A program made the position numbers and the translations under genes. A DNA stretch of 64,000 bases from Limnoperna fortunei (lineage: Eukaryota; Mollusca; Bivalvia; Mytilida; Modiolidae). The stretch is from the NCBI GenBank assembly GCA_944474755.1, contig OX104112.1, forward strand, positions 16,084,273 through 16,148,272, given 5' to 3'. This document shows positions 1-64,000 of the stretch, one piece after another. Numbering within the stretch: position 1 is the stretch's first letter; each line of letters starts with the position of its first letter. The notes under the pieces were generated by a model. The model searched no databases and was not told where the DNA came from. It was given only the letters and a program-made list of their open reading frames with translations.

Positions 1-12
1 TACAGGAGCGTT

Positions 13-365
13 TTGCCCATATCACAACGTCTTTTTCGTGCAAGGAGCGTTGTGCCTCTACCAAAACGTCTTTATCGTGCAGGGAGCTTTGTGCACATAC
101 CAAAACGTCTTTATCATGCAGTTGTGTCCCTACCAAAACGTCTTTATTGTGGTGGGAGCGTTATGCCCCTACCAAAACGTCATTATCGTTCAGGGAGCGT
201 TGTGGCCCTACAAAAACCTCTTTATCGTGCAGTGAGCGTTACGCCCCTACTAAAACGTCTTCATCGTGCAAGAGGCGTTGTGCTCCTACAAATACGTTTT
301 ATCGTGAACGGAGCGTTGTGCCCCTAGGAAAAACGTCTTTGTCGTGCAGGGAGTGTTGCGAAAAG
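13..365. repeat. 39-bp degenerate minisatellite
   Basis: About nine imperfect tandem copies of a 39-bp unit built around CAAAACGTCTTTATCGTGCA followed by GGGAGCGTTGTGCCCCTAC. Because 39 is divisible by three, a spurious 104-codon open frame with a 13-residue period runs through it. Copies differ by substitutions and by one shortened unit (around 117-130). The array may continue to the left of the window. Confidence 0.85.
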
Positions 366-1756
366 GGGGGAATGAACCGGAAGTGAGCGAGGGAGAAATT
401 ATTTACATTTCCGAAATATGGTAGTTTTTTATGTTTATGACCATCTGTTATTATTTTGGAATTAATTTTAAAATTCAGTCTGCAATGGCAGATATTTTAA
501 AAACGTGGTTCTTTCAAACAACGCATAAAGGTGACATCAGTTTACAGGATACAGAGAAAGTTATTATTGCCTACTATGATTGTTATAGCAGGACAAGATT
601 AATCATTTGGGTAACATTTTTGAAAATGCTACTCTTCATACACGGGGGGGGGGGGGGGGGGGGGGCTGTTGTTGATTTCGTTTTTTTTTTTGGTTTGTTT
701 GAGGTTTCAGCAATTTCGCCGAGTGTGGAAATAATTTCTCAGTTTCTACCCAACTTTGTCTTTACAATTTCCCATATTAATTTATTTTTTGTTATTAAAA
801 CCAATTCTCTGTAAGCACTTGAATGTTTCTGTAGGGGGCTGGAAACTCACCAACTCAGAAATCTTTGTTTTTGTTTTTTTTTTTGCTAGATAACTTACCT
901 TAACATGTAAGCAAGTTTAAAACATAAAATTGAAAGAAAACAAGATTGGTTGCCATGGTTACAGGAGGCGGCCATATTTGGCCCTGGAAACATCCATTTT
1001 TAGGGAGACGGGCATGTTTTACACACAATAACAACTATAATGGATCAATTTTGACAGAAAATTTATTGTTCTTGATACATAAGCAATGTGTTAAGGTATC
1101 GTTCTACAATAATAAAAAATATATATATTAACACCTTATCCGATCAACACCATACCAAAATTGCAAAATTTTTGGATTTTCTAATTTTAAAGATTTTGTC
1201 ATGTTCAACATTTTGTTCATTAATTTGCAAAATGTTCCCTTGATTCAAATTTAAAATTCTTTATTCATAAAGTGTCTTGAAACCTTCTTAATCAATAGAA
1301 ATTTTTTTTTACTGGGACCTTTATTGGTTATTTTTACAAATAAGAGCTAAAAATAGCTACTGTCACCCATTGGCTAAAATTAAAAAAAAATTGATTATTT
1401 TCAATATTATGTTTTAAGTGTTAAAATTATTTTAACCATACTTTCTTTCAACTTATCTTAAGTATAGAACTACTTTAATATGTTTAAGTAAAAAAAAACA
1501 ATATGCACAGGGGTGCAAAAGCCGAGTTGCCGTATTTTATTAACCAAAACTTTCCTTGTCTTCATTTTAAGATTTCACATAATTGGTTATTACAGGCATT
1601 ACATGTAAACTGGGGACAAAGTGAGGAAGGTTTCAGCAGGAAAAATGTAAGCTTTATCAACAAATTTTCAAAGTTGCATAAAATATGAATATGTGAATCC
1701 TCTTACAGCATTGAACCATTGTGTAAAATTTCAGATATGTACTTGATGTAGTTTTT
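366..1756. other. AT-rich stretch, no gene seen
   Basis: I see no coding signal or recognised element. It holds a run of about 22 G (644-665), several T/A homopolymers and generic AT-rich DNA. Short open frames here lack family resemblance. Confidence 0.6.
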
Positions 1757-2140
1757 GAGTTATGGTACGGAAACCACTAATTCAAGAAATTTTCTAACGT
1801 TTTTCTGTCACTGTGACCTTGCCCTTAAACGGATTTACCCCAAAATCAATAAGGTTCCTCCTCTTATAGTATGTAACAATATACCAAAGTTTCATTAAAA
1901 TCGGTTGAGAACTTTTTGAGTTATGGTCCGGAAACCACTAATTCAAGAAATTTTCTAACGTTTTTCTGTCGCTGTGACCTTTACCTTGAGTGGATTTACC
2001 CCAAAATCAATAGGGTTCCTCCTCTTATGGTATGTAACAATATCCTAAAGTTTCATTAAAATCGGTTAACAACTTTCTGAGTTATGGTCCGGAAACCAAT
2101 TGTTGACGCCCACCCGCCCGCCCGCCATCATCATAACAAT
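1757..2140. repeat. 161-bp tandem repeat, two copies plus a third partial
   Basis: The phrase GAGTTATGGTNCGGAAACCA starts at 1757, 1918 and 2079, giving an exact 161-bp period. The shared body includes GGATTTACCCCAAAATCAAT. The third copy is cut after about 20 bp and runs into a (CCCG)n-like stretch, CCACCCGCCCGCCCGCC, then CATCATCAT. The two full copies differ by only a few substitutions. I recognise this wording as a dispersed bivalve repeat, but cannot name its family. Confidence 0.8.
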
Positions 2141-4261
2141 AGCCGAGTTCAACTTCTTTGCTTACTCAGCTTAAAAAATGTGCTTCAGCATAGTTATCAG
2201 GGTTACAATGACCAAAAACGCATATTTCTAAAAATAACTCAATTCAGCCATTGGTTGACTTTAGAACATATTTTTCGTTATGGTTAGAATATATCCAAGA
2301 TAAATAAAGAATGTACATGTTTTATTGTCATCAAGTCCCATTAGAAGTTTTTTAAACCTAATGAAAAGAAAAATGAAAACTGATGAGAAAAACAATTTAC
2401 TGTCGCTTTTTTCTGATTCTTGACTTGGCTCTGATTGATCATCTTTTGAAAACATCAGAAAAAACTGTCACTGTGAATTACCATAAGAGGCATAAAGTAG
2501 AACTTGTTTAATTTCTTGAAAAGTGATTACATATATAAAATTGTTTAAATTAAATGTAAAAATAATAGCGAGCGATAGCTCGCTTAATGGTAGAAGTATC
2601 CCTATGACTATGAGACTATAGAGTTGTAAAAAATTCTTGCAACCGGAAGTTTTCAATTTTAATCTCCAATTTCTACGCAACATCCCCAAAATCTCCGTTG
2701 TAGGAGAAGAGTGTGCAACAATACGGCTTCTAGGTATCACGAATTTTAAATTTCGTTACCGAAAATTACTTAACACAACTTCATTTTTTTTTCCTTTAAA
2801 AATGTTTTTGTTCTATTTTGGAGGCTATTTTCTTTCCTCCATTTTGACTCGACTTCTCGTAAGTTATCGGAACTACGTGAAATAAATGCAAAACTCGACA
2901 CGAGAAGAAAATACAGACGAAATGTGTTTTTTTTACTGTTATATTTATAAAACATTTATTTTTTAACCAAAGTATTTTGATTTGCGATTTTATGCAAAAA
3001 ACGTGCAACGATAGTTGACGACGTGAATTATTTTTCGTCTGCTTTTGACCGGCGGTACTTAACTTGACGTGAACTAATATATTGCCATGACTTGTGATCG
3101 CCTGCTGATCCCGTTTCATAAAAACAAACCCAATCTTGTTGATTGGTAAGTGTTAATTTCTTACTTTATGATTTGCAAAATTTTTATCGGAGACAAGATT
3201 CCAGCTGAATTTAAACAGACACATATGACGTTGTTCAGCCTCTGCTGCAGGCATAAAAATTTTCTGTCGCTCTCGCTGCTCGTATCTGGGTAATGGGAAA
3301 ATAACGCTTTGCACGTCTCTATCCCAATCTTATCATAATATAAACAGCCATAATAAAAAAAGTGACAATCTACTTAAAATGTTATCTTTCACCTGCTCCC
3401 ACCTTTCTGTTATTGGTCGCTGCGTTAGCGACCAATAACAAAAGGGGATATCAAGTGTGAGATTTTAATTATAGATTGAAAAATTGAATTATAGTCTTAT
3501 AACCAGTCTATTATAGCTAGCAAGTAGTTCCTGCCATTAAGCTTTAGCTAACCAATATTTGTACCTTACGTACCTGTAATACTGAATTGTACCTTGATAA
3601 TTTTTACACATTATTTTGTTCTTATTGTATTTTAGTATAATTCTACTTATGTCTTACATGTCTTATGGATTACATTGAATTGTTGATTAATGTGCTTGAT
3701 TGATAATTAAAATAAAAAATTTTGTTCTTTTAAGAAATAGCTCTTGTTCAGCTTGTACATTTTATTAATAATGATGTGGTTTTAAGTATTAAAACTGTAT
3801 ATTTTTCAGAAGCAAGACGCAGAATTATCAATCCTGGAATTGTAGTCACTTGCTTGCAGAACCTACACATATATAAAGTTGGGGATACAAATACTGAAAC
3901 TGATTGTTGGACTGGATAATTGGCCACAGTTTAATGGCAGCAACATAGATGAGACAAATGAACAATGTGTCAAATTGGCTCTTTTAAGGGCCACCAAAGT
4001 TATTCAAAAAGAATCTAAATTGTGTGAAGCACATTTTTTAAACAAAATTATTATAAAGCAGTATTTTTAACAACTTCATAAAATTGCTATCAAATTAAAC
4101 AATACCATTCTAAAATTTTGCCTAAATATCTAATAAAAAATAAACTACACAACTGTAGTCAAGGCAACTGAATAAGTGAGCACTGAGAGACTAAAATCCA
4201 TGAAATGAATTAGAAGCCAGGCCATTGACAAAGCTTTATTTTGAAGTTTCTATTTTCATTA
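2141..4261. other. No gene seen; one perfect hairpin
   Basis: AT-rich sequence without a convincing coding exon. The only structured signal is a perfect 13-bp stem at 3409-3439. Open frames of 60-107 codons on both strands show biased, low-complexity composition and no recognisable family. Confidence 0.55.
3409..3439. repeat. Perfect 13-bp inverted repeat (hairpin)
   Basis: GTTATTGGTCGCT (3409-3421) is the exact reverse complement of AGCGACCAATAAC (3427-3439), with the 5-base loop GCGTT. It is more GC-rich than its surroundings. It may be a folded remnant of a small palindromic element. Confidence 0.8.
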
Positions 4262-4450
4262 AGGCCAATGTCATCAGTCTGTCCGTCTGTCTGTCTGAAA
4301 CTAATCGTGTCCGAGCTATAACTTTTTTATCTTTTGGGGTAGGCTTTTGATATTGGTCTGTGGGTACATGTAGATAATATCAACGCGATATGTCGCATAC
4401 CATGGTTGATAACCTTTCACCTTGACCTCGAGGTTAGCTGGACCCACAGA
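4262..4450. repeat. Probable dispersed repeat (GTCTGTCC/GACCTTGACC type)
   Basis: The block begins with iterated CTGT (CAGTCTGTCCGTCTGTCTGT), then CGTGTCCGAGCTATAACTTT, and ends with CACCTTGACCTCGAGGT. I recognise this combination as an interspersed repeat in bivalve genomes. Only one copy is in the window, so the limits are approximate. Confidence 0.4.
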
Positions 4451-5092
4451 GATGGATTCCATTTCTGAGACTGATACAGTTTTTACTGTTCTAAACCATA
4501 TGCAATGTACAGAGATAGTATAACCAGGCTCACGATTAGTAACTGATTATTAATCAGCTGTTGTTGCTATTTTATGCTTAAGACATTAACTGATTAATTT
4601 ACAAGAAAATTTACAAGACAACTTTTCCTAAAACTTTCACAAAGTTACCAGATCCTTGGGATATATATCAGTTGTGGTCCATCAGTACAATGCTTAATTT
4701 AACCACTGATATTAAACTGTTTTTATTTTTCTGTTCTAAATGGCTCACAAATGTTAAGTGTAGTTTTTATATTTCAAAACTTTTGTCTTTCTTTGGATTG
4801 TAAGTCCATGGGTAAAAAAAAAATTGCAAGAAGAAACTATCCCATGCCGTACAGTTTTTTGGAGGAAGATGCTGGAGTACCTGGCCTTTAGAAGGAAAAC
4901 TTTCTAGTTTTGTCAACTAAAATAGCAGTTGAGCACTGCCTACATTGAAAGTCTACACTTCAACTATGTGTTCCAGAAAATTTACAGGTGTGACATTAGT
5001 ACCATCCCCAAAAGTGACAGGAATCTCTTTCTTGCTCTCCCTTTATGGCATTAATGAAATAAAATGATCTATAGAATAATTGTATACAATTA
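4451..5092. other. No gene seen
   Basis: AT-rich sequence. No exon, repeat unit or folded element could be supported. Confidence 0.5.
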
Positions 5093-5270
5093 CAAGGATG
5101 GTTGGTTTGTTTGTTTGAATGTTTATCACCACTCAGCAATTTTTCAGCTATATCATGGCATCCAGTTAAAATTGGGGATAAGGCTTTAGTATCCAGACCA
5201 TGTGAAATAGTAGATAGTAGACTAACCATCTTAACCACTCGACCACACTGAGGCCTCCAAGGATGGTTGG
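5093..5270 (-). mobile_element. tRNA-derived SINE, divergent internally deleted copy with 13-bp TSD
   Basis: Reading the plus strand, the element starts with the tail (GTTTGTTTGTTTGAATG) and the core (CAGCAATTTTTCAGCTATAT). It then jumps into a shortened middle and ends at the tRNA-like head (CCACTCGACCACACTGAGGC). Perfect 13-bp target duplications CAAGGATGGTTGG flank it at 5093-5105 and 5258-5270. At about 150 bp it is little more than half the length of the full copy at 8311. The tRNA B-box region and the conserved CCGGAGTACCCGGAGAAAAC block are missing. Confidence 0.85.
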
Positions 5271-6700
5271 AGGAAATTATGGATTTTTATGCCCCTGCGA
5301 CGATAAGTCGGTGGGATATTAATTTGCAATTGTTTATAAATATTAAAACACATTACCTGAGCTAGTTATATCCCTTGGATGTACACATAACTTTTCAAGT
5401 TAACAACTTGATTTTATTTTATCTCGTGGCCTCATTGGGCGGGGGGTGGAGGTTTGCACGTAACATAAAACATTACAGATGAATTATTTAACAATCGTTC
5501 ATCAAATTAAGGTAAACACATATAGAAAACTTCAAAACAGAGACAGTCTATATACTAAGACTAAGTTCTATAGACTGTCACAGTCAAAGAGTCAATGATA
5601 TCGCTCGCCTGATAGGTCACACCTATTTACATATTAATTATATATATAAATCATTTCTGTGTTGTATAAATCTTGAAAACTATATTAGATTTATACTCTG
5701 GATATCAATGTCTGACTACTGCCATCATCATGATAGGTGTATCTTCTTTAAAATGTCACGTGTAATTCCTCTATTTCCACTTTAACGGTTCGGCTTAGAT
5801 GTGTTGTGTACAGCAATAGATGGGTGATGGAGCATCTGGTGTTATGGGCTCATCTCCTCTTATTTTCCTGAATAGTTTGACTATAATGCCCGTCACAAAT
5901 TTCAAAACAGACCTAGAGTTACCGAACTCAATAAAAACCCATATTCTGATAGGACAATTTCAGCATTCTCAGATGAGAATCAAGATAATCTAAACATAAG
6001 TCCTTCACAAATAGTATCTCTTGTAAATTCACATGGCATATTTTCATTGTTTATATTTGGAGCCATGGATCCACTTCCTGTGTTTATTTTTACCTTTTTA
6101 AAAGAGAGTTCCTATAAAGCGGGAAAGGGGAGAGAATTTTACTGCAAGAAATAGAGAACTGTAAATTAGTAATAAATAAAGGTTATTCGAGGTCCCAAAA
6201 TTTTGTTTATTTCAAAATGATGCATTATGATAGAATCTTAATTTCATATTTCCATGAAAATAAAAATAGGATAACTACTATTTTTCAGCATCTGAAAAGT
6301 CAGAATTTTGACATATTTTTGAGCTCTGGTTCAGTTTTGATAGCTATTATCTAAGTAATGCATTAAATTATATCCATAAAATTTTACACAATTTTTCATT
6401 TAATTAGACTGAAATAAAAAATATATTAAAGCAGAAAAATTACTGTGTTTTTTCTGTAACATAGCTACTTTTACACTTAATGCTGAATTTTCAAATTTCC
6501 TAAAATTCTGAAAATGATAAAGCTGTTGCCATAGAAACCAACAAATAATTTTCTCAACTGGCTAACCTTTTTGTTATTTCAAATGATGTACACAATAATC
6601 ATACACAAAACAACAAATTTTGAGACACTTCATTTATAGCACATTAAAGTTTTTATAGAGAATGGGTTTTTAATTATACACTCGCTGGAACAAATTAATT
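5271..6700. other. No gene seen; small inverted repeat at 5542-5579
   Basis: AT-rich. An 11-bp perfect inverted repeat (GACAGTCTATA 5542-5552 / TATAGACTGTC 5569-5579) is the only structure noted. No coding exon is supported. Confidence 0.5.
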
Positions 6701-6846
6701 ATGAAATAAATCATGCATACCATACTTTATTGTTGTTTTAACATGGGTGGAAATTATATTCGTGAGCGAGGAGTAAAATATCAGGAATATAATACCCGCC
6801 CATGTTAAAACGACAATAAACCATTGTATGCATGAATTATTTTAAT
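6701..6846. mobile_element. Palindromic MITE-like element
   Basis: Two arms of about 60 bp are inverted copies with a few mismatches. The left arm contains TTGTTGTTTTAACATGGG, the right arm CCCATGTTAAAACGACAA. The outer ends share TCATGCATAC / GTATGCATGA. The spacer is about 20 bp. No open frame is present. It looks like a non-autonomous foldback/MITE; target duplications were not clear. Confidence 0.65.
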
Positions 6847-8297
6847 ACTGATTATGACAAATTTTGTAATCTGTACATTGAAGCGGCATTTCAATGCGCT
6901 CTAAAGTGTGACTGTTCCATGTATCTCCCACCCGCGTATCATATCGTAGAGATGCGAGGAAAATAATTTCATGGCAATATATATGTTACATCATGCAAAA
7001 CTCAATTCATACTAAAAATAACAATTTTATTAACACGAATATTAAAAGGATAACTAATAACCAAAATGATTAAAATACAAACGAAAGAAGCCTACAATTT
7101 ACGCATGTGCGAAATAAATTTATTGGAATTTAAACATGGCTTTGTTTACATAGACGAAGCAGGACGTCATATTAGAATAAAAATATACATATTTGTCTTA
7201 ACTCCGTGGTTTGGTTTGCTCCATTGAAGATGATTGATATGTTTTAAATTTAAAGAAAGCTAATGCTTGTACTATGGATTGAATAATAGTGGGAAATTAT
7301 TTATAACTGTCTGTTTCAAGATGAGACAATTTTATTTCAATAAATCACATATTAAGGACGTTTTTGCCCATGCAATACAGCAGGAATTTGTAATCCGGTA
7401 TCAGCCCGGATGACGTTGCCAAAGACGTCGGGCGGATGTCGTTGAAGTAAACTTTGGCGACTACCTGATACGCGTATCGGCCCTCGTATCAGCCCGTCCC
7501 CAATAATAATGTTATAAATATCAGCCTGTTGTCAATGGTTACGTCGAGTTCAGATGAATTAAAACTACAAGCATAAAATCTAAATTTATGACAGGTATAA
7601 CTTTTTTTAGGTTAAAATATTCGATAAATAGATTATGACATTAAATTGTTCTATACAGCCCTTTGTATCATGCCTCGAGTGACGCTCTCGGGCTTGATAT
7701 GGGGGTCCTTGACTGCTACACGCAAGACAATATGGAAAATATAGTATAATAATCTATAAGAATTTCAGGCGGGGTGGGGGTAACTAAGGGTACTTTTAGG
7801 ATATTAGGTACAGGTCTGCGGACGGAGACTTGAACCCCCCCCCCTAATTTATATATTTTTAGACCTTATAAAATGAGACCTAATCATATATTGTTTTTTT
7901 AAACCGGACCTATTCATACATTTTATGATTTTACATCCACAGTCCATGTTCTACCAAGCAATACCTAAAAATTAAAGCATGAAAAATTAGCACCCATTTA
8001 TTATCACTGCCTTACAAATGTTTTATTGGTTTATTATACACCGTTTAATCAACTGATGTTATTGGAGCACTCTTAATTTCTTAAGTCATCGTGGTTTACT
8101 TTACACGAGGCATTGATATATTGAAAAAAAGAGCTACCTTTTCATATATTTTGTAAAGGTTCAAAAGAGAACCTTTTCGGGCCGCACATCCGTATTAGCC
8201 TATATACGTCCGCGAACTTGTAAGGTTCGAGGATATTCAACGAATTATCTTTGCGTGCATTTTCCTCGTGTACGCCATGTACACAAGTATTGAAGTT
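6847..8297. other. No gene seen; a GC-richer patch at about 7395-7510
   Basis: Mostly AT-rich. The patch 7395-7510 carries repeated GGTATCAGCCCG / CGTATCAGCCCG wording and the near-hairpin GCCCGGATGACGT ... ACGTCGGGC, which suggests an old dispersed element. A second short GC-rich phrase is at 7670-7715. No exon is supported. Confidence 0.4.
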
Positions 8298-8590
8298 ACT
8301 TATTGAAACCGGGGGCCTCGGTGGCCGAGTGGTCAAGGTAGTTCGTCTACTATTGGTCACGTGGTCTGTCAACACTGAGATTGCGGGTTCGATTCTCCCT
8401 GCAGGCAGGGTGTACTCGACTCTAATCTTAATTGACAAGGATTGCCAGTTTTCCTACCGCAGGTCGGGGGTTTTCTCCGGGTACTCCGGCTTCCTCCCCC
8501 AATAAAAACTGGACGCCATGATATAGCTGAAAAATTGCTGAAAGTGGCGTTAAAGCACCATTCAAACAAAATTCAAAACTTATTGAAACC
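8298..8590 (+). mobile_element. Full-length tRNA-derived SINE with 13-bp TSD
   Basis: This is the best full-length copy of the window's main SINE. The head (8312-8400) is tRNA-like, with A-box region GTGGCCGAGTGGTCAAGG and B-box GGTTCGATTC. These pol III promoter boxes resemble those of Leu/Ser-type tRNAs. The body follows (ATTGCCAGTTTTCCTACC, then GGGTACTCCGGCTTCCTC), then the core AGCTGAAAAATTGCTGAAAG and a CAAA-rich tail. Identical 13-bp duplications ACTTATTGAAACC lie at 8298-8310 and 8578-8590. The layout fits the V-SINE-like elements described from molluscs (RUDI is a candidate name), but I cannot confirm the family without alignment. Confidence 0.92.
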
Positions 8591-9575
8591 AATGTTCTTA
8601 TTACTTTTAACCTTTCCTTTTCAAACAATTCAAGACAAACAGGCTAAACTGTGTAATTTATCACGTTTTTTATCAATGATATCAATGACAAATATTGACA
8701 GTCGGTTAGACCGAGGTATATCTGTGTCATGCTGATAAATTACAGAACACTCAGGTGAATGTGTATAAGGTTTATTATTCTTGTTTACTTTATGCAGTAA
8801 ATGTCAAATATGTTTATATCGAACACTAACGACCTTTCAATACACAGTTCTTACATATTTCTTTTAAATTATAAACGAAAGCACAACATTTTTTTATCTA
8901 AATATCAGATAAAATGTACATAAATTTAACGCGATAAATACTTCTAGACTGCATATCAATTTAAGTGCATGTTGGGCCCCACACCCCAACTGTTTTGGCA
9001 AAATTGGGGCTGTACTTCCTTACGGGCAGAGGGTCTGGGGACCACAAGGTCCAGGGCAGCGTCTGGTAAGGGGTGCCCCTCCACTGGAAGCTACATACTT
9101 TTCGTATTTCACTATACTAATAACAATAAGTCATGATTTTTTCCCTTTTGTCTTAAGTTAGTAGATTTTTTGCCAATGGCGGGTGCATGTACACTGCTCT
9201 GACCTGCTAATTCCCTACTATCAGCCTTTTCGACCATATACACCTTCTATATTTACTCTCATTTTCACACAATATCTCAATGTTCACTTTTATCGTCGAT
9301 CTGTAGAGTTCTGGTTCAACATGTTGATCTGTGCAATTGTTTTTTAATTAATTGTTACTTTTTTTGACGCTTTCAAAAGCGGATTAGCAGATTATATAGA
9401 AATAAAGGTAATAACAAAATACAGAACACCACGGACACAGTCAAAATACAATCCACAAATCAAAGTCCAAGACACCGGCAAACTAAAGAACTAACAACCA
9501 AAAATATAGTTCTAAGCAGTTTATTAAAAGAGTGCGAACTCAAAATGACAAATCTTTGCCATTTTGTGTTCTTTG
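8591..9575. other. No gene seen; GC-rich patch at 8970-9080
   Basis: AT-rich apart from 8970-9080 (GGGCCCCACACCCCAAC ... GGGGTGCCCCTCC), which stands out in base composition. It may be a fragment of a dispersed repeat. No coding feature is supported. Confidence 0.45.
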
Positions 9576-9873
9576 AATTTACCATCGATTGTTTGTTTGT
9601 TTGTTTGAATGGTGTTTTAACGCCACTTTCAGCAATTTTTCAGCTATATCGTGGCGTCCAGTTTTTATTGGGGGAGGAAGCCGGAGTACCCGGAGAGAAC
9701 ACCCGACCTGCGGTAGGAAAAGTGGCAATCCTTGTCAATTAAAATTGGAGTCGAGTACACCCTGCCTGCAGTGAGAATCGAACCCACAATCTCAGTGTTG
9801 ACAGACCACGTGATCAATAGTAGACGAACTACCATAAGCACTCGGCCACCGAGGCCCCAATTTATCATTGAAT
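9576..9873 (-). mobile_element. Full-length tRNA-derived SINE, minus orientation, imperfect TSD
   Basis: On the plus strand it reads tail (GTTTGTTTGTTTGTTTG, 9591), core (AGCAATTTTTCAGCTATAT), body and complemented tRNA-like head ending in CTCGGCCACCGAGGCCCC (9841-9858). Flanks AATTTACCATCGATT (9576-9590) and AATTTATCATTGAAT (9859-9873) form a 15-bp target duplication with a few differences. This implies an older insertion than the copy at 8311. Confidence 0.9.
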
Positions 9874-10109
9874 GAGCGCTCTGTAAAATCCACAATATTT
9901 TTTTTCTGATATTTTATAAAATGTTCTTTCAAACAACATAAATAAAAGTGATATCAGTTTCGACTTTACAACCTTTCGATATCAATAAAGTTAGTATTGT
10001 CTATTATTATGACCAGGCTGCAGTGGGGTAAATGCCACGATTTTGGGCTCCGCAGAATTTGGGCTTTTCGTGAATACTGGATGCGGACACCAGGTGTGAA
10101 CCTAAATTC

Positions 10110-10242
10110 ACAAGGAGTGCCGAAGATCCGAAGATCGGGTGTTTCCTCCGATACTTCCGGTTTCCACACACAATAAAAACTAGACGCCATAGTAAAGCTG
10201 AAAATTACTGAAAATGACATTATACCGCAAGCAAACAAACGT
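10110..10242 (+). mobile_element. Degraded SINE 3' fragment
   Basis: The sequence retains CGAAGATCGGGTGTTTCCTCC, CAATAAAAACTAGACGCCAT, GCTGAAAATTACTGAAAATG and a CAAGCAAACAAACG tail, all clear matches to the SINE body, core and tail. The tRNA-like head is absent or unrecognisable. Confidence 0.75.
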
Positions 10243-10579
10243 TTGCAGCTTAATTGTTATGACAACAATCTACTTCTGACCATTTCTTCAGATGGTAAAC
10301 AACAGAAGGTTCTACTGACCTGTTCAGATGGACTCCAGAAACCAAATGGTGAGTACTACGACAAAGACAGTTAGAGAATTCTGGTCTGCAATAGACATAA
10401 AGGACACGCTGCGTAATATAATGGTATTTACTAACAATTTATTTATCAGTGATTATGTTGTAAAATACTGAAACTGACAACTTGTAAATCACTGTAATTT
10501 GACGTTTCTTTATAAATTTTAATTTACAAAAATGAAAAAAATGTTAATTATTAAATAACTTACAAATTTCAAAATGGAG

Positions 10580-10692
10580 GTTTTGTTGTTTAACTTTTTT
10601 TAGCAATTGTTGAGCTTTTACATAGTTTCCAGTTTTATTGGTGAAGGAAGCCGGAGTATCCGGATAAAACCCCCGACCTTCGGTAGGAATGG
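10580..10692 (-). mobile_element. Degraded SINE 3' fragment
   Basis: The plus strand shows TTTTGTTGTTTAAC, AGCAATTGTTGAGC, TTCCAGTTTTATTGG, GAAGCCGGAGTATCCGG and CCCGACCTTCGGTAGGAA in the order of an inverted SINE. The match stops before the tRNA-like head, so it is truncated at its 5' end. Confidence 0.75.
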
Positions 10693-11164
10693 CATGTTAC
10701 AAAAAACGGCATACTTCGGAATTGAATACATAAAATCGCTTTTTATTCTGGTTTTCGATTTCATTCGAAATTGTATACACAAAATAACCTTTTATTCTGG
10801 TTTTCGATTTTTCAAAGGTACGCTCGTTGATAGCACTATCACCGAAAGACAAATTACCAGGTTAAAATGGTCTCCTAATATTCTTAACTTCTGGAAATAG
10901 AATACCAAACTACTTATCATTGCATGAAAATTTGATATCATCCAAGGATTTTTCATGTCCAATGTCATATTTGATCTTGATTTTTCACTCAAGCTCGAAT
11001 GATTTACATTCTTTTCGCAAAATTCGGTTCATTCGTGGTAACTAAGTACACCCGAAATATTTTCTCCTGGATCCATCCTTAGCAACGAAAGTGAATACAA
11101 ATATGACGAATGAAGTCGACCTGGCCGCAAAAAGACCAGAAACCTCAGTGTTGACAGGCACGTA
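10693..11164. other. No gene seen
   Basis: A local repetition of CGCTTTTTATTCTGGTTTTC / ACCTTTTATTCTGGTTTTC (about 10737-10808) forms a two-copy tandem of about 50-60 bp. Nothing else is recognised. Confidence 0.45.
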
Positions 11165-11343
11165 CTCAATTAAGAAATAATTCATGATGGGCATGATGTT
11201 GCACTTATTTTCACATAGGCTGGGCCTTTATTTTCGAGCATTTTGACCGATCGATACCGAGGTAGAAAATAAGAATGAAAAGGCCCAGTCCATGTGTAAA
11301 TAAATACAATATAATGCTCATTATGAATTATTTCTTAATTGAG
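11165..11343. mobile_element. Palindromic MITE-like element, 179 bp
   Basis: The ends are inverted copies: CTCAATTAAGAAATAATTCA (left) and TGAATTATTTCTTAATTGAG (right). Inner arms also match, with GGCTGGGCCTTTATTTTC against AAAAGGCCCAGTCC. There is no coding content. It is a foldback/MITE candidate. Confidence 0.75.
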
Positions 11344-12589
11344 AATGAATTATTACAATTTTAATGTGAGAAAAGTCTTTTTAATTCAAGGAGTCCCTCT
11401 AGGACACGATTTTCTACCAGCCATTGTTATGATGAAAAATGTTCTGTCTAAACATTCTTCTGATTTTAATATACAGTGGACAAACTACGTTTTAACAGAA
11501 CATTTATTAAAAATATTTTAACATAATATGTCTTATTTTTTACTGATATTTTAATCCAACTTCAAAATTAAACCGTTAACATTGTAATGTCTCATTGCGC
11601 GTATGCAACGTATAGATATATCGGGTAATATATCATTTGTCGTTATAAGGACGTCATATTAGAATACTATTTAGTAGTGAAGGTGTAAGTAACAACTTGA
11701 CTACCTTGTCCCCTAACTGAATATATTTTTTTTTTAAATTATGATCATATATGTTAGATTGATTAGAATTAAATGGTGACTTTTGCTCACGCATCGTTGT
11801 TAGGACTGGAGTCGCGCATATTTTCCCAATGTTTATGTTTAATTACAAACCCAGATTCCATCAGTCAATTTGATATCGACTTAAGTTCCTGTCATTACCT
11901 GTATAGACATATCCTGGAACCATGAACATTTTCCGAAAAAAATTTAGTCCGAAAATTATACCCTGAAAAGTCCCATTTTCAAAAGTTTCATCATTGCGAA
12001 TCTAGAAACTTGATCGCTCATGGTTCTGAAAACAGCGCTCAATACTCATTAGTTTCATTACTCCATACTTCACCGTATACCAATTGTTTGGTATTTTTAT
12101 ACTTCTAAGGCAATGATTAAAATAATTATTGTCACACATCATTGTATCATCGATTTGAGGATGCAAAATTATTGGTTACATGTCCTGAAATTTATGCACA
12201 GTCGCAGACATAATCTAAGTAAAAATATTTCATTAATGCTTTTAAAGTGTTGTAGATGTTTAGCTACCATCCTTGGATGTAATGTATGTTGAAATTTTCC
12301 AATAGACGCATATTAATTGACGATTTTAATGTCACAATTATTTATTTTGATTGTTGATTTTATTTTGAACGGATTTCTCCACTTAAAAGTTAAACATTTG
12401 GCGACTAAAATTACCAAACAACATTGGACAATTTAACAACAGACTGTCATTCACTTTATAAAAAAGGCAGTTACCAAAGGAAAACAAAAACGCAGCAGGA
12501 ATGGAAATTTAAAGAATTCTTACGACAACTGAGGCTGTTCAGGTATGGATTGGAGCTAATTAACATAAGTGCAGACAACTAATTTTGGG
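11344..12589. other. No gene seen
   Basis: AT-rich sequence with no supported exon or repeat family. Confidence 0.5.
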
Positions 12590-14215
12590 AGGCCGTTCCA
12601 TCTTAGATTTTAGGCTCAGTACTATATCTGACACCTGCAGGCCTATACCGACCAGTGATTGTATCTAGACCAAGTACTGGAAACTGAGATTGGGAGGCCG
12701 TCCGACCAGGTATCGTATCCAGACTAAGTACTGGTGCCTTAAACCTGGAGAACGTACGGACATTATTTATATTCAGACTGAGAACTAGAAACTGACACCG
12801 GGAGGCCGTTTGACCATTGATTATATACAGACTAAGTACTGGAAACGGACATCCGGGGCCTTTCGACCATTAATTGTATCTAATCTAAGTACCTTTTAAA
12901 TGACATCTGGCTGCCGTTCAACTAGGAATTGTAACTAGACTAATACTGGTAACTGACACAGAGGGGGGAAGGGGCGGCGTTCGACCACTAATTGTATCTA
13001 GACAAAGTACTTTTAACTGACATCGTGAAGCCGTTCGACCAGCAGTTGTATTTAGAATATGTACTGGTAACTGACACCGGGAGGCCGTTTGATCATTAAT
13101 TGTTTAGACTATGTACTGGTAACTGTCACCTGCAGGCCTATCGTCCATAAATTGTATCTAAAATAAGTACTGGTAACTTACACCGGGAAGCCGTTCGATC
13201 ATTAATTGTATATAGTCTGTGTATTGGTAACTGACACCAGGAGGCCGTTCGATCATTAATTGTATCTAGACTATATGTACTGGTTACTGACACGGGATTC
13301 CGTTCGAAAATTAATTGCATCTAGACTCAGAACAGGTAACTGACACACGAAGGTTGTTTGACCATGGGTTATATTTAGACTAAGAACTAGAAACTGACAC
13401 ACTGGGGTGATTTGACTAGTAATCGTATCTAGACTAAGTACTGGTAACTGAAACCGAGAGAATGTTCAAACACGAATCATTTCCATACTATGGAAACTCA
13501 CACCGGGAAAACCGTTCGACCTGTAATTGTATCTAGGCTAAGTGGACTTTTTTAATTGACACCGGGAAGTATTTCGACTTACTTGTATCTTGACTAAGTA
13601 CTAGTAACTGACACCGAGAGAACGTTCGATCATTGATTGCATCTAGACTCAAAACAGTTACCTGGCACATGACGGTTGTTTGACTAATTGTATCTAGACT
13701 AAGTACTTTTCTCTGATACCGGGAGGCTGTTTGACCATTGACTGTATCTGGACAAAGTACTGGAAACTGACATCAGGTAGCCGTTTGGCCATTAATCGTA
13801 TCTAGACTAAGTTACAGGTAATTGACACCGAGAGAACGTTCGAACATGAATTATATCCAGACCTAAAACTGGAAACTCACACCGTGATAGTACTGGTAAT
13901 TGACACCGGGGCCGTTCTACCATCAATTGTATCTAGACTAAGTACTTTCAACTGACATCGGGAAACATTTCGACTGTTAATCGTATCTTGACTAAGTACT
14001 GTTAACTAACACCGAAAGGCCGTTCGATCATTAATTTTATCTAGAATTAGTACTGGTAATTTACAGACGGAGACCGTTCGACCATTGATTGTATCTGACA
14101 CCGGGAGGCCGCTCAACAATACATTGTATCTAGACTAAGTACTGGTAACTGACACCGGGAGGCCGCTCAGCAATACATTATATCTAGACAAAGTACTGGT
14201 AACTGACATACAACT
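12590..14215. repeat. Degenerate ~54-bp satellite/minisatellite array
   Basis: Roughly thirty diverged tandem units spell ACTAAGTACTGGTAACTGAC, then ACCGGGAGGCCGTTCGACC, then ATTAATTGTATCTAG. Most units are near 54 bp, but some lack an internal piece. Heavy divergence between neighbours points to an old array. Two adjacent units near 14097-14190 (GGGAGGCCGCTCA...ATACATT) are much more alike, so local re-duplication has occurred. No coding content. Confidence 0.85.
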
Positions 14216-14562
14216 CATCTGAATATGTCATGTGATAAATTTGGCGTTATATGTGTTACATGCCAAATATGTAAATAATGTTACAGACTAAATATATTTA
14301 AGCACATTGTCCTCGCCGTAGTATGGCTGGTTCATTACTCACTCAGTTAATGTGTTAACACTAAAAAAATCTTCTTCAGAAAATTGCTGCCATACAAAGC
14401 AGTGCTGTCTTGTCCTCGCCATAATAGCATAATTGGCAAAAGTTTGTAACCACAAGACATTAATGTCTGCATCTGTTGTCTGTATGTTTTGCCAAGAATG
14501 GGCGTAATTTTACTGTATTGCAGAACGTTTTAGCTTGCAACATTTTATCTATTTTTAATATT
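14216..14562. other. No gene seen
   Basis: Nothing recognised between the 54-bp array and the SINE-derived array. Confidence 0.5.
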
Positions 14563-15005
14563 TTGTTTGTTTGTTTGTTTGCATTGGATTTTCGGCAGAT
14601 TTAAACAATTTTTCAGCCAAATAATGATGTCTAGATTTTATCAAGGAAGCTGACGTACCCGGGGAAAACTAATGACGTTTGGTACAAAATACAAACAGAT
14701 GATTACCAGCGTGACAACTCTAAGTTTGTTGAATACCTGTGTGTCAACACTGAGGTTGTTGAATACCGACGTGCCACCTCTGAGGTTAATGATTACCTGC
14801 GTGTCAACACTGAGGTTGTTGATTACTGGCGTGTCAACGCTGAGGTTGTTACCGGTGTATCAACACTGAGGTAGACGATTTCCAGCGTCAACACTGAGTT
14901 TGTTGAATACGGGCATCGACCCTGAGGTTGTTGATTACCGGCGTATCAACACTGAGGTTGTTGATTACCGGTGTCAACAATGAGGTTGCGAGTTCCAACC
15001 TCAAT
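14563..15005. repeat. Minisatellite grown inside a SINE
   Basis: The left end (14563-14680) is an inverted SINE tail and core: GTTTGTTTGTTTGTTTGC, CAATTTTTCAGCC, TACCCGGGGAAAAC. From about 14700 there are roughly ten tandem units of about 30 bp, of the form GTGTCAACACTGAGGTTGTT plus GATTACCGGC. The last unit ends TGAGGTTGCGAGTTCC. The unit is recognisably the SINE segment GTCAACACTGAGATTGCGGG that spans the tRNA B-box approach, here in the plus orientation while the tail is inverted. Confidence 0.75.
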
Positions 15006-15447
15006 CTAGTAAGCGTTTATTACTTGTATTCAAGGTTAGAGTAGAGCACACATAATCGGAAGCCGAGTATAACTTACAGAGTCGGTGTGGGTGTAGTAGA
15101 TTATAACCTAACAGGATTGCACAGCCACTGAGACTTTTGAGGACTTCATACTAGAAACTGTAAAAGAAACTTCGCACAAAATTACAGGTTTACCAAACAT
15201 TTGTTTTCGAACTTTAATATTGTTAATGAATGAATTACAGTTACAATGTTTTTGTAGATGTCTGAATTACACAATATCACTGCGTTTGATGATTTAATTA
15301 AGAAATAGCTCGTGGTTTGTATGGTGTTGTAGTTATTAACACACCGATTGGGTCTGAATATTTGATAATTACATACCAAGCGATATCAAGGTATAAACTG
15401 ACTTTTTAAAGAGATTTCAATAAGTATTTTTAGCACAGTCTATGTAT

Positions 15448-15571
15448 CCAGGGTGCCGTTTCATAAAGCGATACCAAATTAACGTGCTCGTTATGATCCG
15501 TTATCCCATACAATGTAAATTGGATAACGTGCATGTTTAGCTAACGATCGCTTTATGAAACGGGACCCTGG
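15448..15571. mobile_element. Short palindromic MITE, 124 bp
   Basis: The ends are inverted copies: CCAGGGTGCCGTTTCATAAA on the left against TTTATGAAACGGGACCCTGG on the right (one mismatch). The inner arms repeat TAACGTGC...GTTATCC wording. No coding capacity. Confidence 0.8.
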
Positions 15572-17324
15572 AAACTATTTTACTGGTTGAATTACTCACC
15601 TTTAACTATAAAGTAAAATACTGTACGCGTGTCTATTTCTAGCGCCCATGCAACAAGAGTATTTAAGCTTTATTCAAGGATGAATAACAGTTTATCAGTT
15701 AATCAGTTTTACAAATATAACAGTTTATCAGTTTGTCAGTTTATAAATTTAGTTTGATTACAAATGGTATTATCAATAAAATTATAAATAACATATAATC
15801 TGGCCTAACGAATCCATCTTGATTTATCGTCGGTCTGTTCCCATCTTATTTCATAACAGGTCCACGAGATCCAAGATAGAACTCCGGAAACTCAATTCAG
15901 TGCTCTAATTTTTTTACGGGGTATTTAAGATCCAGGTCTGAGTGATAAAGCGATGACGAAATATTTCATTAAAAATTATGTTAAAAACATCTGTTGCAGT
16001 ATCTACGGGGATTGGCTTTTTATCTGTTTCAGCAGAGAATGCAGCACATGTATTAATTGGTGTAATTTACAAATAAGTTATTTTGATATAGGTCGCTATT
16101 AGGATTTATTTTGAAACTGATTTTGGTCAAAAAAAATATTCTGAAATGTTTGTAGAAAGGAAAATGTTCTAGGTAAAAAGTTTGAGAAAAAAATATTTTG
16201 GCAAGCTCAAAATTTTTGGAAAACAAAATAAAAAAAATTACGATACAACAGAGGATGGATGTGCACTAATTTAACATATTTAAAATCTTAAAACTGTTCA
16301 CCAAGATACTGTGTGTATAGAATACAATGCACATGTACAGGTATGAATGCAGGTTCAATGCATTTTCTATTATGCATTGTAATGATTGTTTTACATCAAA
16401 ATTGGAACTTTAATTTGAACATGTTGAACAACATTTAGAAAGAGAAAATAGATAGAATGTGGGTGCTGTAACAACTCATTCAATACATGTAAACATGTAC
16501 AATGGAAAAAACTTCAGTTTATCAAGTAACAAAAATGTATTTTTATGGTATAATAAATGCATCACCTATGGGAACGGTGGCCACTTTATTTGTATTTTAA
16601 AGTTCGGTGTTCGGTTGTGTGTTGCATAGTGGCAAACAAATGGCATTTTTCCTTAGTCTTGTATTATATGCTTAAGTTGAAAACGGTAATTGTAGTCAGT
16701 ATTATTTTCCGGAATCTGCGTTTTCCGGATTGTGTTTTGTGTATTCCACGTAAAACTCTCGCCAAATTCTCATTTAGGTAGATATACTTGTAGGTGTAGT
16801 TAGGGAAAAAATTTGTCCTCTTTTATTTACGCTTTTCTTCTGAAGATTACTTTAACCAGATGAAAGTATTCGCACTTGTTAGACTTGGAATATTACATAT
16901 TTGTTTAGCTGCAGATAAGAAATGTGCCCAATCAAAAGTAGTTTTGTTTTTAGCGTAACAATGTTAACCTAATCAACAGATGAGCAATAAAAATTCACTT
17001 TTGATTTATATTTGAAATATTTTTTTTCCACACGGTCAACTATTAAGTAAAATTAGACAAAAAGTTTACGAAACTAAAATCGGATTATTACCACAGTAAA
17101 ATTTAGACACGCGGCGCATGTTATAAATTGGCCGGTCAAAACACTTTTTCTGCTGGTTATCGAATACTAGGTGGATAAAGTCGTCTGCATATCAGCAATG
17201 CACCATACTATTAGCCTCATTTATAAATTATCAATGAAAAATCACATTTTAGATACAAAGCAATAAAAAAAGTCCAATGTTGTATTACTAACTCAAAATG
17301 TATATATAGAGTAAGATTAAAACG
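15572..17324. other. No gene seen
   Basis: AT-rich, without a supported exon. A 74-codon open frame at 16557-16781 has no family resemblance and no convincing start or splice context. Confidence 0.5.
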
Positions 17325-17411
17325 ATAACCAATCTTAACCGACTAGGATTGCCAGTTTTCCTACCAAAGGTCGATGAAAGTGGCATTAAACAACATTAAC
17401 ACAAACATAAA
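17325..17411 (+). mobile_element. Internally deleted SINE scrap
   Basis: CCAATCTTAACCGACTAGG and ATTGCCAGTTTTCCTACC match the SINE body, then AAAGGTCG joins directly to ATGAAAGTGGCATTAAACA of the tail region. The core is missing. Confidence 0.65.
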
Positions 17412-17914
17412 ACGATAACCTTCAACTACAACAACAGCTTTAGCCCATTTCATTGTAGGTTTCTCAATAAATACACACATCTTTGATAGTTCTTTATCGG
17501 TCGAAGTACTTTTTAAAATGTTCATCAACACGGTATATTTTATCGTAGTACCTAGAGATTCATGATGGCTACTCCGGCTTTCGACTTTCTCCAAATGCAG
17601 ACCCGCCCAATCCTCACCAAAATTATACCACGATATTAGATGGAAAACTGCTTAAGATTTCGTTATCCCGATTAAAAGGAAACAGCAAAAATAAATATTA
17701 AATAAGTATGAACCTGCAGTTACCCTGTCCTTTTCTTATTTTTGTATAAGAAAGCGTTAGCAATCTTTTCGGCAGCAGAGCTGTGTGCCATGTTGTTATG
17801 ATTGACAGTGAATAATGTGGCTGAATTAGATTTCTCCTGGGCAATTATCGATAAGTTATCACATTACGTAAACTTAAATTTAGAAAATGGAATACTACAA
17901 TAAAACTTTTAAAC

Positions 17915-18212
17915 CGGTACTGTGCTTGGTATCGATATATTTGTCTGGTACCAGTATTCCAACACCGCGTCTGGTAACGATGTTCCAGTATTGTGCCGGC
18001 AACTAGTAGACCAGTTTGTAAATGATAATTGTATTACATGGTGACTGGTGCTGTAATACTAGTAAATGTGACAGATAACTGGATACCCGTATTTGATATT
18101 GTGCTGGTATGCCTAATGTGTCTGGTGTAGCTGTATATATCATGGTACTGGTTTACTAGTATTATAGGTATTTTCGACTGTTACTAGTATACCAGTAACC
18201 GGATCTAATTGG
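17915..18212. repeat. Degenerate tandem-like repeat rich in TACTGGTA/ACCAGTA
   Basis: Phrases such as GGTACCAGTATTCC, ACTGGTGCTGTAATACTAGT, GGTACTGGTTTACTAGTATT and ACTAGTATACCAGTAACCGG recur about every 30-45 bp on both strands. The units are too diverged to give a firm period. Confidence 0.45.
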
Positions 18213-18430
18213 GGATTAATGCCACTTAATCAGCTATATCGTGGTGTGCATTGTTGGTAGAAAAGGCCAGAAAATGAAGTAAAAACCAGCAACTAACGGT
18301 TGACAATCCCTATCAATTAAGATTGGTATCGATCAAATCCTGTTCATAGTGAGGCTCGAACCGTTGAGAGGCACGTGATCAATAGTAGATGACTAGTTAC
18401 CTTCACCATTCTGCCACCAAGGGGACTACA
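18213..18430 (-). mobile_element. Old, diverged SINE copy
   Basis: The order matches an inverted SINE: AATGCCACTTAATCAGCTATATCGTGG, then CAATCCCTATCAATTAAGATTGG, then GAGGCACGTGATCAATAGTAGATGA, then CACCATTCTGCCACCAAGGGG. Divergence is high throughout and the core is shortened. Confidence 0.75.
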
Positions 18431-18465
18431 ATGGCATGAGTCTATTTGAAGACCTCTTAGTTTCG

Positions 18466-18540
18466 TTGTTGTTGTTTGTCTGTTTTGTGTTGTATTTGTT
18501 TTGTCTTGTGTATTGTTTTGGTTTGTTTGTTTTTTTTTAT
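18466..18540. repeat. T/G-rich low-complexity tract
   Basis: GTTGTTGTTTGTCTG through GTTTGTTTGTTTTTTTTT. It may be a simple repeat or a worn SINE tail. Confidence 0.6.
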
Positions 18541-19075
18541 GTTTATTTTTAAATGTGTGTGTTGTATGAGGATTATATATAGATATAAAACAACAACGTA
18601 CACTCCTAACTAAATTTAATTATCAGAAATAAATATAAATTTAATATCAGAACTACAAAAATGTTTTTATGTATCAATTGCAACCTTGAAGTTGTACAAC
18701 TGAACCTAACAGTTTAAGATATATATACGGGCTTTTTTATATTAATTAATAAACTTTAATTTGATGAGAACAAAAATGAAATCACCCCTTGCATTTGCCT
18801 CCCTGTCGAACCAAATGTTAAATGTAAACACAATGACGTTAATCGCTGTAGAAACAACGAAACAAATTGATTCTACCAGTAATAGTGCTGTACCCACATT
18901 TTCTAAACAATATTAAGAAAAACACAATTATGAATATCTTTCAGTTAGAGTCAAGGTATCAAAGTCTTGAAATTTACCACCATGACGGGAATTCTCAACG
19001 AGATGTCCGCGCTGATTAAAAAGTGACCATATTTAAATAGGTGACTAATTGCTGAAATTGGCTGTAAAACCAATC

Positions 19076-19354
19076 ATCCGTGAATAGTTTTTTGTTTGAG
19101 TTTAACGCCACTTTCAGCAATTTTTCAGCTATATCATGGCGTCCAGTTTTTATAGAGGAGGAAGCCGGAGTACCAGGAGAAAACCCCCGACCTGCGGTAG
19201 GAAAACTGGCAATCCTTGTCAATTAAGATTGGAGTCGAGTACACCCTGCTGCAGTGAGAAAAGAACCCGCAATCTCAGTGTTGACAGACCATGTGATCAA
19301 TAGTAGACGAACTACCTTAACCACTAGGCCACCGACGTCCCCATCCATTAGTAG
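19076..19354 (-). mobile_element. Near full-length tRNA-derived SINE, minus orientation
   Basis: The plus strand reads TTTTTTGTTTGAG, AACGCCACTTTCAGCAATTT, GGAAGCCGGAGTACCAGG, AACCCCCGACCTGCGGTAGG, then the complemented head ending CACTAGGCCACCGACGTCCCC (19342). Flanks ATCCGTGAATAG and ATCCATTAGTAG may be a decayed 12-bp target duplication. Confidence 0.88.
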
Positions 19355-20041
19355 TGTTGTCTAAATGAAATGTAGACCGCTTCCTGCTTCAATTAAATAT
19401 AAACTCTATGTACAGCTAACAAATTTGATGAATGTTGTCTAATTGCCATTGAGTTGTTATGCTATGGTGATATCCGGGACGGCTAGCTATAAGAGCTATC
19501 CAGTGCAACTCCCTTACATATTTTCGCCAGCTCTCAGACCATTACCCATCCGCGACCATTTACGCACTAGGGAATTTGTGTTCTATCGATATACAGATTT
19601 TAAAAATAAACTACAACATATTATGTTCAATTTAAAGGGGGTGGCGATCCAAATCTGGTAACTGCGGCTTTGTCCAATTACGCATCATAGAAGAAAAATC
19701 TGAAAATCTAAAAAGCACAGTAAATGCATTTGTCTTCATTTTAATTATAAACAAAGTCCATAGCAGTTAAATTCGACTAAATGTAATAACTACATAAAAT
19801 ACATTTGTAAACAAAACTACACGTAATGTTTTATTTTTATTTCAATTTTATTGGTTGATAAACCTAATGAAAATGGTGGAATGGTCTGGTCTGTATACAT
19901 CGTTTTCTTTAATGTAGATATACCGTTATGTCGTCACTTTCGCAAATGTATAGTCTTTTACCTAACTTATATCCGAAATTAAAAATTGTCAAAGGAAATA
20001 TACATGCAGATACATACCAACTAATCACTACTAGTCACGTA
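19355..20041. other. Region 3' of the TRIM-like gene; no other gene seen
   Basis: AT-rich. It probably contains the 3' UTR and polyadenylation region of the minus-strand gene that starts at 21700. AATAAA-like signals on the minus strand are common here, so none can be singled out. Confidence 0.45.
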
Positions 20042-21700
20042 TTATGAACAAGAAAATACGAAAACCGACTTTCCATCGTCGTTTGTCACAAAGAAATTGC
20101 GATAATTTCTACTGAATGCAAGAGCCCACGGATTACTAATTTTCTTGTCATGATCCAATATGACGTCAATGACGTTCCCGTCTGCAGAAAGTCGATGTAT
20201 GTTATTTGAGTCTAAACAAGCAACGTACAGGTTACCTCCCCTGTCAGTAGTCACAGCTTCAGGTCCAATGAAATTTTCAGGTGTACATGTGAAACGTACT
20301 TCTCCACCGAGTTTGACACAGCCTACTGTGTTATTGTGCTCGTCAGTATAGTAGACACTATCCTGTGGACCCGGATGTAGGTAGTTAATGCAACCACAAG
20401 GTATAGTTATTGTAGTTATTGTCTCCCCTTGTTTACTGAGGATGTTAATATTCCCATCATGACAACCAACACAGATCTTATCACCGACAACAGCAATACC
20501 CCAACAATCACCAGGTACATAATGTGTACCACCGGACTTCATTGATTTTATGTCAACAAACTGTATTGGCCACTGGTTAGGTAGGGATACTACAGCCTTA
20601 TCTTCTCCTGGTATAATAGCAATACCCCATGGTTGACCAGATAACATACAATCCTGTAGGTACTCACCACGGTCACTATATACCAGTAACTTGGTACTAC
20701 TCCAGTTACAGAGTAGTAGACGGTTGTCGTCTGTCACAGCAATACTGGAAATAACACCATCTTCAGATTTAATATCAAATTTCATGTCAAAGTCGAATTT
20801 TGTTGGCATCTGAATTGTTGTCGGTAAAACCTGAGCTTGATTTGATTTAGATGGTTTATACTTGATCGGACATGGTGTAGACTCAATGTGTAGTGACCCT
20901 AAGGATTCGATCTTGAGTTCCTGTGGTGATTGTTTAAATGAAATGTTAGAGGTAAACATTGATGCTATCATTTTCTGTATTTTTATAGTGTATTCTGTAA
21001 CTTTCAATTTGTACGAATTTAATAAAATGAATAGCTGGTTCTCTGATCCGTGTTTTGATACAAGATCTAATTTACTGGTAACCTCGTCAAGAGACTCCAT
21101 CATTTCCGATAATGTGTCCTTATCAGATTTAATTTGAGTCTCGCATTTTGTCTTTGTAGATTTTACCTCAGATATGACTTTCCTCTCGAAATCATCAAGA
21201 CGTTCTACAATTTTAGATTTTATATGCGACACATTTCGCAGCACATCCGCTTCTTCATCATTCAGACTCTTTAAATTAACATCGCGGTTGCAAATAAGTT
21301 TTTCCACAGTTTCACGTATGCTTGATACGGTACCAAATACATTATCCATCATGGGTGATCTTCGTACTGCTTTTGACGCAACGTCTACAGGAACGATTTT
21401 TGGACGTATCCGGTGTGTTTCTGACATGCATGAACGGCAGCATAGACAATCATGACCCACACAGAAAAAATCGAGCGTCATTTCTTCGTGTTTTGTACAG
21501 GAATTTTTAACAGATAATGTTTCCATGGGTAACGATCCAGAATCGATTAAATGATGAAAGGCAAAAGTTTTAAATAAACTATGGGCAGTAAGGCAATCCT
21601 TACAGAGATTCTCTTCGCAATCAGTGCAATACTTTATGGCCATTACGGGTGACAGTTGGTTGCGTAAGCATGGATCACAACTCTGATTGGACGATGCCAT
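20042..21700 (-). CDS. TRIM-like protein: two B-boxes, coiled coil, NHL-type beta-propeller (no RING)
   Basis: A single uninterrupted 552-residue frame. B-box 1 ligands are C8, C11, C25, C28, C33, C36, H40 and H49/H50. B-box 2 is C68-x2-H71, C80, C88-x2-C91 and H96, but the usual last His position holds Arg99. Residues about 115-260 are charged and helical, consistent with the coiled coil by which TRIM proteins dimerise. Residues about 300-552 carry NHL/beta-propeller-like blades (GIAVVGDKICVG, GNLYVACLDSNNIHRL, WALAFSR). There is no N-terminal RING, so E3 ligase activity cannot be assumed. By family it is a cytoplasmic protein related to TRIM2/3/45/56/71-type B-box/NHL proteins, which are greatly expanded in bivalves and often linked to innate immunity; its function here is inferred only. 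The ATG at 21700 is chosen because a splice-acceptor-like TATTTTTCAG ends six bases upstream, suggesting a non-coding first exon further right. A decayed partial copy lies at 63290-64000. Confidence 0.93.
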   Translation of the reverse strand: MASSNQSCDPCLRNQLSPVMAIKYCTDCEENLCKDCLTAHSLFKTFAFHHLIDSGSLPMETLSVKNSCTKHEEMTLDFFCVGHDCLCCRSCMSETHRIRPKIVPVDVASKAVRRSPMMDNVFGTVSSIRETVEKLICNRDVNLKSLNDEEADVLRNVSHIKSKIVERLDDFERKVISEVKSTKTKCETQIKSDKDTLSEMMESLDEVTSKLDLVSKHGSENQLFILLNSYKLKVTEYTIKIQKMIASMFTSNISFKQSPQELKIESLGSLHIESTPCPIKYKPSKSNQAQVLPTTIQMPTKFDFDMKFDIKSEDGVISSIAVTDDNRLLLCNWSSTKLLVYSDRGEYLQDCMLSGQPWGIAIIPGEDKAVVSLPNQWPIQFVDIKSMKSGGTHYVPGDCWGIAVVGDKICVGCHDGNINILSKQGETITTITIPCGCINYLHPGPQDSVYYTDEHNNTVGCVKLGGEVRFTCTPENFIGPEAVTTDRGGNLYVACLDSNNIHRLSADGNVIDVILDHDKKISNPWALAFSRNYRNFFVTNDDGKSVFVFSCS

Positions 21701-21722
21701 TATTACCTGAAAAATATTGAGT
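21701..21722 (-). promoter_or_regulatory. Candidate 3' splice site of a 5' UTR intron
   Basis: Read on the minus strand, TCAATATTTTTCAG is followed by GTAATA and then the ATG of the TRIM-like gene. The T-rich run plus AG makes a reasonable acceptor. The matching donor and first exon were not identified. Confidence 0.45.
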
Positions 21723-21778
21723 CGATGAAATATATTATTAAACTTCTAAACGAAACAAAATAAGTACAGTTATTGGAA

Positions 21779-22076
21779 CTACTGGTGGTTAATGTGTTAT
21801 CTAAACACCAACTACTGGTGGTTAATGTGTTATCTAAACACCAACTACTGGTGGTTAATGTGTTATCTAAACACCAACTACTGGTGGTTAATGTGTTATC
21901 TAAACACCAACTACTGGTGGTTAATGTGTTATCTAAACACCAACTACTGGTGGTTAATGTGTTATCTAAACACCAACTACTGGTGGTTAATGTGTTATCT
22001 AAACACCAACTACTGGTGGTTAATGTGTAATCTAAACACCAACTACTGGTGGTTAATGTGTTATCTAAACATCAAC
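21779..22076. repeat. 33-bp minisatellite, nine copies
   Basis: Nine tandem copies of a 33-bp unit made of ACTACTGGTGGTTAATGTG and TTATCTAAACACCA. The first eight are almost identical; the eighth has GTGTAATC for GTGTTATC and the ninth ends in CATCAACTC. The high identity points to recent expansion. It sits about 80 bp upstream of the TRIM-like start codon, so probably within the 5' UTR intron or promoter. The 11-residue repeat peptide read through it is an artefact of the 3n period. Confidence 0.95.
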
Positions 22077-22548
22077 TCAGTTGTGTCAAAAGTGATAATT
22101 TTGATTAAAAATTAGTTAATTGCAGAAACATTATATTTATGATTTCGATGCAAAATCAATCCTAGAATGCAGTTTTGTTTATAAGGTTAATTACTTCAAT
22201 ATAGTATATTTAAACATTCATCCAAATTCATTATTGTTAAAAATCACTTTTCATCTATTTGTGCTTTTTTTATGTGATGCATCCTTGTCATTTAAGTTTG
22301 GAGTCGAACCACATTGCCCGTAGCTATAATAATGTAGCTCCTTTTTTATATACCCTCAAACCTGCCATCTCAGTATTGATATAACCATTCGCTCATACAG
22401 GCCAACCACATGATGGTTAAATATCATTGATTAGTCCTTGAATTTTTATACTGAAACTGACTCAATTACAAAACTTAACAACTGTTGATGACGTCGCTGC
22501 TCATTCTAGGAATGCATGGTCTATGTCTCGCCTTTACCTGGATGTAAC
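22077..22548. other. No gene seen
   Basis: AT-rich spacer between the minisatellite and the Tc1/mariner element. Confidence 0.5.
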
Positions 22549-24129
22549 TATACACCTCGCCATAAGTTAAGCAACACCCTATTATTTTCTAGGGATTCAT
22601 TTAAGATATTATATGGTTTATTATTTTTTTTAAGAAATGACAATTTATTGAACATTAATGACAAATGAAACATACAAACAACATGTTTACAGTCGCTTTA
22701 CTTATTGTTTGATGAAAAAATGTTCAAAGCAAGATATCAAAAATCAGTGCAAATATAACTTTATTTAGTCAAACAATAAGGTTGATTGCATACTTCAATT
22801 TCATGAACTGAAAGTAAACACATAATCACAGTTCAACGTTCAGGGAAGGAAAAGTCACTTTGAAATGTGTTAAACGCAAAAATACTCAGTAAGTCGTGTA
22901 ACCACCATGCTTCCGGTACAGTTTATTAACTCGCCTCCTTATGCTGTTGACTAATCGACAAAGGAAAGCATGTAGTAAATTCTTCCATTCATTTTGAATG
23001 GCAACACGTAGTTCTTGGAACGTTTTGACAAGCAGGTGCTCTGTTATTGAATTTACGGATGATATCCCACAGTTGTTGAATTGGATACATATCGGGAGAC
23101 ATGGATGGCCATGGAATATGCTCAATAGCTTCCATTTCGATAACATCACGTACAATTGCAGCTCGTTGGGTGAGCACTTGCGTTGTCATCCATACCGATG
23201 GGTGGTCTGTTACCAAGTGCATGATTGTCAAAATGTGGCACAATAATAGCGTTAATGACGTCATTTCAATACTTCTGCTCTGTCATTGTCCCATCAACCA
23301 CATACAGATTCAGTTTACAGTCGTATGAAAAGCCTCCCATACCTAAAACACCACCACCGCCAAACGCTGTAGTGCCTAGGATGTTATTCTGGTTGTAATC
23401 AGTGCCTCGTTTTCTCTAAACGCGCATGCGCCCATCAATATGACGAAGAAGGAATCTGCTTTCATCGGTACAGTGTACTCGTCGCCAGCTTCGAATATTC
23501 CAATGGCGGTGATATTGTGCCCACTCTAAACGTGCTTGGCGATGCCTGTGTCAACAGCTGATGTTTCGATGAGCTGAACCTTGCATTGTTTTAGCGCCTG
23601 TTAATTGTTCGAACGGCGACTCTGGTTGCAATAGTGCGATCGTCACGAAGATATTTGCAGTGGCATTTGGCTACACGAACGAGTGCTCTATCCTCCCTTT
23701 CAGATGTTGTTGGTAGTCGACCTGACCTGACCTAGGACGTTCCTTGATAGTTCCATAATCTCGATGACGTTTCAGTAGCCGGGATACAATACTAAAATAC
23801 TCTGTCCACTATTGCGCATTCCAACGGTCTGCCACTTGTTAGGTTTACTTAATTTCCGTCTAGGGATTGTAAAAATGTAAAGATGAACTCGAAAAAGACC
23901 TAGAGATGAACACTAAATCGTTAAGCAAAACAGGGCTTTTAGGCCTGCTCGACTGCCGTATGATAATCTTTTTGCTATTTAAAGATTTACCTTAGGAGTT
24001 AATTAAAGTAACTTTTCCGTGCTCGAATGATGGCTTTAGTACATAAAAAACACAAAGTTAATATTCATTCAGATTTTTGAAATTATTAAAACAATTGTAG
24101 GTGTTGCTTAACTTAGAGCGAGGTGTATA
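22549..24129 (-). mobile_element. Dead Tc1/mariner transposon with TIRs and TA duplication
   Basis: Inverted terminal repeats of about 28 bp lie at 22551-22578 (TACACCTCGC...TAAGTTAAGCAACACC) and 24100-24127 (GGTGTTGCTTAACTTA...GCGAGGTGTA), with two mismatches. They are flanked by TA dinucleotides (22549-22550, 24128-24129). The 1577-bp length is typical for Tc1-like elements. A broken transposase lies inside on the minus strand. Outside the TIRs a further short inverted match (TCTCGCCT at about 22525 and AGGCGAGA at about 24137) may extend the symmetry. Confidence 0.9.
22890..23560 (-). pseudogene. Tc1-like DDE transposase pseudogene (C-terminal half recognisable)
   Basis: Minus-strand fragments in different frames match the Tc1-type catalytic core: TDESRF with DGR downstream (first Asp, about 23458-23466), then MDDNASAH (second Asp, 23182-23197), then WPSMSPDMYPIQQLWD. 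A frameshift separates the second and third motifs. The third acidic residue, normally Glu in the NPIE-LW motif, is Gln (codon 23076-23078), about 35 residues after the second Asp. Transposition by a cut-and-paste DDE reaction would need all three acids, so this copy is non-functional twice over. The N-terminal helix-turn-helix part (to about 23.9 kb) is too worn to delimit. Confidence 0.85.
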
Positions 24130-24536
24130 TAATGGCAGGCGAGATATAAGGAATATATATTCTATATTCGATGTAATGCACGTTTTCTTATATCTTTTAG
24201 TAAGGAATGTTCATATGCCTATTAAGATTAATAGAACAGTGACCACATTTAATGAAATTAATAAATTTTTAGTCTCAGTTTAGAAACTATTGATATACAC
24301 CTCCAAAATATAGTAGTTGATTATCAATAAATTGAACTTTAAACTCAAAAAATTTCTCAGGATGGTCTAGGTGCATAATTAGGACAGTTTTATACTATTT
24401 TTTCTTAATTGAAATGTATTTCAGGGAATAGAAGTCTTATTCCAACAGTTTGAAGGCACTCTGAATCTCACTTTGAAAAAAGGGGGATGTGAAATAAATT
24501 AACAAAATGCAAAATTTATGATAAAATTATGTAATT
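24130..24536. other. No gene seen
   Basis: AT-rich spacer. Confidence 0.5.
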
Positions 24537-25015
24537 ACACTGCACGAAAAATCGTCTTTTGTTCACATTTTGTCAAGCCCAAAATATTATCAAAAGTTCA
24601 CCTATCTCCGAAGTACATATTTTGTTAAATTTTGTGGTAGAAAAGGCAACCTTTGACCTTTTGTATTTGAGAAATGTGAACGACAGACAATATTTGATCT
24701 TTCATTAAAATTAAAAGATGAATGACAGGTCATCTTTGAAATTTCGTTCAAACTGAAAGGTGAACGATATATTTACTGGGACATTTTGTGTACACTGACA
24801 GGTGGACGACAGGTCATCTGCGACATTTGTTCCTAATAAAAGAGGAACGATATGTAATCTCAGAAATTTTGTTGATACTGACAGGTGGATGAAAGGTCAC
24901 CCATGACATTTCAACAAGTCCACCACAAATCATCTTCAACGACATGTTACATGGACGTTTTGTTTATAATGAAGGTGGATGAATAGTCATCTGTGACATT
25001 TGATCATATTAATTT
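24537..25015. repeat. Dispersed repeat beginning CACTGCACGAAAA with degenerate internal units
   Basis: After CACTGCACGAAAAATCGTC there are loosely tandem phrases about 55-60 bp apart: ACTGACAGGTGGACGACAGG, TCATCTGCGACATTTG, ACTGACAGGTGGATGAAAGG, TCATCTGTGACATTTG. The same first 12 bases occur inverted at the far end of the block at 33340-33775, so both are probably copies of one family. Confidence 0.5.
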
Positions 25016-26509
25016 AAAATGTGAAGAATTTTTTATATTGTTGGTGTTGACAGTTTAATGACATTTTGCTGCAATATCAAATAAATAATACAAAACTTTG
25101 ATATTTTTATCTTTCCTAGTAGTGGTACAGTATTGTATCAATATTGATCTCAATTCCAAAATCTTACAATACTGTAATGTTAAACTAATGAGAAATTCAG
25201 TGTCATACAATATTGAGCAATGTCATGAATTTCAGGCGTATACTTTTGAACTTAAAAACACTCCTGTGATTTAAATGACACCTTTAAATTGGACCTTTAA
25301 TATCTATCTTAAGAATGATAAAAACCAACAGAAAATTTATGTTAACATTTATTAATTAGAAGCATTTGTAATAAGAATATTACACTATATAAGTATTTAA
25401 AAATATACAAAATAAAAAAACCACATCATACTATTATACTATTTTTAACAGTGTCTACAAAGATAGTTCAGAAGTTAGTTGTCACTATATATTTCTCCGG
25501 TTTTTTTTGTGCATTTCTTTTCTTTCCTTTCCACAGAAATTTTATTTGTGTACACTTGACATTAATGAGAAAATACTTCCTTACAAACATACCACAATGC
25601 AGCATTAAATTATATTTATAACAAATTACAAGCAGCAAATATCTCTGCATACTAAAAAAATACAGCACTATACTATTGTAACTTGACTTGATCCAAGAAT
25701 CTTTAAAGAGCTTAAATATTACCATTTATAAGAAAAAATCTAACATATATATATATGAAAAAAGAAAATGTAAAACTCGTTATTAATTTGCTTTAGAAGG
25801 GGTTGATCACAAATTTGTCCAAGATGAGAAAGAAAATGGTTACGAAATTAAACATTTAACTACACGAAAACAATGACCGAATTCATACAAAACTTAACAT
25901 CTAATACAAACTACATATTGCTTGAATCCTAGCATTCTCTTTAAATGTTTTGATAACTGGTATATGTTTTCAGAGTAAGTCCTCTCATCTTTGGAATACA
26001 CACACGATTTAAAAAGACAGCAACTTAAAAATGCCTATATAATTTTCAAAAGGTCACAGCAGCATCAGAAGTATATTAAATATACTGCCATAATGCCACA
26101 AAACCAGTATGTTTGCTTCCCTATTTCTTACTCAAATTCTAAATTTTTGTTAATGTTGTCTTCATTTAAGTCATCCTAACCTGAATTTGCCTCAAAACAG
26201 GCTTCAGTACCTTCTAAATTGTTATACAATTGTGATAGAATATAATTTTCTCATATGATCAAAATAAAATTTCAGTTTTTCAAAACTAATGTCATTTTGA
26301 TTTTAACTATGTAACTAATTGGCGCATCATCAGTCAATAAATTAATGTCGCAAACTCTTATATTGCATTCTAATAAATGCTTATGGACTTGTCTGTCAGA
26401 AATAACTTTTTCATTTCATGTTGCATTCTAAATACCATCTATGTATTAATATCTAACACAATGGCTTGCTCAGATTTGCTTGGTGTATAAACTGTGTAAT
26501 CTAAGAGAA
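25016..26509. other. No gene seen
   Basis: AT-rich. Open frames of 62-85 codons have no recognisable family. Confidence 0.5.
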
Positions 26510-26910
26510 GCGGCTTCACTGGTTTGTGTACACCTTTTCTCCGAATGCAATGAGTAGCGGCTTCACTGATTCGTGTGCACGCTTTCTCCCAATGCAAGGA
26601 GTAGCGGCTTCACTGGTTCGTGTGCACACTTTTTCCCAAAGCAAGGGATTAGGGGCTCACTGGTTTGGGTGCATGCTTTCTCCCAATGCAAGGAGTAGCG
26701 GCTTCACTTGTTTGTGTGCACGCTTTTGCCCAAAGCAAGGAGTAGCAGCTTCACTGGTTTGTGTGCACGCTTTCTCCCAATGCAAGGAGTAGCGGCTTCA
26801 CTAGTTTGTGTGCATGCTTTCTCCCCAAGGGCAGCGGCTTCACAGAATTGTGTGCACACTCCCATTAAAAAACAGAAGCTTAGTGTGCACGCTTTCTCCT
26901 AGGTATTGCA
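26510..26910. repeat. 47-bp minisatellite, about eight copies
   Basis: Tandem units of 47 bp: GCGGCTTCACTGGTTTGTGT, then GCACGCTTTCTCCCAATGCA, then AGGAGTA. Clear starts are at 26510 and 26557. Later copies show substitutions, and the last two are shortened before the array fades at about 26910. Confidence 0.88.
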
Positions 26911-27112
26911 GCTCATTTACCAATAAATTAAGCGTGTCATTGTAACTTCATTCTTGCAATAAGAACAAGAGCATCAGAAAAAATATTCCTCCAAACTAAT
27001 CAACTATTGTTTAATATTTTCCTAATACTGTAATGATATTTTAACTATTCTATAACTAGTACATATTGTTGACAACTAGAGAATTTCAATTCAGCGACTA
27101 CAAACTTCACAT

Positions 27113-27300
27113 TCAATCATTAATTTGCTTATATTTCCTTTGCAAGAATCTTGCACTTCTCTGGTATTTTACCATGTTTGAAAACAAAGTCTCTTTCTTT
27201 AAGATATTGATTATTTTCACTAGGAACAACTGTTTCTTCTCTAAATGTTCTATACACTTGGTGGCCACTTCAAGTTCAATTATGATTTGTTTTTCTGTAC
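27113..27300 (-). CDS. Candidate terminal exon of an unidentified gene
   Basis: On the minus strand a T/C-rich acceptor, GCATTCCATTTCAG, ends at 27301. It is followed by an open frame of about 62 residues to a stop (TEKQIIIELEVATKC ... RKYKQIND). The peptide is lysine/leucine rich with a heptad-like pattern, so it may form a helix or coiled coil. The intron phase would be 1. I do not recognise the family, and no partner exon could be placed; the next 500 bp upstream on this strand is partly SINE. It could be a chance frame. Confidence 0.3.
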
Positions 27301-27492
27301 CTGAAATGGAATGCAAAGTTGAAACAATCAAAATATTTTATAACTACAACCAACAGAAAAATGATATCATAATGTGTTTAAAGTAGGACCAAAAAATGAT
27401 TTTTGATGGCAAATATTTTGAAGTGACTGTATACCATACAAGTAAAATTTGTATTAAAATTGACTGAAACCTAGTAAACAAGTTTGACATGT

Positions 27493-27713
27493 CAAAATTC
27501 AAACGGGGCCTCGGTGGCCGAGTGGTCAAGGTAGTTCGTCTACTATTGATCACGTGGTCTGTCAACACTGAGTTTTCCTACCGAAGGTCGGGGGTTTTCT
27601 CCGGGTACTCCGGCTTCCTCCCCCAATAAAAACTAGACGCCATGATATAGCTGAAAAATTGCTGAAAGTGGCAATAAACACCACCAAACAAACAAAACAA
27701 ACAAAATTCAAAC
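27493..27713 (+). mobile_element. SINE copy lacking the B-box region, 12-bp TSD
   Basis: The head GGGGCCTCGGTGGCCGAGTG runs intact to CTGTCAACACTGAG, then joins directly to TTTTCCTACCGAAGG. About 75-80 bp with the B-box and the start of the body are therefore missing. The rest (GGGTACTCCGGCTTCCTC, AGCTGAAAAATTGCTGAAAG, CAAA-rich tail) is intact. Perfect 12-bp duplications CAAAATTCAAAC lie at 27493-27504 and 27702-27713. Confidence 0.9.
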
Positions 27714-28268
27714 TGCAAAATTTCCAAGTGACAGTGTCATACCACAGTCGGCGAAAATCCTCGGTACGGTCTGCCAAAATATGACTAGGTCCAATATTTT
27801 TATCCCATGTGACGGCCCAAATGACCGGCACACAAAAATCACTATTGTTGTTTTATTTCTCTACTTCATCAGATGTATGACAGCCAAGTTCTGGTACAGG
27901 TTTCCATTATTTATTCTGTTACCAGATTTTGGGAGATAAAAAAACCCACACACAATTCAAACTTTTGATCTTTATATCTACCCAGTAATTTAGGGCAGAA
28001 ACATTTTAATACAGGAAGTAGAACATACATGTAAATTCAATTAAAATTTAACCTGCTTTTGATTCTTTGCTTTGTGTCCCCTTACTCTTCTTGCTTTAAC
28101 CATTTCTTTCCTCATTCTTGTAAACTCCTTTGTAAAATTACATGTAAAAATTAAAATAAGTACTTATGAAAAGTAAAAACTAAAACTAAACTAAGCAACA
28201 TATCCTACTAGTATGAACAGCTGTGTCTGGCATGAAAGCACGATACATTTACCCCCATTCAGGTATCA
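27714..28268. other. No gene seen
   Basis: A minus-strand open stretch at 27720-27831 is possibly part of a dispersed repeat. No exon is supported. Confidence 0.45.
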
Positions 28269-28465
28269 GAGGCCTCGGTAGCCGAGTGGTTAAGGTAGTT
28301 TGTCTACTATTGATCATATGGCCTGTCAACACTGAGGTTGCTGGTTCGAGTCAAACTGTTGGTAGGGTGTAATAGACTTCAATATTAATTGTACAAGGAT
28401 TGCCAGTTTTCCTACTGAAGGTCGGGGGTTGCTGCAGGTACTCCAGCTTCACCCCCCCCCCCCAT
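28269..28465 (+). mobile_element. SINE, 3' truncated at a poly-C tract
   Basis: GAGGCCTCGGTAGCCGAGTG (A-box region) and GCTGGTTCGAGTC (B-box) are followed by the body GATTGCCAGTTTTCCTACTG and GGTACTCCAGCTTC. It then breaks off in a run of C before CATAAATACA. The core and tail are missing. Confidence 0.85.
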
Positions 28466-29676
28466 AAATACATAGGAGTAGGCGGGGCTTTATTACCGTA
28501 GTATAATATTTGGGTTATTCAATGGAATTTATGTAAATTATGTTACAAAATATAACACAACTTCTATTAGTTTTATTACAACACCTCCCCCCTACCTCCT
28601 TTGTAAATCTCATCAGATGAATGCTCCTGGATCAATAACTGAGTAGGAGTCAAACATGTTTAACACAGAGATAATAATATTTGTAAGACTCGCCAGAAGT
28701 TATTATTTTTAATAAGCAGATAATTTATTGTGGCTTACCATTCCTTCAAAGAATCTGTATTTAGACATCTTGTCGAAGCAATTTCTTGCCCTGCTGCAAA
28801 CCACAAAATTATGAATTATAGTAAACACATCTCCATAGCTGAGCTTCAATGGTTCAGTTATACATGTATTGATGATTGTGTACTTTCATACGAAAATCTG
28901 CTAAGGTTTAGGTAGCAATATTTACCTACAAAAAAACACAATATATAAATAATATTCAAAGAAATACACGGTTTATATTGGAGAACTACATTCGTCGATA
29001 ATGAGAAGCAGTCCAAATGAACGATACATAAAATGGTATCATAACACTAGGCATTTACATTGTATAAATATATTTAGTCATTAAATTTTATAAATTAATA
29101 AGCATACATGTATTGTTGGCCCATTTCTTTGATTACTTTATATTTTGTCCTACGTCATGTATACAGAGTATTAATGTATATCAAGCCACAAGAATGTAAA
29201 TTATGTATTGATGAATAAAATGATGCACTTTTGACAGATTTGTATCTTTGTATCACAATTTTAGTACCTTAAGGCGGTATCAAGTCAGTTAGCCCCTGAC
29301 TTATGTTTCAACCAGATAACTGTTCGCTCTGGGTTGTTTCCCCACAGTAAAATATATAATACTTTACATATAAAGCCTTTTCACGATGTTTTTTTAAGAT
29401 GATAAGTTTATGCAAATACTACGACCTCATTGATATTTTGGTGATTCAGTGAGTAGATACATTATATTGTACCTAGAGTTTAAAATTGTTATTTTTTAAA
29501 ATAACTTCAAAACTTGTAAAATGTGTTTATTACTTTATCTTTAATGTTAGGCCAAACAAAAAAATATGTTTGTTTCCAGTTACATAGAATTATAAAATAG
29601 GAAGGTACTCATAGGACGATTTTTTTTTTGGGAATCATGTTGGTTAAATTAGTAATGTTGGGGCGGAAGTATTTAT
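28466..29676. other. No gene seen
   Basis: AT-rich. A 61-codon frame at 28730-28915 is not convincing. Confidence 0.5.
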
Positions 29677-29846
29677 AGGATAATTAATTGGGCGGAGTGA
29701 ATATCCAAAATATGATCACGAGTGCCGCATAACGTATCTGATTAAACGAGTGCGTGGAACTTGTTCCGCGCATGAGTTCAATCTGATGCTTTATGCAGCA
29801 CGAGTGATCATATTTTGGATATTCACGATGCCCAATTGATTATCCT
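29677..29846. mobile_element. Almost fully palindromic MITE, 170 bp
   Basis: The two halves are inverted copies centred on GGAACTTGTTCC (about 29757-29768). The ends are AGGATAATTAATTGGGC and GCCCAATTGATTATCCT; the inner arms share GAATATCCAAAATATGATCA with its complement. With essentially no spacer it could extrude as a cruciform. No coding capacity. Confidence 0.85.
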
Positions 29847-31003
29847 TATTTATTATATAGATCAAAATTGTTTTCGTAAAATTTTAATGCTTAATCCTAA
29901 ACGGCGGATGAATATCTGTATAGTACAAAACCAACGGCGGGCAAAAACCCGAGAGTGAAAATAAACGATAATTTTCACATGTGATTTACTGTGATTTCTG
30001 TCACTCGGAAAATTCGATATTTCATCTCTATCTATATAATAAGAAAATATAACTAAACCCAGTTTTCCGGTTCAAAGTAACCTCCGTTAAAACGCAAAAA
30101 AAAACCCTTTAGGGTCGGCTTAAAAAAAATAGGTAGGTTCGGGTAACCGGAAACACATTTTTTTTTGGCCATATATCAGTTTCTGAGGCAAAATGACCCC
30201 CCCCCGCCCCACGGCTTAAAAGGGGTATTTATATGAGACTTCAAATTTGTCCACGATGGAAAATCAAAATTGGTTTAACTCCATTTTCAAAATTTTAGTA
30301 CAAATTAAATGTACTTTTTTTAACTATAAAAAACCAACTATTAGCAAAAATTTATGAAATACTGAACATTTACTAAGATATGAGAATATACTACTACTAT
30401 TCTAGTTGAATAGATGTCCTTATGGATATTTTTAAGTATCCAAGTTGAATTTGAAGTACATGTAGTAATAATACATGTGTCAAATAAACAAAATGTGCCT
30501 TTTTGTTTCTAAAATAGAAAATGTAACAAAGTGTGCTAGTTATTAAGTATTTAAAATATACATTGAAAGGATGTTGACAAGCACATTTTTATACAGCCAT
30601 TTATTTATTTAAAAATGGAAAGTGTTGATAGTGTGCACCAGCACAGTGAAAATTTTGTGGTAACATCTATAAATATATTTTTATTTATAAATTGTATTAT
30701 AATGTAAAAGTATGTTATTTTACACTGTACACTTACCAAAATTTAAATTGAATAACTATACATCATAAATTATATTAAGATACTACAAATTCTACTTACA
30801 CAAAATACAAGGCCACAGTGCACATGGCTTCGTGCGTTTGCGCGTGTGCCGGAATCGATATCATTAACCACATCCAATCAGCATCTCAATTTTCTAAAGG
30901 CCAGGCCTCGGCGCCTATTTTTAAAGACGGTGCTCACCTTTCAGTAAAAAAGTCAAGATTACGCGCTTTCATTCTTGTGAACTTAGTAGTTCGAACAATT
31001 ATT
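29847..31003. other. Mostly non-coding; possible upstream region of the next gene model
   Basis: AT-rich. 30045-30200 holds repeat-like wording (AATAGGTAGGTTCGGGTAACC). 30820-30990 is less AT-rich and could be the promoter or 5' UTR of the exon model that begins at 31004. No element could be named. Confidence 0.4.
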
Positions 31004-31075
31004 ATGGTTAGTGTTGTATTTGATATCTCAGACGATGAAATTCTTGAGGATTCAGCACTGCCAGTAGGTTTACTG
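31004..31075 (+). CDS. Candidate first coding exon, unidentified acidic protein
   Basis: ATG at 31004 opens 24 codons (FDISDDEILEDSALPVG) ending at the donor-like ACTG|GTAAAC. The phase is 0. The 78-bp intron candidate that follows has a T/C-rich end and CTCAG. The next exon candidate keeps the acidic character (SVDSDDESTSDQ). The composition resembles an intrinsically disordered nuclear protein. The family is not recognised. The frame is also open upstream to an ATG at 30818, which could be an alternative start. Confidence 0.35.
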
Positions 31076-31153
31076 GTAAACAAGAATGTCCAGATTGAAA
31101 TTTACCACTGACGCACATGACATCGACTGCCACATTGTTCTTTTTATACTCAG

Positions 31154-31192
31154 CAAAGTGTTGACTCCGACGATGAAAGTACTTCAGATCAG
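31154..31192 (+). CDS. Candidate 39-bp second exon of the same model
   Basis: It is bounded by TTTTTATACTCAG and GTATTT. It encodes 13 residues, QSVDSDDESTSDQ, in phase 0 with the previous exon. It is very short, so support comes only from its borders, phase and acidic composition. Confidence 0.3.
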
Positions 31193-31636
31193 GTATTTAT
31201 ATCCAAGAATATATAAATCTGTTTTATCTTTGAGTTTGTCCACTGCATTCAAGCAATGGAAAATCACACCCAACAGAACACATATCCGCCATATTGCAAA
31301 TTGAAAGGGGAGATAATCATACATAAGCATTTATTGTCTGAATATAGTTCACATTATATGAATGACTTATATTTCATGTATTATGTTTTTAACAAGCTAT
31401 ACTGCAAAAATATTATTTTTATTTAAATATTGTACTTAAAATTGTACTTGCTTCTATGTGTGGTTGGGGGGGGGGGGGGTAGATGAAGGGGTTAGTGTCA
31501 TAACTGTTTGAATAATAATGACTTTTATATGCAATATCTGTCATTTTCTAATGTTCAGATTGTAAAAAGAAACTACTAAAATTGAAGAGGATTTAGAGTA
31601 CTTGCAAATGAATTTGTTATTTAATTTTTTTTTCAG

Positions 31637-31737
31637 ATGCTATTAACAGATACATGTACTGCCAGACAAAAGAAGCAGGAACGACAATCTAGACGTCTAG
31701 AAAAAGAAGAAAACATCACTAGAACGGGAAAAAAGAA
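31637..31737 (+). CDS. Candidate third exon of the same model, basic region
   Basis: It follows a strong acceptor (TTTTTTTTTCAG) and ends at AAGAA|GTATGT. The peptide TARQKKQERQSRRLEKEE is strongly basic and helical, like a nuclear localisation or nucleic-acid-binding segment. It keeps the reading frame from the previous exon across a 444-bp intron and leaves phase 2. Downstream exons were not found, so the gene, if real, is incomplete here. Confidence 0.33.
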
Positions 31738-33339
31738 GTATGTTACGATAATACTTTTTTCAGTCTTGAATTTCTTTGAGTGTATAAATAAAAAGGAGAT
31801 GATCAGAATACACATGTTAAAAGCAAATCACAACCTTCACTGATGAGCAAATGCTTACTAATTTAATATGGAGTGTTCTAAATGACAAATTCGAAACAGT
31901 AGAAATCAACTGTTAACTTTCAACCATTAGCTGTTATCTGTTTTTTTTTTAATTGACATTGTTGTTAATTGTTATAATGTAAATAAAAACACTGTTTGCT
32001 GTTTAATAATACTAGTCAGAACACTGTTTACTAATGATTTTTTCTGTTATCTGTTAATTCATTTTAATCACCACTTATTTCAATGTAATTGAGTCTCCAT
32101 ATGAAGGGAGGGATATACATAAGATCACATACTAGTTACTATGGAAACACTGATTAATTAATGCATTTTTTCACCATATCGCCCTTTGATGAGATTCTGC
32201 TGTTATCTGTTTTTTCGATTTATGAACTCACTGTATTGTTTTCTCATGTAAATTGCTGTTATCTGTTAGTGTTATCATTATTTTAAATTTACTGTTATTT
32301 TGGGAAAAATATACGAATTGTTACCATGTTAATGGACCCCCCCCCTCCAGCCCCCCTCAGCTCCCAAATGTTCAGTTTTATGGATGTTTTATACAAAATG
32401 TCAACATTTATTATTATTACATAATGTGCCACATATCATTTTAGTTATGTCTAGATCTGTAACACACACAGAAGAAGATAAGACCTGTCTTAATAGCCTA
32501 TATATGTCCTCATATGACATGTATGAGGAATGTCAAGATTGATTTATTACATACTAGACATCTTCGAAGTTGGATAAATTTATAGAATAAAAGATAAAAT
32601 TAGACTGTAAATTTATTGACATTTCTTCAACCAAAAGCAGAAAGGACAGAAAATGAGCAACCAGAAATGAACTAGAACACCTTCCTCTTGGATTGTAAAA
32701 CAGATTGAAAAATGTACATATTGACATAATGAGCATTTATTCAATAAATCGTTAAATTGTTTCTTTTTTATGTAATATTTATCCACTTGAAAATGAGAAA
32801 ATTGTAACACCTTAGGAATTAATTGCCATTAGACAAGCCTGTCAGCTCAGTGATATATACAGGCAATTGTACATTAGCTAGTACACTTTTAACTCTACTT
32901 TCTTAATGCTGTGTCATCTTGAATTCCTTGACCATTGTTCAAGTTAGTGGTCATCCTATTGATACAAATTCAACAGTCCAATATTGGAGCTTAAGTGAGC
33001 ACAATGTCAGCAATATTTCTAGAGTAAAACTTGCACAAACTTTTCATTGGACTAGACATGTTCTTTTTCATCACAAGACTGTTATTGTTGATAAATGTAA
33101 GTGAGCAATGATGCTCACTGTTTTACAAAATGAGAGGTCAAGGTGGACATTTGTGGAATGCTGATTCTGGATAGGTTGAAAAAACCAAATCCACGTGAGC
33201 CGACCTGTGCATGCAGCTTTTTTTCATCATATCATCTTTCCCCTAACCTAAATGTCCATTTTGTAATATTATCCATGAAAAATATGGAAATTCATAACCT
33301 TTTGACCATATTTTAGATAATAACAAGTAACCTTTTGTG
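31738..33339. other. No further exon recognised
   Basis: AT-rich with G, C and T homopolymers; a run of C lies at about 32337. A short open stretch at 32919-33104 could not be tied to the 31-kb exon model. Confidence 0.45.
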
Positions 33340-33775
33340 CAATTTTTTGTAATTTCATCAATACAAAAGGAGACCTTTTGGATTTTAATTTGGTCAAAAT
33401 ACCATATGACCTTGGTCTTTTGGTTTTGAAAATAGCATCTGTGGACTACCTTTCATCACCTTTTTTTGTTGATATATGATCTTTTTATTATCTTTTGTCG
33501 ACAACAGATTATATTTTGGAAAAAAAGGTCATATTTTGTTGTTCACCTTTTGAACACATTTTAGATCTAGAAAGGTGAACTTTGCAACACCTTTTGTCAA
33601 ATCAAAAGTGGGCCATTTCGACTGACTTTTGAAGTCAAAAAGGTATACAAAAAGATGATCTTTTAGATCTTTTGTATTTTTTAAAAATGTGTTCAAAAGA
33701 CAACAAAATGTATTCAAAATTGGGACTTTTGGATACCTTTTGACTATCTTAAAAGTTATTGTTTCGTGCAGTGTT
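33340..33775 (-). repeat. Dispersed repeat ending TTTCGTGCAGTG, CTTTTG-rich
   Basis: The inner part is packed with CTTTTG/CAAAAG phrases (TTCACCTTTTGAACACATTT, GCAACACCTTTTGTCAAATC). The right end TTTCGTGCAGTG (33761-33772) is the complement of the left end of the block at 24537. It is probably a second, inverted copy of that family. Confidence 0.5.
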
Positions 33776-34784
33776 AGTGCCTTTCTATGTGTCTATAAGT
33801 TCATTTGTGTTGGATGGATATTACAAATCTTTCCATTTACATCTGCAACTAAGAAATTGAAAAATTAATAATTGAATAATGCATTTCTTGATCACCAAGC
33901 TAATTTTTCATGATCATGCGCGTGTGAGGTCTTTGTTTCCATGCATTTCTTGAAATGCAATTCAACAAAATTTTAGAATTGTTTTAGAATGACATACATC
34001 TAAAAGTAGGAAAAATTTAATTTTATTTGTAAAACAAAACCATTTCCTGTAAGAGACAGTAGACAGGTATATCAACTTCTATTATTTTTGATAGAAATGG
34101 TACAGAACGAAGGTAAATCACATAGATAATGATTTTTATCATGTTAATTGCTTATCACAGCCAAAACCTATGCCGATGTCAAATTTCAGCCTTAACATGG
34201 TATTATATAACATTGTATCAGATTTTGGGAAAAATAGTAGTAATCACTTAACAGAATAATTGCTTTAATTTAAATAAACTCCAGTTTAAGGTTTAGGATG
34301 TACTGACAGGGTTAAAATGTATAAAACTAGAGCTGGTAGACATTCTAGTATGCAGCAAAGCAGTGTATTTAAAATGAATTTGTAAATTTTGCATCTGCGG
34401 CTTAAATCGTTTACATTGCTGGCATGGTTTAATACTAAGAGTATTTATTTTCTAGTCTGATGCTTGCAGGGGGTAAATTTGTTAATAAACTAGTAATTAT
34501 ATACAATTATTGTACTTGTTAAGATAATTGGACCTTGAGATGATAGTACTTCTGTAAAAAATTCCTTAAAAATGAGCATTAATGTGAAATTTTCCAATTT
34601 TTGCAATTTCATGCTTTATTTAGTATTGTAAAACAGGTATCAGTCTGTTTCTTCTTTCTGTTTAGTTATCTAAGAGCAGTCTTAAAATTTTGACTGGAAT
34701 GTTTTCCTCTTGTCTATTTGTTTGCTTGTAAGATGGAAATCTTCCCTAATGCCATATTTTAACTCCCAATTTTCCTGTCCTACA

Positions 34785-34786
<2 letters not shown>
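33776..34786. other. No gene seen
   Basis: AT-rich spacer before the Penelope-like pair. Confidence 0.5.

Positions 34787-34838
<52 letters not shown>
34787..34838. repeat. (TA)n microsatellite
   Basis: Uninterrupted TA dinucleotides directly abutting the left Penelope arm. Length is likely to be polymorphic. Confidence 0.95.
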
Positions 34839-34839
<1 letters not shown>

Positions 34840-35496
34840 CATAAAACAATTACACAAAATAAGTGTCACATAATTACGAAAATCTAGCGCTTTCATCCAT
34901 CATGGGACTTTTCAAGATTGTTTTTGTTACTAAGCGTAACGTTGTTAATGGGGCATATTTGTGACGTAACGTCATTGTTTATAGTGCATTTAGTTTCGGT
35001 TGGAACAGTTTTATAAATTTTCTTTCTGTTTCTTTTCTGTATTCCTCATTATCTTGTTGGCATTTATAAAAAGGGAAAATTTTAAATTTTCCACCCGCGC
35101 ATACTTCTAAATGTTCGCTTAATGGAATTTGTCTATATTCCGGTTGTCGGATTTGTTGTTTGTGGATCCGAACGCGTTCACTTAGACTGTTTCATGTTTG
35201 GCCAACGTATTCTTCCTTACAGTTTGTGCATATGATACAGTAAATTAGATTCTCCGTTTTACATGTCATATTGGCCTTTATTTTAAAATTCTTTCCGTTG
35301 TTGAATGTTATTTCAGAGCCAGTTTGCAAGTAATTGAAATTTTCCCTTGATGAACATACACCGCATCTTTTATCACCACATATTTTTACACAGAAGGAAT
35401 TTTCATTTATATTGAATCTCGCTGTTGTTAAATGACGTTTTAGATTCATTGGTTGTCTTCTGCTGTATATTATTGACTCATCTTTAATACGAGTTA
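34833..35496 (-). mobile_element. Penelope-like element 3' end, left (longer) copy, premature stop
   Basis: The minus-strand frame runs from the junction at 35496 through KDESIIYSRRQPMNLKR and a Cys-rich linker (CGDKRCGVCSS). It continues into a GIY-YIG-type endonuclease core, NLIYCIICTNCKEEYVGQT. There a TGA (about 35189-35191) replaces the GGA glycine codon of the other copy, and the frame stops. GIY-YIG endonucleases follow the reverse transcriptase in Penelope-like retroelements and nick target DNA for reverse transcription. The reverse transcriptase is not present, so this copy is 5' truncated. The first 534 bp (34833-35366) are an inverted copy of 35497-36030. The extra 130 bp (35367-35496) exists only in this arm. 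Confidence 0.85.
34878..34913 (-). ncRNA. Hammerhead-like motif in the Penelope 3' region (left arm)
   Basis: The exact inverted copy of the motif at 35950-35985, with the same stem I pairing, GAAA and AGCGCTA segments and the same non-canonical CATGATGG core. Confidence 0.45.
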
Positions 35497-36030
35497 ATGC
35501 GGTGTATGTTCATCAAGGGAAAATTTCAATTACTTGCAAACTGGCTCTGAAATAACATTCAACAACGGAAAGAATTTTAAAATAAAGGCCAATATGACAT
35601 GTAAAACGGAGAATCTAATTTACTGTATCATATGCACAAACTGTAAGGAAGAATACGTTGGCCAAACAGGAAACAGTCTAAGTGAACGCGTTCGGATCCA
35701 CAAACAACAAATCCGACAACCGGAATATAGACAAATTCCATTAAGCGAACATTTAGAAGTATGCGCGGGTGGAAAATTTAAAATTTTCCCTTTTTATAAA
35801 TGCCAACAAGATAATGAGGAATACAGAAAAGAAACAGAAAGAAAATTTATAAAACTGTTCCAACCGAAACTAAATGCACTATAAACAATGACGTTACGTC
35901 ACAAATATGCCCCATTAACAACGTTACGCTTAGTAACAAAAACAATCTTGAAAAGTCCCATGATGGATGAAAGCGCTAGATTTTCGTAATTATGTGACAC
36001 TTATTTTGTGTAATTGTTTTATGTTATATA
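35497..36030 (+). mobile_element. Penelope-like element 3' end, right copy, GIY-YIG frame intact
   Basis: The open frame 35498-35884 encodes the end of the Cys-rich linker (CGVCSS), the GIY-YIG core (LIYCI ... EYVGQTGNSLSERVRIHK) and the C-terminus (KLFQPKLNAL). It stops at TAA. In this family the LIY and YVG pair is the GIY-YIG signature, and the Arg in SERVRIHK is a plausible catalytic residue. The copy is 5' truncated exactly at the junction with its inverted partner. Its 3' region holds a hammerhead-like motif (35950-35985). The two arms are head to head. Confidence 0.88.
35950..35985 (+). ncRNA. Hammerhead-like motif in the Penelope 3' region (right arm)
   Basis: GAAAAGTC (35950-35957) can pair with GATTTTC (35979-35985) as stem I, with one bulged G. 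Between them are GAAA (35969-35972) and the self-complementary AGCGCT with a following A, matching the GAAA - stem III - UA cleavage arrangement. The CTGATGA box is not canonical here; CATGATGG occupies that place and stem II would be minimal. Hammerhead ribozymes are known from Penelope-like elements, but this copy may be inactive. Confidence 0.45.
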
Positions 36031-36062
36031 ACGCTGCACATTGTTTATAAAAGACTTTTTTT

Positions 36063-36096
36063 CTATATATATATATATATATATATATAGAAAGTC

Positions 36097-36189
<93 letters not shown>
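36063..36189. repeat. (TA)n microsatellite, two blocks
   Basis: TA runs at 36064-36088 and 36098-36189 are split by GAAAGTCG. With 34787-34838 they bracket the Penelope pair on both sides. Confidence 0.95.
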
Positions 36190-36192
<3 letters not shown>

Positions 36193-37679
36193 TTTGTCTT
36201 ACATATAAACCACAATTGAAGAGTGTATAGTGTGTAGTTTATTCTCACACTGCCAATAATACAATTGGTACAGAGAAAGTAACAAATAAACAAACAAAAT
36301 AATTAGGCTATATATAATATATACAAACAATAATAAGTTTACGCTTACACAACAGGTAAGCCAGGCAATAACTCTTTTACAACATGTAAGGAGTCATTTG
36401 AGAATTTAGGACCACTAGAGTGATTTAGGAGTGGTCAGACAATTGATTAATTGATTGATTGATTGATTGCTGTGTCCAGCGAGCAATATTCCAGTAATAT
36501 TAAACCAACTATGTGATTTGTACATTGACTTGCTGATCATTGTTTGCAATTGACAATATCGATATAACTATTATACATGTACATTTCAAATTATCTGATT
36601 ATGTTGCAAAAAACAAAAAATTTTGGCAAAATTTAGGGACAATAACTATTGCATACAGTAACGTCATTACACAAAACTGATCAAGAGCTTGATGTGTCAG
36701 GTATATGTAGCTACAATGCGTTATGGTTTGTTGACAAATATTGTGTGGATTTCTATCGTTAGTAACAGCAACCGAGATGGTCCATAAATCACCACACAGG
36801 ATACAAATTTGAAACAAGGCACCTTAAGGGTGAATGAGGCCAAGTTTAATAACAAGTGTGGAAATGGAAAAATGTCTTGCCTGCATTCCGAATCAGAAGT
36901 GAAACAAATTACTACATGAGCAATTTATATATGAATATCGATGGTTAACTTAAACGGCTAATTTAAGTGCCCGCTTTTTGGTAAAAATTAGTCTAAAACG
37001 TCTAAAAAATCTATTGTTTTACTATTTTTAATAATTTTTACCAATTTACTCAAAGATTAGTCATACATGACCATAATTTTATACCTTTTACTTTTAAGTT
37101 TAGTAAAACGTTAAAGTGATCATGATTACTGATAACGTTATCGGTAACCTAACTTTACAAGTTATATACGTTATGTATATATATACAACCCCTATGTCCC
37201 AGCTTTAGAATTTGCCACTCAACTGGCCAAAAAAGATGCACCAAGCATGTCCTTTTCAGATCGTGTTCAGTGTAATAAATAAATTAATAATATAATAAAG
37301 TTCACGTCAATGAACAGTGGTTTTGATTTATCTGGAACTATGATAATGTATAGGTCACACGTTACAACCGTCTGCACCCTAAACTCATCGATGTCTCAAG
37401 ACCTGTTTTCTCAGCAACAACGAATCACAGCATTTTGCTATTAATACAAAACAAACCAGTTACAACAAGAAATGCTCCGACAGTAAAGGACGGCATAAAA
37501 AGACGTAGATATAACAAATAAGGAAAATAAATACAAAATAGCTTTTATTTTTATTTTTGTGTCGACTCTTTGTTTACTATAGTTTTATTTTAATTTCATG
37601 CTTCCTACATGTACATTATTTGTATTTGGTAACTTTTGTGTAAGCCAAATTATAAAAAACTCTTAATATAAAATTTTAT
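36190..37679. other. No gene seen; short (GATT)n at about 36440-36470
   Basis: AT-rich with a small ATTGATTGATTGATTG repeat. No exon is supported. Confidence 0.5.
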
Positions 37680-38161
37680 ATGATTTGCCATCCTCACAAG
37701 TCAGGGTTTCTGTGTCATCATATGTCCACGAAACCCTGACAAACTTAGGTAGGAAATTTCCGGACTATTTTGATTGGCTACATCATACCTTAATGTAGCC
37801 AATCAAAAGCTCGCTTTCATTCACGACTTGGTTAGGGGATATCCCGATGTCGATTGTGAATAAACCAAACAGATGTGTTGCATAAACCATGTGAACATAG
37901 GTGTGTTTTATACAGTAGTGTTAATAGTTTGTTATTACCACATTATTTATTAGTTGCATGACGTTTTCTTCACACTCATGAATGAGTAAGAATGACTACT
38001 GCCAAACACTTGCTTCTTTCAAGCAATTTCATTAGTTGATATTTTGAAAGATTGACGTCATACGAAAATCTTCTAGCCCGGGAAGTTCCTAGCTAAGTTT
38101 GTCAGGGTTTCGTGGACACATGTTTACATAGAAACCATGACTTGTGAGGATGATGATTTGC
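37680..38161. mobile_element. 464-bp long-TIR MITE with 9-bp TSD (Mutator-like candidate)
   Basis: Inverted arms of about 75 bp begin CATCCTCACAAGTCAGGGTT at 37689 and end GACTTGTGAGGATG at 38152. The arms also share CCACGAAACCCTGACAAACT with its complement. Nine-base duplications ATGATTTGC lie at 37680-37688 and 38153-38161. An internal small hairpin, GATTGGCTACAT ... ATGTAGCCAATC, is near 37770-37805. No open frame. Long TIRs plus a 9-bp duplication are the pattern of Mutator-like non-autonomous elements. Confidence 0.85.
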
Positions 38162-38514
38162 AAATCTTCATACAAATACGGTTAAAAATTGAATAAAGTT
38201 TTGATAATTACGTCACAGGTGTTTCCGGTCAAACATGTACTTGTCTTGCTTTTATTCAGTCATAGTGGACTTTCATTTAATTAAAGGTATTAAACAACAG
38301 GTGTCTAATTCTCGGGATATTTAGAGCATGTGGGTAATTACTGATGTGTGACCTAATACAACGCATCAAAATATGGTAATTTTTATAGAGGAAATGTGTA
38401 CTCGAAATTTCTTTCAGTAACGTTATTTTACGTGTCTACTGTAAACTTCGTCTGCAACGTGTTGTCAGCAGTCCGCAAGGTATGAGGTAAAAAAATATAA
38501 AAATTATGATCAAT

Positions 38515-38778
38515 TCAGAGCTCGCGTTGGAGGGCGACTCTGCCAAGAAGTCGCCTTATCGCGGTCCCACTTCGCCGTCGATCATCATCAAAAGCGAAGT
38601 GAAGTCGACCTTTCATTTTGTAGAATCGCCTTATGTCGCCTTTTAAATTGTATTCCCATTTTGGTAACACATCTTCATATTTGTTATACCTCGTCATTAT
38701 CGCCGCCCAGGCGGCGATATATTTGTATTCACTTTCGTTGCTAACGATGGATAAAGGAGAACATATTTCGAAGTACAC
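38515..38778 (-). CDS. Unidentified 87-codon open frame in a GC-richer patch
   Basis: Composition changes sharply here: the minus strand is rich in GGCGAC/GTCGCC. It encodes a basic peptide (IRRFYKMKGRLHFAFDDD RRR) beginning MYFEICSPLSIVSNESEY. GTCGCC recurs several times, so this may be a repeat rather than a gene. No family is recognised and no splice partner was found. Confidence 0.25.
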   Translation of the reverse strand: MYFEICSPLSIVSNESEYKYIAAWAAIMTRYNKYEDVLPKWEYNLKGDIRRFYKMKGRLHFAFDDDRRRSGTAIRRLLGRVALQREL

Positions 38779-41115
38779 TTAGTTACCATAAATGAACAAA
38801 ATTTTGCTACAAGAATGTTAATCATTTAACTGAGTGAAAAATAAAGATGATGAATGAGTTTCGACTGTAAAAATGCTTGGGTGATATGAAAGCTTCATGT
38901 AATAATAAATTTTGTTGGAATTCTATTTACGGATGTTAATAATAGCGGGACCCAATTTTATCCTGGTACTAAGTCTTTCGTTGATAGCTCTATCGAAGAG
39001 CGTAGCATTAAACAATCGGAAACAAGAATAAAAGGCTATTTTGTGTAGACAATTCCGGAGTTTGCCGACATTTGTAAGATTCAATTAATACATGTTATGT
39101 CAATAATTTAATTGAACCACGTGAATAATAGTTTTAACTCAAGTATATTTATGATTTAATATATGACAAAAGATTACATGCACACAAATTTAGAAATTGG
39201 CAATTGAAACTAGCCACAACTGCATGGCTTAGCTTCACCTAGAAACTTATTAGGAATAAGTTCAAATGCCTCTTTTAGAAATCACTTTGACAAACGCATG
39301 CAGAATACATCGGTGGCGAACTGATGCTTTGCATCAAAAGTTTTCTTGTGTCTATTATGTTTACTCTCCAAAGCTCAACTGGTACCCTTTTAACTTTTAT
39401 TTCGTATATAAAGCGTAGGTTTAAAATACGACCGGAAACCAGTTCAGACCACAAGAACCTGTGAAAATTTCCGGAGCGCATATGAATTTAATGACGGAGA
39501 TTGCAAATATACTACGCTGATAGTGGTGAAATATGTTTTGCAATGATAGAAACGTAGTAAAAATAGTATTTTGGCAGTTACTTTAAACAAATTTAAGTTA
39601 AATATGTTTAAATACTTTTAATAGTGAATTTTACAATTTTACATAATATATTATGTGTCACAATGATGTAATTTTCTACTTCTAGTTCTAATATATAGTG
39701 CTTAATTATAAATCAATCGAATTGTGTACCAATGACAAAGAAACATTTATTTTAATGAACAGTTTAGTGACAGTTGATTCTTTTGTTATTGTTATGTTTG
39801 ATGTATTTATGAAAATGTGTGAAATAAGTATAATGAATAGTTAATCAAATCTTCGATACTGTATCCTCAATAAATTAAACTTCTAAAAAATATAACAATA
39901 AAAATACAAATGCCAACATTAAAAAAAAACAAAAGTAAACAGGACGCTTTCACGACATATAATGCAACTTCTCCACCCACTTCTCCCTGTTCTATCATAA
40001 CTTCTCCCTGTCAACCACCCAAAAAAGTTAGAACAGTCATTCTCAATTAACTCTGCCATTTACAACTGCCTACTTTGAAAAAATAAAGTATTGAGATGTC
40101 GTTCAATATTTGATTTCTCTCAAGAAAAATGTATCAGTGACTCACCTGTAAATTTTGGCAGCATAACTCTAATAGTTTTTAGTTGGCGACATTTGACTGA
40201 CAAGTACCTGTTAATCATTTGTTGACCATTGTTTCCTACGATACCACATTTTTTGAGAGTTAGAATGAAGACTCCAACAAGTTAAGGATACATCTATTGA
40301 TGTTTTTTTTTTATAAAGTGTTGATCATTTAAGTTGATATGAAACAACTATGAATATCAGACAATTTAAAATACTGTTTTGGTTCAGGGAATTTAACAGT
40401 ATTGTCAAATAAAATCAATGAGATTTCTCGGACAAAAAATAAAGCCTTCTCTGTCAAAATCATTTACACTTAAATGTTCATGCATGCCCCAAAAGCATAT
40501 CTTTTTCTCGTAAACAAATCAATTAGTCAATGATACATGTATTTTAAGGCTTCTTTAAAGCTTACTGATGATATGACAAATTGTGGTTATTACAAAAACA
40601 TGCATTGAAACTTTCGGTATCGTCGGCAACGTTCTTATTATGGAAACAACAAAATCCCAGTTTGACACCTTGCTTTTTCTATAACTTAAAAAATGACCAA
40701 GATAAATGATCATTTCCTAATAATATGTTGTATGAGAAATATAAGACAAGTCTAACAATCCAATATTAGATTCGTTTAACGTTCGATAGTTTTATCAGAA
40801 TGCATGCATTCGATAACCTGAGTGACTATGAAGTCCCCTGACAGTATCAATCTGAAAAAAAAATAACGACACAAATTTTCCAGTAATGGCAAACTTAACT
40901 GAAAATGATCTAAGTGACTTCTCCCTATAATTTTGACCCATCGTGAGCCCTAGATCATACAACTATTAATATAAGATTTGAAGAAAAAATTACCCCTTGT
41001 GGCAAGAAATATTCCAAACGACCAACAAAACCCTGCAGGATGCACATGTTTTCAGTTTTAAGATCATCTCATTAATATGCATGAGCGGATATACCAGACA
41101 AGGTGACACACGATG
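38779..41115. other. No gene seen
   Basis: AT-rich over more than 2 kb. 38990-39010 carries a phrase resembling the SINE tail (AGCATTAAACAATCGG), too short to call. No supported exon. Confidence 0.5.
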
Positions 41116-41819
41116 CAAACACAGGAATCCGGGTCGTTTCGCCCCGAACCATGTTCGCCCTGAGTCGTTTCGCCACGATTCCCGTTCGACGGGGGTCTTT
41201 TTGCCCCATATGATATATAAACGTTTGTTTATGTGTATATCATATCATTTAGTCTGATTATTGTCCGTTTTCATTGTGCGTGCTTATGTTTTGGTTTCTT
41301 TTATAATTTACAGGATTTTGATCACTGGTGTGGCTCATATTTATATATTCTGGTGAGTTTTACAACTTATGTTTTGGCTAATCAAACATTTCAAAAATTA
41401 CTTTGAACTATTATTAAGTTACACTGTGGCACAAGATGTTAAGCTCTAGATCAAAGGTGTTTCTTAATTTGATTGAAATTTTATTTAATCATAATTTAAT
41501 TTCGTATAATCATTACATTAAAAAGTGACAATTGGTATTTCACAGTCTTTAACAAATTAATTTAATTATTTTGATGAAGTAATTTAACAAATGACAAATA
41601 ACTATTTCAGGTTTAATAAATGACGACCTTTTTATAATTTTTTATACACAAAGTTCAATCACAAGCTAGTTTTGCTGCAAAAAAAAAACGCTTATTTATT
41701 TAAAATGATTCGCTTGAACACTCGAAATACGTTAAAAGATAATCAGCTTCAACACACTCTTTTTTTAATTTAGAGGGCGAAACGACTCTATTTATAGGTG
41801 CGAAACGATCCTGTCAAAC
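41116..41819. mobile_element. 694-bp TIR element with 5-bp duplication (candidate)
   Basis: The left end (41121) is ACAGGAATCCGGGTCGTTTCG. The right end (to 41814) reads GAGGGCGAAACGACTC and GCGAAACGATCCTGT, an imperfect inverted match with iterated GTCGTTTCGCC units inside the left end. CAAAC occurs immediately outside both ends (41116-41120, 41815-41819). No transposase is visible, so it would be non-autonomous. Confidence 0.5.
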
Positions 41820-42296
41820 AAGTAAGACACCTAAACACAGGTAAGTCACATGTTTCCTTAATTTGCATGGTGTATAGCAATTATTTTCCTTTAAAAGAAG
41901 TTAACAGGCATACAGTTATCTATATCTATATATATCTATAAATATTTATTTAAACATATCGAAAAAATAATGTATATGTTACTGCAAATTGCAAAATGTA
42001 TGATTAGTTTGGCGGATTTGCCGGACGGCATCGTATACGTACCATCACATGTTTGTTGCACAGTCTCAGGACTCGTTGTGAAGACACTAGCCATGATATG
42101 CCCAAGAAAACACAACATAAGATACAAATATATAAAATTTGTTCAAACAAAATGTTCTTGTGTGTATAAAACGGAAGCTGAACAAAAATACACAAAATCA
42201 GTACAAACCACATTTTGTAAAACGGAAGTCTAAACAAAACATTATAAAGGTCTATTCGATGTCGGTAAGAAAACAACCCGGCAGAAACACTGAATA
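41820..42296. other. No gene seen
   Basis: Overlapping open frames of 63-90 codons on both strands at 41936-42276 lack family resemblance. Confidence 0.45.
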
Positions 42297-42384
42297 GTCT
42301 CGAACATCCAGACGCTTAAATTACATTTGTGCGTCTGGATTCATCTCTATATTGAACTCGTGCGTTATAATTGCGCCCAAAAAT
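42297..42384 (+). repeat. Dispersed repeat A, copy 1
   Basis: Shares GTGCGTCTGGATTCATCTCT and ATATTGAA(C/T)TCGT plus GCGC(C/T)CAAAAAT with 48004-48098, same orientation. In this copy CAGACGC and GTGCGTCTG could pair as a small hairpin. It ends 11 bp before the TTAA of the 5.4-kb element. Confidence 0.8.
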
Positions 42385-43282
42385 GAATATTATTCTTAAC
42401 ACCCAGTCTCTGAGAAAACCATGTCATTTCCTTAAAATGAGTCAGTCCACAAGGCAGGTTAACAGATTTAAATGAAACTTTGCAGGCTGAACAGGGTTAA
42501 TGTGGGAAAACTATTCTAGGTTGAACAAAAAATTGTGGTGTTGTTTTATTGTAAAACAGCGCCACCTATAAAATACATTAAAAATGGCGTTGGAATCTTG
42601 AAAAAAAACAAGCGCTTGCTGATTTATTTAGAAAAAGTTAAGCAGAGTTTCAAACAATTGTTTATGGAATTAAGCGGTCTTAAGGTGCTTCTTCTTAAAA
42701 CAAAAGCAAAATGCTTTGCCAGTTTTTTTTTTCTAATACCAAATCTAACTCTAAATGATCAAGAATTGGACAAAAAAGAAAAACTGGATTTCTATGCATA
42801 ATCAAATGAAAGTATCGTTTGAAGTAATGCTTTTATTTACAACAAATGACTGTCATCTTCCTCCCCCCAGGTCCTTTCTACCTACCTTATAATTTTTTGG
42901 TAGACAATTATTGCATGTTGCCATGGCAAACATTCTAAAATACAATGAATTCCACACAACTTTTGACTTTCTTCATAGGAATTCTATTTATTTTTCTTTT
43001 GATTAATCTCTATAAGCATAATTAAGGTTCAACATATAGTAATGAATTGATAATAAACAAACACATTGCATATTTATATTTTAACATAAAATGAATAAAT
43101 TACAGGTTATTTTAATCACATTTTTATAAAAAATTCTAACTCATTTATGTGTTTTCGAAAGATTCCAACTAAATATAAGATTTGATGGATATTGCAATAA
43201 GGTAGTTATGTGAAAGTACAACCTTCTAATATATTCACTTCTGTAACAGCTGTAGAAATAGTAATGGTAACATTATTTGCTG

Positions 43283-43317
<35 letters not shown>

Positions 43318-44677
43318 GACAAAATGCAATCAAAGTCAGTGTTGTAGCATCACCTCGAAATACCTCCCATTTTTAAACTTTCCATTTCCTGTAAAGGGGT
43401 AGGACAACCATTGTTTATCGCCTCTTCGGCTTTATAAACTTAGTTGATTTTGAATTTTTCTGAACATTTTACTTTTGTTTCAAAAAATAAATATTCCTGT
43501 CACATGACAACATGTAACCCCCAAGTGTTCTCTCAAAATTTCAGCACCTCTTTCATGGCATATAAGAACGTCCGACCAACCTGAAGTCAACACACTGAAA
43601 ACATCCAATGACTCACATAATTTGTATCTTTAGTACACATCAGTTCAACTTTATCCTCGTGTTTCCTGCAGTATTCAGCTTTCCAAAAATACCAAGTTTG
43701 TTGCAATATCTATTATGGTTCTAAAGTTATAATTATAACAGTGAGCAGCTATTTTTAGAAAGCACTACTTTTACGTACAGCCTCAGGAATGGTTCCCGGT
43801 ATTTGGTGGTCTTACACCTAAACCATAAACAAACGAGTGGAACTGAAAAACCAAGTGAACTCTTGTTTTTTGTACAAATTTGAACATCATTCATGTGGAC
43901 TCCTAATATTTAAACCATTCTTCCAGCCTTAAGACAACATTATCCTATTATAAAAAAAGACAATGAGCGAAGATCACTTGGCTTTTGGCATTGCACTCCT
44001 TACATTGATTGAAGACGGCAAAAAGGTCGTTTCTAAAAATGTGAAGAAATTTATGAAATAATTTGGGAGGGTGAAAAGATCATCATATGAATAAGTAAGT
44101 GACAAGCTTAGAAAACAACGGAACCCAGAGGGAACTAGAAAGTTGTGCCAAGTGAATAGCTATCGTGCAATTAAAATCCAAATACGCAGTGTCGTTGGCA
44201 TATTCACTATGAAATAAGCAAACATATAATCATCTGCCGAGTCCTAAAAATCGTGGATAACTGAGGTTGATGTTTCAGATTGTCCTGATTTTCATAACAT
44301 CATTGAAATTGTGAAGTGTTGAGAAAGAAATGAATAGATTGAACAAAGAAAGATAATGGAATGGATGCCATGTGATTCAAGATTAAATTTTTATTCCTAA
44401 ATACAGTACACATTCTTTTAAAAGAATCTACTTATGAACAGACCCTTGATTTTAATGAATTATTAATAAAATTATAGATAAATATAGTTTGATTTTAATG
44501 AGTTAGTTAGCTTTCCTGGATTTGATGTCCATGTCAACTTTTGTGCATCCATGATCATTGTCGTAGACTAATATTGTTTTCCTGAAATCTCCTAAATTGT
44601 TGAAAGGATTTAATTGAAACTTGACCAGTCACCTCAAGGTGTCTTCTATCAAGTTTTTGTTTGTTAATTTTGCCGTT

Positions 44678-46320
44678 GTCATATAATTACAGGTCCGGGT
44701 CCGCCTGGACCCTAATGTTAACATTTTGGGTCCTCTTTCGAATGATTTTTGTGTATAACTATATGTCCGTGTATTCTGGTACTCTAATGATGATATCATC
44801 TTTAGCATAAGCGGCCTTTAGATATTACGTCAGGTCAGGAGCATTGGGTTTCAACGGTGACAGCGTTGAAATTTGATGTTAGGATATTCTCTAGCTATAG
44901 ACTAACCATTTTGTAATATAGATAAATTCAAGAAGACCAAATTATTCTGACGTCGCTCCCTTTATGACGTTCAATGTTGACATTTTTCAGCTTTTTTACA
45001 TTTTGATTTCATAAATTAAAAGTTAAGTTAAAACATAATTTACATTTTACAACGAAAAAGAATTCTCATTTCTTAAAAAAGATTGACATGTACATGTGAT
45101 ATTAAATGGCGTCATATTATCAACTTATCAAAATGCTTATATGGAAGGTCCTGACCTGATGTTATATTTAAAGTGTAGCTTGCGTAAATGAAAAATATTG
45201 CAACAGGAGACCAGGTTATAGGTTCGGGATGGAACATAATATCAGTAATTCCACTGTAATCACCTGTGTAGTCTACTTTTTTATAAATTTAATAGCAACA
45301 TACCCATAAATTGTACAGTTTACAGGTCCGACTTTCTAAGTTACGTTTAATCCACTGACCCATGAAATTGGCTATGGGTCCGCATATCTTATTCAACTTT
45401 TTACATAGCCAAGGAGACCTAAAATTTACAGTTTACAGGTCGAATTTTCATATTAATTTATGGCTAGGTCCCATAAAATGTACAGTTTACAGGTCTGTCA
45501 TTTTCTGTCATTTAAAAGCCTAGGAAATTGAACAAATATGTAAACAGACATGACTGCGAAAATGATCAAAATGTACGCTAAAATAGAGTTTTAAGAAATA
45601 ATGATACTAGTTGGACCATTATATAATACAGACATTGATCTGAGGTAAAGACTATAAAGGCCATCGATTTAAGACTTGTGCATAAAAGGTTCCAGGAATA
45701 TTTACAAAGATCAACGATGCCATCACGTTCCTTTCCTATGTCCGTACAAATTATGGTCGACGTGACACTTAGAGTTTATGCCACTGGCAGCGTCAATATT
45801 GTAAATGGTGTAATGGATCCTCTGGTTTTCTTGGATTCCTTTCTTAAGTGCAAACAAGATATGAAGTCCCCAAGGTATTAAACTTTATTGTCACTTCGAT
45901 ATTTTTTTCCATTTTTAAGGTCCCCATTTTTAAACACCACTTGGGGAACATAGTGCTAGCTAGTCAGAATTGTCAAAAAATGGTAAAATTGTAATAATAT
46001 AATAATAATAATAATAAAATAATAAATCGCCTATATATATCTAGTGTTTCCGAGTATGGACACCAATTACTGCATTTAATAATCAATATGTGAACCCATA
46101 TAAAGCATATATTCAAATTTAAGTTATTGTGAAGAACGTTCTTGAATATTCATATTTGAAAAATAAGAAAAAACGAAGGAAAAACAACCCGGATATGTAA
46201 ATTGGGCCGACACATTTTTATTCGGGCGGACCATAAATTATAGAGACCCCGGACCCATTTATTATTAATGTTGTGTATCCGGCCGGATACGTAAATTAGG
46301 GGAACCTTTAATTGTATGAC
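44678..46320. mobile_element. Possible nested element with 17-bp inverted ends
   Basis: GTCATATAATTACAGGT (44678-44694) and ACCTTTAATTGTATGAC (46304-46320) are inverted copies with two mismatches. Both ends continue in unusually GC-rich phrases (GGTCCGGGTCCGCCTGGACC; CCCCGGACCC, CCGGCCGGATAC). ACAGTTTACAGGTC recurs near 45320, 45430 and 45490. No clear target duplication. Confidence 0.45.
45678..45881 (+). CDS. Unidentified open frame inside the nested element
   Basis: A 67-codon frame with protein-like composition (FPMSVQIMVDVTLRVYATGS, then VNIVNGVMDPLVF). It ends soon after a donor-like AAG|GTATTA (45874-45880). The alternating hydrophobic pattern suggests beta strands. I do not recognise the family. 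It may be a captured exon or remnant of the element's own gene. Confidence 0.3.
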   Translation: MHKRFQEYLQRSTMPSRSFPMSVQIMVDVTLRVYATGSVNIVNGVMDPLVFLDSFLKCKQDMKSPRY

Positions 46321-48003
46321 ACCAGTCAAACATGTGACTGCCATCTGTAAAAATAGAACATGTGGCCAAAACATAGCTTTTTGCAAATATCTCAAAAATT
46401 AAAAAAAATGCTATATTTCTCTAAAATCTTGAAAAGATAAACTTGTTCAGAAAGATAATATTGCCCTGTGTGCAATTTTTAAAAATTATCGTAAACTAAT
46501 GTTGGTGTTTGTATGTTGATTTTCACCAATTTTTGCATTTAAATCAGTGTTAATACAGCCTATTTTTCAGAAACTGTTTAGTGAAGTAAATTCCAATATG
46601 GTAGGAGTCATCATCAACAATCATGTTTTTGTTTTTGTAGTGTATTGGGAAACAAAATATTCAGATTTGCTTAAAATGTAACGTGGGCTTAGACTGTTGA
46701 TATTTGCATATCTTTAAAACATTTTTCTGACACCTGGCAGTGTACATTTGTTTAAAATGGGGTCTTTACAATATTGGGCTATAACTTAACAAACATAGCA
46801 GATAGAGAAAATTGTTATTGATAAAATGTTGACCTAGTTATGGCCCACACCAGTCAACTTATAATGTATTTCGATAAAAAAATAAGTTTTAGAGCTCAGC
46901 AACCTAAATATTGAAAAAACACAGACAAATTATCTCCCTTTATAAAAAGTGAAAAAAACCAGAATATTTATGAATTGTTATGACTTAACTATAAACTTCA
47001 CATGTTTATTTGTTTATATGTCTCATAACTCAACAGTATAGTGGGACAAAATAGCATTTTCATAAACTGCAATTGTTTTGAAAGAACCATTAAATATTGA
47101 AGTAATAGTATAGGTAATATCCTCAACAGAATTTTGGACTTATTTATTGTGCAAAGGTTTGTTTTTTTATAGATTAAAATGACTTAGTCTGCACTTAAAT
47201 TACATCTGACTATAAAAGAATGGTGTGAAATTATGAAATGTTTTTGTAAAATAAATTATAGCTTGGCACTAAGATCAATATTTGATTGAAAAAAAAAATG
47301 TAAAAAGGGGCAACTTTGCGGTGTGCTCACATATACCTGACATCATTTGCCCAGCAATTTCATGCCATCAATTAATAACACTATTAGGGTACTATAAGAG
47401 AGAACCAGTGAAATGAGAAAATATTTACCGAAGCGCATCCTACAGTGATTTTGAATGTGTGCATATTTTGGCTTTTTCTAGATATGGGTTTTAGAGGATT
47501 ATCTCGACATATTTCCTCATTTTGTCCGAAAACATAATTGCGTTTTTTTCATTGAAAGATAAAACACAATTGTACCTTATTCAAGACATAACATGTTTTC
47601 TTTGTAATTAGTCGTCTCAGTTGAAAATTTAGCTGTCGAAACAAAAGTGTAAAATGCAGGAAAACTGGTTACCGGTACTTAACAGGCCATTGCAAAAAAA
47701 GGTTTGGATACCAGAGGAAATATTTTGTCAAAAACATCTTTTGTAGTGCCCATTCATCGCCCAAAAAATTATCAAAATTGGTTGACCCCTCTTGTGGACA
47801 GTTTTGCATGGTTTTCTCAGAGACTGGGTGTTAAATATTATTTGTTATGCACAGTGCAAGAGAGAAGCACACTGTAAAGTCAATTTACATGAGCATGGAT
47901 TTCCCGATCAAAAAATAGATCCATGTTTGTATCCATCTATTGGTAGCGAGATCCCGGACGCAACTATATATGTCTGGGTGACGACGAGACAAACCACTAA
48001 AAA

Positions 48004-48098
48004 GTCTCGATCATTCAACGTGCCCAAAACGCTTTAATTGCATGTGTGCGTCTGGATTCATCTCTATATTGAATTCGTTACCATTGCGCTCAAAAATA
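48004..48098 (+). repeat. Dispersed repeat A, copy 2
   Basis: Second copy of the 42297-42384 repeat, in the same orientation, 170 bp beyond the right TTAA. The two copies therefore lie outside the 5.4-kb element on either side. Confidence 0.8.
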
Positions 48099-48652
48099 AG
48101 CTTAATTTTTTGATCGGATGAGATTTTTACTACCTTAAAATTTACTTCGGCTCGTACGAAGAAGCGTACAAAACTTTATACCAAATTAAGTTTACATTTC
48201 AAAAATATTAATTTATTCTAGGACTATAACTAAGTCTTCAGTTGAAAAAGTACCATTTCCTCTTCAGAAACGAGACCGGTACGAGATTAAATGAGAATGC
48301 AGAAATGACACTGTGTAGAACAATACGATGCTAATAAATCTGCTAAAATGCTTTCAATTATTATGTGACAGTAAATATATTTAAATTGTTTTTAAATTAA
48401 TTTTAAGTGTGTTTTCTACCTAATTTGGATTATCATGACCATGTTTTATCAGTTATAAAATATTCAAATCAGCGAAAATCACGAGTAATTTTACGCGATA
48501 CGGTGGACATTTTTGTGTGTGACTTTGACGAACTTTATATAGTGTTATACTTTGTTGCTTATATATATTCTCGTAATGCAAAATTAAGCATTTAATATGT
48601 ATAGACCAACCAATTCGTATTTTTTGTCGCGTTGCAGCTTATATTAGGTTTG

Positions 48653-48862
48653 TTATAAATCTCGAGATTCCTTCGAATATAGCATATTTTCGGCGCAAAT
48701 TTTCAAACACTGCTGATACCAAGCATAAATAAAATGCTGTATTTCGTCTCTAACAAGCTCAAATCGGTTTTTATTAATTAACAGCTTTAAGAATAACTCC
48801 GCTTCAGATGACATGTTTATATTGTTTCCGTTCATTTCAGTATACACATCTATTTTGTACAT
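48653..48862 (-). CDS. Unidentified small open frame (69 codons)
   Basis: Minus-strand frame starting MYKIDVYTEMNGNNINMSSE and continuing into a helical, charged stretch (AELFLKLLINKNRFELVRDE) to a stop. Amino-acid use looks protein-like. A second in-frame ATG after about ten codons is an alternative start. There are no matching neighbours or introns. It could be a short gene or a single exon. Confidence 0.3.
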   Translation of the reverse strand: MYKIDVYTEMNGNNINMSSEAELFLKLLINKNRFELVRDEIQHFIYAWYQQCLKICAENMLYSKESRDL

Positions 48863-50114
48863 TTATTGATTCTAGAAAAACTTTGACACTATTCGGTGCA
48901 AACAATTGTAGATAAAACTCCAGAAAATGCATAGCAAAGGAAAATGTTTCCAAGTGATACATAAAATGTATACAAATATCAGAGTCCAATACATGTTTTA
49001 ATAATATCTGTTCATTTAAAAGGACATCTTGTTTAGAATCAATTTTTGAGAAATCGTGTATTGGTTGTGTTTTCCAATCACTATTATATTGTTTATTCTA
49101 CAAACCTTTTACCAAGTAGACGCTTAACGACCAGTTTTTTAATGTGGAAAATTTCTCACGTGATTAAATTTTTTGTTGAATGTTAAAATCTAAACTTAAT
49201 ATACAAAATATCTACTCAAATTACCATAAAACAAAATAATTTGTATACAAAATTCAGAGCCTGTAACAATAAAATCCCAATAGAAACTGGGAAATAGCAA
49301 CATATTCCACAAATGAAAGAGTAGTTACTTTATGCAGATACAACCTTGATTTTTTACATTCTTATAGACATTAAAAAACTACTAGAACTAGGAAAGAAAC
49401 TTATTGTTAACAACTATACTACAAATACTTGTATCCTTCAATCGTTTGATTTAATGTACAATAAATATAACCGAAGACAATTTTGTTTTATTCGGAAGCT
49501 CTGAATAAATTTTTAAGCACATCGCATGCTTGCATTTTTGTTTACGGTATTTGCAATTCTTACGCTACACCATTTAGGAACTACTTCTTGCTTATTTGCT
49601 TATTCGGGTGCTCCTGAATATGAGAAAAGTACACAGTGTGTACAGAACCGTAACTAATTTAAACAATTGCCGTCGATGTTATATCGTCTTTTGGTGTTTG
49701 AATACTGTAAACTTCTTATTCGTTGGGTATAACATATTGTGGTTTTCGCGAAGGCCTCACAAACATGTCCTGCTACAGTGATTACAATGTATAATAATTT
49801 GGTTAAAATCTTAAATCTGAGAAGAAGCCATTTGTATGATTTTCTCATAGGGTCTTATTTTAAACTATGCTCATATTGGCGGCCACCTTGGATTTAGAAT
49901 TTTAATTTTGTAGAGGACCATTTTGTGTACGTTCCTGTAATATCACAATTTTCTATGCCAAGCCGTTTGTCCGACGACAAATTTTTAAAATACAGCCAAT
50001 AAGAAGGCATTAATGGCCCCGGAAACCACGTTGAATTTCAAATCGGCTCGAATAACTTCAACATAATTAGATCACTACCCCGGTTTCACAAGTACAAAAT
50101 GTTTTCTGATTAAA
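48863..50114. other. No gene seen
   Basis: AT-rich. Opposing open frames at 49596-49848 are not convincing. Confidence 0.5.
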
Positions 50115-51467
50115 AGTAAAAAGTATCACTGTATTTTTGAAGTCCCGTTTTTACTGTAAGTTTTAAAATAGTGGTCAGGAGTTGCGATAGTGTTTTGGTA
50201 GTACTTTGACGAACCTGCTATGAAGCGCTGTTTGTATGGATTTTTGTGAAATTTCGGAATCCAATACAATAAAGGGAGATCACAATCTTCGACTCTGATT
50301 TTGAGATCAAAGGATGCCAATACCAATTTGTGATTTTCAATTATCTCCTCTTTTGAAAGCGCAGTGAATGTGTAAGTAGCATTGCCTAGTGAACTGTCCT
50401 TGCCTAACTCATTAATTCAACATTCTATGTAATGTTTTTTGCAGATAAAAATGATGGTGTTAGGGGCTTTATCTGCTGACACAACAACATATTTGTCATG
50501 AATGTCGGACAAAGTTTTAAAAGCATCAAGATTTCTGAAAATTGATGATGATTTAGTACTCATAGACCTTCTTAAGCGAATTATTCTTATTTGAATCAAT
50601 GACCTCAAGGCCTTTGCCCACTCGGAAAACGTATCAACCTCTTGGTCCTCTTGCTTTGTCCATTTTCTGGCAAAGTCCTCTATTGAATCCATCAATAATT
50701 TAAAGTCATAATTCCAGTTGATGGATTTAGGTTCATGGTTCTACATGTAGGTCCTTTGGACAAAATATTGCGGAGTCTTTCATTTTTAACAATATTAAGA
50801 TCTCCAGTTATCACGTGATCTGAAGAACAGTCGGGGGTTTAGCTTTGAAGTCATTGGTCAAAAGATCCTGCAATACACGTTTGTAATTGTTAATTCTGGG
50901 TGCAATGGGGTAGTATAGGTATAAGACATAATAGGAATGGAATTTTTTGAAGTATGGTGGAATTTTGGAAGTAACAGACTTGTGATGCAAGATATTACCA
51001 AGATTGATAGCATCTATGCCTTTGTTAACAAAAAGTAAAGAAAGAAAGGAACGAGGCTCTTCTTCATCTTTGTGTGTGTTAACCGATTTGAACAATCTGT
51101 GTTTTCCAATGTCTAAAATAATAGCTACTTATCTATACAGAGTGGACGAAGGGTCTTTTACAAATGACTGGAGACATTCTTTGTAAAGAGAATGTAGTGT
51201 TTTGGGTGGAACATTATGAAGTCCTAGTGGTTTTTGAAGAAACGATAGTAAGCCGTTAATAGATACATCATGTAACAAAGGTGATGTATAGTGACGATGA
51301 CCATGACTACGTTGTCGCCTGTGATTGTGATTGAAAAGGCCAATCACATTCACTAGGCTATAACTTATGACGGATAAAATGTCGACCTCATAAAGGCTAA
51401 ACTTTTTCCTATTTGCAAGAAAAGGATTTGATTTCATCTTATAGGAGTTATCTCCCATTACAACCAT
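50115..51467 (-). pseudogene. Broken reverse-transcriptase retroelement (N-terminal part of the ORF)
   Basis: Four minus-strand fragments follow one another in different frames. 51467-51129 is a Lys/Arg/His-rich N-terminus. 51095-50811 includes LYLYYPIAPRINNYKRVLQD. 50695-50417 includes DKYVVVSADKAPNTIIFICK. 50326-50126 includes LPLLYWIPKFHKNPYKQRFI. The last two are the conserved blocks just before and at the start of reverse-transcriptase domains in Penelope-like and related mollusc retroelements. The sequence ends before the catalytic YxDD motif. Frameshifts and truncation make it non-functional. Whether it is Penelope-type or another RT clade cannot be settled from this part alone. Confidence 0.72.
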
Positions 51468-51541
51468 TGATATTTAGTTTTTCATTGATAACTTATTAAC
51501 TATTGATAGTAGATGCATGGGGTCTTCACCAAAGACCGTTA

Positions 51542-51581
51542 TGACCTTTGACCTTGTAAACATAAACAAGGTCAAAGGTCA
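51542..51581. repeat. Perfect 16-bp inverted repeat built from AGGTCA half-sites
   Basis: TGACCTTTGACCTTGT (51542-51557) and ACAAGGTCAAAGGTCA (51566-51581) are exact complements around an 8-base spacer. Each arm is AGGTCA-A-AGGTCA, the DR1 arrangement bound by RXR/HNF4-type nuclear receptors. In bivalve DNA such wording also occurs in dispersed repeats, so regulatory function is not implied. Confidence 0.8.
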
Positions 51582-52009
51582 AGGCCATCTTATAAAATTT
51601 GGTATTTAAATAGTCATATCTTCATAACTATAAGATATGTTGACATATGATGTTCACTGTTGGTCCTTTTTTACGTTTACCAAGGTCAAGGTCACATTGT
51701 AAAAAGTCATGGTCAAAATCCAATTTTTTGGAAACTCTGCTTTTTCGTGTATATAAAATGGTTAATACTAATAAATTATTTGTTTGTAAAGCATTAAATA
51801 TGCAAATATCAAACACTTTGTAGTGAAGGTCAGTTATCTCAATTAACGTCCTACTTTATGACCTGTTTATTTCGCAAGATATACAAATGGTTTTTTTCGT
51901 TTGTTTAATTTGAAAAGAATATTCAATTTCCATAAAACCAAAGTCAAGGCCAAGGTCATTTTTGCAATAAGTGGAAAGCCTCTCATTTGTTTGGTAGAAC
52001 GAATGAACT
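51582..52009. repeat. AAGGTCAAGGTCA-rich dispersed repeat sequence
   Basis: CCAAGGTCAAGGTCACATTG (about 51679) and CAAAGTCAAGGCCAAGGTCA (about 51938) continue the theme of the inverted repeat. No coding exon is supported. Confidence 0.5.
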
Positions 52010-52495
52010 TATATTTTTGATTACATTGTGTTGGAATATTTGAGCAAAGCCAAGTAAGAGCACGGCACGTTCGCAGGTGGCGGACTGGCAAGCAACTATA
52101 AAAAAGTTTTGTGTTCAGTTGGAGTGAGAAAGTTTAAGATCAATATGTTATGATTGTTTACGTTATTTATTTATATTGACACTCAATGACTAAGGCCATT
52201 CGTTGGTCAGCCTGTGTCTAAATTTTTGACAAGAAACACCGTCATTTGTATCGTTGCATAATCTTCTAGACTTGTATATTATTATTGTTTGTTTATGGTG
52301 TATCGTCATGTTCGTCGATCTGATACTAAATGAATGTACTGGTTTAGCAGCTTTCTTTAGACTCTTTATATAATATTTTGAACTGCCTGAATTGTGTATT
52401 TACACGATTACATTGGACTTATATTATTCCATCTCCCAATGAAAAAAATATTATTCCATCTCCAAATGAATAATATCTTAAACATTTAGAGTTAA

Positions 52496-52539
52496 ACGCC
52501 ACTGATGAGTCTTAAGTAGACGAAACGCGCGTCTTGCGT
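52496..52539 (+). ncRNA. Hammerhead ribozyme, unit 1 (one stem I mismatch)
   Basis: Stem I 5' strand ACGCCA (52496-52501), core CTGATGA (52502-52508), stem II GTC/GAC with loop TTAAGTA (52509-52521), GAAA (52522-52525). The minimal stem III is ACGCGCGT, whose first A is the last of GAAA, with cleavage expected after C52533. The stem I 3' strand TTGCGT (52534-52539) has one C-U mismatch. Type I topology. Confidence 0.85.
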
Positions 52540-53090
52540 ACTGAATTTGTCACCTTGAGAATTTTTATTATGCCATTTCAATAATTTAGAAAGTGACATA
52601 ATTATTATAATTTTTATTACATCTTGTTGGAATATTTGAGCAAAGCCAAGTAACAGCACGGCACGTCGGCGGGTGGCGGATTGGGAAGCAACTATAAAAA
52701 GTTTTGGGTTTATTTAGAGTGAAAAAGTTTAAGATCAATATGTTATGATTGTTTACGTTATTTATTTATATTGACACTCAATGACTAAGGCCATTCGTTG
52801 ATCAGTCTGCGTCTACATTTTATACAAGAACCACTGTCATTTGTATCGTCGCATAATCTTCTAGACTTGTATATTATTATTTTTTGTTTATGCTGTATCG
52901 TCATGTTTGTCGATCCGATACTAAATAAGTTTACTGGTTTAGCAGCTTTCTTTAGACTCTTTATATAATATTTTGAACTGCCTGTATTGTGTATTTACAC
53001 GATCCCAGTGGAATTATATTATTCCATCTCCCAATGAAAAGAATATTATTTCATCTCCAAAAGAATAATATCTTAAACATTTAGAGTTTA

Positions 53091-53134
53091 ACGCCACTGA
53101 TGAGTCTTAAGTAGACGAAACGCGCGTCTGGCGT
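53091..53134 (+). ncRNA. Hammerhead ribozyme, unit 2 (all conserved positions intact)
   Basis: ACGCCA (53091-53096) pairs fully with TGGCGT (53129-53134) as stem I. CTGATGA (53097-53103) and GAAA (53117-53120) are exact. Stem II is GTC/GAC (53104-53106 / 53114-53116). Stem III is the self-complementary ACGCGCGT (53120-53127), and the cleavage site is GTC ending at C53128. Such a short stem III usually works best as a dimer or in tandem transcripts. It should be catalytically competent by sequence. Confidence 0.92.
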
Positions 53135-53683
53135 AATGAATTTAATTTGTCACCTTGATAATTTTGATTATTTCATTTCAATAATTTAGAAAGTGACATA
53201 ATTATAATAATTTTGTATTACATCTTGTTGCAATATTTGAGAAAAGCCAAGTAACAGCACCGCACGTCCGCGGGTTGCGGACTGGGAAGCAACTATAAAA
53301 AGTTTTGGGTTCAGTTGGAGTGAGAAAGTTTAAGATCAATATGTTATGCTTGTTTACGTTATTTATTTATATTGACACTCAATGACTAAACCATTCGTTG
53401 ATAAGGCTGTGTCTAAATTCTTGACAAGAAACACCTTCATTTGTATCGTTGCATAATCTCCTAGACTTGTATATTATTATTGTTTGTTTATGCTGTATCG
53501 TCATTTTTGTTGCTCCGATACTAAATAAGTCTACTGGTTTAGCAGCTTTCTTTAGACTCTTTATTTAATATTTTGAACTACCTGTATTGTGTATTTACAC
53601 GATCCCAGTAATATCCCATCTCCCGATGAAAAAACATATTATTCCATCTCCCAATGAATAATATCTTAAACATTTAGAGTTAA

Positions 53684-53727
53684 ACGCCATTATTGAGTCT
53701 TAAGTAGACGAAACACGCGTCTGGCGT
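53684..53727 (+). ncRNA. Hammerhead ribozyme, unit 3 (decayed core)
   Basis: Stem I ACGCCA / TGGCGT is intact, but the core reads TTATTGA (53690-53696) instead of CTGATGA, losing C3, G5 and A6. Stem III has become ACACGCGT with a mismatch. Predicted inactive. Confidence 0.85.
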
Positions 53728-54109
53728 AATTAATTTGTCACCTTGATAATTTTGATTACATCTTGTTGGAATATTTGAGCAAAGCCAAGTAACAGCACGG
53801 CACGTCCGCGGGTTGCGGACTAGGATGCAACTATAAAAAGTTTTGGGTTCATTTGGAGTGAGAAAGTTTAAGATCAATATGTTATGATTGTTTACCTTAT
53901 TTATTTATATTGACACTCAATGACTAAGGTCATTCGTTGGTCAGTCTGCGTCTAAATTTTTGACAAGAAACATTGTCATTTGTATCGTTGCATAATCTTC
54001 TTGACTTGTATATTTTTATTTTTTGATGCTATATTGTCATGTTTGTCGATCCGATACTAAATAAGTGTATTGGTTTAGCAGCTTTCTTTAGACTCTCTCT
54101 CTCTGCAGG

Positions 54110-54510
54110 TACATGTATGGGCAGGAAATTCCAGAAGAGGTTTATTTTCAATGGAAGCAAGTTAAGTAAAATTCTGCAAGACAAACTTCTGCCTTTCATT
54201 AAATAATCTTATCCAAATGGTCATCGGTTTATTCAAGACAATGATCCAAACATGTCAGCAAGTCGACGAAAGAGTGGATGGAGTCGAAAGGCGTAAATCA
54301 CTGGGTTACATCACAGGAATAACCAGATATGAATCCTATCAAAAACATTTGGGCAGGATTGAAAAATTATATTAGAAGGTTTCAAAAAGCCACAGAATCA
54401 ACAAGATCAAGTGGACGGCATTGTAGAGTATTGGCAAACGTTAACACTAGAGATATGTTCAAAATATATTTACCATCTGTACAAAGTAATGCCAGAAGTG
54501 GTTGAAAGGG
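54110..54510 (+). pseudogene. Tc1/mariner transposase fragment, dead
   Basis: Frames switch within a recognisable C-terminal half: SKILQDKLLPFIK, two stops, then HRFIQDNDP (second Asp motif), a one-base shift, then KEWMESKGV, one stop, then DMNPIKNIWAGLKNYIRR. The catalytic Glu of NPIE is Lys. No TIRs were found. It begins immediately after the truncated fourth hammerhead unit, next to CTCTCTCTCTGCAG. Confidence 0.82.
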
Positions 54511-54909
54511 ATGGTGCTGCATGTGGATAGTAAATGTGTACTATATACATGTAGCCGACTATAATTTGTAAAAGTAGAACAGTATAGAAAAGAATGCTAT
54601 TTTCTAAAACTGTATGTAAATTTAAATCGTACTTCTTACATGTGTTACCATTTGTATTGTTCTTATTTTTGTATTATTATTGTGTTGTTAAAAACAGAGA
54701 AAATGGAAAAAAGATTAAAAAAACTGATGGGTATTCATTTCGTGCATATGCTCTTATTTAAATTTAATCTGACACTCTAAAAATCTGCTGTTGACTCCAA
54801 AACATCGAGTGAATCAATAAACTGTTCTAAAGGCTGGTGCGGATTGAAAGAAGGAATAATTTTAAAATGTATTGTACAGCACATTAAATTAACTTGCTTT
54901 TTATCTTAC
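54511..54909. other. No gene seen
   Basis: AT-rich spacer between the Tc1 fragment and the next TIR element. Confidence 0.5.
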
Positions 54910-57830
54910 GGTCGAAACTGGGTGTTACTAAAACGCGGAAACGGAACGCGGAACGGAAACGGAAAACGGAACGGAAAACGGAATAAGTGTTTTATGAGGC
55001 TTGATTAGGGCATATTGAGATATGGGATATTCAACTATTTTATTCATGGTATACAGGATATTTGAGGCAAAACTTACTGGGATATGGGATATTTAAATCC
55101 ATTTTATTTACAGGTATATTGGATATTGGAAACACTTTTTCGGTTACGGGATATTTAATGAAAAATTTTAAGGAGATATGGGATACTGGTACCCCCCCCC
55201 CCCATCCCCCCAAACAAGCCCCTTTTATGGATCTGCTAGTAGTCAGAACTTATCAACAACATGTTTAATATAAACTTTTTAATTTAGGTGTATTAAAAAT
55301 AGACGGTTAAATGCACATTTCCTTGTTCCCATCAATAGCAAATCTTGATTTTTAAATTATAAAATTTGTCCGGCGTATTTTAAATTGCAGAGCAAATAAG
55401 ATGTAATGGAAATGTTTTCTAGATCCCTTACGTCTTTTTGCATATTTAGATTAAGTGCAACCCTCAGCTGCATTCAATTTTAAAATAGCACTTAATTATT
55501 TGTGACCATTTTCAAATGCATGAGTTAAGAAATTTTGAAAACATGTCCTTACTTGTATTTTCATTTTGATAACTAAGAAGTGACTAAAATAGATGCCTTC
55601 AAAATGCAGTAGAGAAAAAACTGAAAAAGGCAGGCACGCGAGAGTTGACAAACCGAATGACTAAGAATTGAAAAGAAAGCTCAAAAGAATTGGAAAATTC
55701 TGAAGATAGCCGAAGACTTGGGTTCAGTTTTCATAGATATTTATAAAAACGCAAATAATTTTACATTTCTGTAGGCGTAGACAAAAGGTGCATTTGATGA
55801 ATTTCATTGGACCAGAGTAAACATAAAAAATGACAATATAACTACATATTTATGACATTGTCACAAAATGTAACATTACTTTTAGCATGTACCCCTGCAA
55901 ATATCAACATGAATATACAAAAGACTACGAAAAGGAGTTTTAACTTAAAAAAGAAGATTTTGGTAGTGTTAGATATTAATATATAGCGTTATTAATTCAT
56001 AGTTCATTGGCGTTTTTTTTCAATAATTAAGTTGGAAAAAAAAATGTTCAAACGCGAAATTTTTCTAGCAAAGATAAGATAAGATATTCTTAATTCCTAA
56101 TCATAGTGGCCTTTATAGGGCATAACATACATTTATATGACACTAAATTGCACACAACATTACAATGCAAAACAAATACAGTATTCTATCGGGGTTTCGG
56201 TTTCGTTTAAACAAAGCACCACTAAAACCAGGCCCTTAATCGATAGAAACAATATAATTTTGAGGATTTCTTTTTCAATGTAAAATTTAAAAAAAAATCC
56301 ATTCAGCAATATTAATTTCAAATTAAAAAGATATAGTTTTCATAGTAAAAATAAATTTTCCATGTTCATGACTTCTTTGGCAATCGCCCATACATAACCC
56401 ATATAGTGTCGATAGGCGTAAAACACCACACCCACTCACTCCTTTTCAAGGAAAAAAACCCAGTTGAATAAAAAAAGTTTTCGTTTGATTTTGAATAAAA
56501 ACATGCCAAAGCAGTGGTGGATCTAAAAGGGGCTGTTGTTCGGGGAAAGGAATCCCTTTTCCTGATTCAATTTGTAATTTTAGTGCAGATTTTCCGCAAT
56601 GAATTAATTTGCCTTCACTCCCTCAACTTTTTCCAAAATTCTGACCCCCCTGGCAATCTCACGTCATCCCATTTTTAGGTGCGTCGACAAGGGCGTTAAC
56701 AACACTCACACACACAACTCTCTATTATTGATTGATTTATTATTTAATTTCATATTAGGGGCGGGATTAAACAAGAATGTTTGGAAGAAAACCTTGGCTC
56801 AGAAGCGGAGCTTGTTATAAAATGATACGCAAAAACCCACAGTTCGACCTATGGCATCGCAGCTACGTTGAAGGCAATAAGGAAGATAATTCTTTTAAAG
56901 ATTTAAAGACTCAGATGTTGTCAATCAAGAACGATTTTAACCCTAGTCGGTGAGGTTTGTTCCTGATAATTCATTCAGCAAAAATCGTTCAGTAAAATTA
57001 AGATTTATGACATGTCAGATTAACTTTTGGTATATAAACTTATATCTCGGACATCGGTATTAATTTCGCTCAGCATTGAAGATGTGGCAAGACAAGTTCA
57101 AAGAGTTTGTAAGGTATAACATACATGATAGTATTTTACAGGACATCCATATAAATTTTGTATAAAATATCCCTTCTAAAGAAATACACCTTTAGGAATT
57201 GAACTCTCTAAACTACATATGATTCACATTGGTGTGCATTTGTTAAAGTTTCCGAACTTTCCTTGGAGAATGCTCAAACTCTAAGGCTGTCACGTTATCC
57301 CAAGTTCTGGGACAAACAAAAACAAACAAACAAACGAACAAACACAAACTAAAAAAATAACAAAATTAAACTCATTAATAGCCTTCCTTTCGAGGAGCAA
57401 TGCATTATCGCTGCTTAAATGGGGAGTATAGAAATTGGTTTCCGGGTCGTAACTTGTGATATCGGGATCAATACATGTAAGTCAAAGTTCAAAACAACAA
57501 CGAAATATGCCCCAGTTGAACTTGCATCAAATGCAAATACAATATTTATTTTAATAGTATATATGATTACTAACTTACCATGCATTCCAGTCATAAAACT
57601 GAACAAGTCATACGTTTACGCAAGCATCAACATGGCACCAAACTTGTTTTGATAATGTTACCTAGCGGTTTTATTGAAGTGACAATTAACATCACGTACC
57701 TATATACAAATATCAGACAGTCATGTTGATTGGGTCGAAATATCTATCTATTTATTCATTTTTCCGTGTTCCGTTTTTCGTTTCCGTTCCGTGTTCCGTT
57801 TCCGCGTTTTAGTAACACCCGGTCGAAACT
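54910..57830. mobile_element. 2.9-kb TIR element with 10-bp TSD and iterated subterminal repeats
   Basis: The left end (54920) is GGGTGTTACTAAAACGCGGA followed by several GGAACGGAAA-type iterations to about 54985. The right end (57760-57820) is its inverted copy, ending TTTTAGTAACACCC. Duplications GGTCGAAACT lie at 54910-54919 and 57821-57830. The 2901-bp interior has no frame longer than about 77 codons and no recognisable transposase. The 9-10-bp duplication with long, internally repeated TIRs best fits a Mutator-like non-autonomous element. The interior is plain AT-rich DNA with a poly-C run near 55194 and an AAAC-rich tract near 57311-57347. Confidence 0.88.
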
Positions 57831-58821
57831 ATATCATCATCATATTAAAGGTATATATGCATACAAAAATCATACTTTCGTACACTGTATTGTTGTATCT
57901 TTTTGTATGATCACATTAAATACATAAATAAAGTATTCTAGAATTACCTCAGCATGCCATGGATACTACAAGGACTGCCATAATCATTCAATAGTTTGGA
58001 GATTGTTACGCTCCTTGCTTCCCAATTACTTGCTTTTCAGTGCTGCTCACATACTTTTCCAAAGTGCCACCACTGAATCCAATTGATTTATTGTGTGCTA
58101 ATATGCTTTTATACTGAATATCAGTGAAGTATTGCTAGCTGGATGCTGTTCAATTAAGCCATCAAAAATATATCTGAGTAAGACATTATATTCAACAAGT
58201 TTCTTTCATACCTGCTGTGTAATTGCAAAATTTGTTTTCAAAGGGAACAAAACCTATTGTAATGCATGTACCAAAGACACAATTGTTTCCTGCTTAAAAA
58301 TACAGAACTATTTGAATTTTTATATATTTAATTCTGCGCATAAACAGCTCTATCACATATATGTATTTTTATAACCTTTTTTTTTCACAAAGTCACAAAC
58401 AATAGTAGTATGACATATAAAATGTAGTCACAAAAATACAAAACAAAATAAATAAACTATGAGATGATTCCAACTTGTTTAGCAATACTATGTTCATATG
58501 TTCGATTAAATTTACTATAACATGTAAGAAGCATACTTTACACAGACATAAAATGTGAAGACGGTCACATAAGTACAGGCAGACATTATTAAAAATGAAC
58601 ATGTTTCTTTTACTTCTAATAACATTACAACTACATGTAATACATTTACATTGTACAACTTAAACCGAAGTGTTTTTACATAAACATGGAACAACCAGTT
58701 TGCTTTATCAATTGCACGTACCACAGCACACTGGATGGGGGACAAGAAAATACTGGTACACTATGTGTCTAGTTGCAGTATTTTTTTTCTTTATTGATTT
58801 GTCCTTTTGACACACTTTTAC
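57831..58821. other. No gene seen
   Basis: AT-rich. If the minus-strand exon at 58822-58948 is real, this is downstream intron or UTR. Confidence 0.45.
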
Positions 58822-58948
58822 CTGTCTGGTAAACTTTATACCATATACTTCCTCAAATCGAAACAAACCTACAACAAATTTACGTAGAAAATCATTGGAT
58901 TTCACCCTTGCTTCTTTAATAACATTCTCTGGTATATCAGTTTCCATA
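58822..58948 (-). CDS. Candidate internal exon of an unidentified gene
   Basis: On the minus strand CTCCACTCAG precedes the segment and CAG|GTAAAAG ends it, both good splice-site matches. The frame reads METDIPENVIKEARVKSNDF, then LRKFVVGLFRFEEVYGIKFT, a charged helical peptide. It loosely recalls BEN-type domains, which is too weak to assign. The ATG just inside may be the start or only an internal Met. No partner exon was placed. Confidence 0.35.
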
Positions 58949-61167
58949 CTGAGTGGAGATGCAGGTTGTTCTTGGTTCTTGGTTGGTAAGTAAGTTTATT
59001 TGACGAAACTTGCGGTCTGTAATTGCAGTTTTTTAAATGTTGCTCTGTGTGCCATGCACGGACATTGATGGACACAAATCTATATCTAAAAAGTCCGACA
59101 GCTGAAGTGTTGATGAAAAATCAGGAACACCAGGCAGCACTAGACGATTTGATCTGGTTTTTTTACAAATCTGATGTTACGGGTGGAGGTTGGATGTCTG
59201 CCGTGATGGAATTAAATTAATATGAACATGTTCTTAATTTATACGACTCAGGTTTTAATGGTTTGTATTGTTTCGTACAACATGTGTCATCAACAAAAAA
59301 TATTTTCAAAAATGCATCTTCATGAATTCATCATGAATTTTTAAAAATAAAACACTTACACACACAAACAAATTGAACCAACTACTGATCAAATTTTCTT
59401 TTTGTCCAATTCAATTTCAAATTTAGCACAATTTTGTACTATCTCAGAAAATATATAACTACTTGTAGAAGATACAGGTAGAAATACTAGGCTATTATGC
59501 GAAGTACAAATAAACGTTGAGGACAAGGATACCAGAAGATATTATTATGAAGTGCCGAATAAAGCCTAAATTATTCCACTGCATCTATTGGACACCAAAT
59601 AAATTGCAGTTAAATTCAATTATCAAGTAACTTAGTAGCGACTAAATCTAGTTAATTGTGTATGAATAAATATAAAGCAAACCGAATATTTGTCATTCCA
59701 AAGTTTATTAAAGCTTTGGAAGCATTACTGCCAGACATATTTATAGACTTTTATCACGTTTATGATATTATGGTCCGACTGAAACATGAAGGGGTATGCA
59801 TAAGTGACTTTAATTTTTTTAAAAAGAAAAAAGATACGCGAAATTGACAAGTTGTGAATTTCCGCATAATTGTGCTATAATTATTTCAATGTAGACTTAC
59901 TTTAATCATGCTACTAGTCCAGTTTATTTGATAATGAAATATTATTCCTACCTGCGTGTGACCTTGAATAAACAAATTGTGCAAAATAAATTATCGTCGC
60001 TTTGAAAAGGGACACCATTTGCAGATGGTATAAACGAGACAGTTTTTTTTATAACGAATTGGAAATATTATAAATTTAAAGTAGTGTTTTGGAATAAAAC
60101 TAGTAGAAATATGTTCAACTCATATTCATTTAAATGTCTAACTGATGTAAAAATAATTCACAAATGCCGGAACAATAAATTTCATAGACACAAATGAAAT
60201 TAAAAGAGCTTATACAATAAAAATAAATAGCATAACTTTCATTCGAACATGATTGAACTTATCTTCAATAAACACATGATAAAAATGCACCTTTCATTTT
60301 GATTTGATTTAAAAATGTACACAACAATAATTACTTACTTTTCTTTCTTTTCGATTTCGAATATATCATCTTTGAACGCTGTCTTGAAGAGTGATCTATG
60401 ATCTAGACTAGTCTAACAGCTTACATGTTGTTGTTAAATTTGAGACAGGTTATTGGCAAAGGGAAGTGTCCAAGCATCTAATGAGATATTTGTTAATCAA
60501 TTATTGTTTTCTTTTGTTTCTTACCCAAGGTTCACAACTTTTTGCAAAACGATAAACGGATGTATATTAAAAATGATACTTTCTGCTAAATAAACACGAG
60601 ACTTTCATATTGTGTGGTAAATATACCATTAAGTGCGATATTGTATTTGTTCCAATAAAGGTTTTTATTTTGCACATAAATTAATTTTGTATTACTTAGT
60701 TATTATGTGCTTGTACGGTCTTAAATGCAAACTAAATTAAAGAAAAAGAAAGAAGGAGCATCAAAAATTAAAGAATGCGAAAAAGACGACCGATAGGGCG
60801 AGGCGATCACTTGGAGTAATAACTAATTATAAATTTATCGTGGTTAATATACATTAATATTTCAAAAAAATTCCTTATTTTTTCATATTTTCGCACAAAC
60901 ACATGAAATAAAAAGATTATTGAAGTTGCGATATATTTGTACGTATTATTGTCCACTAGTTTTTCGTCACGTGATTAGTATAAAAGCAGAGATTTGGAAT
61001 CTTCTCTGTTGTAACATTAAACCCCATATCCTTTGGGACGAACCAAGGCCAGAAATCGAGAAACTTCTTGTGTCATTAACCAGTTGATTGATAAGAGACA
61101 CAATATATATTCTGACCCCTGAGACGTTGAGAGGGTATTCTCTTGCATAATAGCATCTCAACTGTAT
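58949..61167. other. No gene seen
   Basis: AT-rich. Plus-strand frames at 59023-59220 and 59656-59847 have partly protein-like composition but no splice or family support. Confidence 0.45.
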
Positions 61168-61352
61168 GTTTGTTTTGTTGGAATGGTGTTTAACGTAACA
61201 TTCAGCAATTTTTAAGCTATATGATTGTGTCTAGTTTTATTGGGCAGGAGAACACCCAACCTTTGGTAGGCAATCCTTGTCAATTAAGATTTTAATCGAG
61301 TGCACCCAATACTCAATATAAGTGTTGACAGACCATGCGGTCAATAGTATAA
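61168..61352 (-). mobile_element. Diverged SINE copy, head truncated
   Basis: The plus strand reads GTTTGTTTTGTTGGAATGGT, TTCAGCAATTTTTAAGC, TAGTTTTATTGGGCAGGAG, CAATCCTTGTCAATTAAG, TGTTGACAGACCATGCGG, TCAATAGTATAA. The final part of the tRNA-like head and about 20 bp of the body are missing. Confidence 0.82.
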
Positions 61353-61635
61353 TATGTATTAAGTTTTGTTTTTAAGTTAAAATAACTGCTTACGTTACTA
61401 GCACTTGAATTGTTTTAAGGGACTCAACTCATTCCCCAAAGACATAACAATAATCCATTTTACAGATAATTTTCTTTTTTTTTGGGGGGGGGGGACAAAT
61501 ATAGACAATTTTGTGCGTCTGTTTTGTAAGAGCAGTTACCACTCCATTTAAAAAAGTATAAGCAATGTCACTGTTGGGTTCAAAATTCAGTGCTGAATTT
61601 ATTTTAGGGAGTTTGTAATTTTAATTGGCTTAGAA
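61353..61635. other. No gene seen; poly-T/poly-G run at about 61478-61495
   Basis: Spacer between two SINEs. Confidence 0.5.
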
Positions 61636-61922
61636 TAGTAAGGACAGTTTTTTTTGTTTGATGGTGTTTAACGCCACTTTCAACAATTTTTCAGCTATAT
61701 CATGGCGTCCAGTTTTTATTGGGGGAGGAAGACGGAGTACCCGAAGAAAACCCCGACCTGCGGTAGGAAAACTGGCAATCCTTGTCAATTAAGATTGAAG
61801 TCGAGTACACCCTGCCTGCAGTGAGAATCGAACCCGCAATCTCAGTGTTGACAGACCACGTGATCAATAGTAAACGAACTACCTTGACCACTCGGCCACC
61901 GAGGCCCCTTAGTAAGGACAGT
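61636..61922 (-). mobile_element. Full-length tRNA-derived SINE, minus orientation, perfect 13-bp TSD
   Basis: The plus strand reads TTTTTGTTTGATGGTGTTTA, CACTTTCAACAATTTTTCAG, GGGGGAGGAAGACGGAGTAC, CTGCGGTAGGAAAACTGG, GAGAATCGAACCCGCAATC (complemented B-box) and CTCGGCCACCGAGGCCCC. TAGTAAGGACAGT occurs at 61636-61648 and 61910-61922. Confidence 0.93.
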
Positions 61923-62100
61923 ATAACTTACATAACAATATTAACTGTGTTATAAAGTCACTCTTTTTTATACTGGTAATTGATATGTGGTTGTTCATTA
62001 TCATGGTTCATTCATCATTTTGTTTTTCATGAATAAATGCAAAAGATATCGCCAGTAAAAAATGCACAGGTTGTGTAATACAAATTTTTGTTCATTTCAG

Positions 62101-62173
62101 TCTGAATATTCTGGATGATGAAGCCTTTAAGTATCATACTGGAGAAAAAGCTTGTTTTGTGAAGATCATTTAA
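62101..62173 (+). CDS. Candidate small terminal exon, unidentified
   Basis: A good acceptor (TTTTTGTTCATTTCAG) ends at 62100. The following 73 bases read, after one phase base, LNILDDEAFKYHTGEKACFV and end KII-stop. Composition is protein-like, but the exon is short and no upstream partner was placed. Confidence 0.27.
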
Positions 62174-63285
62174 TTTAAACAACTTGTATGAATAGTGGTC
62201 CACAAAGGTGGATAGAAATATGTATGTTCAAAACATTTCATGCAATAATTGATCTTTTATTTCCGCCATTAATAAATACACATACATTTTTCATTTGTAG
62301 CTCTTTTTATCATTTATTATTTGATTGTTGCAGGAGTTGGGTTTAAAGTGACTTTTCGGCTATTTCGATGTGTTTATTTTTTAAATATTGGATGCAGCTT
62401 ATGTACTCCAACAAAATCCTTGTTCTTGCAGAAAAACCGGCAATTGTCAATTAATGCTCTAACTGGAAACCTTAGTGTGGCCCCTATACCAGCTTATATG
62501 CAGAATATATATGTACATATATACCTTTAAAAATGCAGATTTAGATGCAAGAAAAAATAATGATGAAATAATTTCCATACTTTGTAATTTATTGATTGAA
62601 AGATTTTTGAAAAAAAAATTCAAGTAGACAAAAATGGGGGAAAAAACATTTAGAGAACGGAGCACATTTTCATGTGTTTTGCCTATATATTGTTAGAATA
62701 AGGTCTAATTTTAATGTAATTCTTAATGTAACGCCAATTCTGATTGGAGAACATATATAACTTCTTGGCATCAATTTCACAATTATGCCATAAAACCTAG
62801 TTTAATCCACCATTTCGTTTGAAAAACCTGTACCAAGTCAGGATCATTGCTGTAGTTACAATATAATTTGGTTGTTGGTTTTGGAGTTTGCCCGTTTCTC
62901 GGACTTTTACATGGATTGTCTTTGTTAACAGTTTCCTTGGTATTCGCGGTATTTAATTATTACCTTCCGTTTTTAGAATATTCTATAAAAAAGTCTTTTT
63001 AAATCTATTTTTCTGTAATATTTCGATTGTTAAAATACTAAAATTCAACAAGTGTTGTTCTCGATTTTCTATAGAAAATGAAGTTTTTTTTCGACGTTAT
63101 TTTCGGCGCAAACAATGGCTGAAACTGCAATGTCACATCTCTCTAGATACGTTTAAAATGACGCGATACCTACGATTCTACTAATATATGATCATTGGGG
63201 TGAGTTATTTTTTTTAGAAATCGTGATTTTCTCCATCCAAAAGGGCGCGACTTTGAATATACATACAAACTAATCACTATTTCTG
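62174..63285. other. No gene seen
   Basis: AT-rich region up to the 3' edge of the TRIM pseudogene. Confidence 0.5.
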
Positions 63286-64000
63286 TACGTATTATGAACA
63301 AGATAATACGAAAACCGACTATCCATCATTGTTTGTCACAAATATTGCGATAATTTCCACTATATTCCAGACCTCGCGGTTTACTACTTTTCTTGTCATG
63401 GCCCAAACGATGTAAATGACGTTCCCGTCTTGCGAAAATTGATGCATGTTTTTTGAGTTCAGGCAAAAAATGTACAGATTGCTTTCCCTGTCAATAATCA
63501 CAGGTCTAGGTCCATTGAAGTTTTCAGGTGTACGAATAAAACACACTTCTCCACTGAATTTGGCACAACCTACTGTGTTACTGCGATAGTTAGTAGTAGA
63601 CACTATCATTTGGACCCGGATGTAGGTAGTTAACGTAACCACTACCAGGTAAAGGTAGTATAGTTTGCTTCCCTTCTCTGAGGATGTAAATATTTCCCTT
63701 ACCACCAACACAAAATCTTTATCACCGACAACAGCTATACCGCCGTAACACCCGCCAGGTACAGAATGTGTACCACCGGACTTTTTGGATTTATGTCAAC
63801 AAACTGTATTGACCGCTAGGAAGGTAGGGCTACTACAACTTTATCTTCACCTGGTATAATAGCTTTATCCCATGGCTTATAAGATAACGTACAATCCTGT
63901 AGTTAATCACTATGGTCACTGTATACCAGTAACTTGGTACTGTCACGGTTACAGAATAGTAGACGGTTATCGTCTGTCACACCAATACTGGTTATACAGA
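63285..64000 (-). pseudogene. Decayed partial copy of the TRIM-like gene (propeller region), cut by window edge
   Basis: Aligned by eye to 20042-20740: both begin near ATTATGAACAAGA and share AATACGAAAACCGACT, TTTTCAGGTGTAC, CCTACTGTGTTA, GGACCCGGATGTAGGTAGTT and ACCAGTAACTTGGTACT. Against the intact gene this copy has many substitutions and several small insertions and deletions that shift the frame, for example CACAAATATTGCG for CACAAAGAAATTGCG. Only 63319-63711 stays open. Part of the NHL-type propeller is recognisable; the B-boxes would lie beyond the right edge. Similarity continues into the 3' flank (ACATACAAACTAATCACTA versus ACATACCAACTAATCACTA), so the duplication included DNA past the stop codon. 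Confidence 0.88.

Follow-up and report, generated by a model that had tools for sequence, protein, structure and literature searches.

Retrozyme arrays of Limnoperna fortunei with ends like those of a Penelope-like element

The window, a stretch of 64,000 nucleotides of Limnoperna fortunei DNA, contains a tandem array of a metazoan non-LTR retrozyme, a kind already known in animals. The insertion ends of this retrozyme family resemble those of a Penelope-like element (PLE) that the genome also carries, and may point to the enzyme that moves the retrozyme. Judged from sequence, the array is probably an old insertion of a non-autonomous retrozyme whose circular RNA was copied by the PLE protein, with an internal start at (TA)n targets. 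What appears to be new here is the set of end-site marks for PLE mobilisation, drawn from one genome and one PLE family.

The array in the window

The array occupies 52009..54095 on the plus strand (3.5 units). Its four units run in the same direction, unit 1 being cut at the 5' end and unit 4 at the 3' end. The complete units measure 595 and 593 nt between cleavage sites, the last unit stops at 374 nt, and pairs of units are 91-93% identical. GC content is 33%, below 50% as in metazoan non-LTR retrozymes. An earlier note on this DNA had read the locus as a retrozyme array that encodes no protein; comparison with the metazoan non-LTR kind (PMC7229834) supports the first point, and the longest stop-to-stop frame overlapping the array, at 88 codons, agrees with the second. 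The window array is a non-coding, worn and partly decayed copy.

Metazoan non-LTR retrozymes are known from mussel, coral and axolotl (Cervera & de la Pena 2020, PMC7229834; this and the other papers are cited from excerpts). As in the retrozyme of Mytilus galloprovincialis (PMC7229834), the repeats are tandem and non-coding with a type I hammerhead, low in GC, present in thousands of copies and accompanied by PLEs in the genome. Unit size differs, being mostly 479-595 nt here and 350-390 nt in M. galloprovincialis (PMC7229834), and it exceeds the repeat size of ~150-450 bp given as a metazoan retrozyme trait. Since the discussion in PMC7229834 speaks of retrozyme circles of 150 to over 1000 nt, the larger units are read as a wider size range and not as an exclusion from metazoan retrozymes. 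The compact, highly self-paired unit RNA of metazoan non-LTR retrozymes (PMC7229834) was not found in unit 2, the one decayed unit examined, whose folding energy is ordinary (z 0.55 against shuffles).

Hammerhead ribozymes

The earlier note had proposed a check with the Rfam type I hammerhead model (RF00163, Hammerhead_1; gathering cut-off 34 bits), and this placed two units above the cut-off. The ribozyme of unit 2 (53091..53134, plus strand) scores 39.0 bits (E 2.4e-6 for the 64-kb window) with all pairs and the core intact, and that of unit 1 (52496..52539, plus strand) scores 34.1 bits with an intact core and one C.U mismatch in stem I. These are the only Rfam matches of any family in the window at gathering score. 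The third copy, in unit 3 (53684..53727, plus strand), reaches 18.8 bits, below the cut-off; its first core box reads TTATTGA instead of CTGATGA and the ribozyme is presumably dead. The count of three hammerhead-ending units out of four thus stands by position, but only two cores are intact. Unit 2 does have the complete core and fully paired stem I attributed to it, and is the sole unit to combine both. Cleavage is predicted after 52533, 53128 and 53721 in units 1, 2 and 3, which gives exactly the spacings of 595 and 593 nt that had been reported. Stem II had been described as the 3-bp GTC/GAC and was found instead to be 4 bp, GTCT/AGAC, closed by a TAAGT loop.

Stem III has 2 bp with a GCGC loop in a single copy and 8 bp between two copies. 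When two ribozyme copies are folded together, the predicted structure is exactly a double hammerhead (-34.3 kcal/mol), the arrangement that works in amphibian retrozymes (PMC7229834); a single copy is predicted to favour a misfold (-11.3 vs -8.1 kcal/mol for the hammerhead). The predicted pairing probability of stem I in 164-nt stretches is 0.72-0.99 for unit 2 and 0 for unit 1; the prediction for a two-unit transcript gives little pairing in either ribozyme, with stem I at 0.08 or less and stem III at 0. Because the window copy is partly decayed, this locus could release a unit-length circle only by way of the weak unit 1 ribozyme.

Covariation in the ribozyme is weak, with one stem I pair changed on both sides (at two loci, L010 and L028), and several slid controls have as many or more two-sided pair changes. 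The ribozyme claim therefore rests on the Rfam score and on copy number. The ribozyme core matches the genome exactly 6254 times (3022 + 3232) and a backwards control 0 times, so the hammerhead is not a chance occurrence.

Retrozymes across the genome

Genome counts refer to the 1.34-Gb assembly that contains the window. The window unit has at least 215 matching places (from the best 38 of 2129 candidates scored), and retrozyme insertions are dispersed through the genome. Unit length differs by locus, most units being ~479, 510, 520, 540, 550 or 595 nt; in the 20 stretches of 9.9 kb read for retrozyme loci, the classes are mostly 478-480, 498-514, 519-523, 537-541 or 546-556 nt. The 44-nt ribozyme is nearly constant, its 115 copies in all stretches read falling into 37 forms, two of which account for 72 copies. 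A minus copy lies to the left of a plus copy, that is head to head, in 8 of the 20 loci. One array (L013) has 17 spacings of exactly 510 nt, and this and some other arrays look homogenised by ordinary DNA recombination. Viral and prokaryote contigs searched with one ribozyme pattern, and plasmids searched with the unit, gave no matches, as expected of an animal element.

A second tandem family with hammerheads, in units of 363-380 nt, was seen at two loci, L064 and L065 (G000:C1:8835700-8837200 and 8846000-8847000). Its significant likeness to the window unit is limited to a 37-nt ribozyme stretch, and the one unit read has neither the AGACT nor the TATAT sites described below. Part of its unit resembles what we take to be a repeat common in mollusc transcripts.

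Retrozyme ends

Most 3' ends of the sister arrays fall at one of two sites and then run into (TA)n. Internal copies of both sites are present in the window on the plus strand. Site a (AGACTCTTTATATA) lies at 52359..52372 in unit 1, with further copies at 52954 in unit 2 and, altered to TTTATTTA, at 53554 in unit 3. Site b (AGACTTGTATAT) lies at 52863..52874 in unit 2, with further copies at 52268 and 53463 and a mutated one at 54002. The sites are ~92 nt apart in the unit and each consists of AGACT followed by TATAT; in two units examined, AGACT occurs only twice, both times just upstream of sites a and b. For the mussel retrozyme, the excerpts of PMC7229834 report no such pair of end sites in (TA)n, and our search of open-licence PubMed Central, largely at the level of titles and abstracts, found no earlier report of retrozyme ends in TA microsatellites.

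The two ends of the arrays behave differently. Among the matches listed, all 11 part-units at 3' ends, the window array included, stop at unit positions 427-440, and two other part-matches, to 580 and 593, sit inside arrays and not at 3' ends. The 12 part-units listed at 5' ends start at positions scattered from 91 to 286 (11 of the 12 were taken into one end-position analysis). Ten of the 11 3' junctions were fetched: seven run straight into (TA)n, two (L037, L038) reach at least four TA repeats after a short interruption, and one (L033) has TATATA. The background in the same loci and the window is 955 of 187,506 positions (0.5%) passing the same (TA)n test. Genome-wide, exact junctions with (TA)n number 97 at site a and 512 at site b.

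Terminal rows from all sources number 37, of which 27 have (TA)4 or more and three have TATATA; among these rows, five from L055-L062 were reached by way of PLE junctions, so that TA is no independent finding in them, and two at L023 share a flank. Four rows have neither (TA)4 nor TATATA, namely the window, L019, which ends at site a without TA, and two that face each other at L027. The other three have no tail motif: a spurious match at L015, a truncated copy at L024, and L062, which enters TA though the tail motif missed it. According to BLAST, ends lie away from sites a and b in at least 4 of the 20 fetched loci (L010, L022, L024, L026). On the 5' side, TA tracts were seen by eye in all four flanks read (L039, L041, L042, L043) and at 4 of the 22 array starts listed, head-to-head starts included (L011, L012, L015, L017).

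Such arrays could also be satellite DNA, spread by DNA circles that enter TA repeats of the genome by recombination at TATAT stretches of the unit, with the ribozyme as a passenger. Long, very even arrays such as L013 and one of ~20 kb on C13 would suit this explanation, as would the arrays that have (TA)n on both sides. Recombination at one TATAT should, however, put both ends there, whereas the listed 5' ends are scattered and the 3' ends clustered. Two other TATAT stretches of the unit, at positions 234 and 482, are unused, with 1 and 0 exact (TA)n junctions genome-wide against the 97 and 512 of sites a and b; these control counts cover positions 234 and 482, a stretch at 111 in the L012 unit being left out. 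The PLE, a retroelement, also has the same kind of ends, and we regard a satellite origin as quite improbable.

The window array itself ends at site a (54090..54099, plus strand), where CTCTCT follows in place of (TA)n and no target duplication can be seen; this counts against copying by a PLE protein. Inside (TA)n, the length of a target duplication is unreadable. A compound (CT)n(TA)n tract adjoins the array end at L021 (~1660-1783 of the oriented copy) and may be compared with the CTCTCT at the window array.

The Penelope-like element

The window also holds a PLE relic at 35498..36063 on the plus strand, comprising a GIY-YIG endonuclease frame (Pfam E 3e-9) and the 3' end with its tail. A second copy on the minus strand (34839..35503) lies head to head with it, and both outer ends meet TA repeats, a (TA)26 tract at 34787..34838 beyond the minus copy and an interrupted (TA) tract at 36064..36189 beyond the plus copy. 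Genome-wide this PLE has at least 43 matches of 92-100% identity (from the best 40 of 147 candidates scored). It is tandem at one locus with a period of 3672 bp, where RVT_1 (E 1.1e-8) and GIY-YIG (E 9.4e-9) lie in overlapping frames; a relative, P0001, has reverse transcriptase and GIY-YIG in one frame. Among at least 120 relatives of the reverse transcriptase listed, the animal names are those of bivalves (Mytilus, Solemya, Saccostrea, Ylistrum) and some others carry names of bivalve symbionts. In the tandem PLE (L063, G000:C11:18716900-18721300), the reverse transcriptase is preceded by a frame of 432 codons that has no Pfam match at E 0.01.

The ends of the PLE are of the same kind as those of the retrozyme. 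Its 3' junctions enter (TA)n in 18 of 19 cases, the remaining one being an internal tandem junction. Site i (GTTATATA) accounts for 6 of the 18, and the other 12 lie 38 nt beyond it at site ii (AGACTTTTTTCTATATA and variants). All 10 inverted pairs among the matches listed are head to head. Retrozyme sequence is present in 7 of the 19 PLE junction stretches, and in six of these seven (not in L048) it lies tail to tail with the PLE across the TA tract. AGACT is common to PLE site ii and the retrozyme sites and is absent from site i. The alignment of PLE and retrozyme tails is not significant, 178 of 2000 shuffles being equally good, and a recognition motif common to both elements is suggestive only.

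Hammerheads occur in the pseudo-LTRs of PLEs elsewhere (PMC7761336), which raises the idea that the array belongs to a PLE as its terminal repeat region and is not a separate element. An Rfam scan of one 3672-bp PLE unit, however, found no hammerhead up to E 5, and separate arrays of the retrozyme unit occur repeatedly, so that this explanation is most improbable.

Alternatively, the retrozyme might owe its movement to a different non-LTR retrotransposon with (TA)n as its target, and the PLE would be just a neighbour in those tracts. Common targets alone would place both elements in the same tracts, the tail alignment gives no significant likeness, and repeats in Nematostella are reported to be flanked by target duplications of 15 bp that resemble LINE ones (PMC4918200), which counts against a PLE as the enzyme source. 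Set against this, the combination of two-site 3' ends with tandem and head-to-head copies matches the described marks of PLEs and is present in the PLE of this genome; another retrotransposon seems unlikely as the source.

A proposed PLE-based mechanism

Copying by the PLE protein draws on what is described for other PLEs. Poseidon, the Anolis PLE, encodes a protein that cleaves AT-rich DNA on the two strands and extends them; it begins reverse transcription within its RNA, at two closely spaced positions, and this accounts for the optional tail of genomic copies (PMC11167929). In rotifers, PLEs are tandem or partial tandem and inverted ones are mostly head to head; a preference of PLEs for simple AT-rich targets has been reported (PMC3846280). 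The same marks, namely an AT-rich simple target (the window copy excepted), two end sites, and tandem and head-to-head copies, are found in the retrozyme as in these PLEs (Poseidon, PMC11167929; Adineta Penelope, PMC3846280). The retrozyme differs in having no reverse transcriptase or endonuclease frame and in the distance of ~92 nt between its sites, as against a PLE tail of 30-40 bp (PMC11167929, PMC3846280).

We propose that the type I hammerheads would cut tandem transcripts, probably most readily when two units join in a double hammerhead, and that the unit-length RNA would be circularised by a host ligase. The circle would serve as template for the protein of the PLE in the same genome, whose GIY-YIG endonuclease would open a (TA)n tract. 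Reverse transcription would then start inside the retrozyme RNA at one of the two AGACT..UAUAU sites, so that sites a and b, seen as end sites, would also be start sites. Running round the circle would lay down tandem units with a fixed 3' end and a variable 5' end. As (TA)n is identical on both strands, priming could take place from both target strands, and would give head-to-head inverted arrays with TA on both outer sides. The UAUAU of the retrozyme RNA could pair with the (TA)n target, unlike the Anolis PLE start site, which is not homologous to its target (PMC11167929); alternatively, the TA run may mask the true end of the element. Besides the end of the window array and the Nematostella duplications, several observations weigh against this mechanism: the array ends away from sites a and b, the single-copy misfold and the poor pairing predicted for two-unit transcripts, the homogenised look of some arrays, the PLE unit in which no hammerhead was found, the missing AGACT in PLE site i, and the second hammerhead family, whose unit as read has neither AGACT nor TATAT.

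This arrangement would parallel the SINE / LINE partnership, in which a non-autonomous RNA borrows the enzyme of its partner. Enzyme borrowing is alike in the two cases, but the retrozyme template is probably circular, its start would be internal, and the 3' sequence likeness to the PLE is not significant. PLEs had been proposed as the enzyme source of retrozymes from their co-occurrence (PMC7229834, PMC7761336), and the 2020 review, in the excerpts cited, describes the repeats as having no conserved motif from which a partner could be deduced (PMC7761336). The ends described here offer such a motif, with two preferred sites in (TA)n and an end type common to the PLE, and since the Anolis relative of this PLE has a working in-vitro assay the question of the partner is directly testable. 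More generally, we lean slightly towards the view that animal retrozymes are circular-RNA parasites of PLEs, in which cDNA would be initiated by the PLE protein at two AGACT-UAUAU sites inside the circle, on either strand of nicked (TA)n. A single step would then yield both tandem and head-to-head arrays and seed satellite-like arrays genome-wide. In this way a small circular RNA could become the source of satellite DNA.

Other features of the window

To the right of the array, degenerate frames at 54105-54530 match Pfam DDE_3 no better than E 0.12 and resemble the relic of a Tc1/mariner transposase; six selected frames beside the array match no Pfam family at E 0.01. A 567-codon frame on the minus strand (20042-21745) combines B-box zinc fingers (E 2.8e-7) with an end that is propeller-like (Vgb_lyase, E 4.2e-8, a match below the cut-off of that family). 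At the window end, a minus-strand frame (63319-63795) with no Pfam match appears by eye to be a decayed partial relative of the 567-codon frame. Minisatellites lie at 12649-14208 (54 bp), 21777-22077 (33 bp), 26505-26857 (47 bp) and 5-358 (39 bp).
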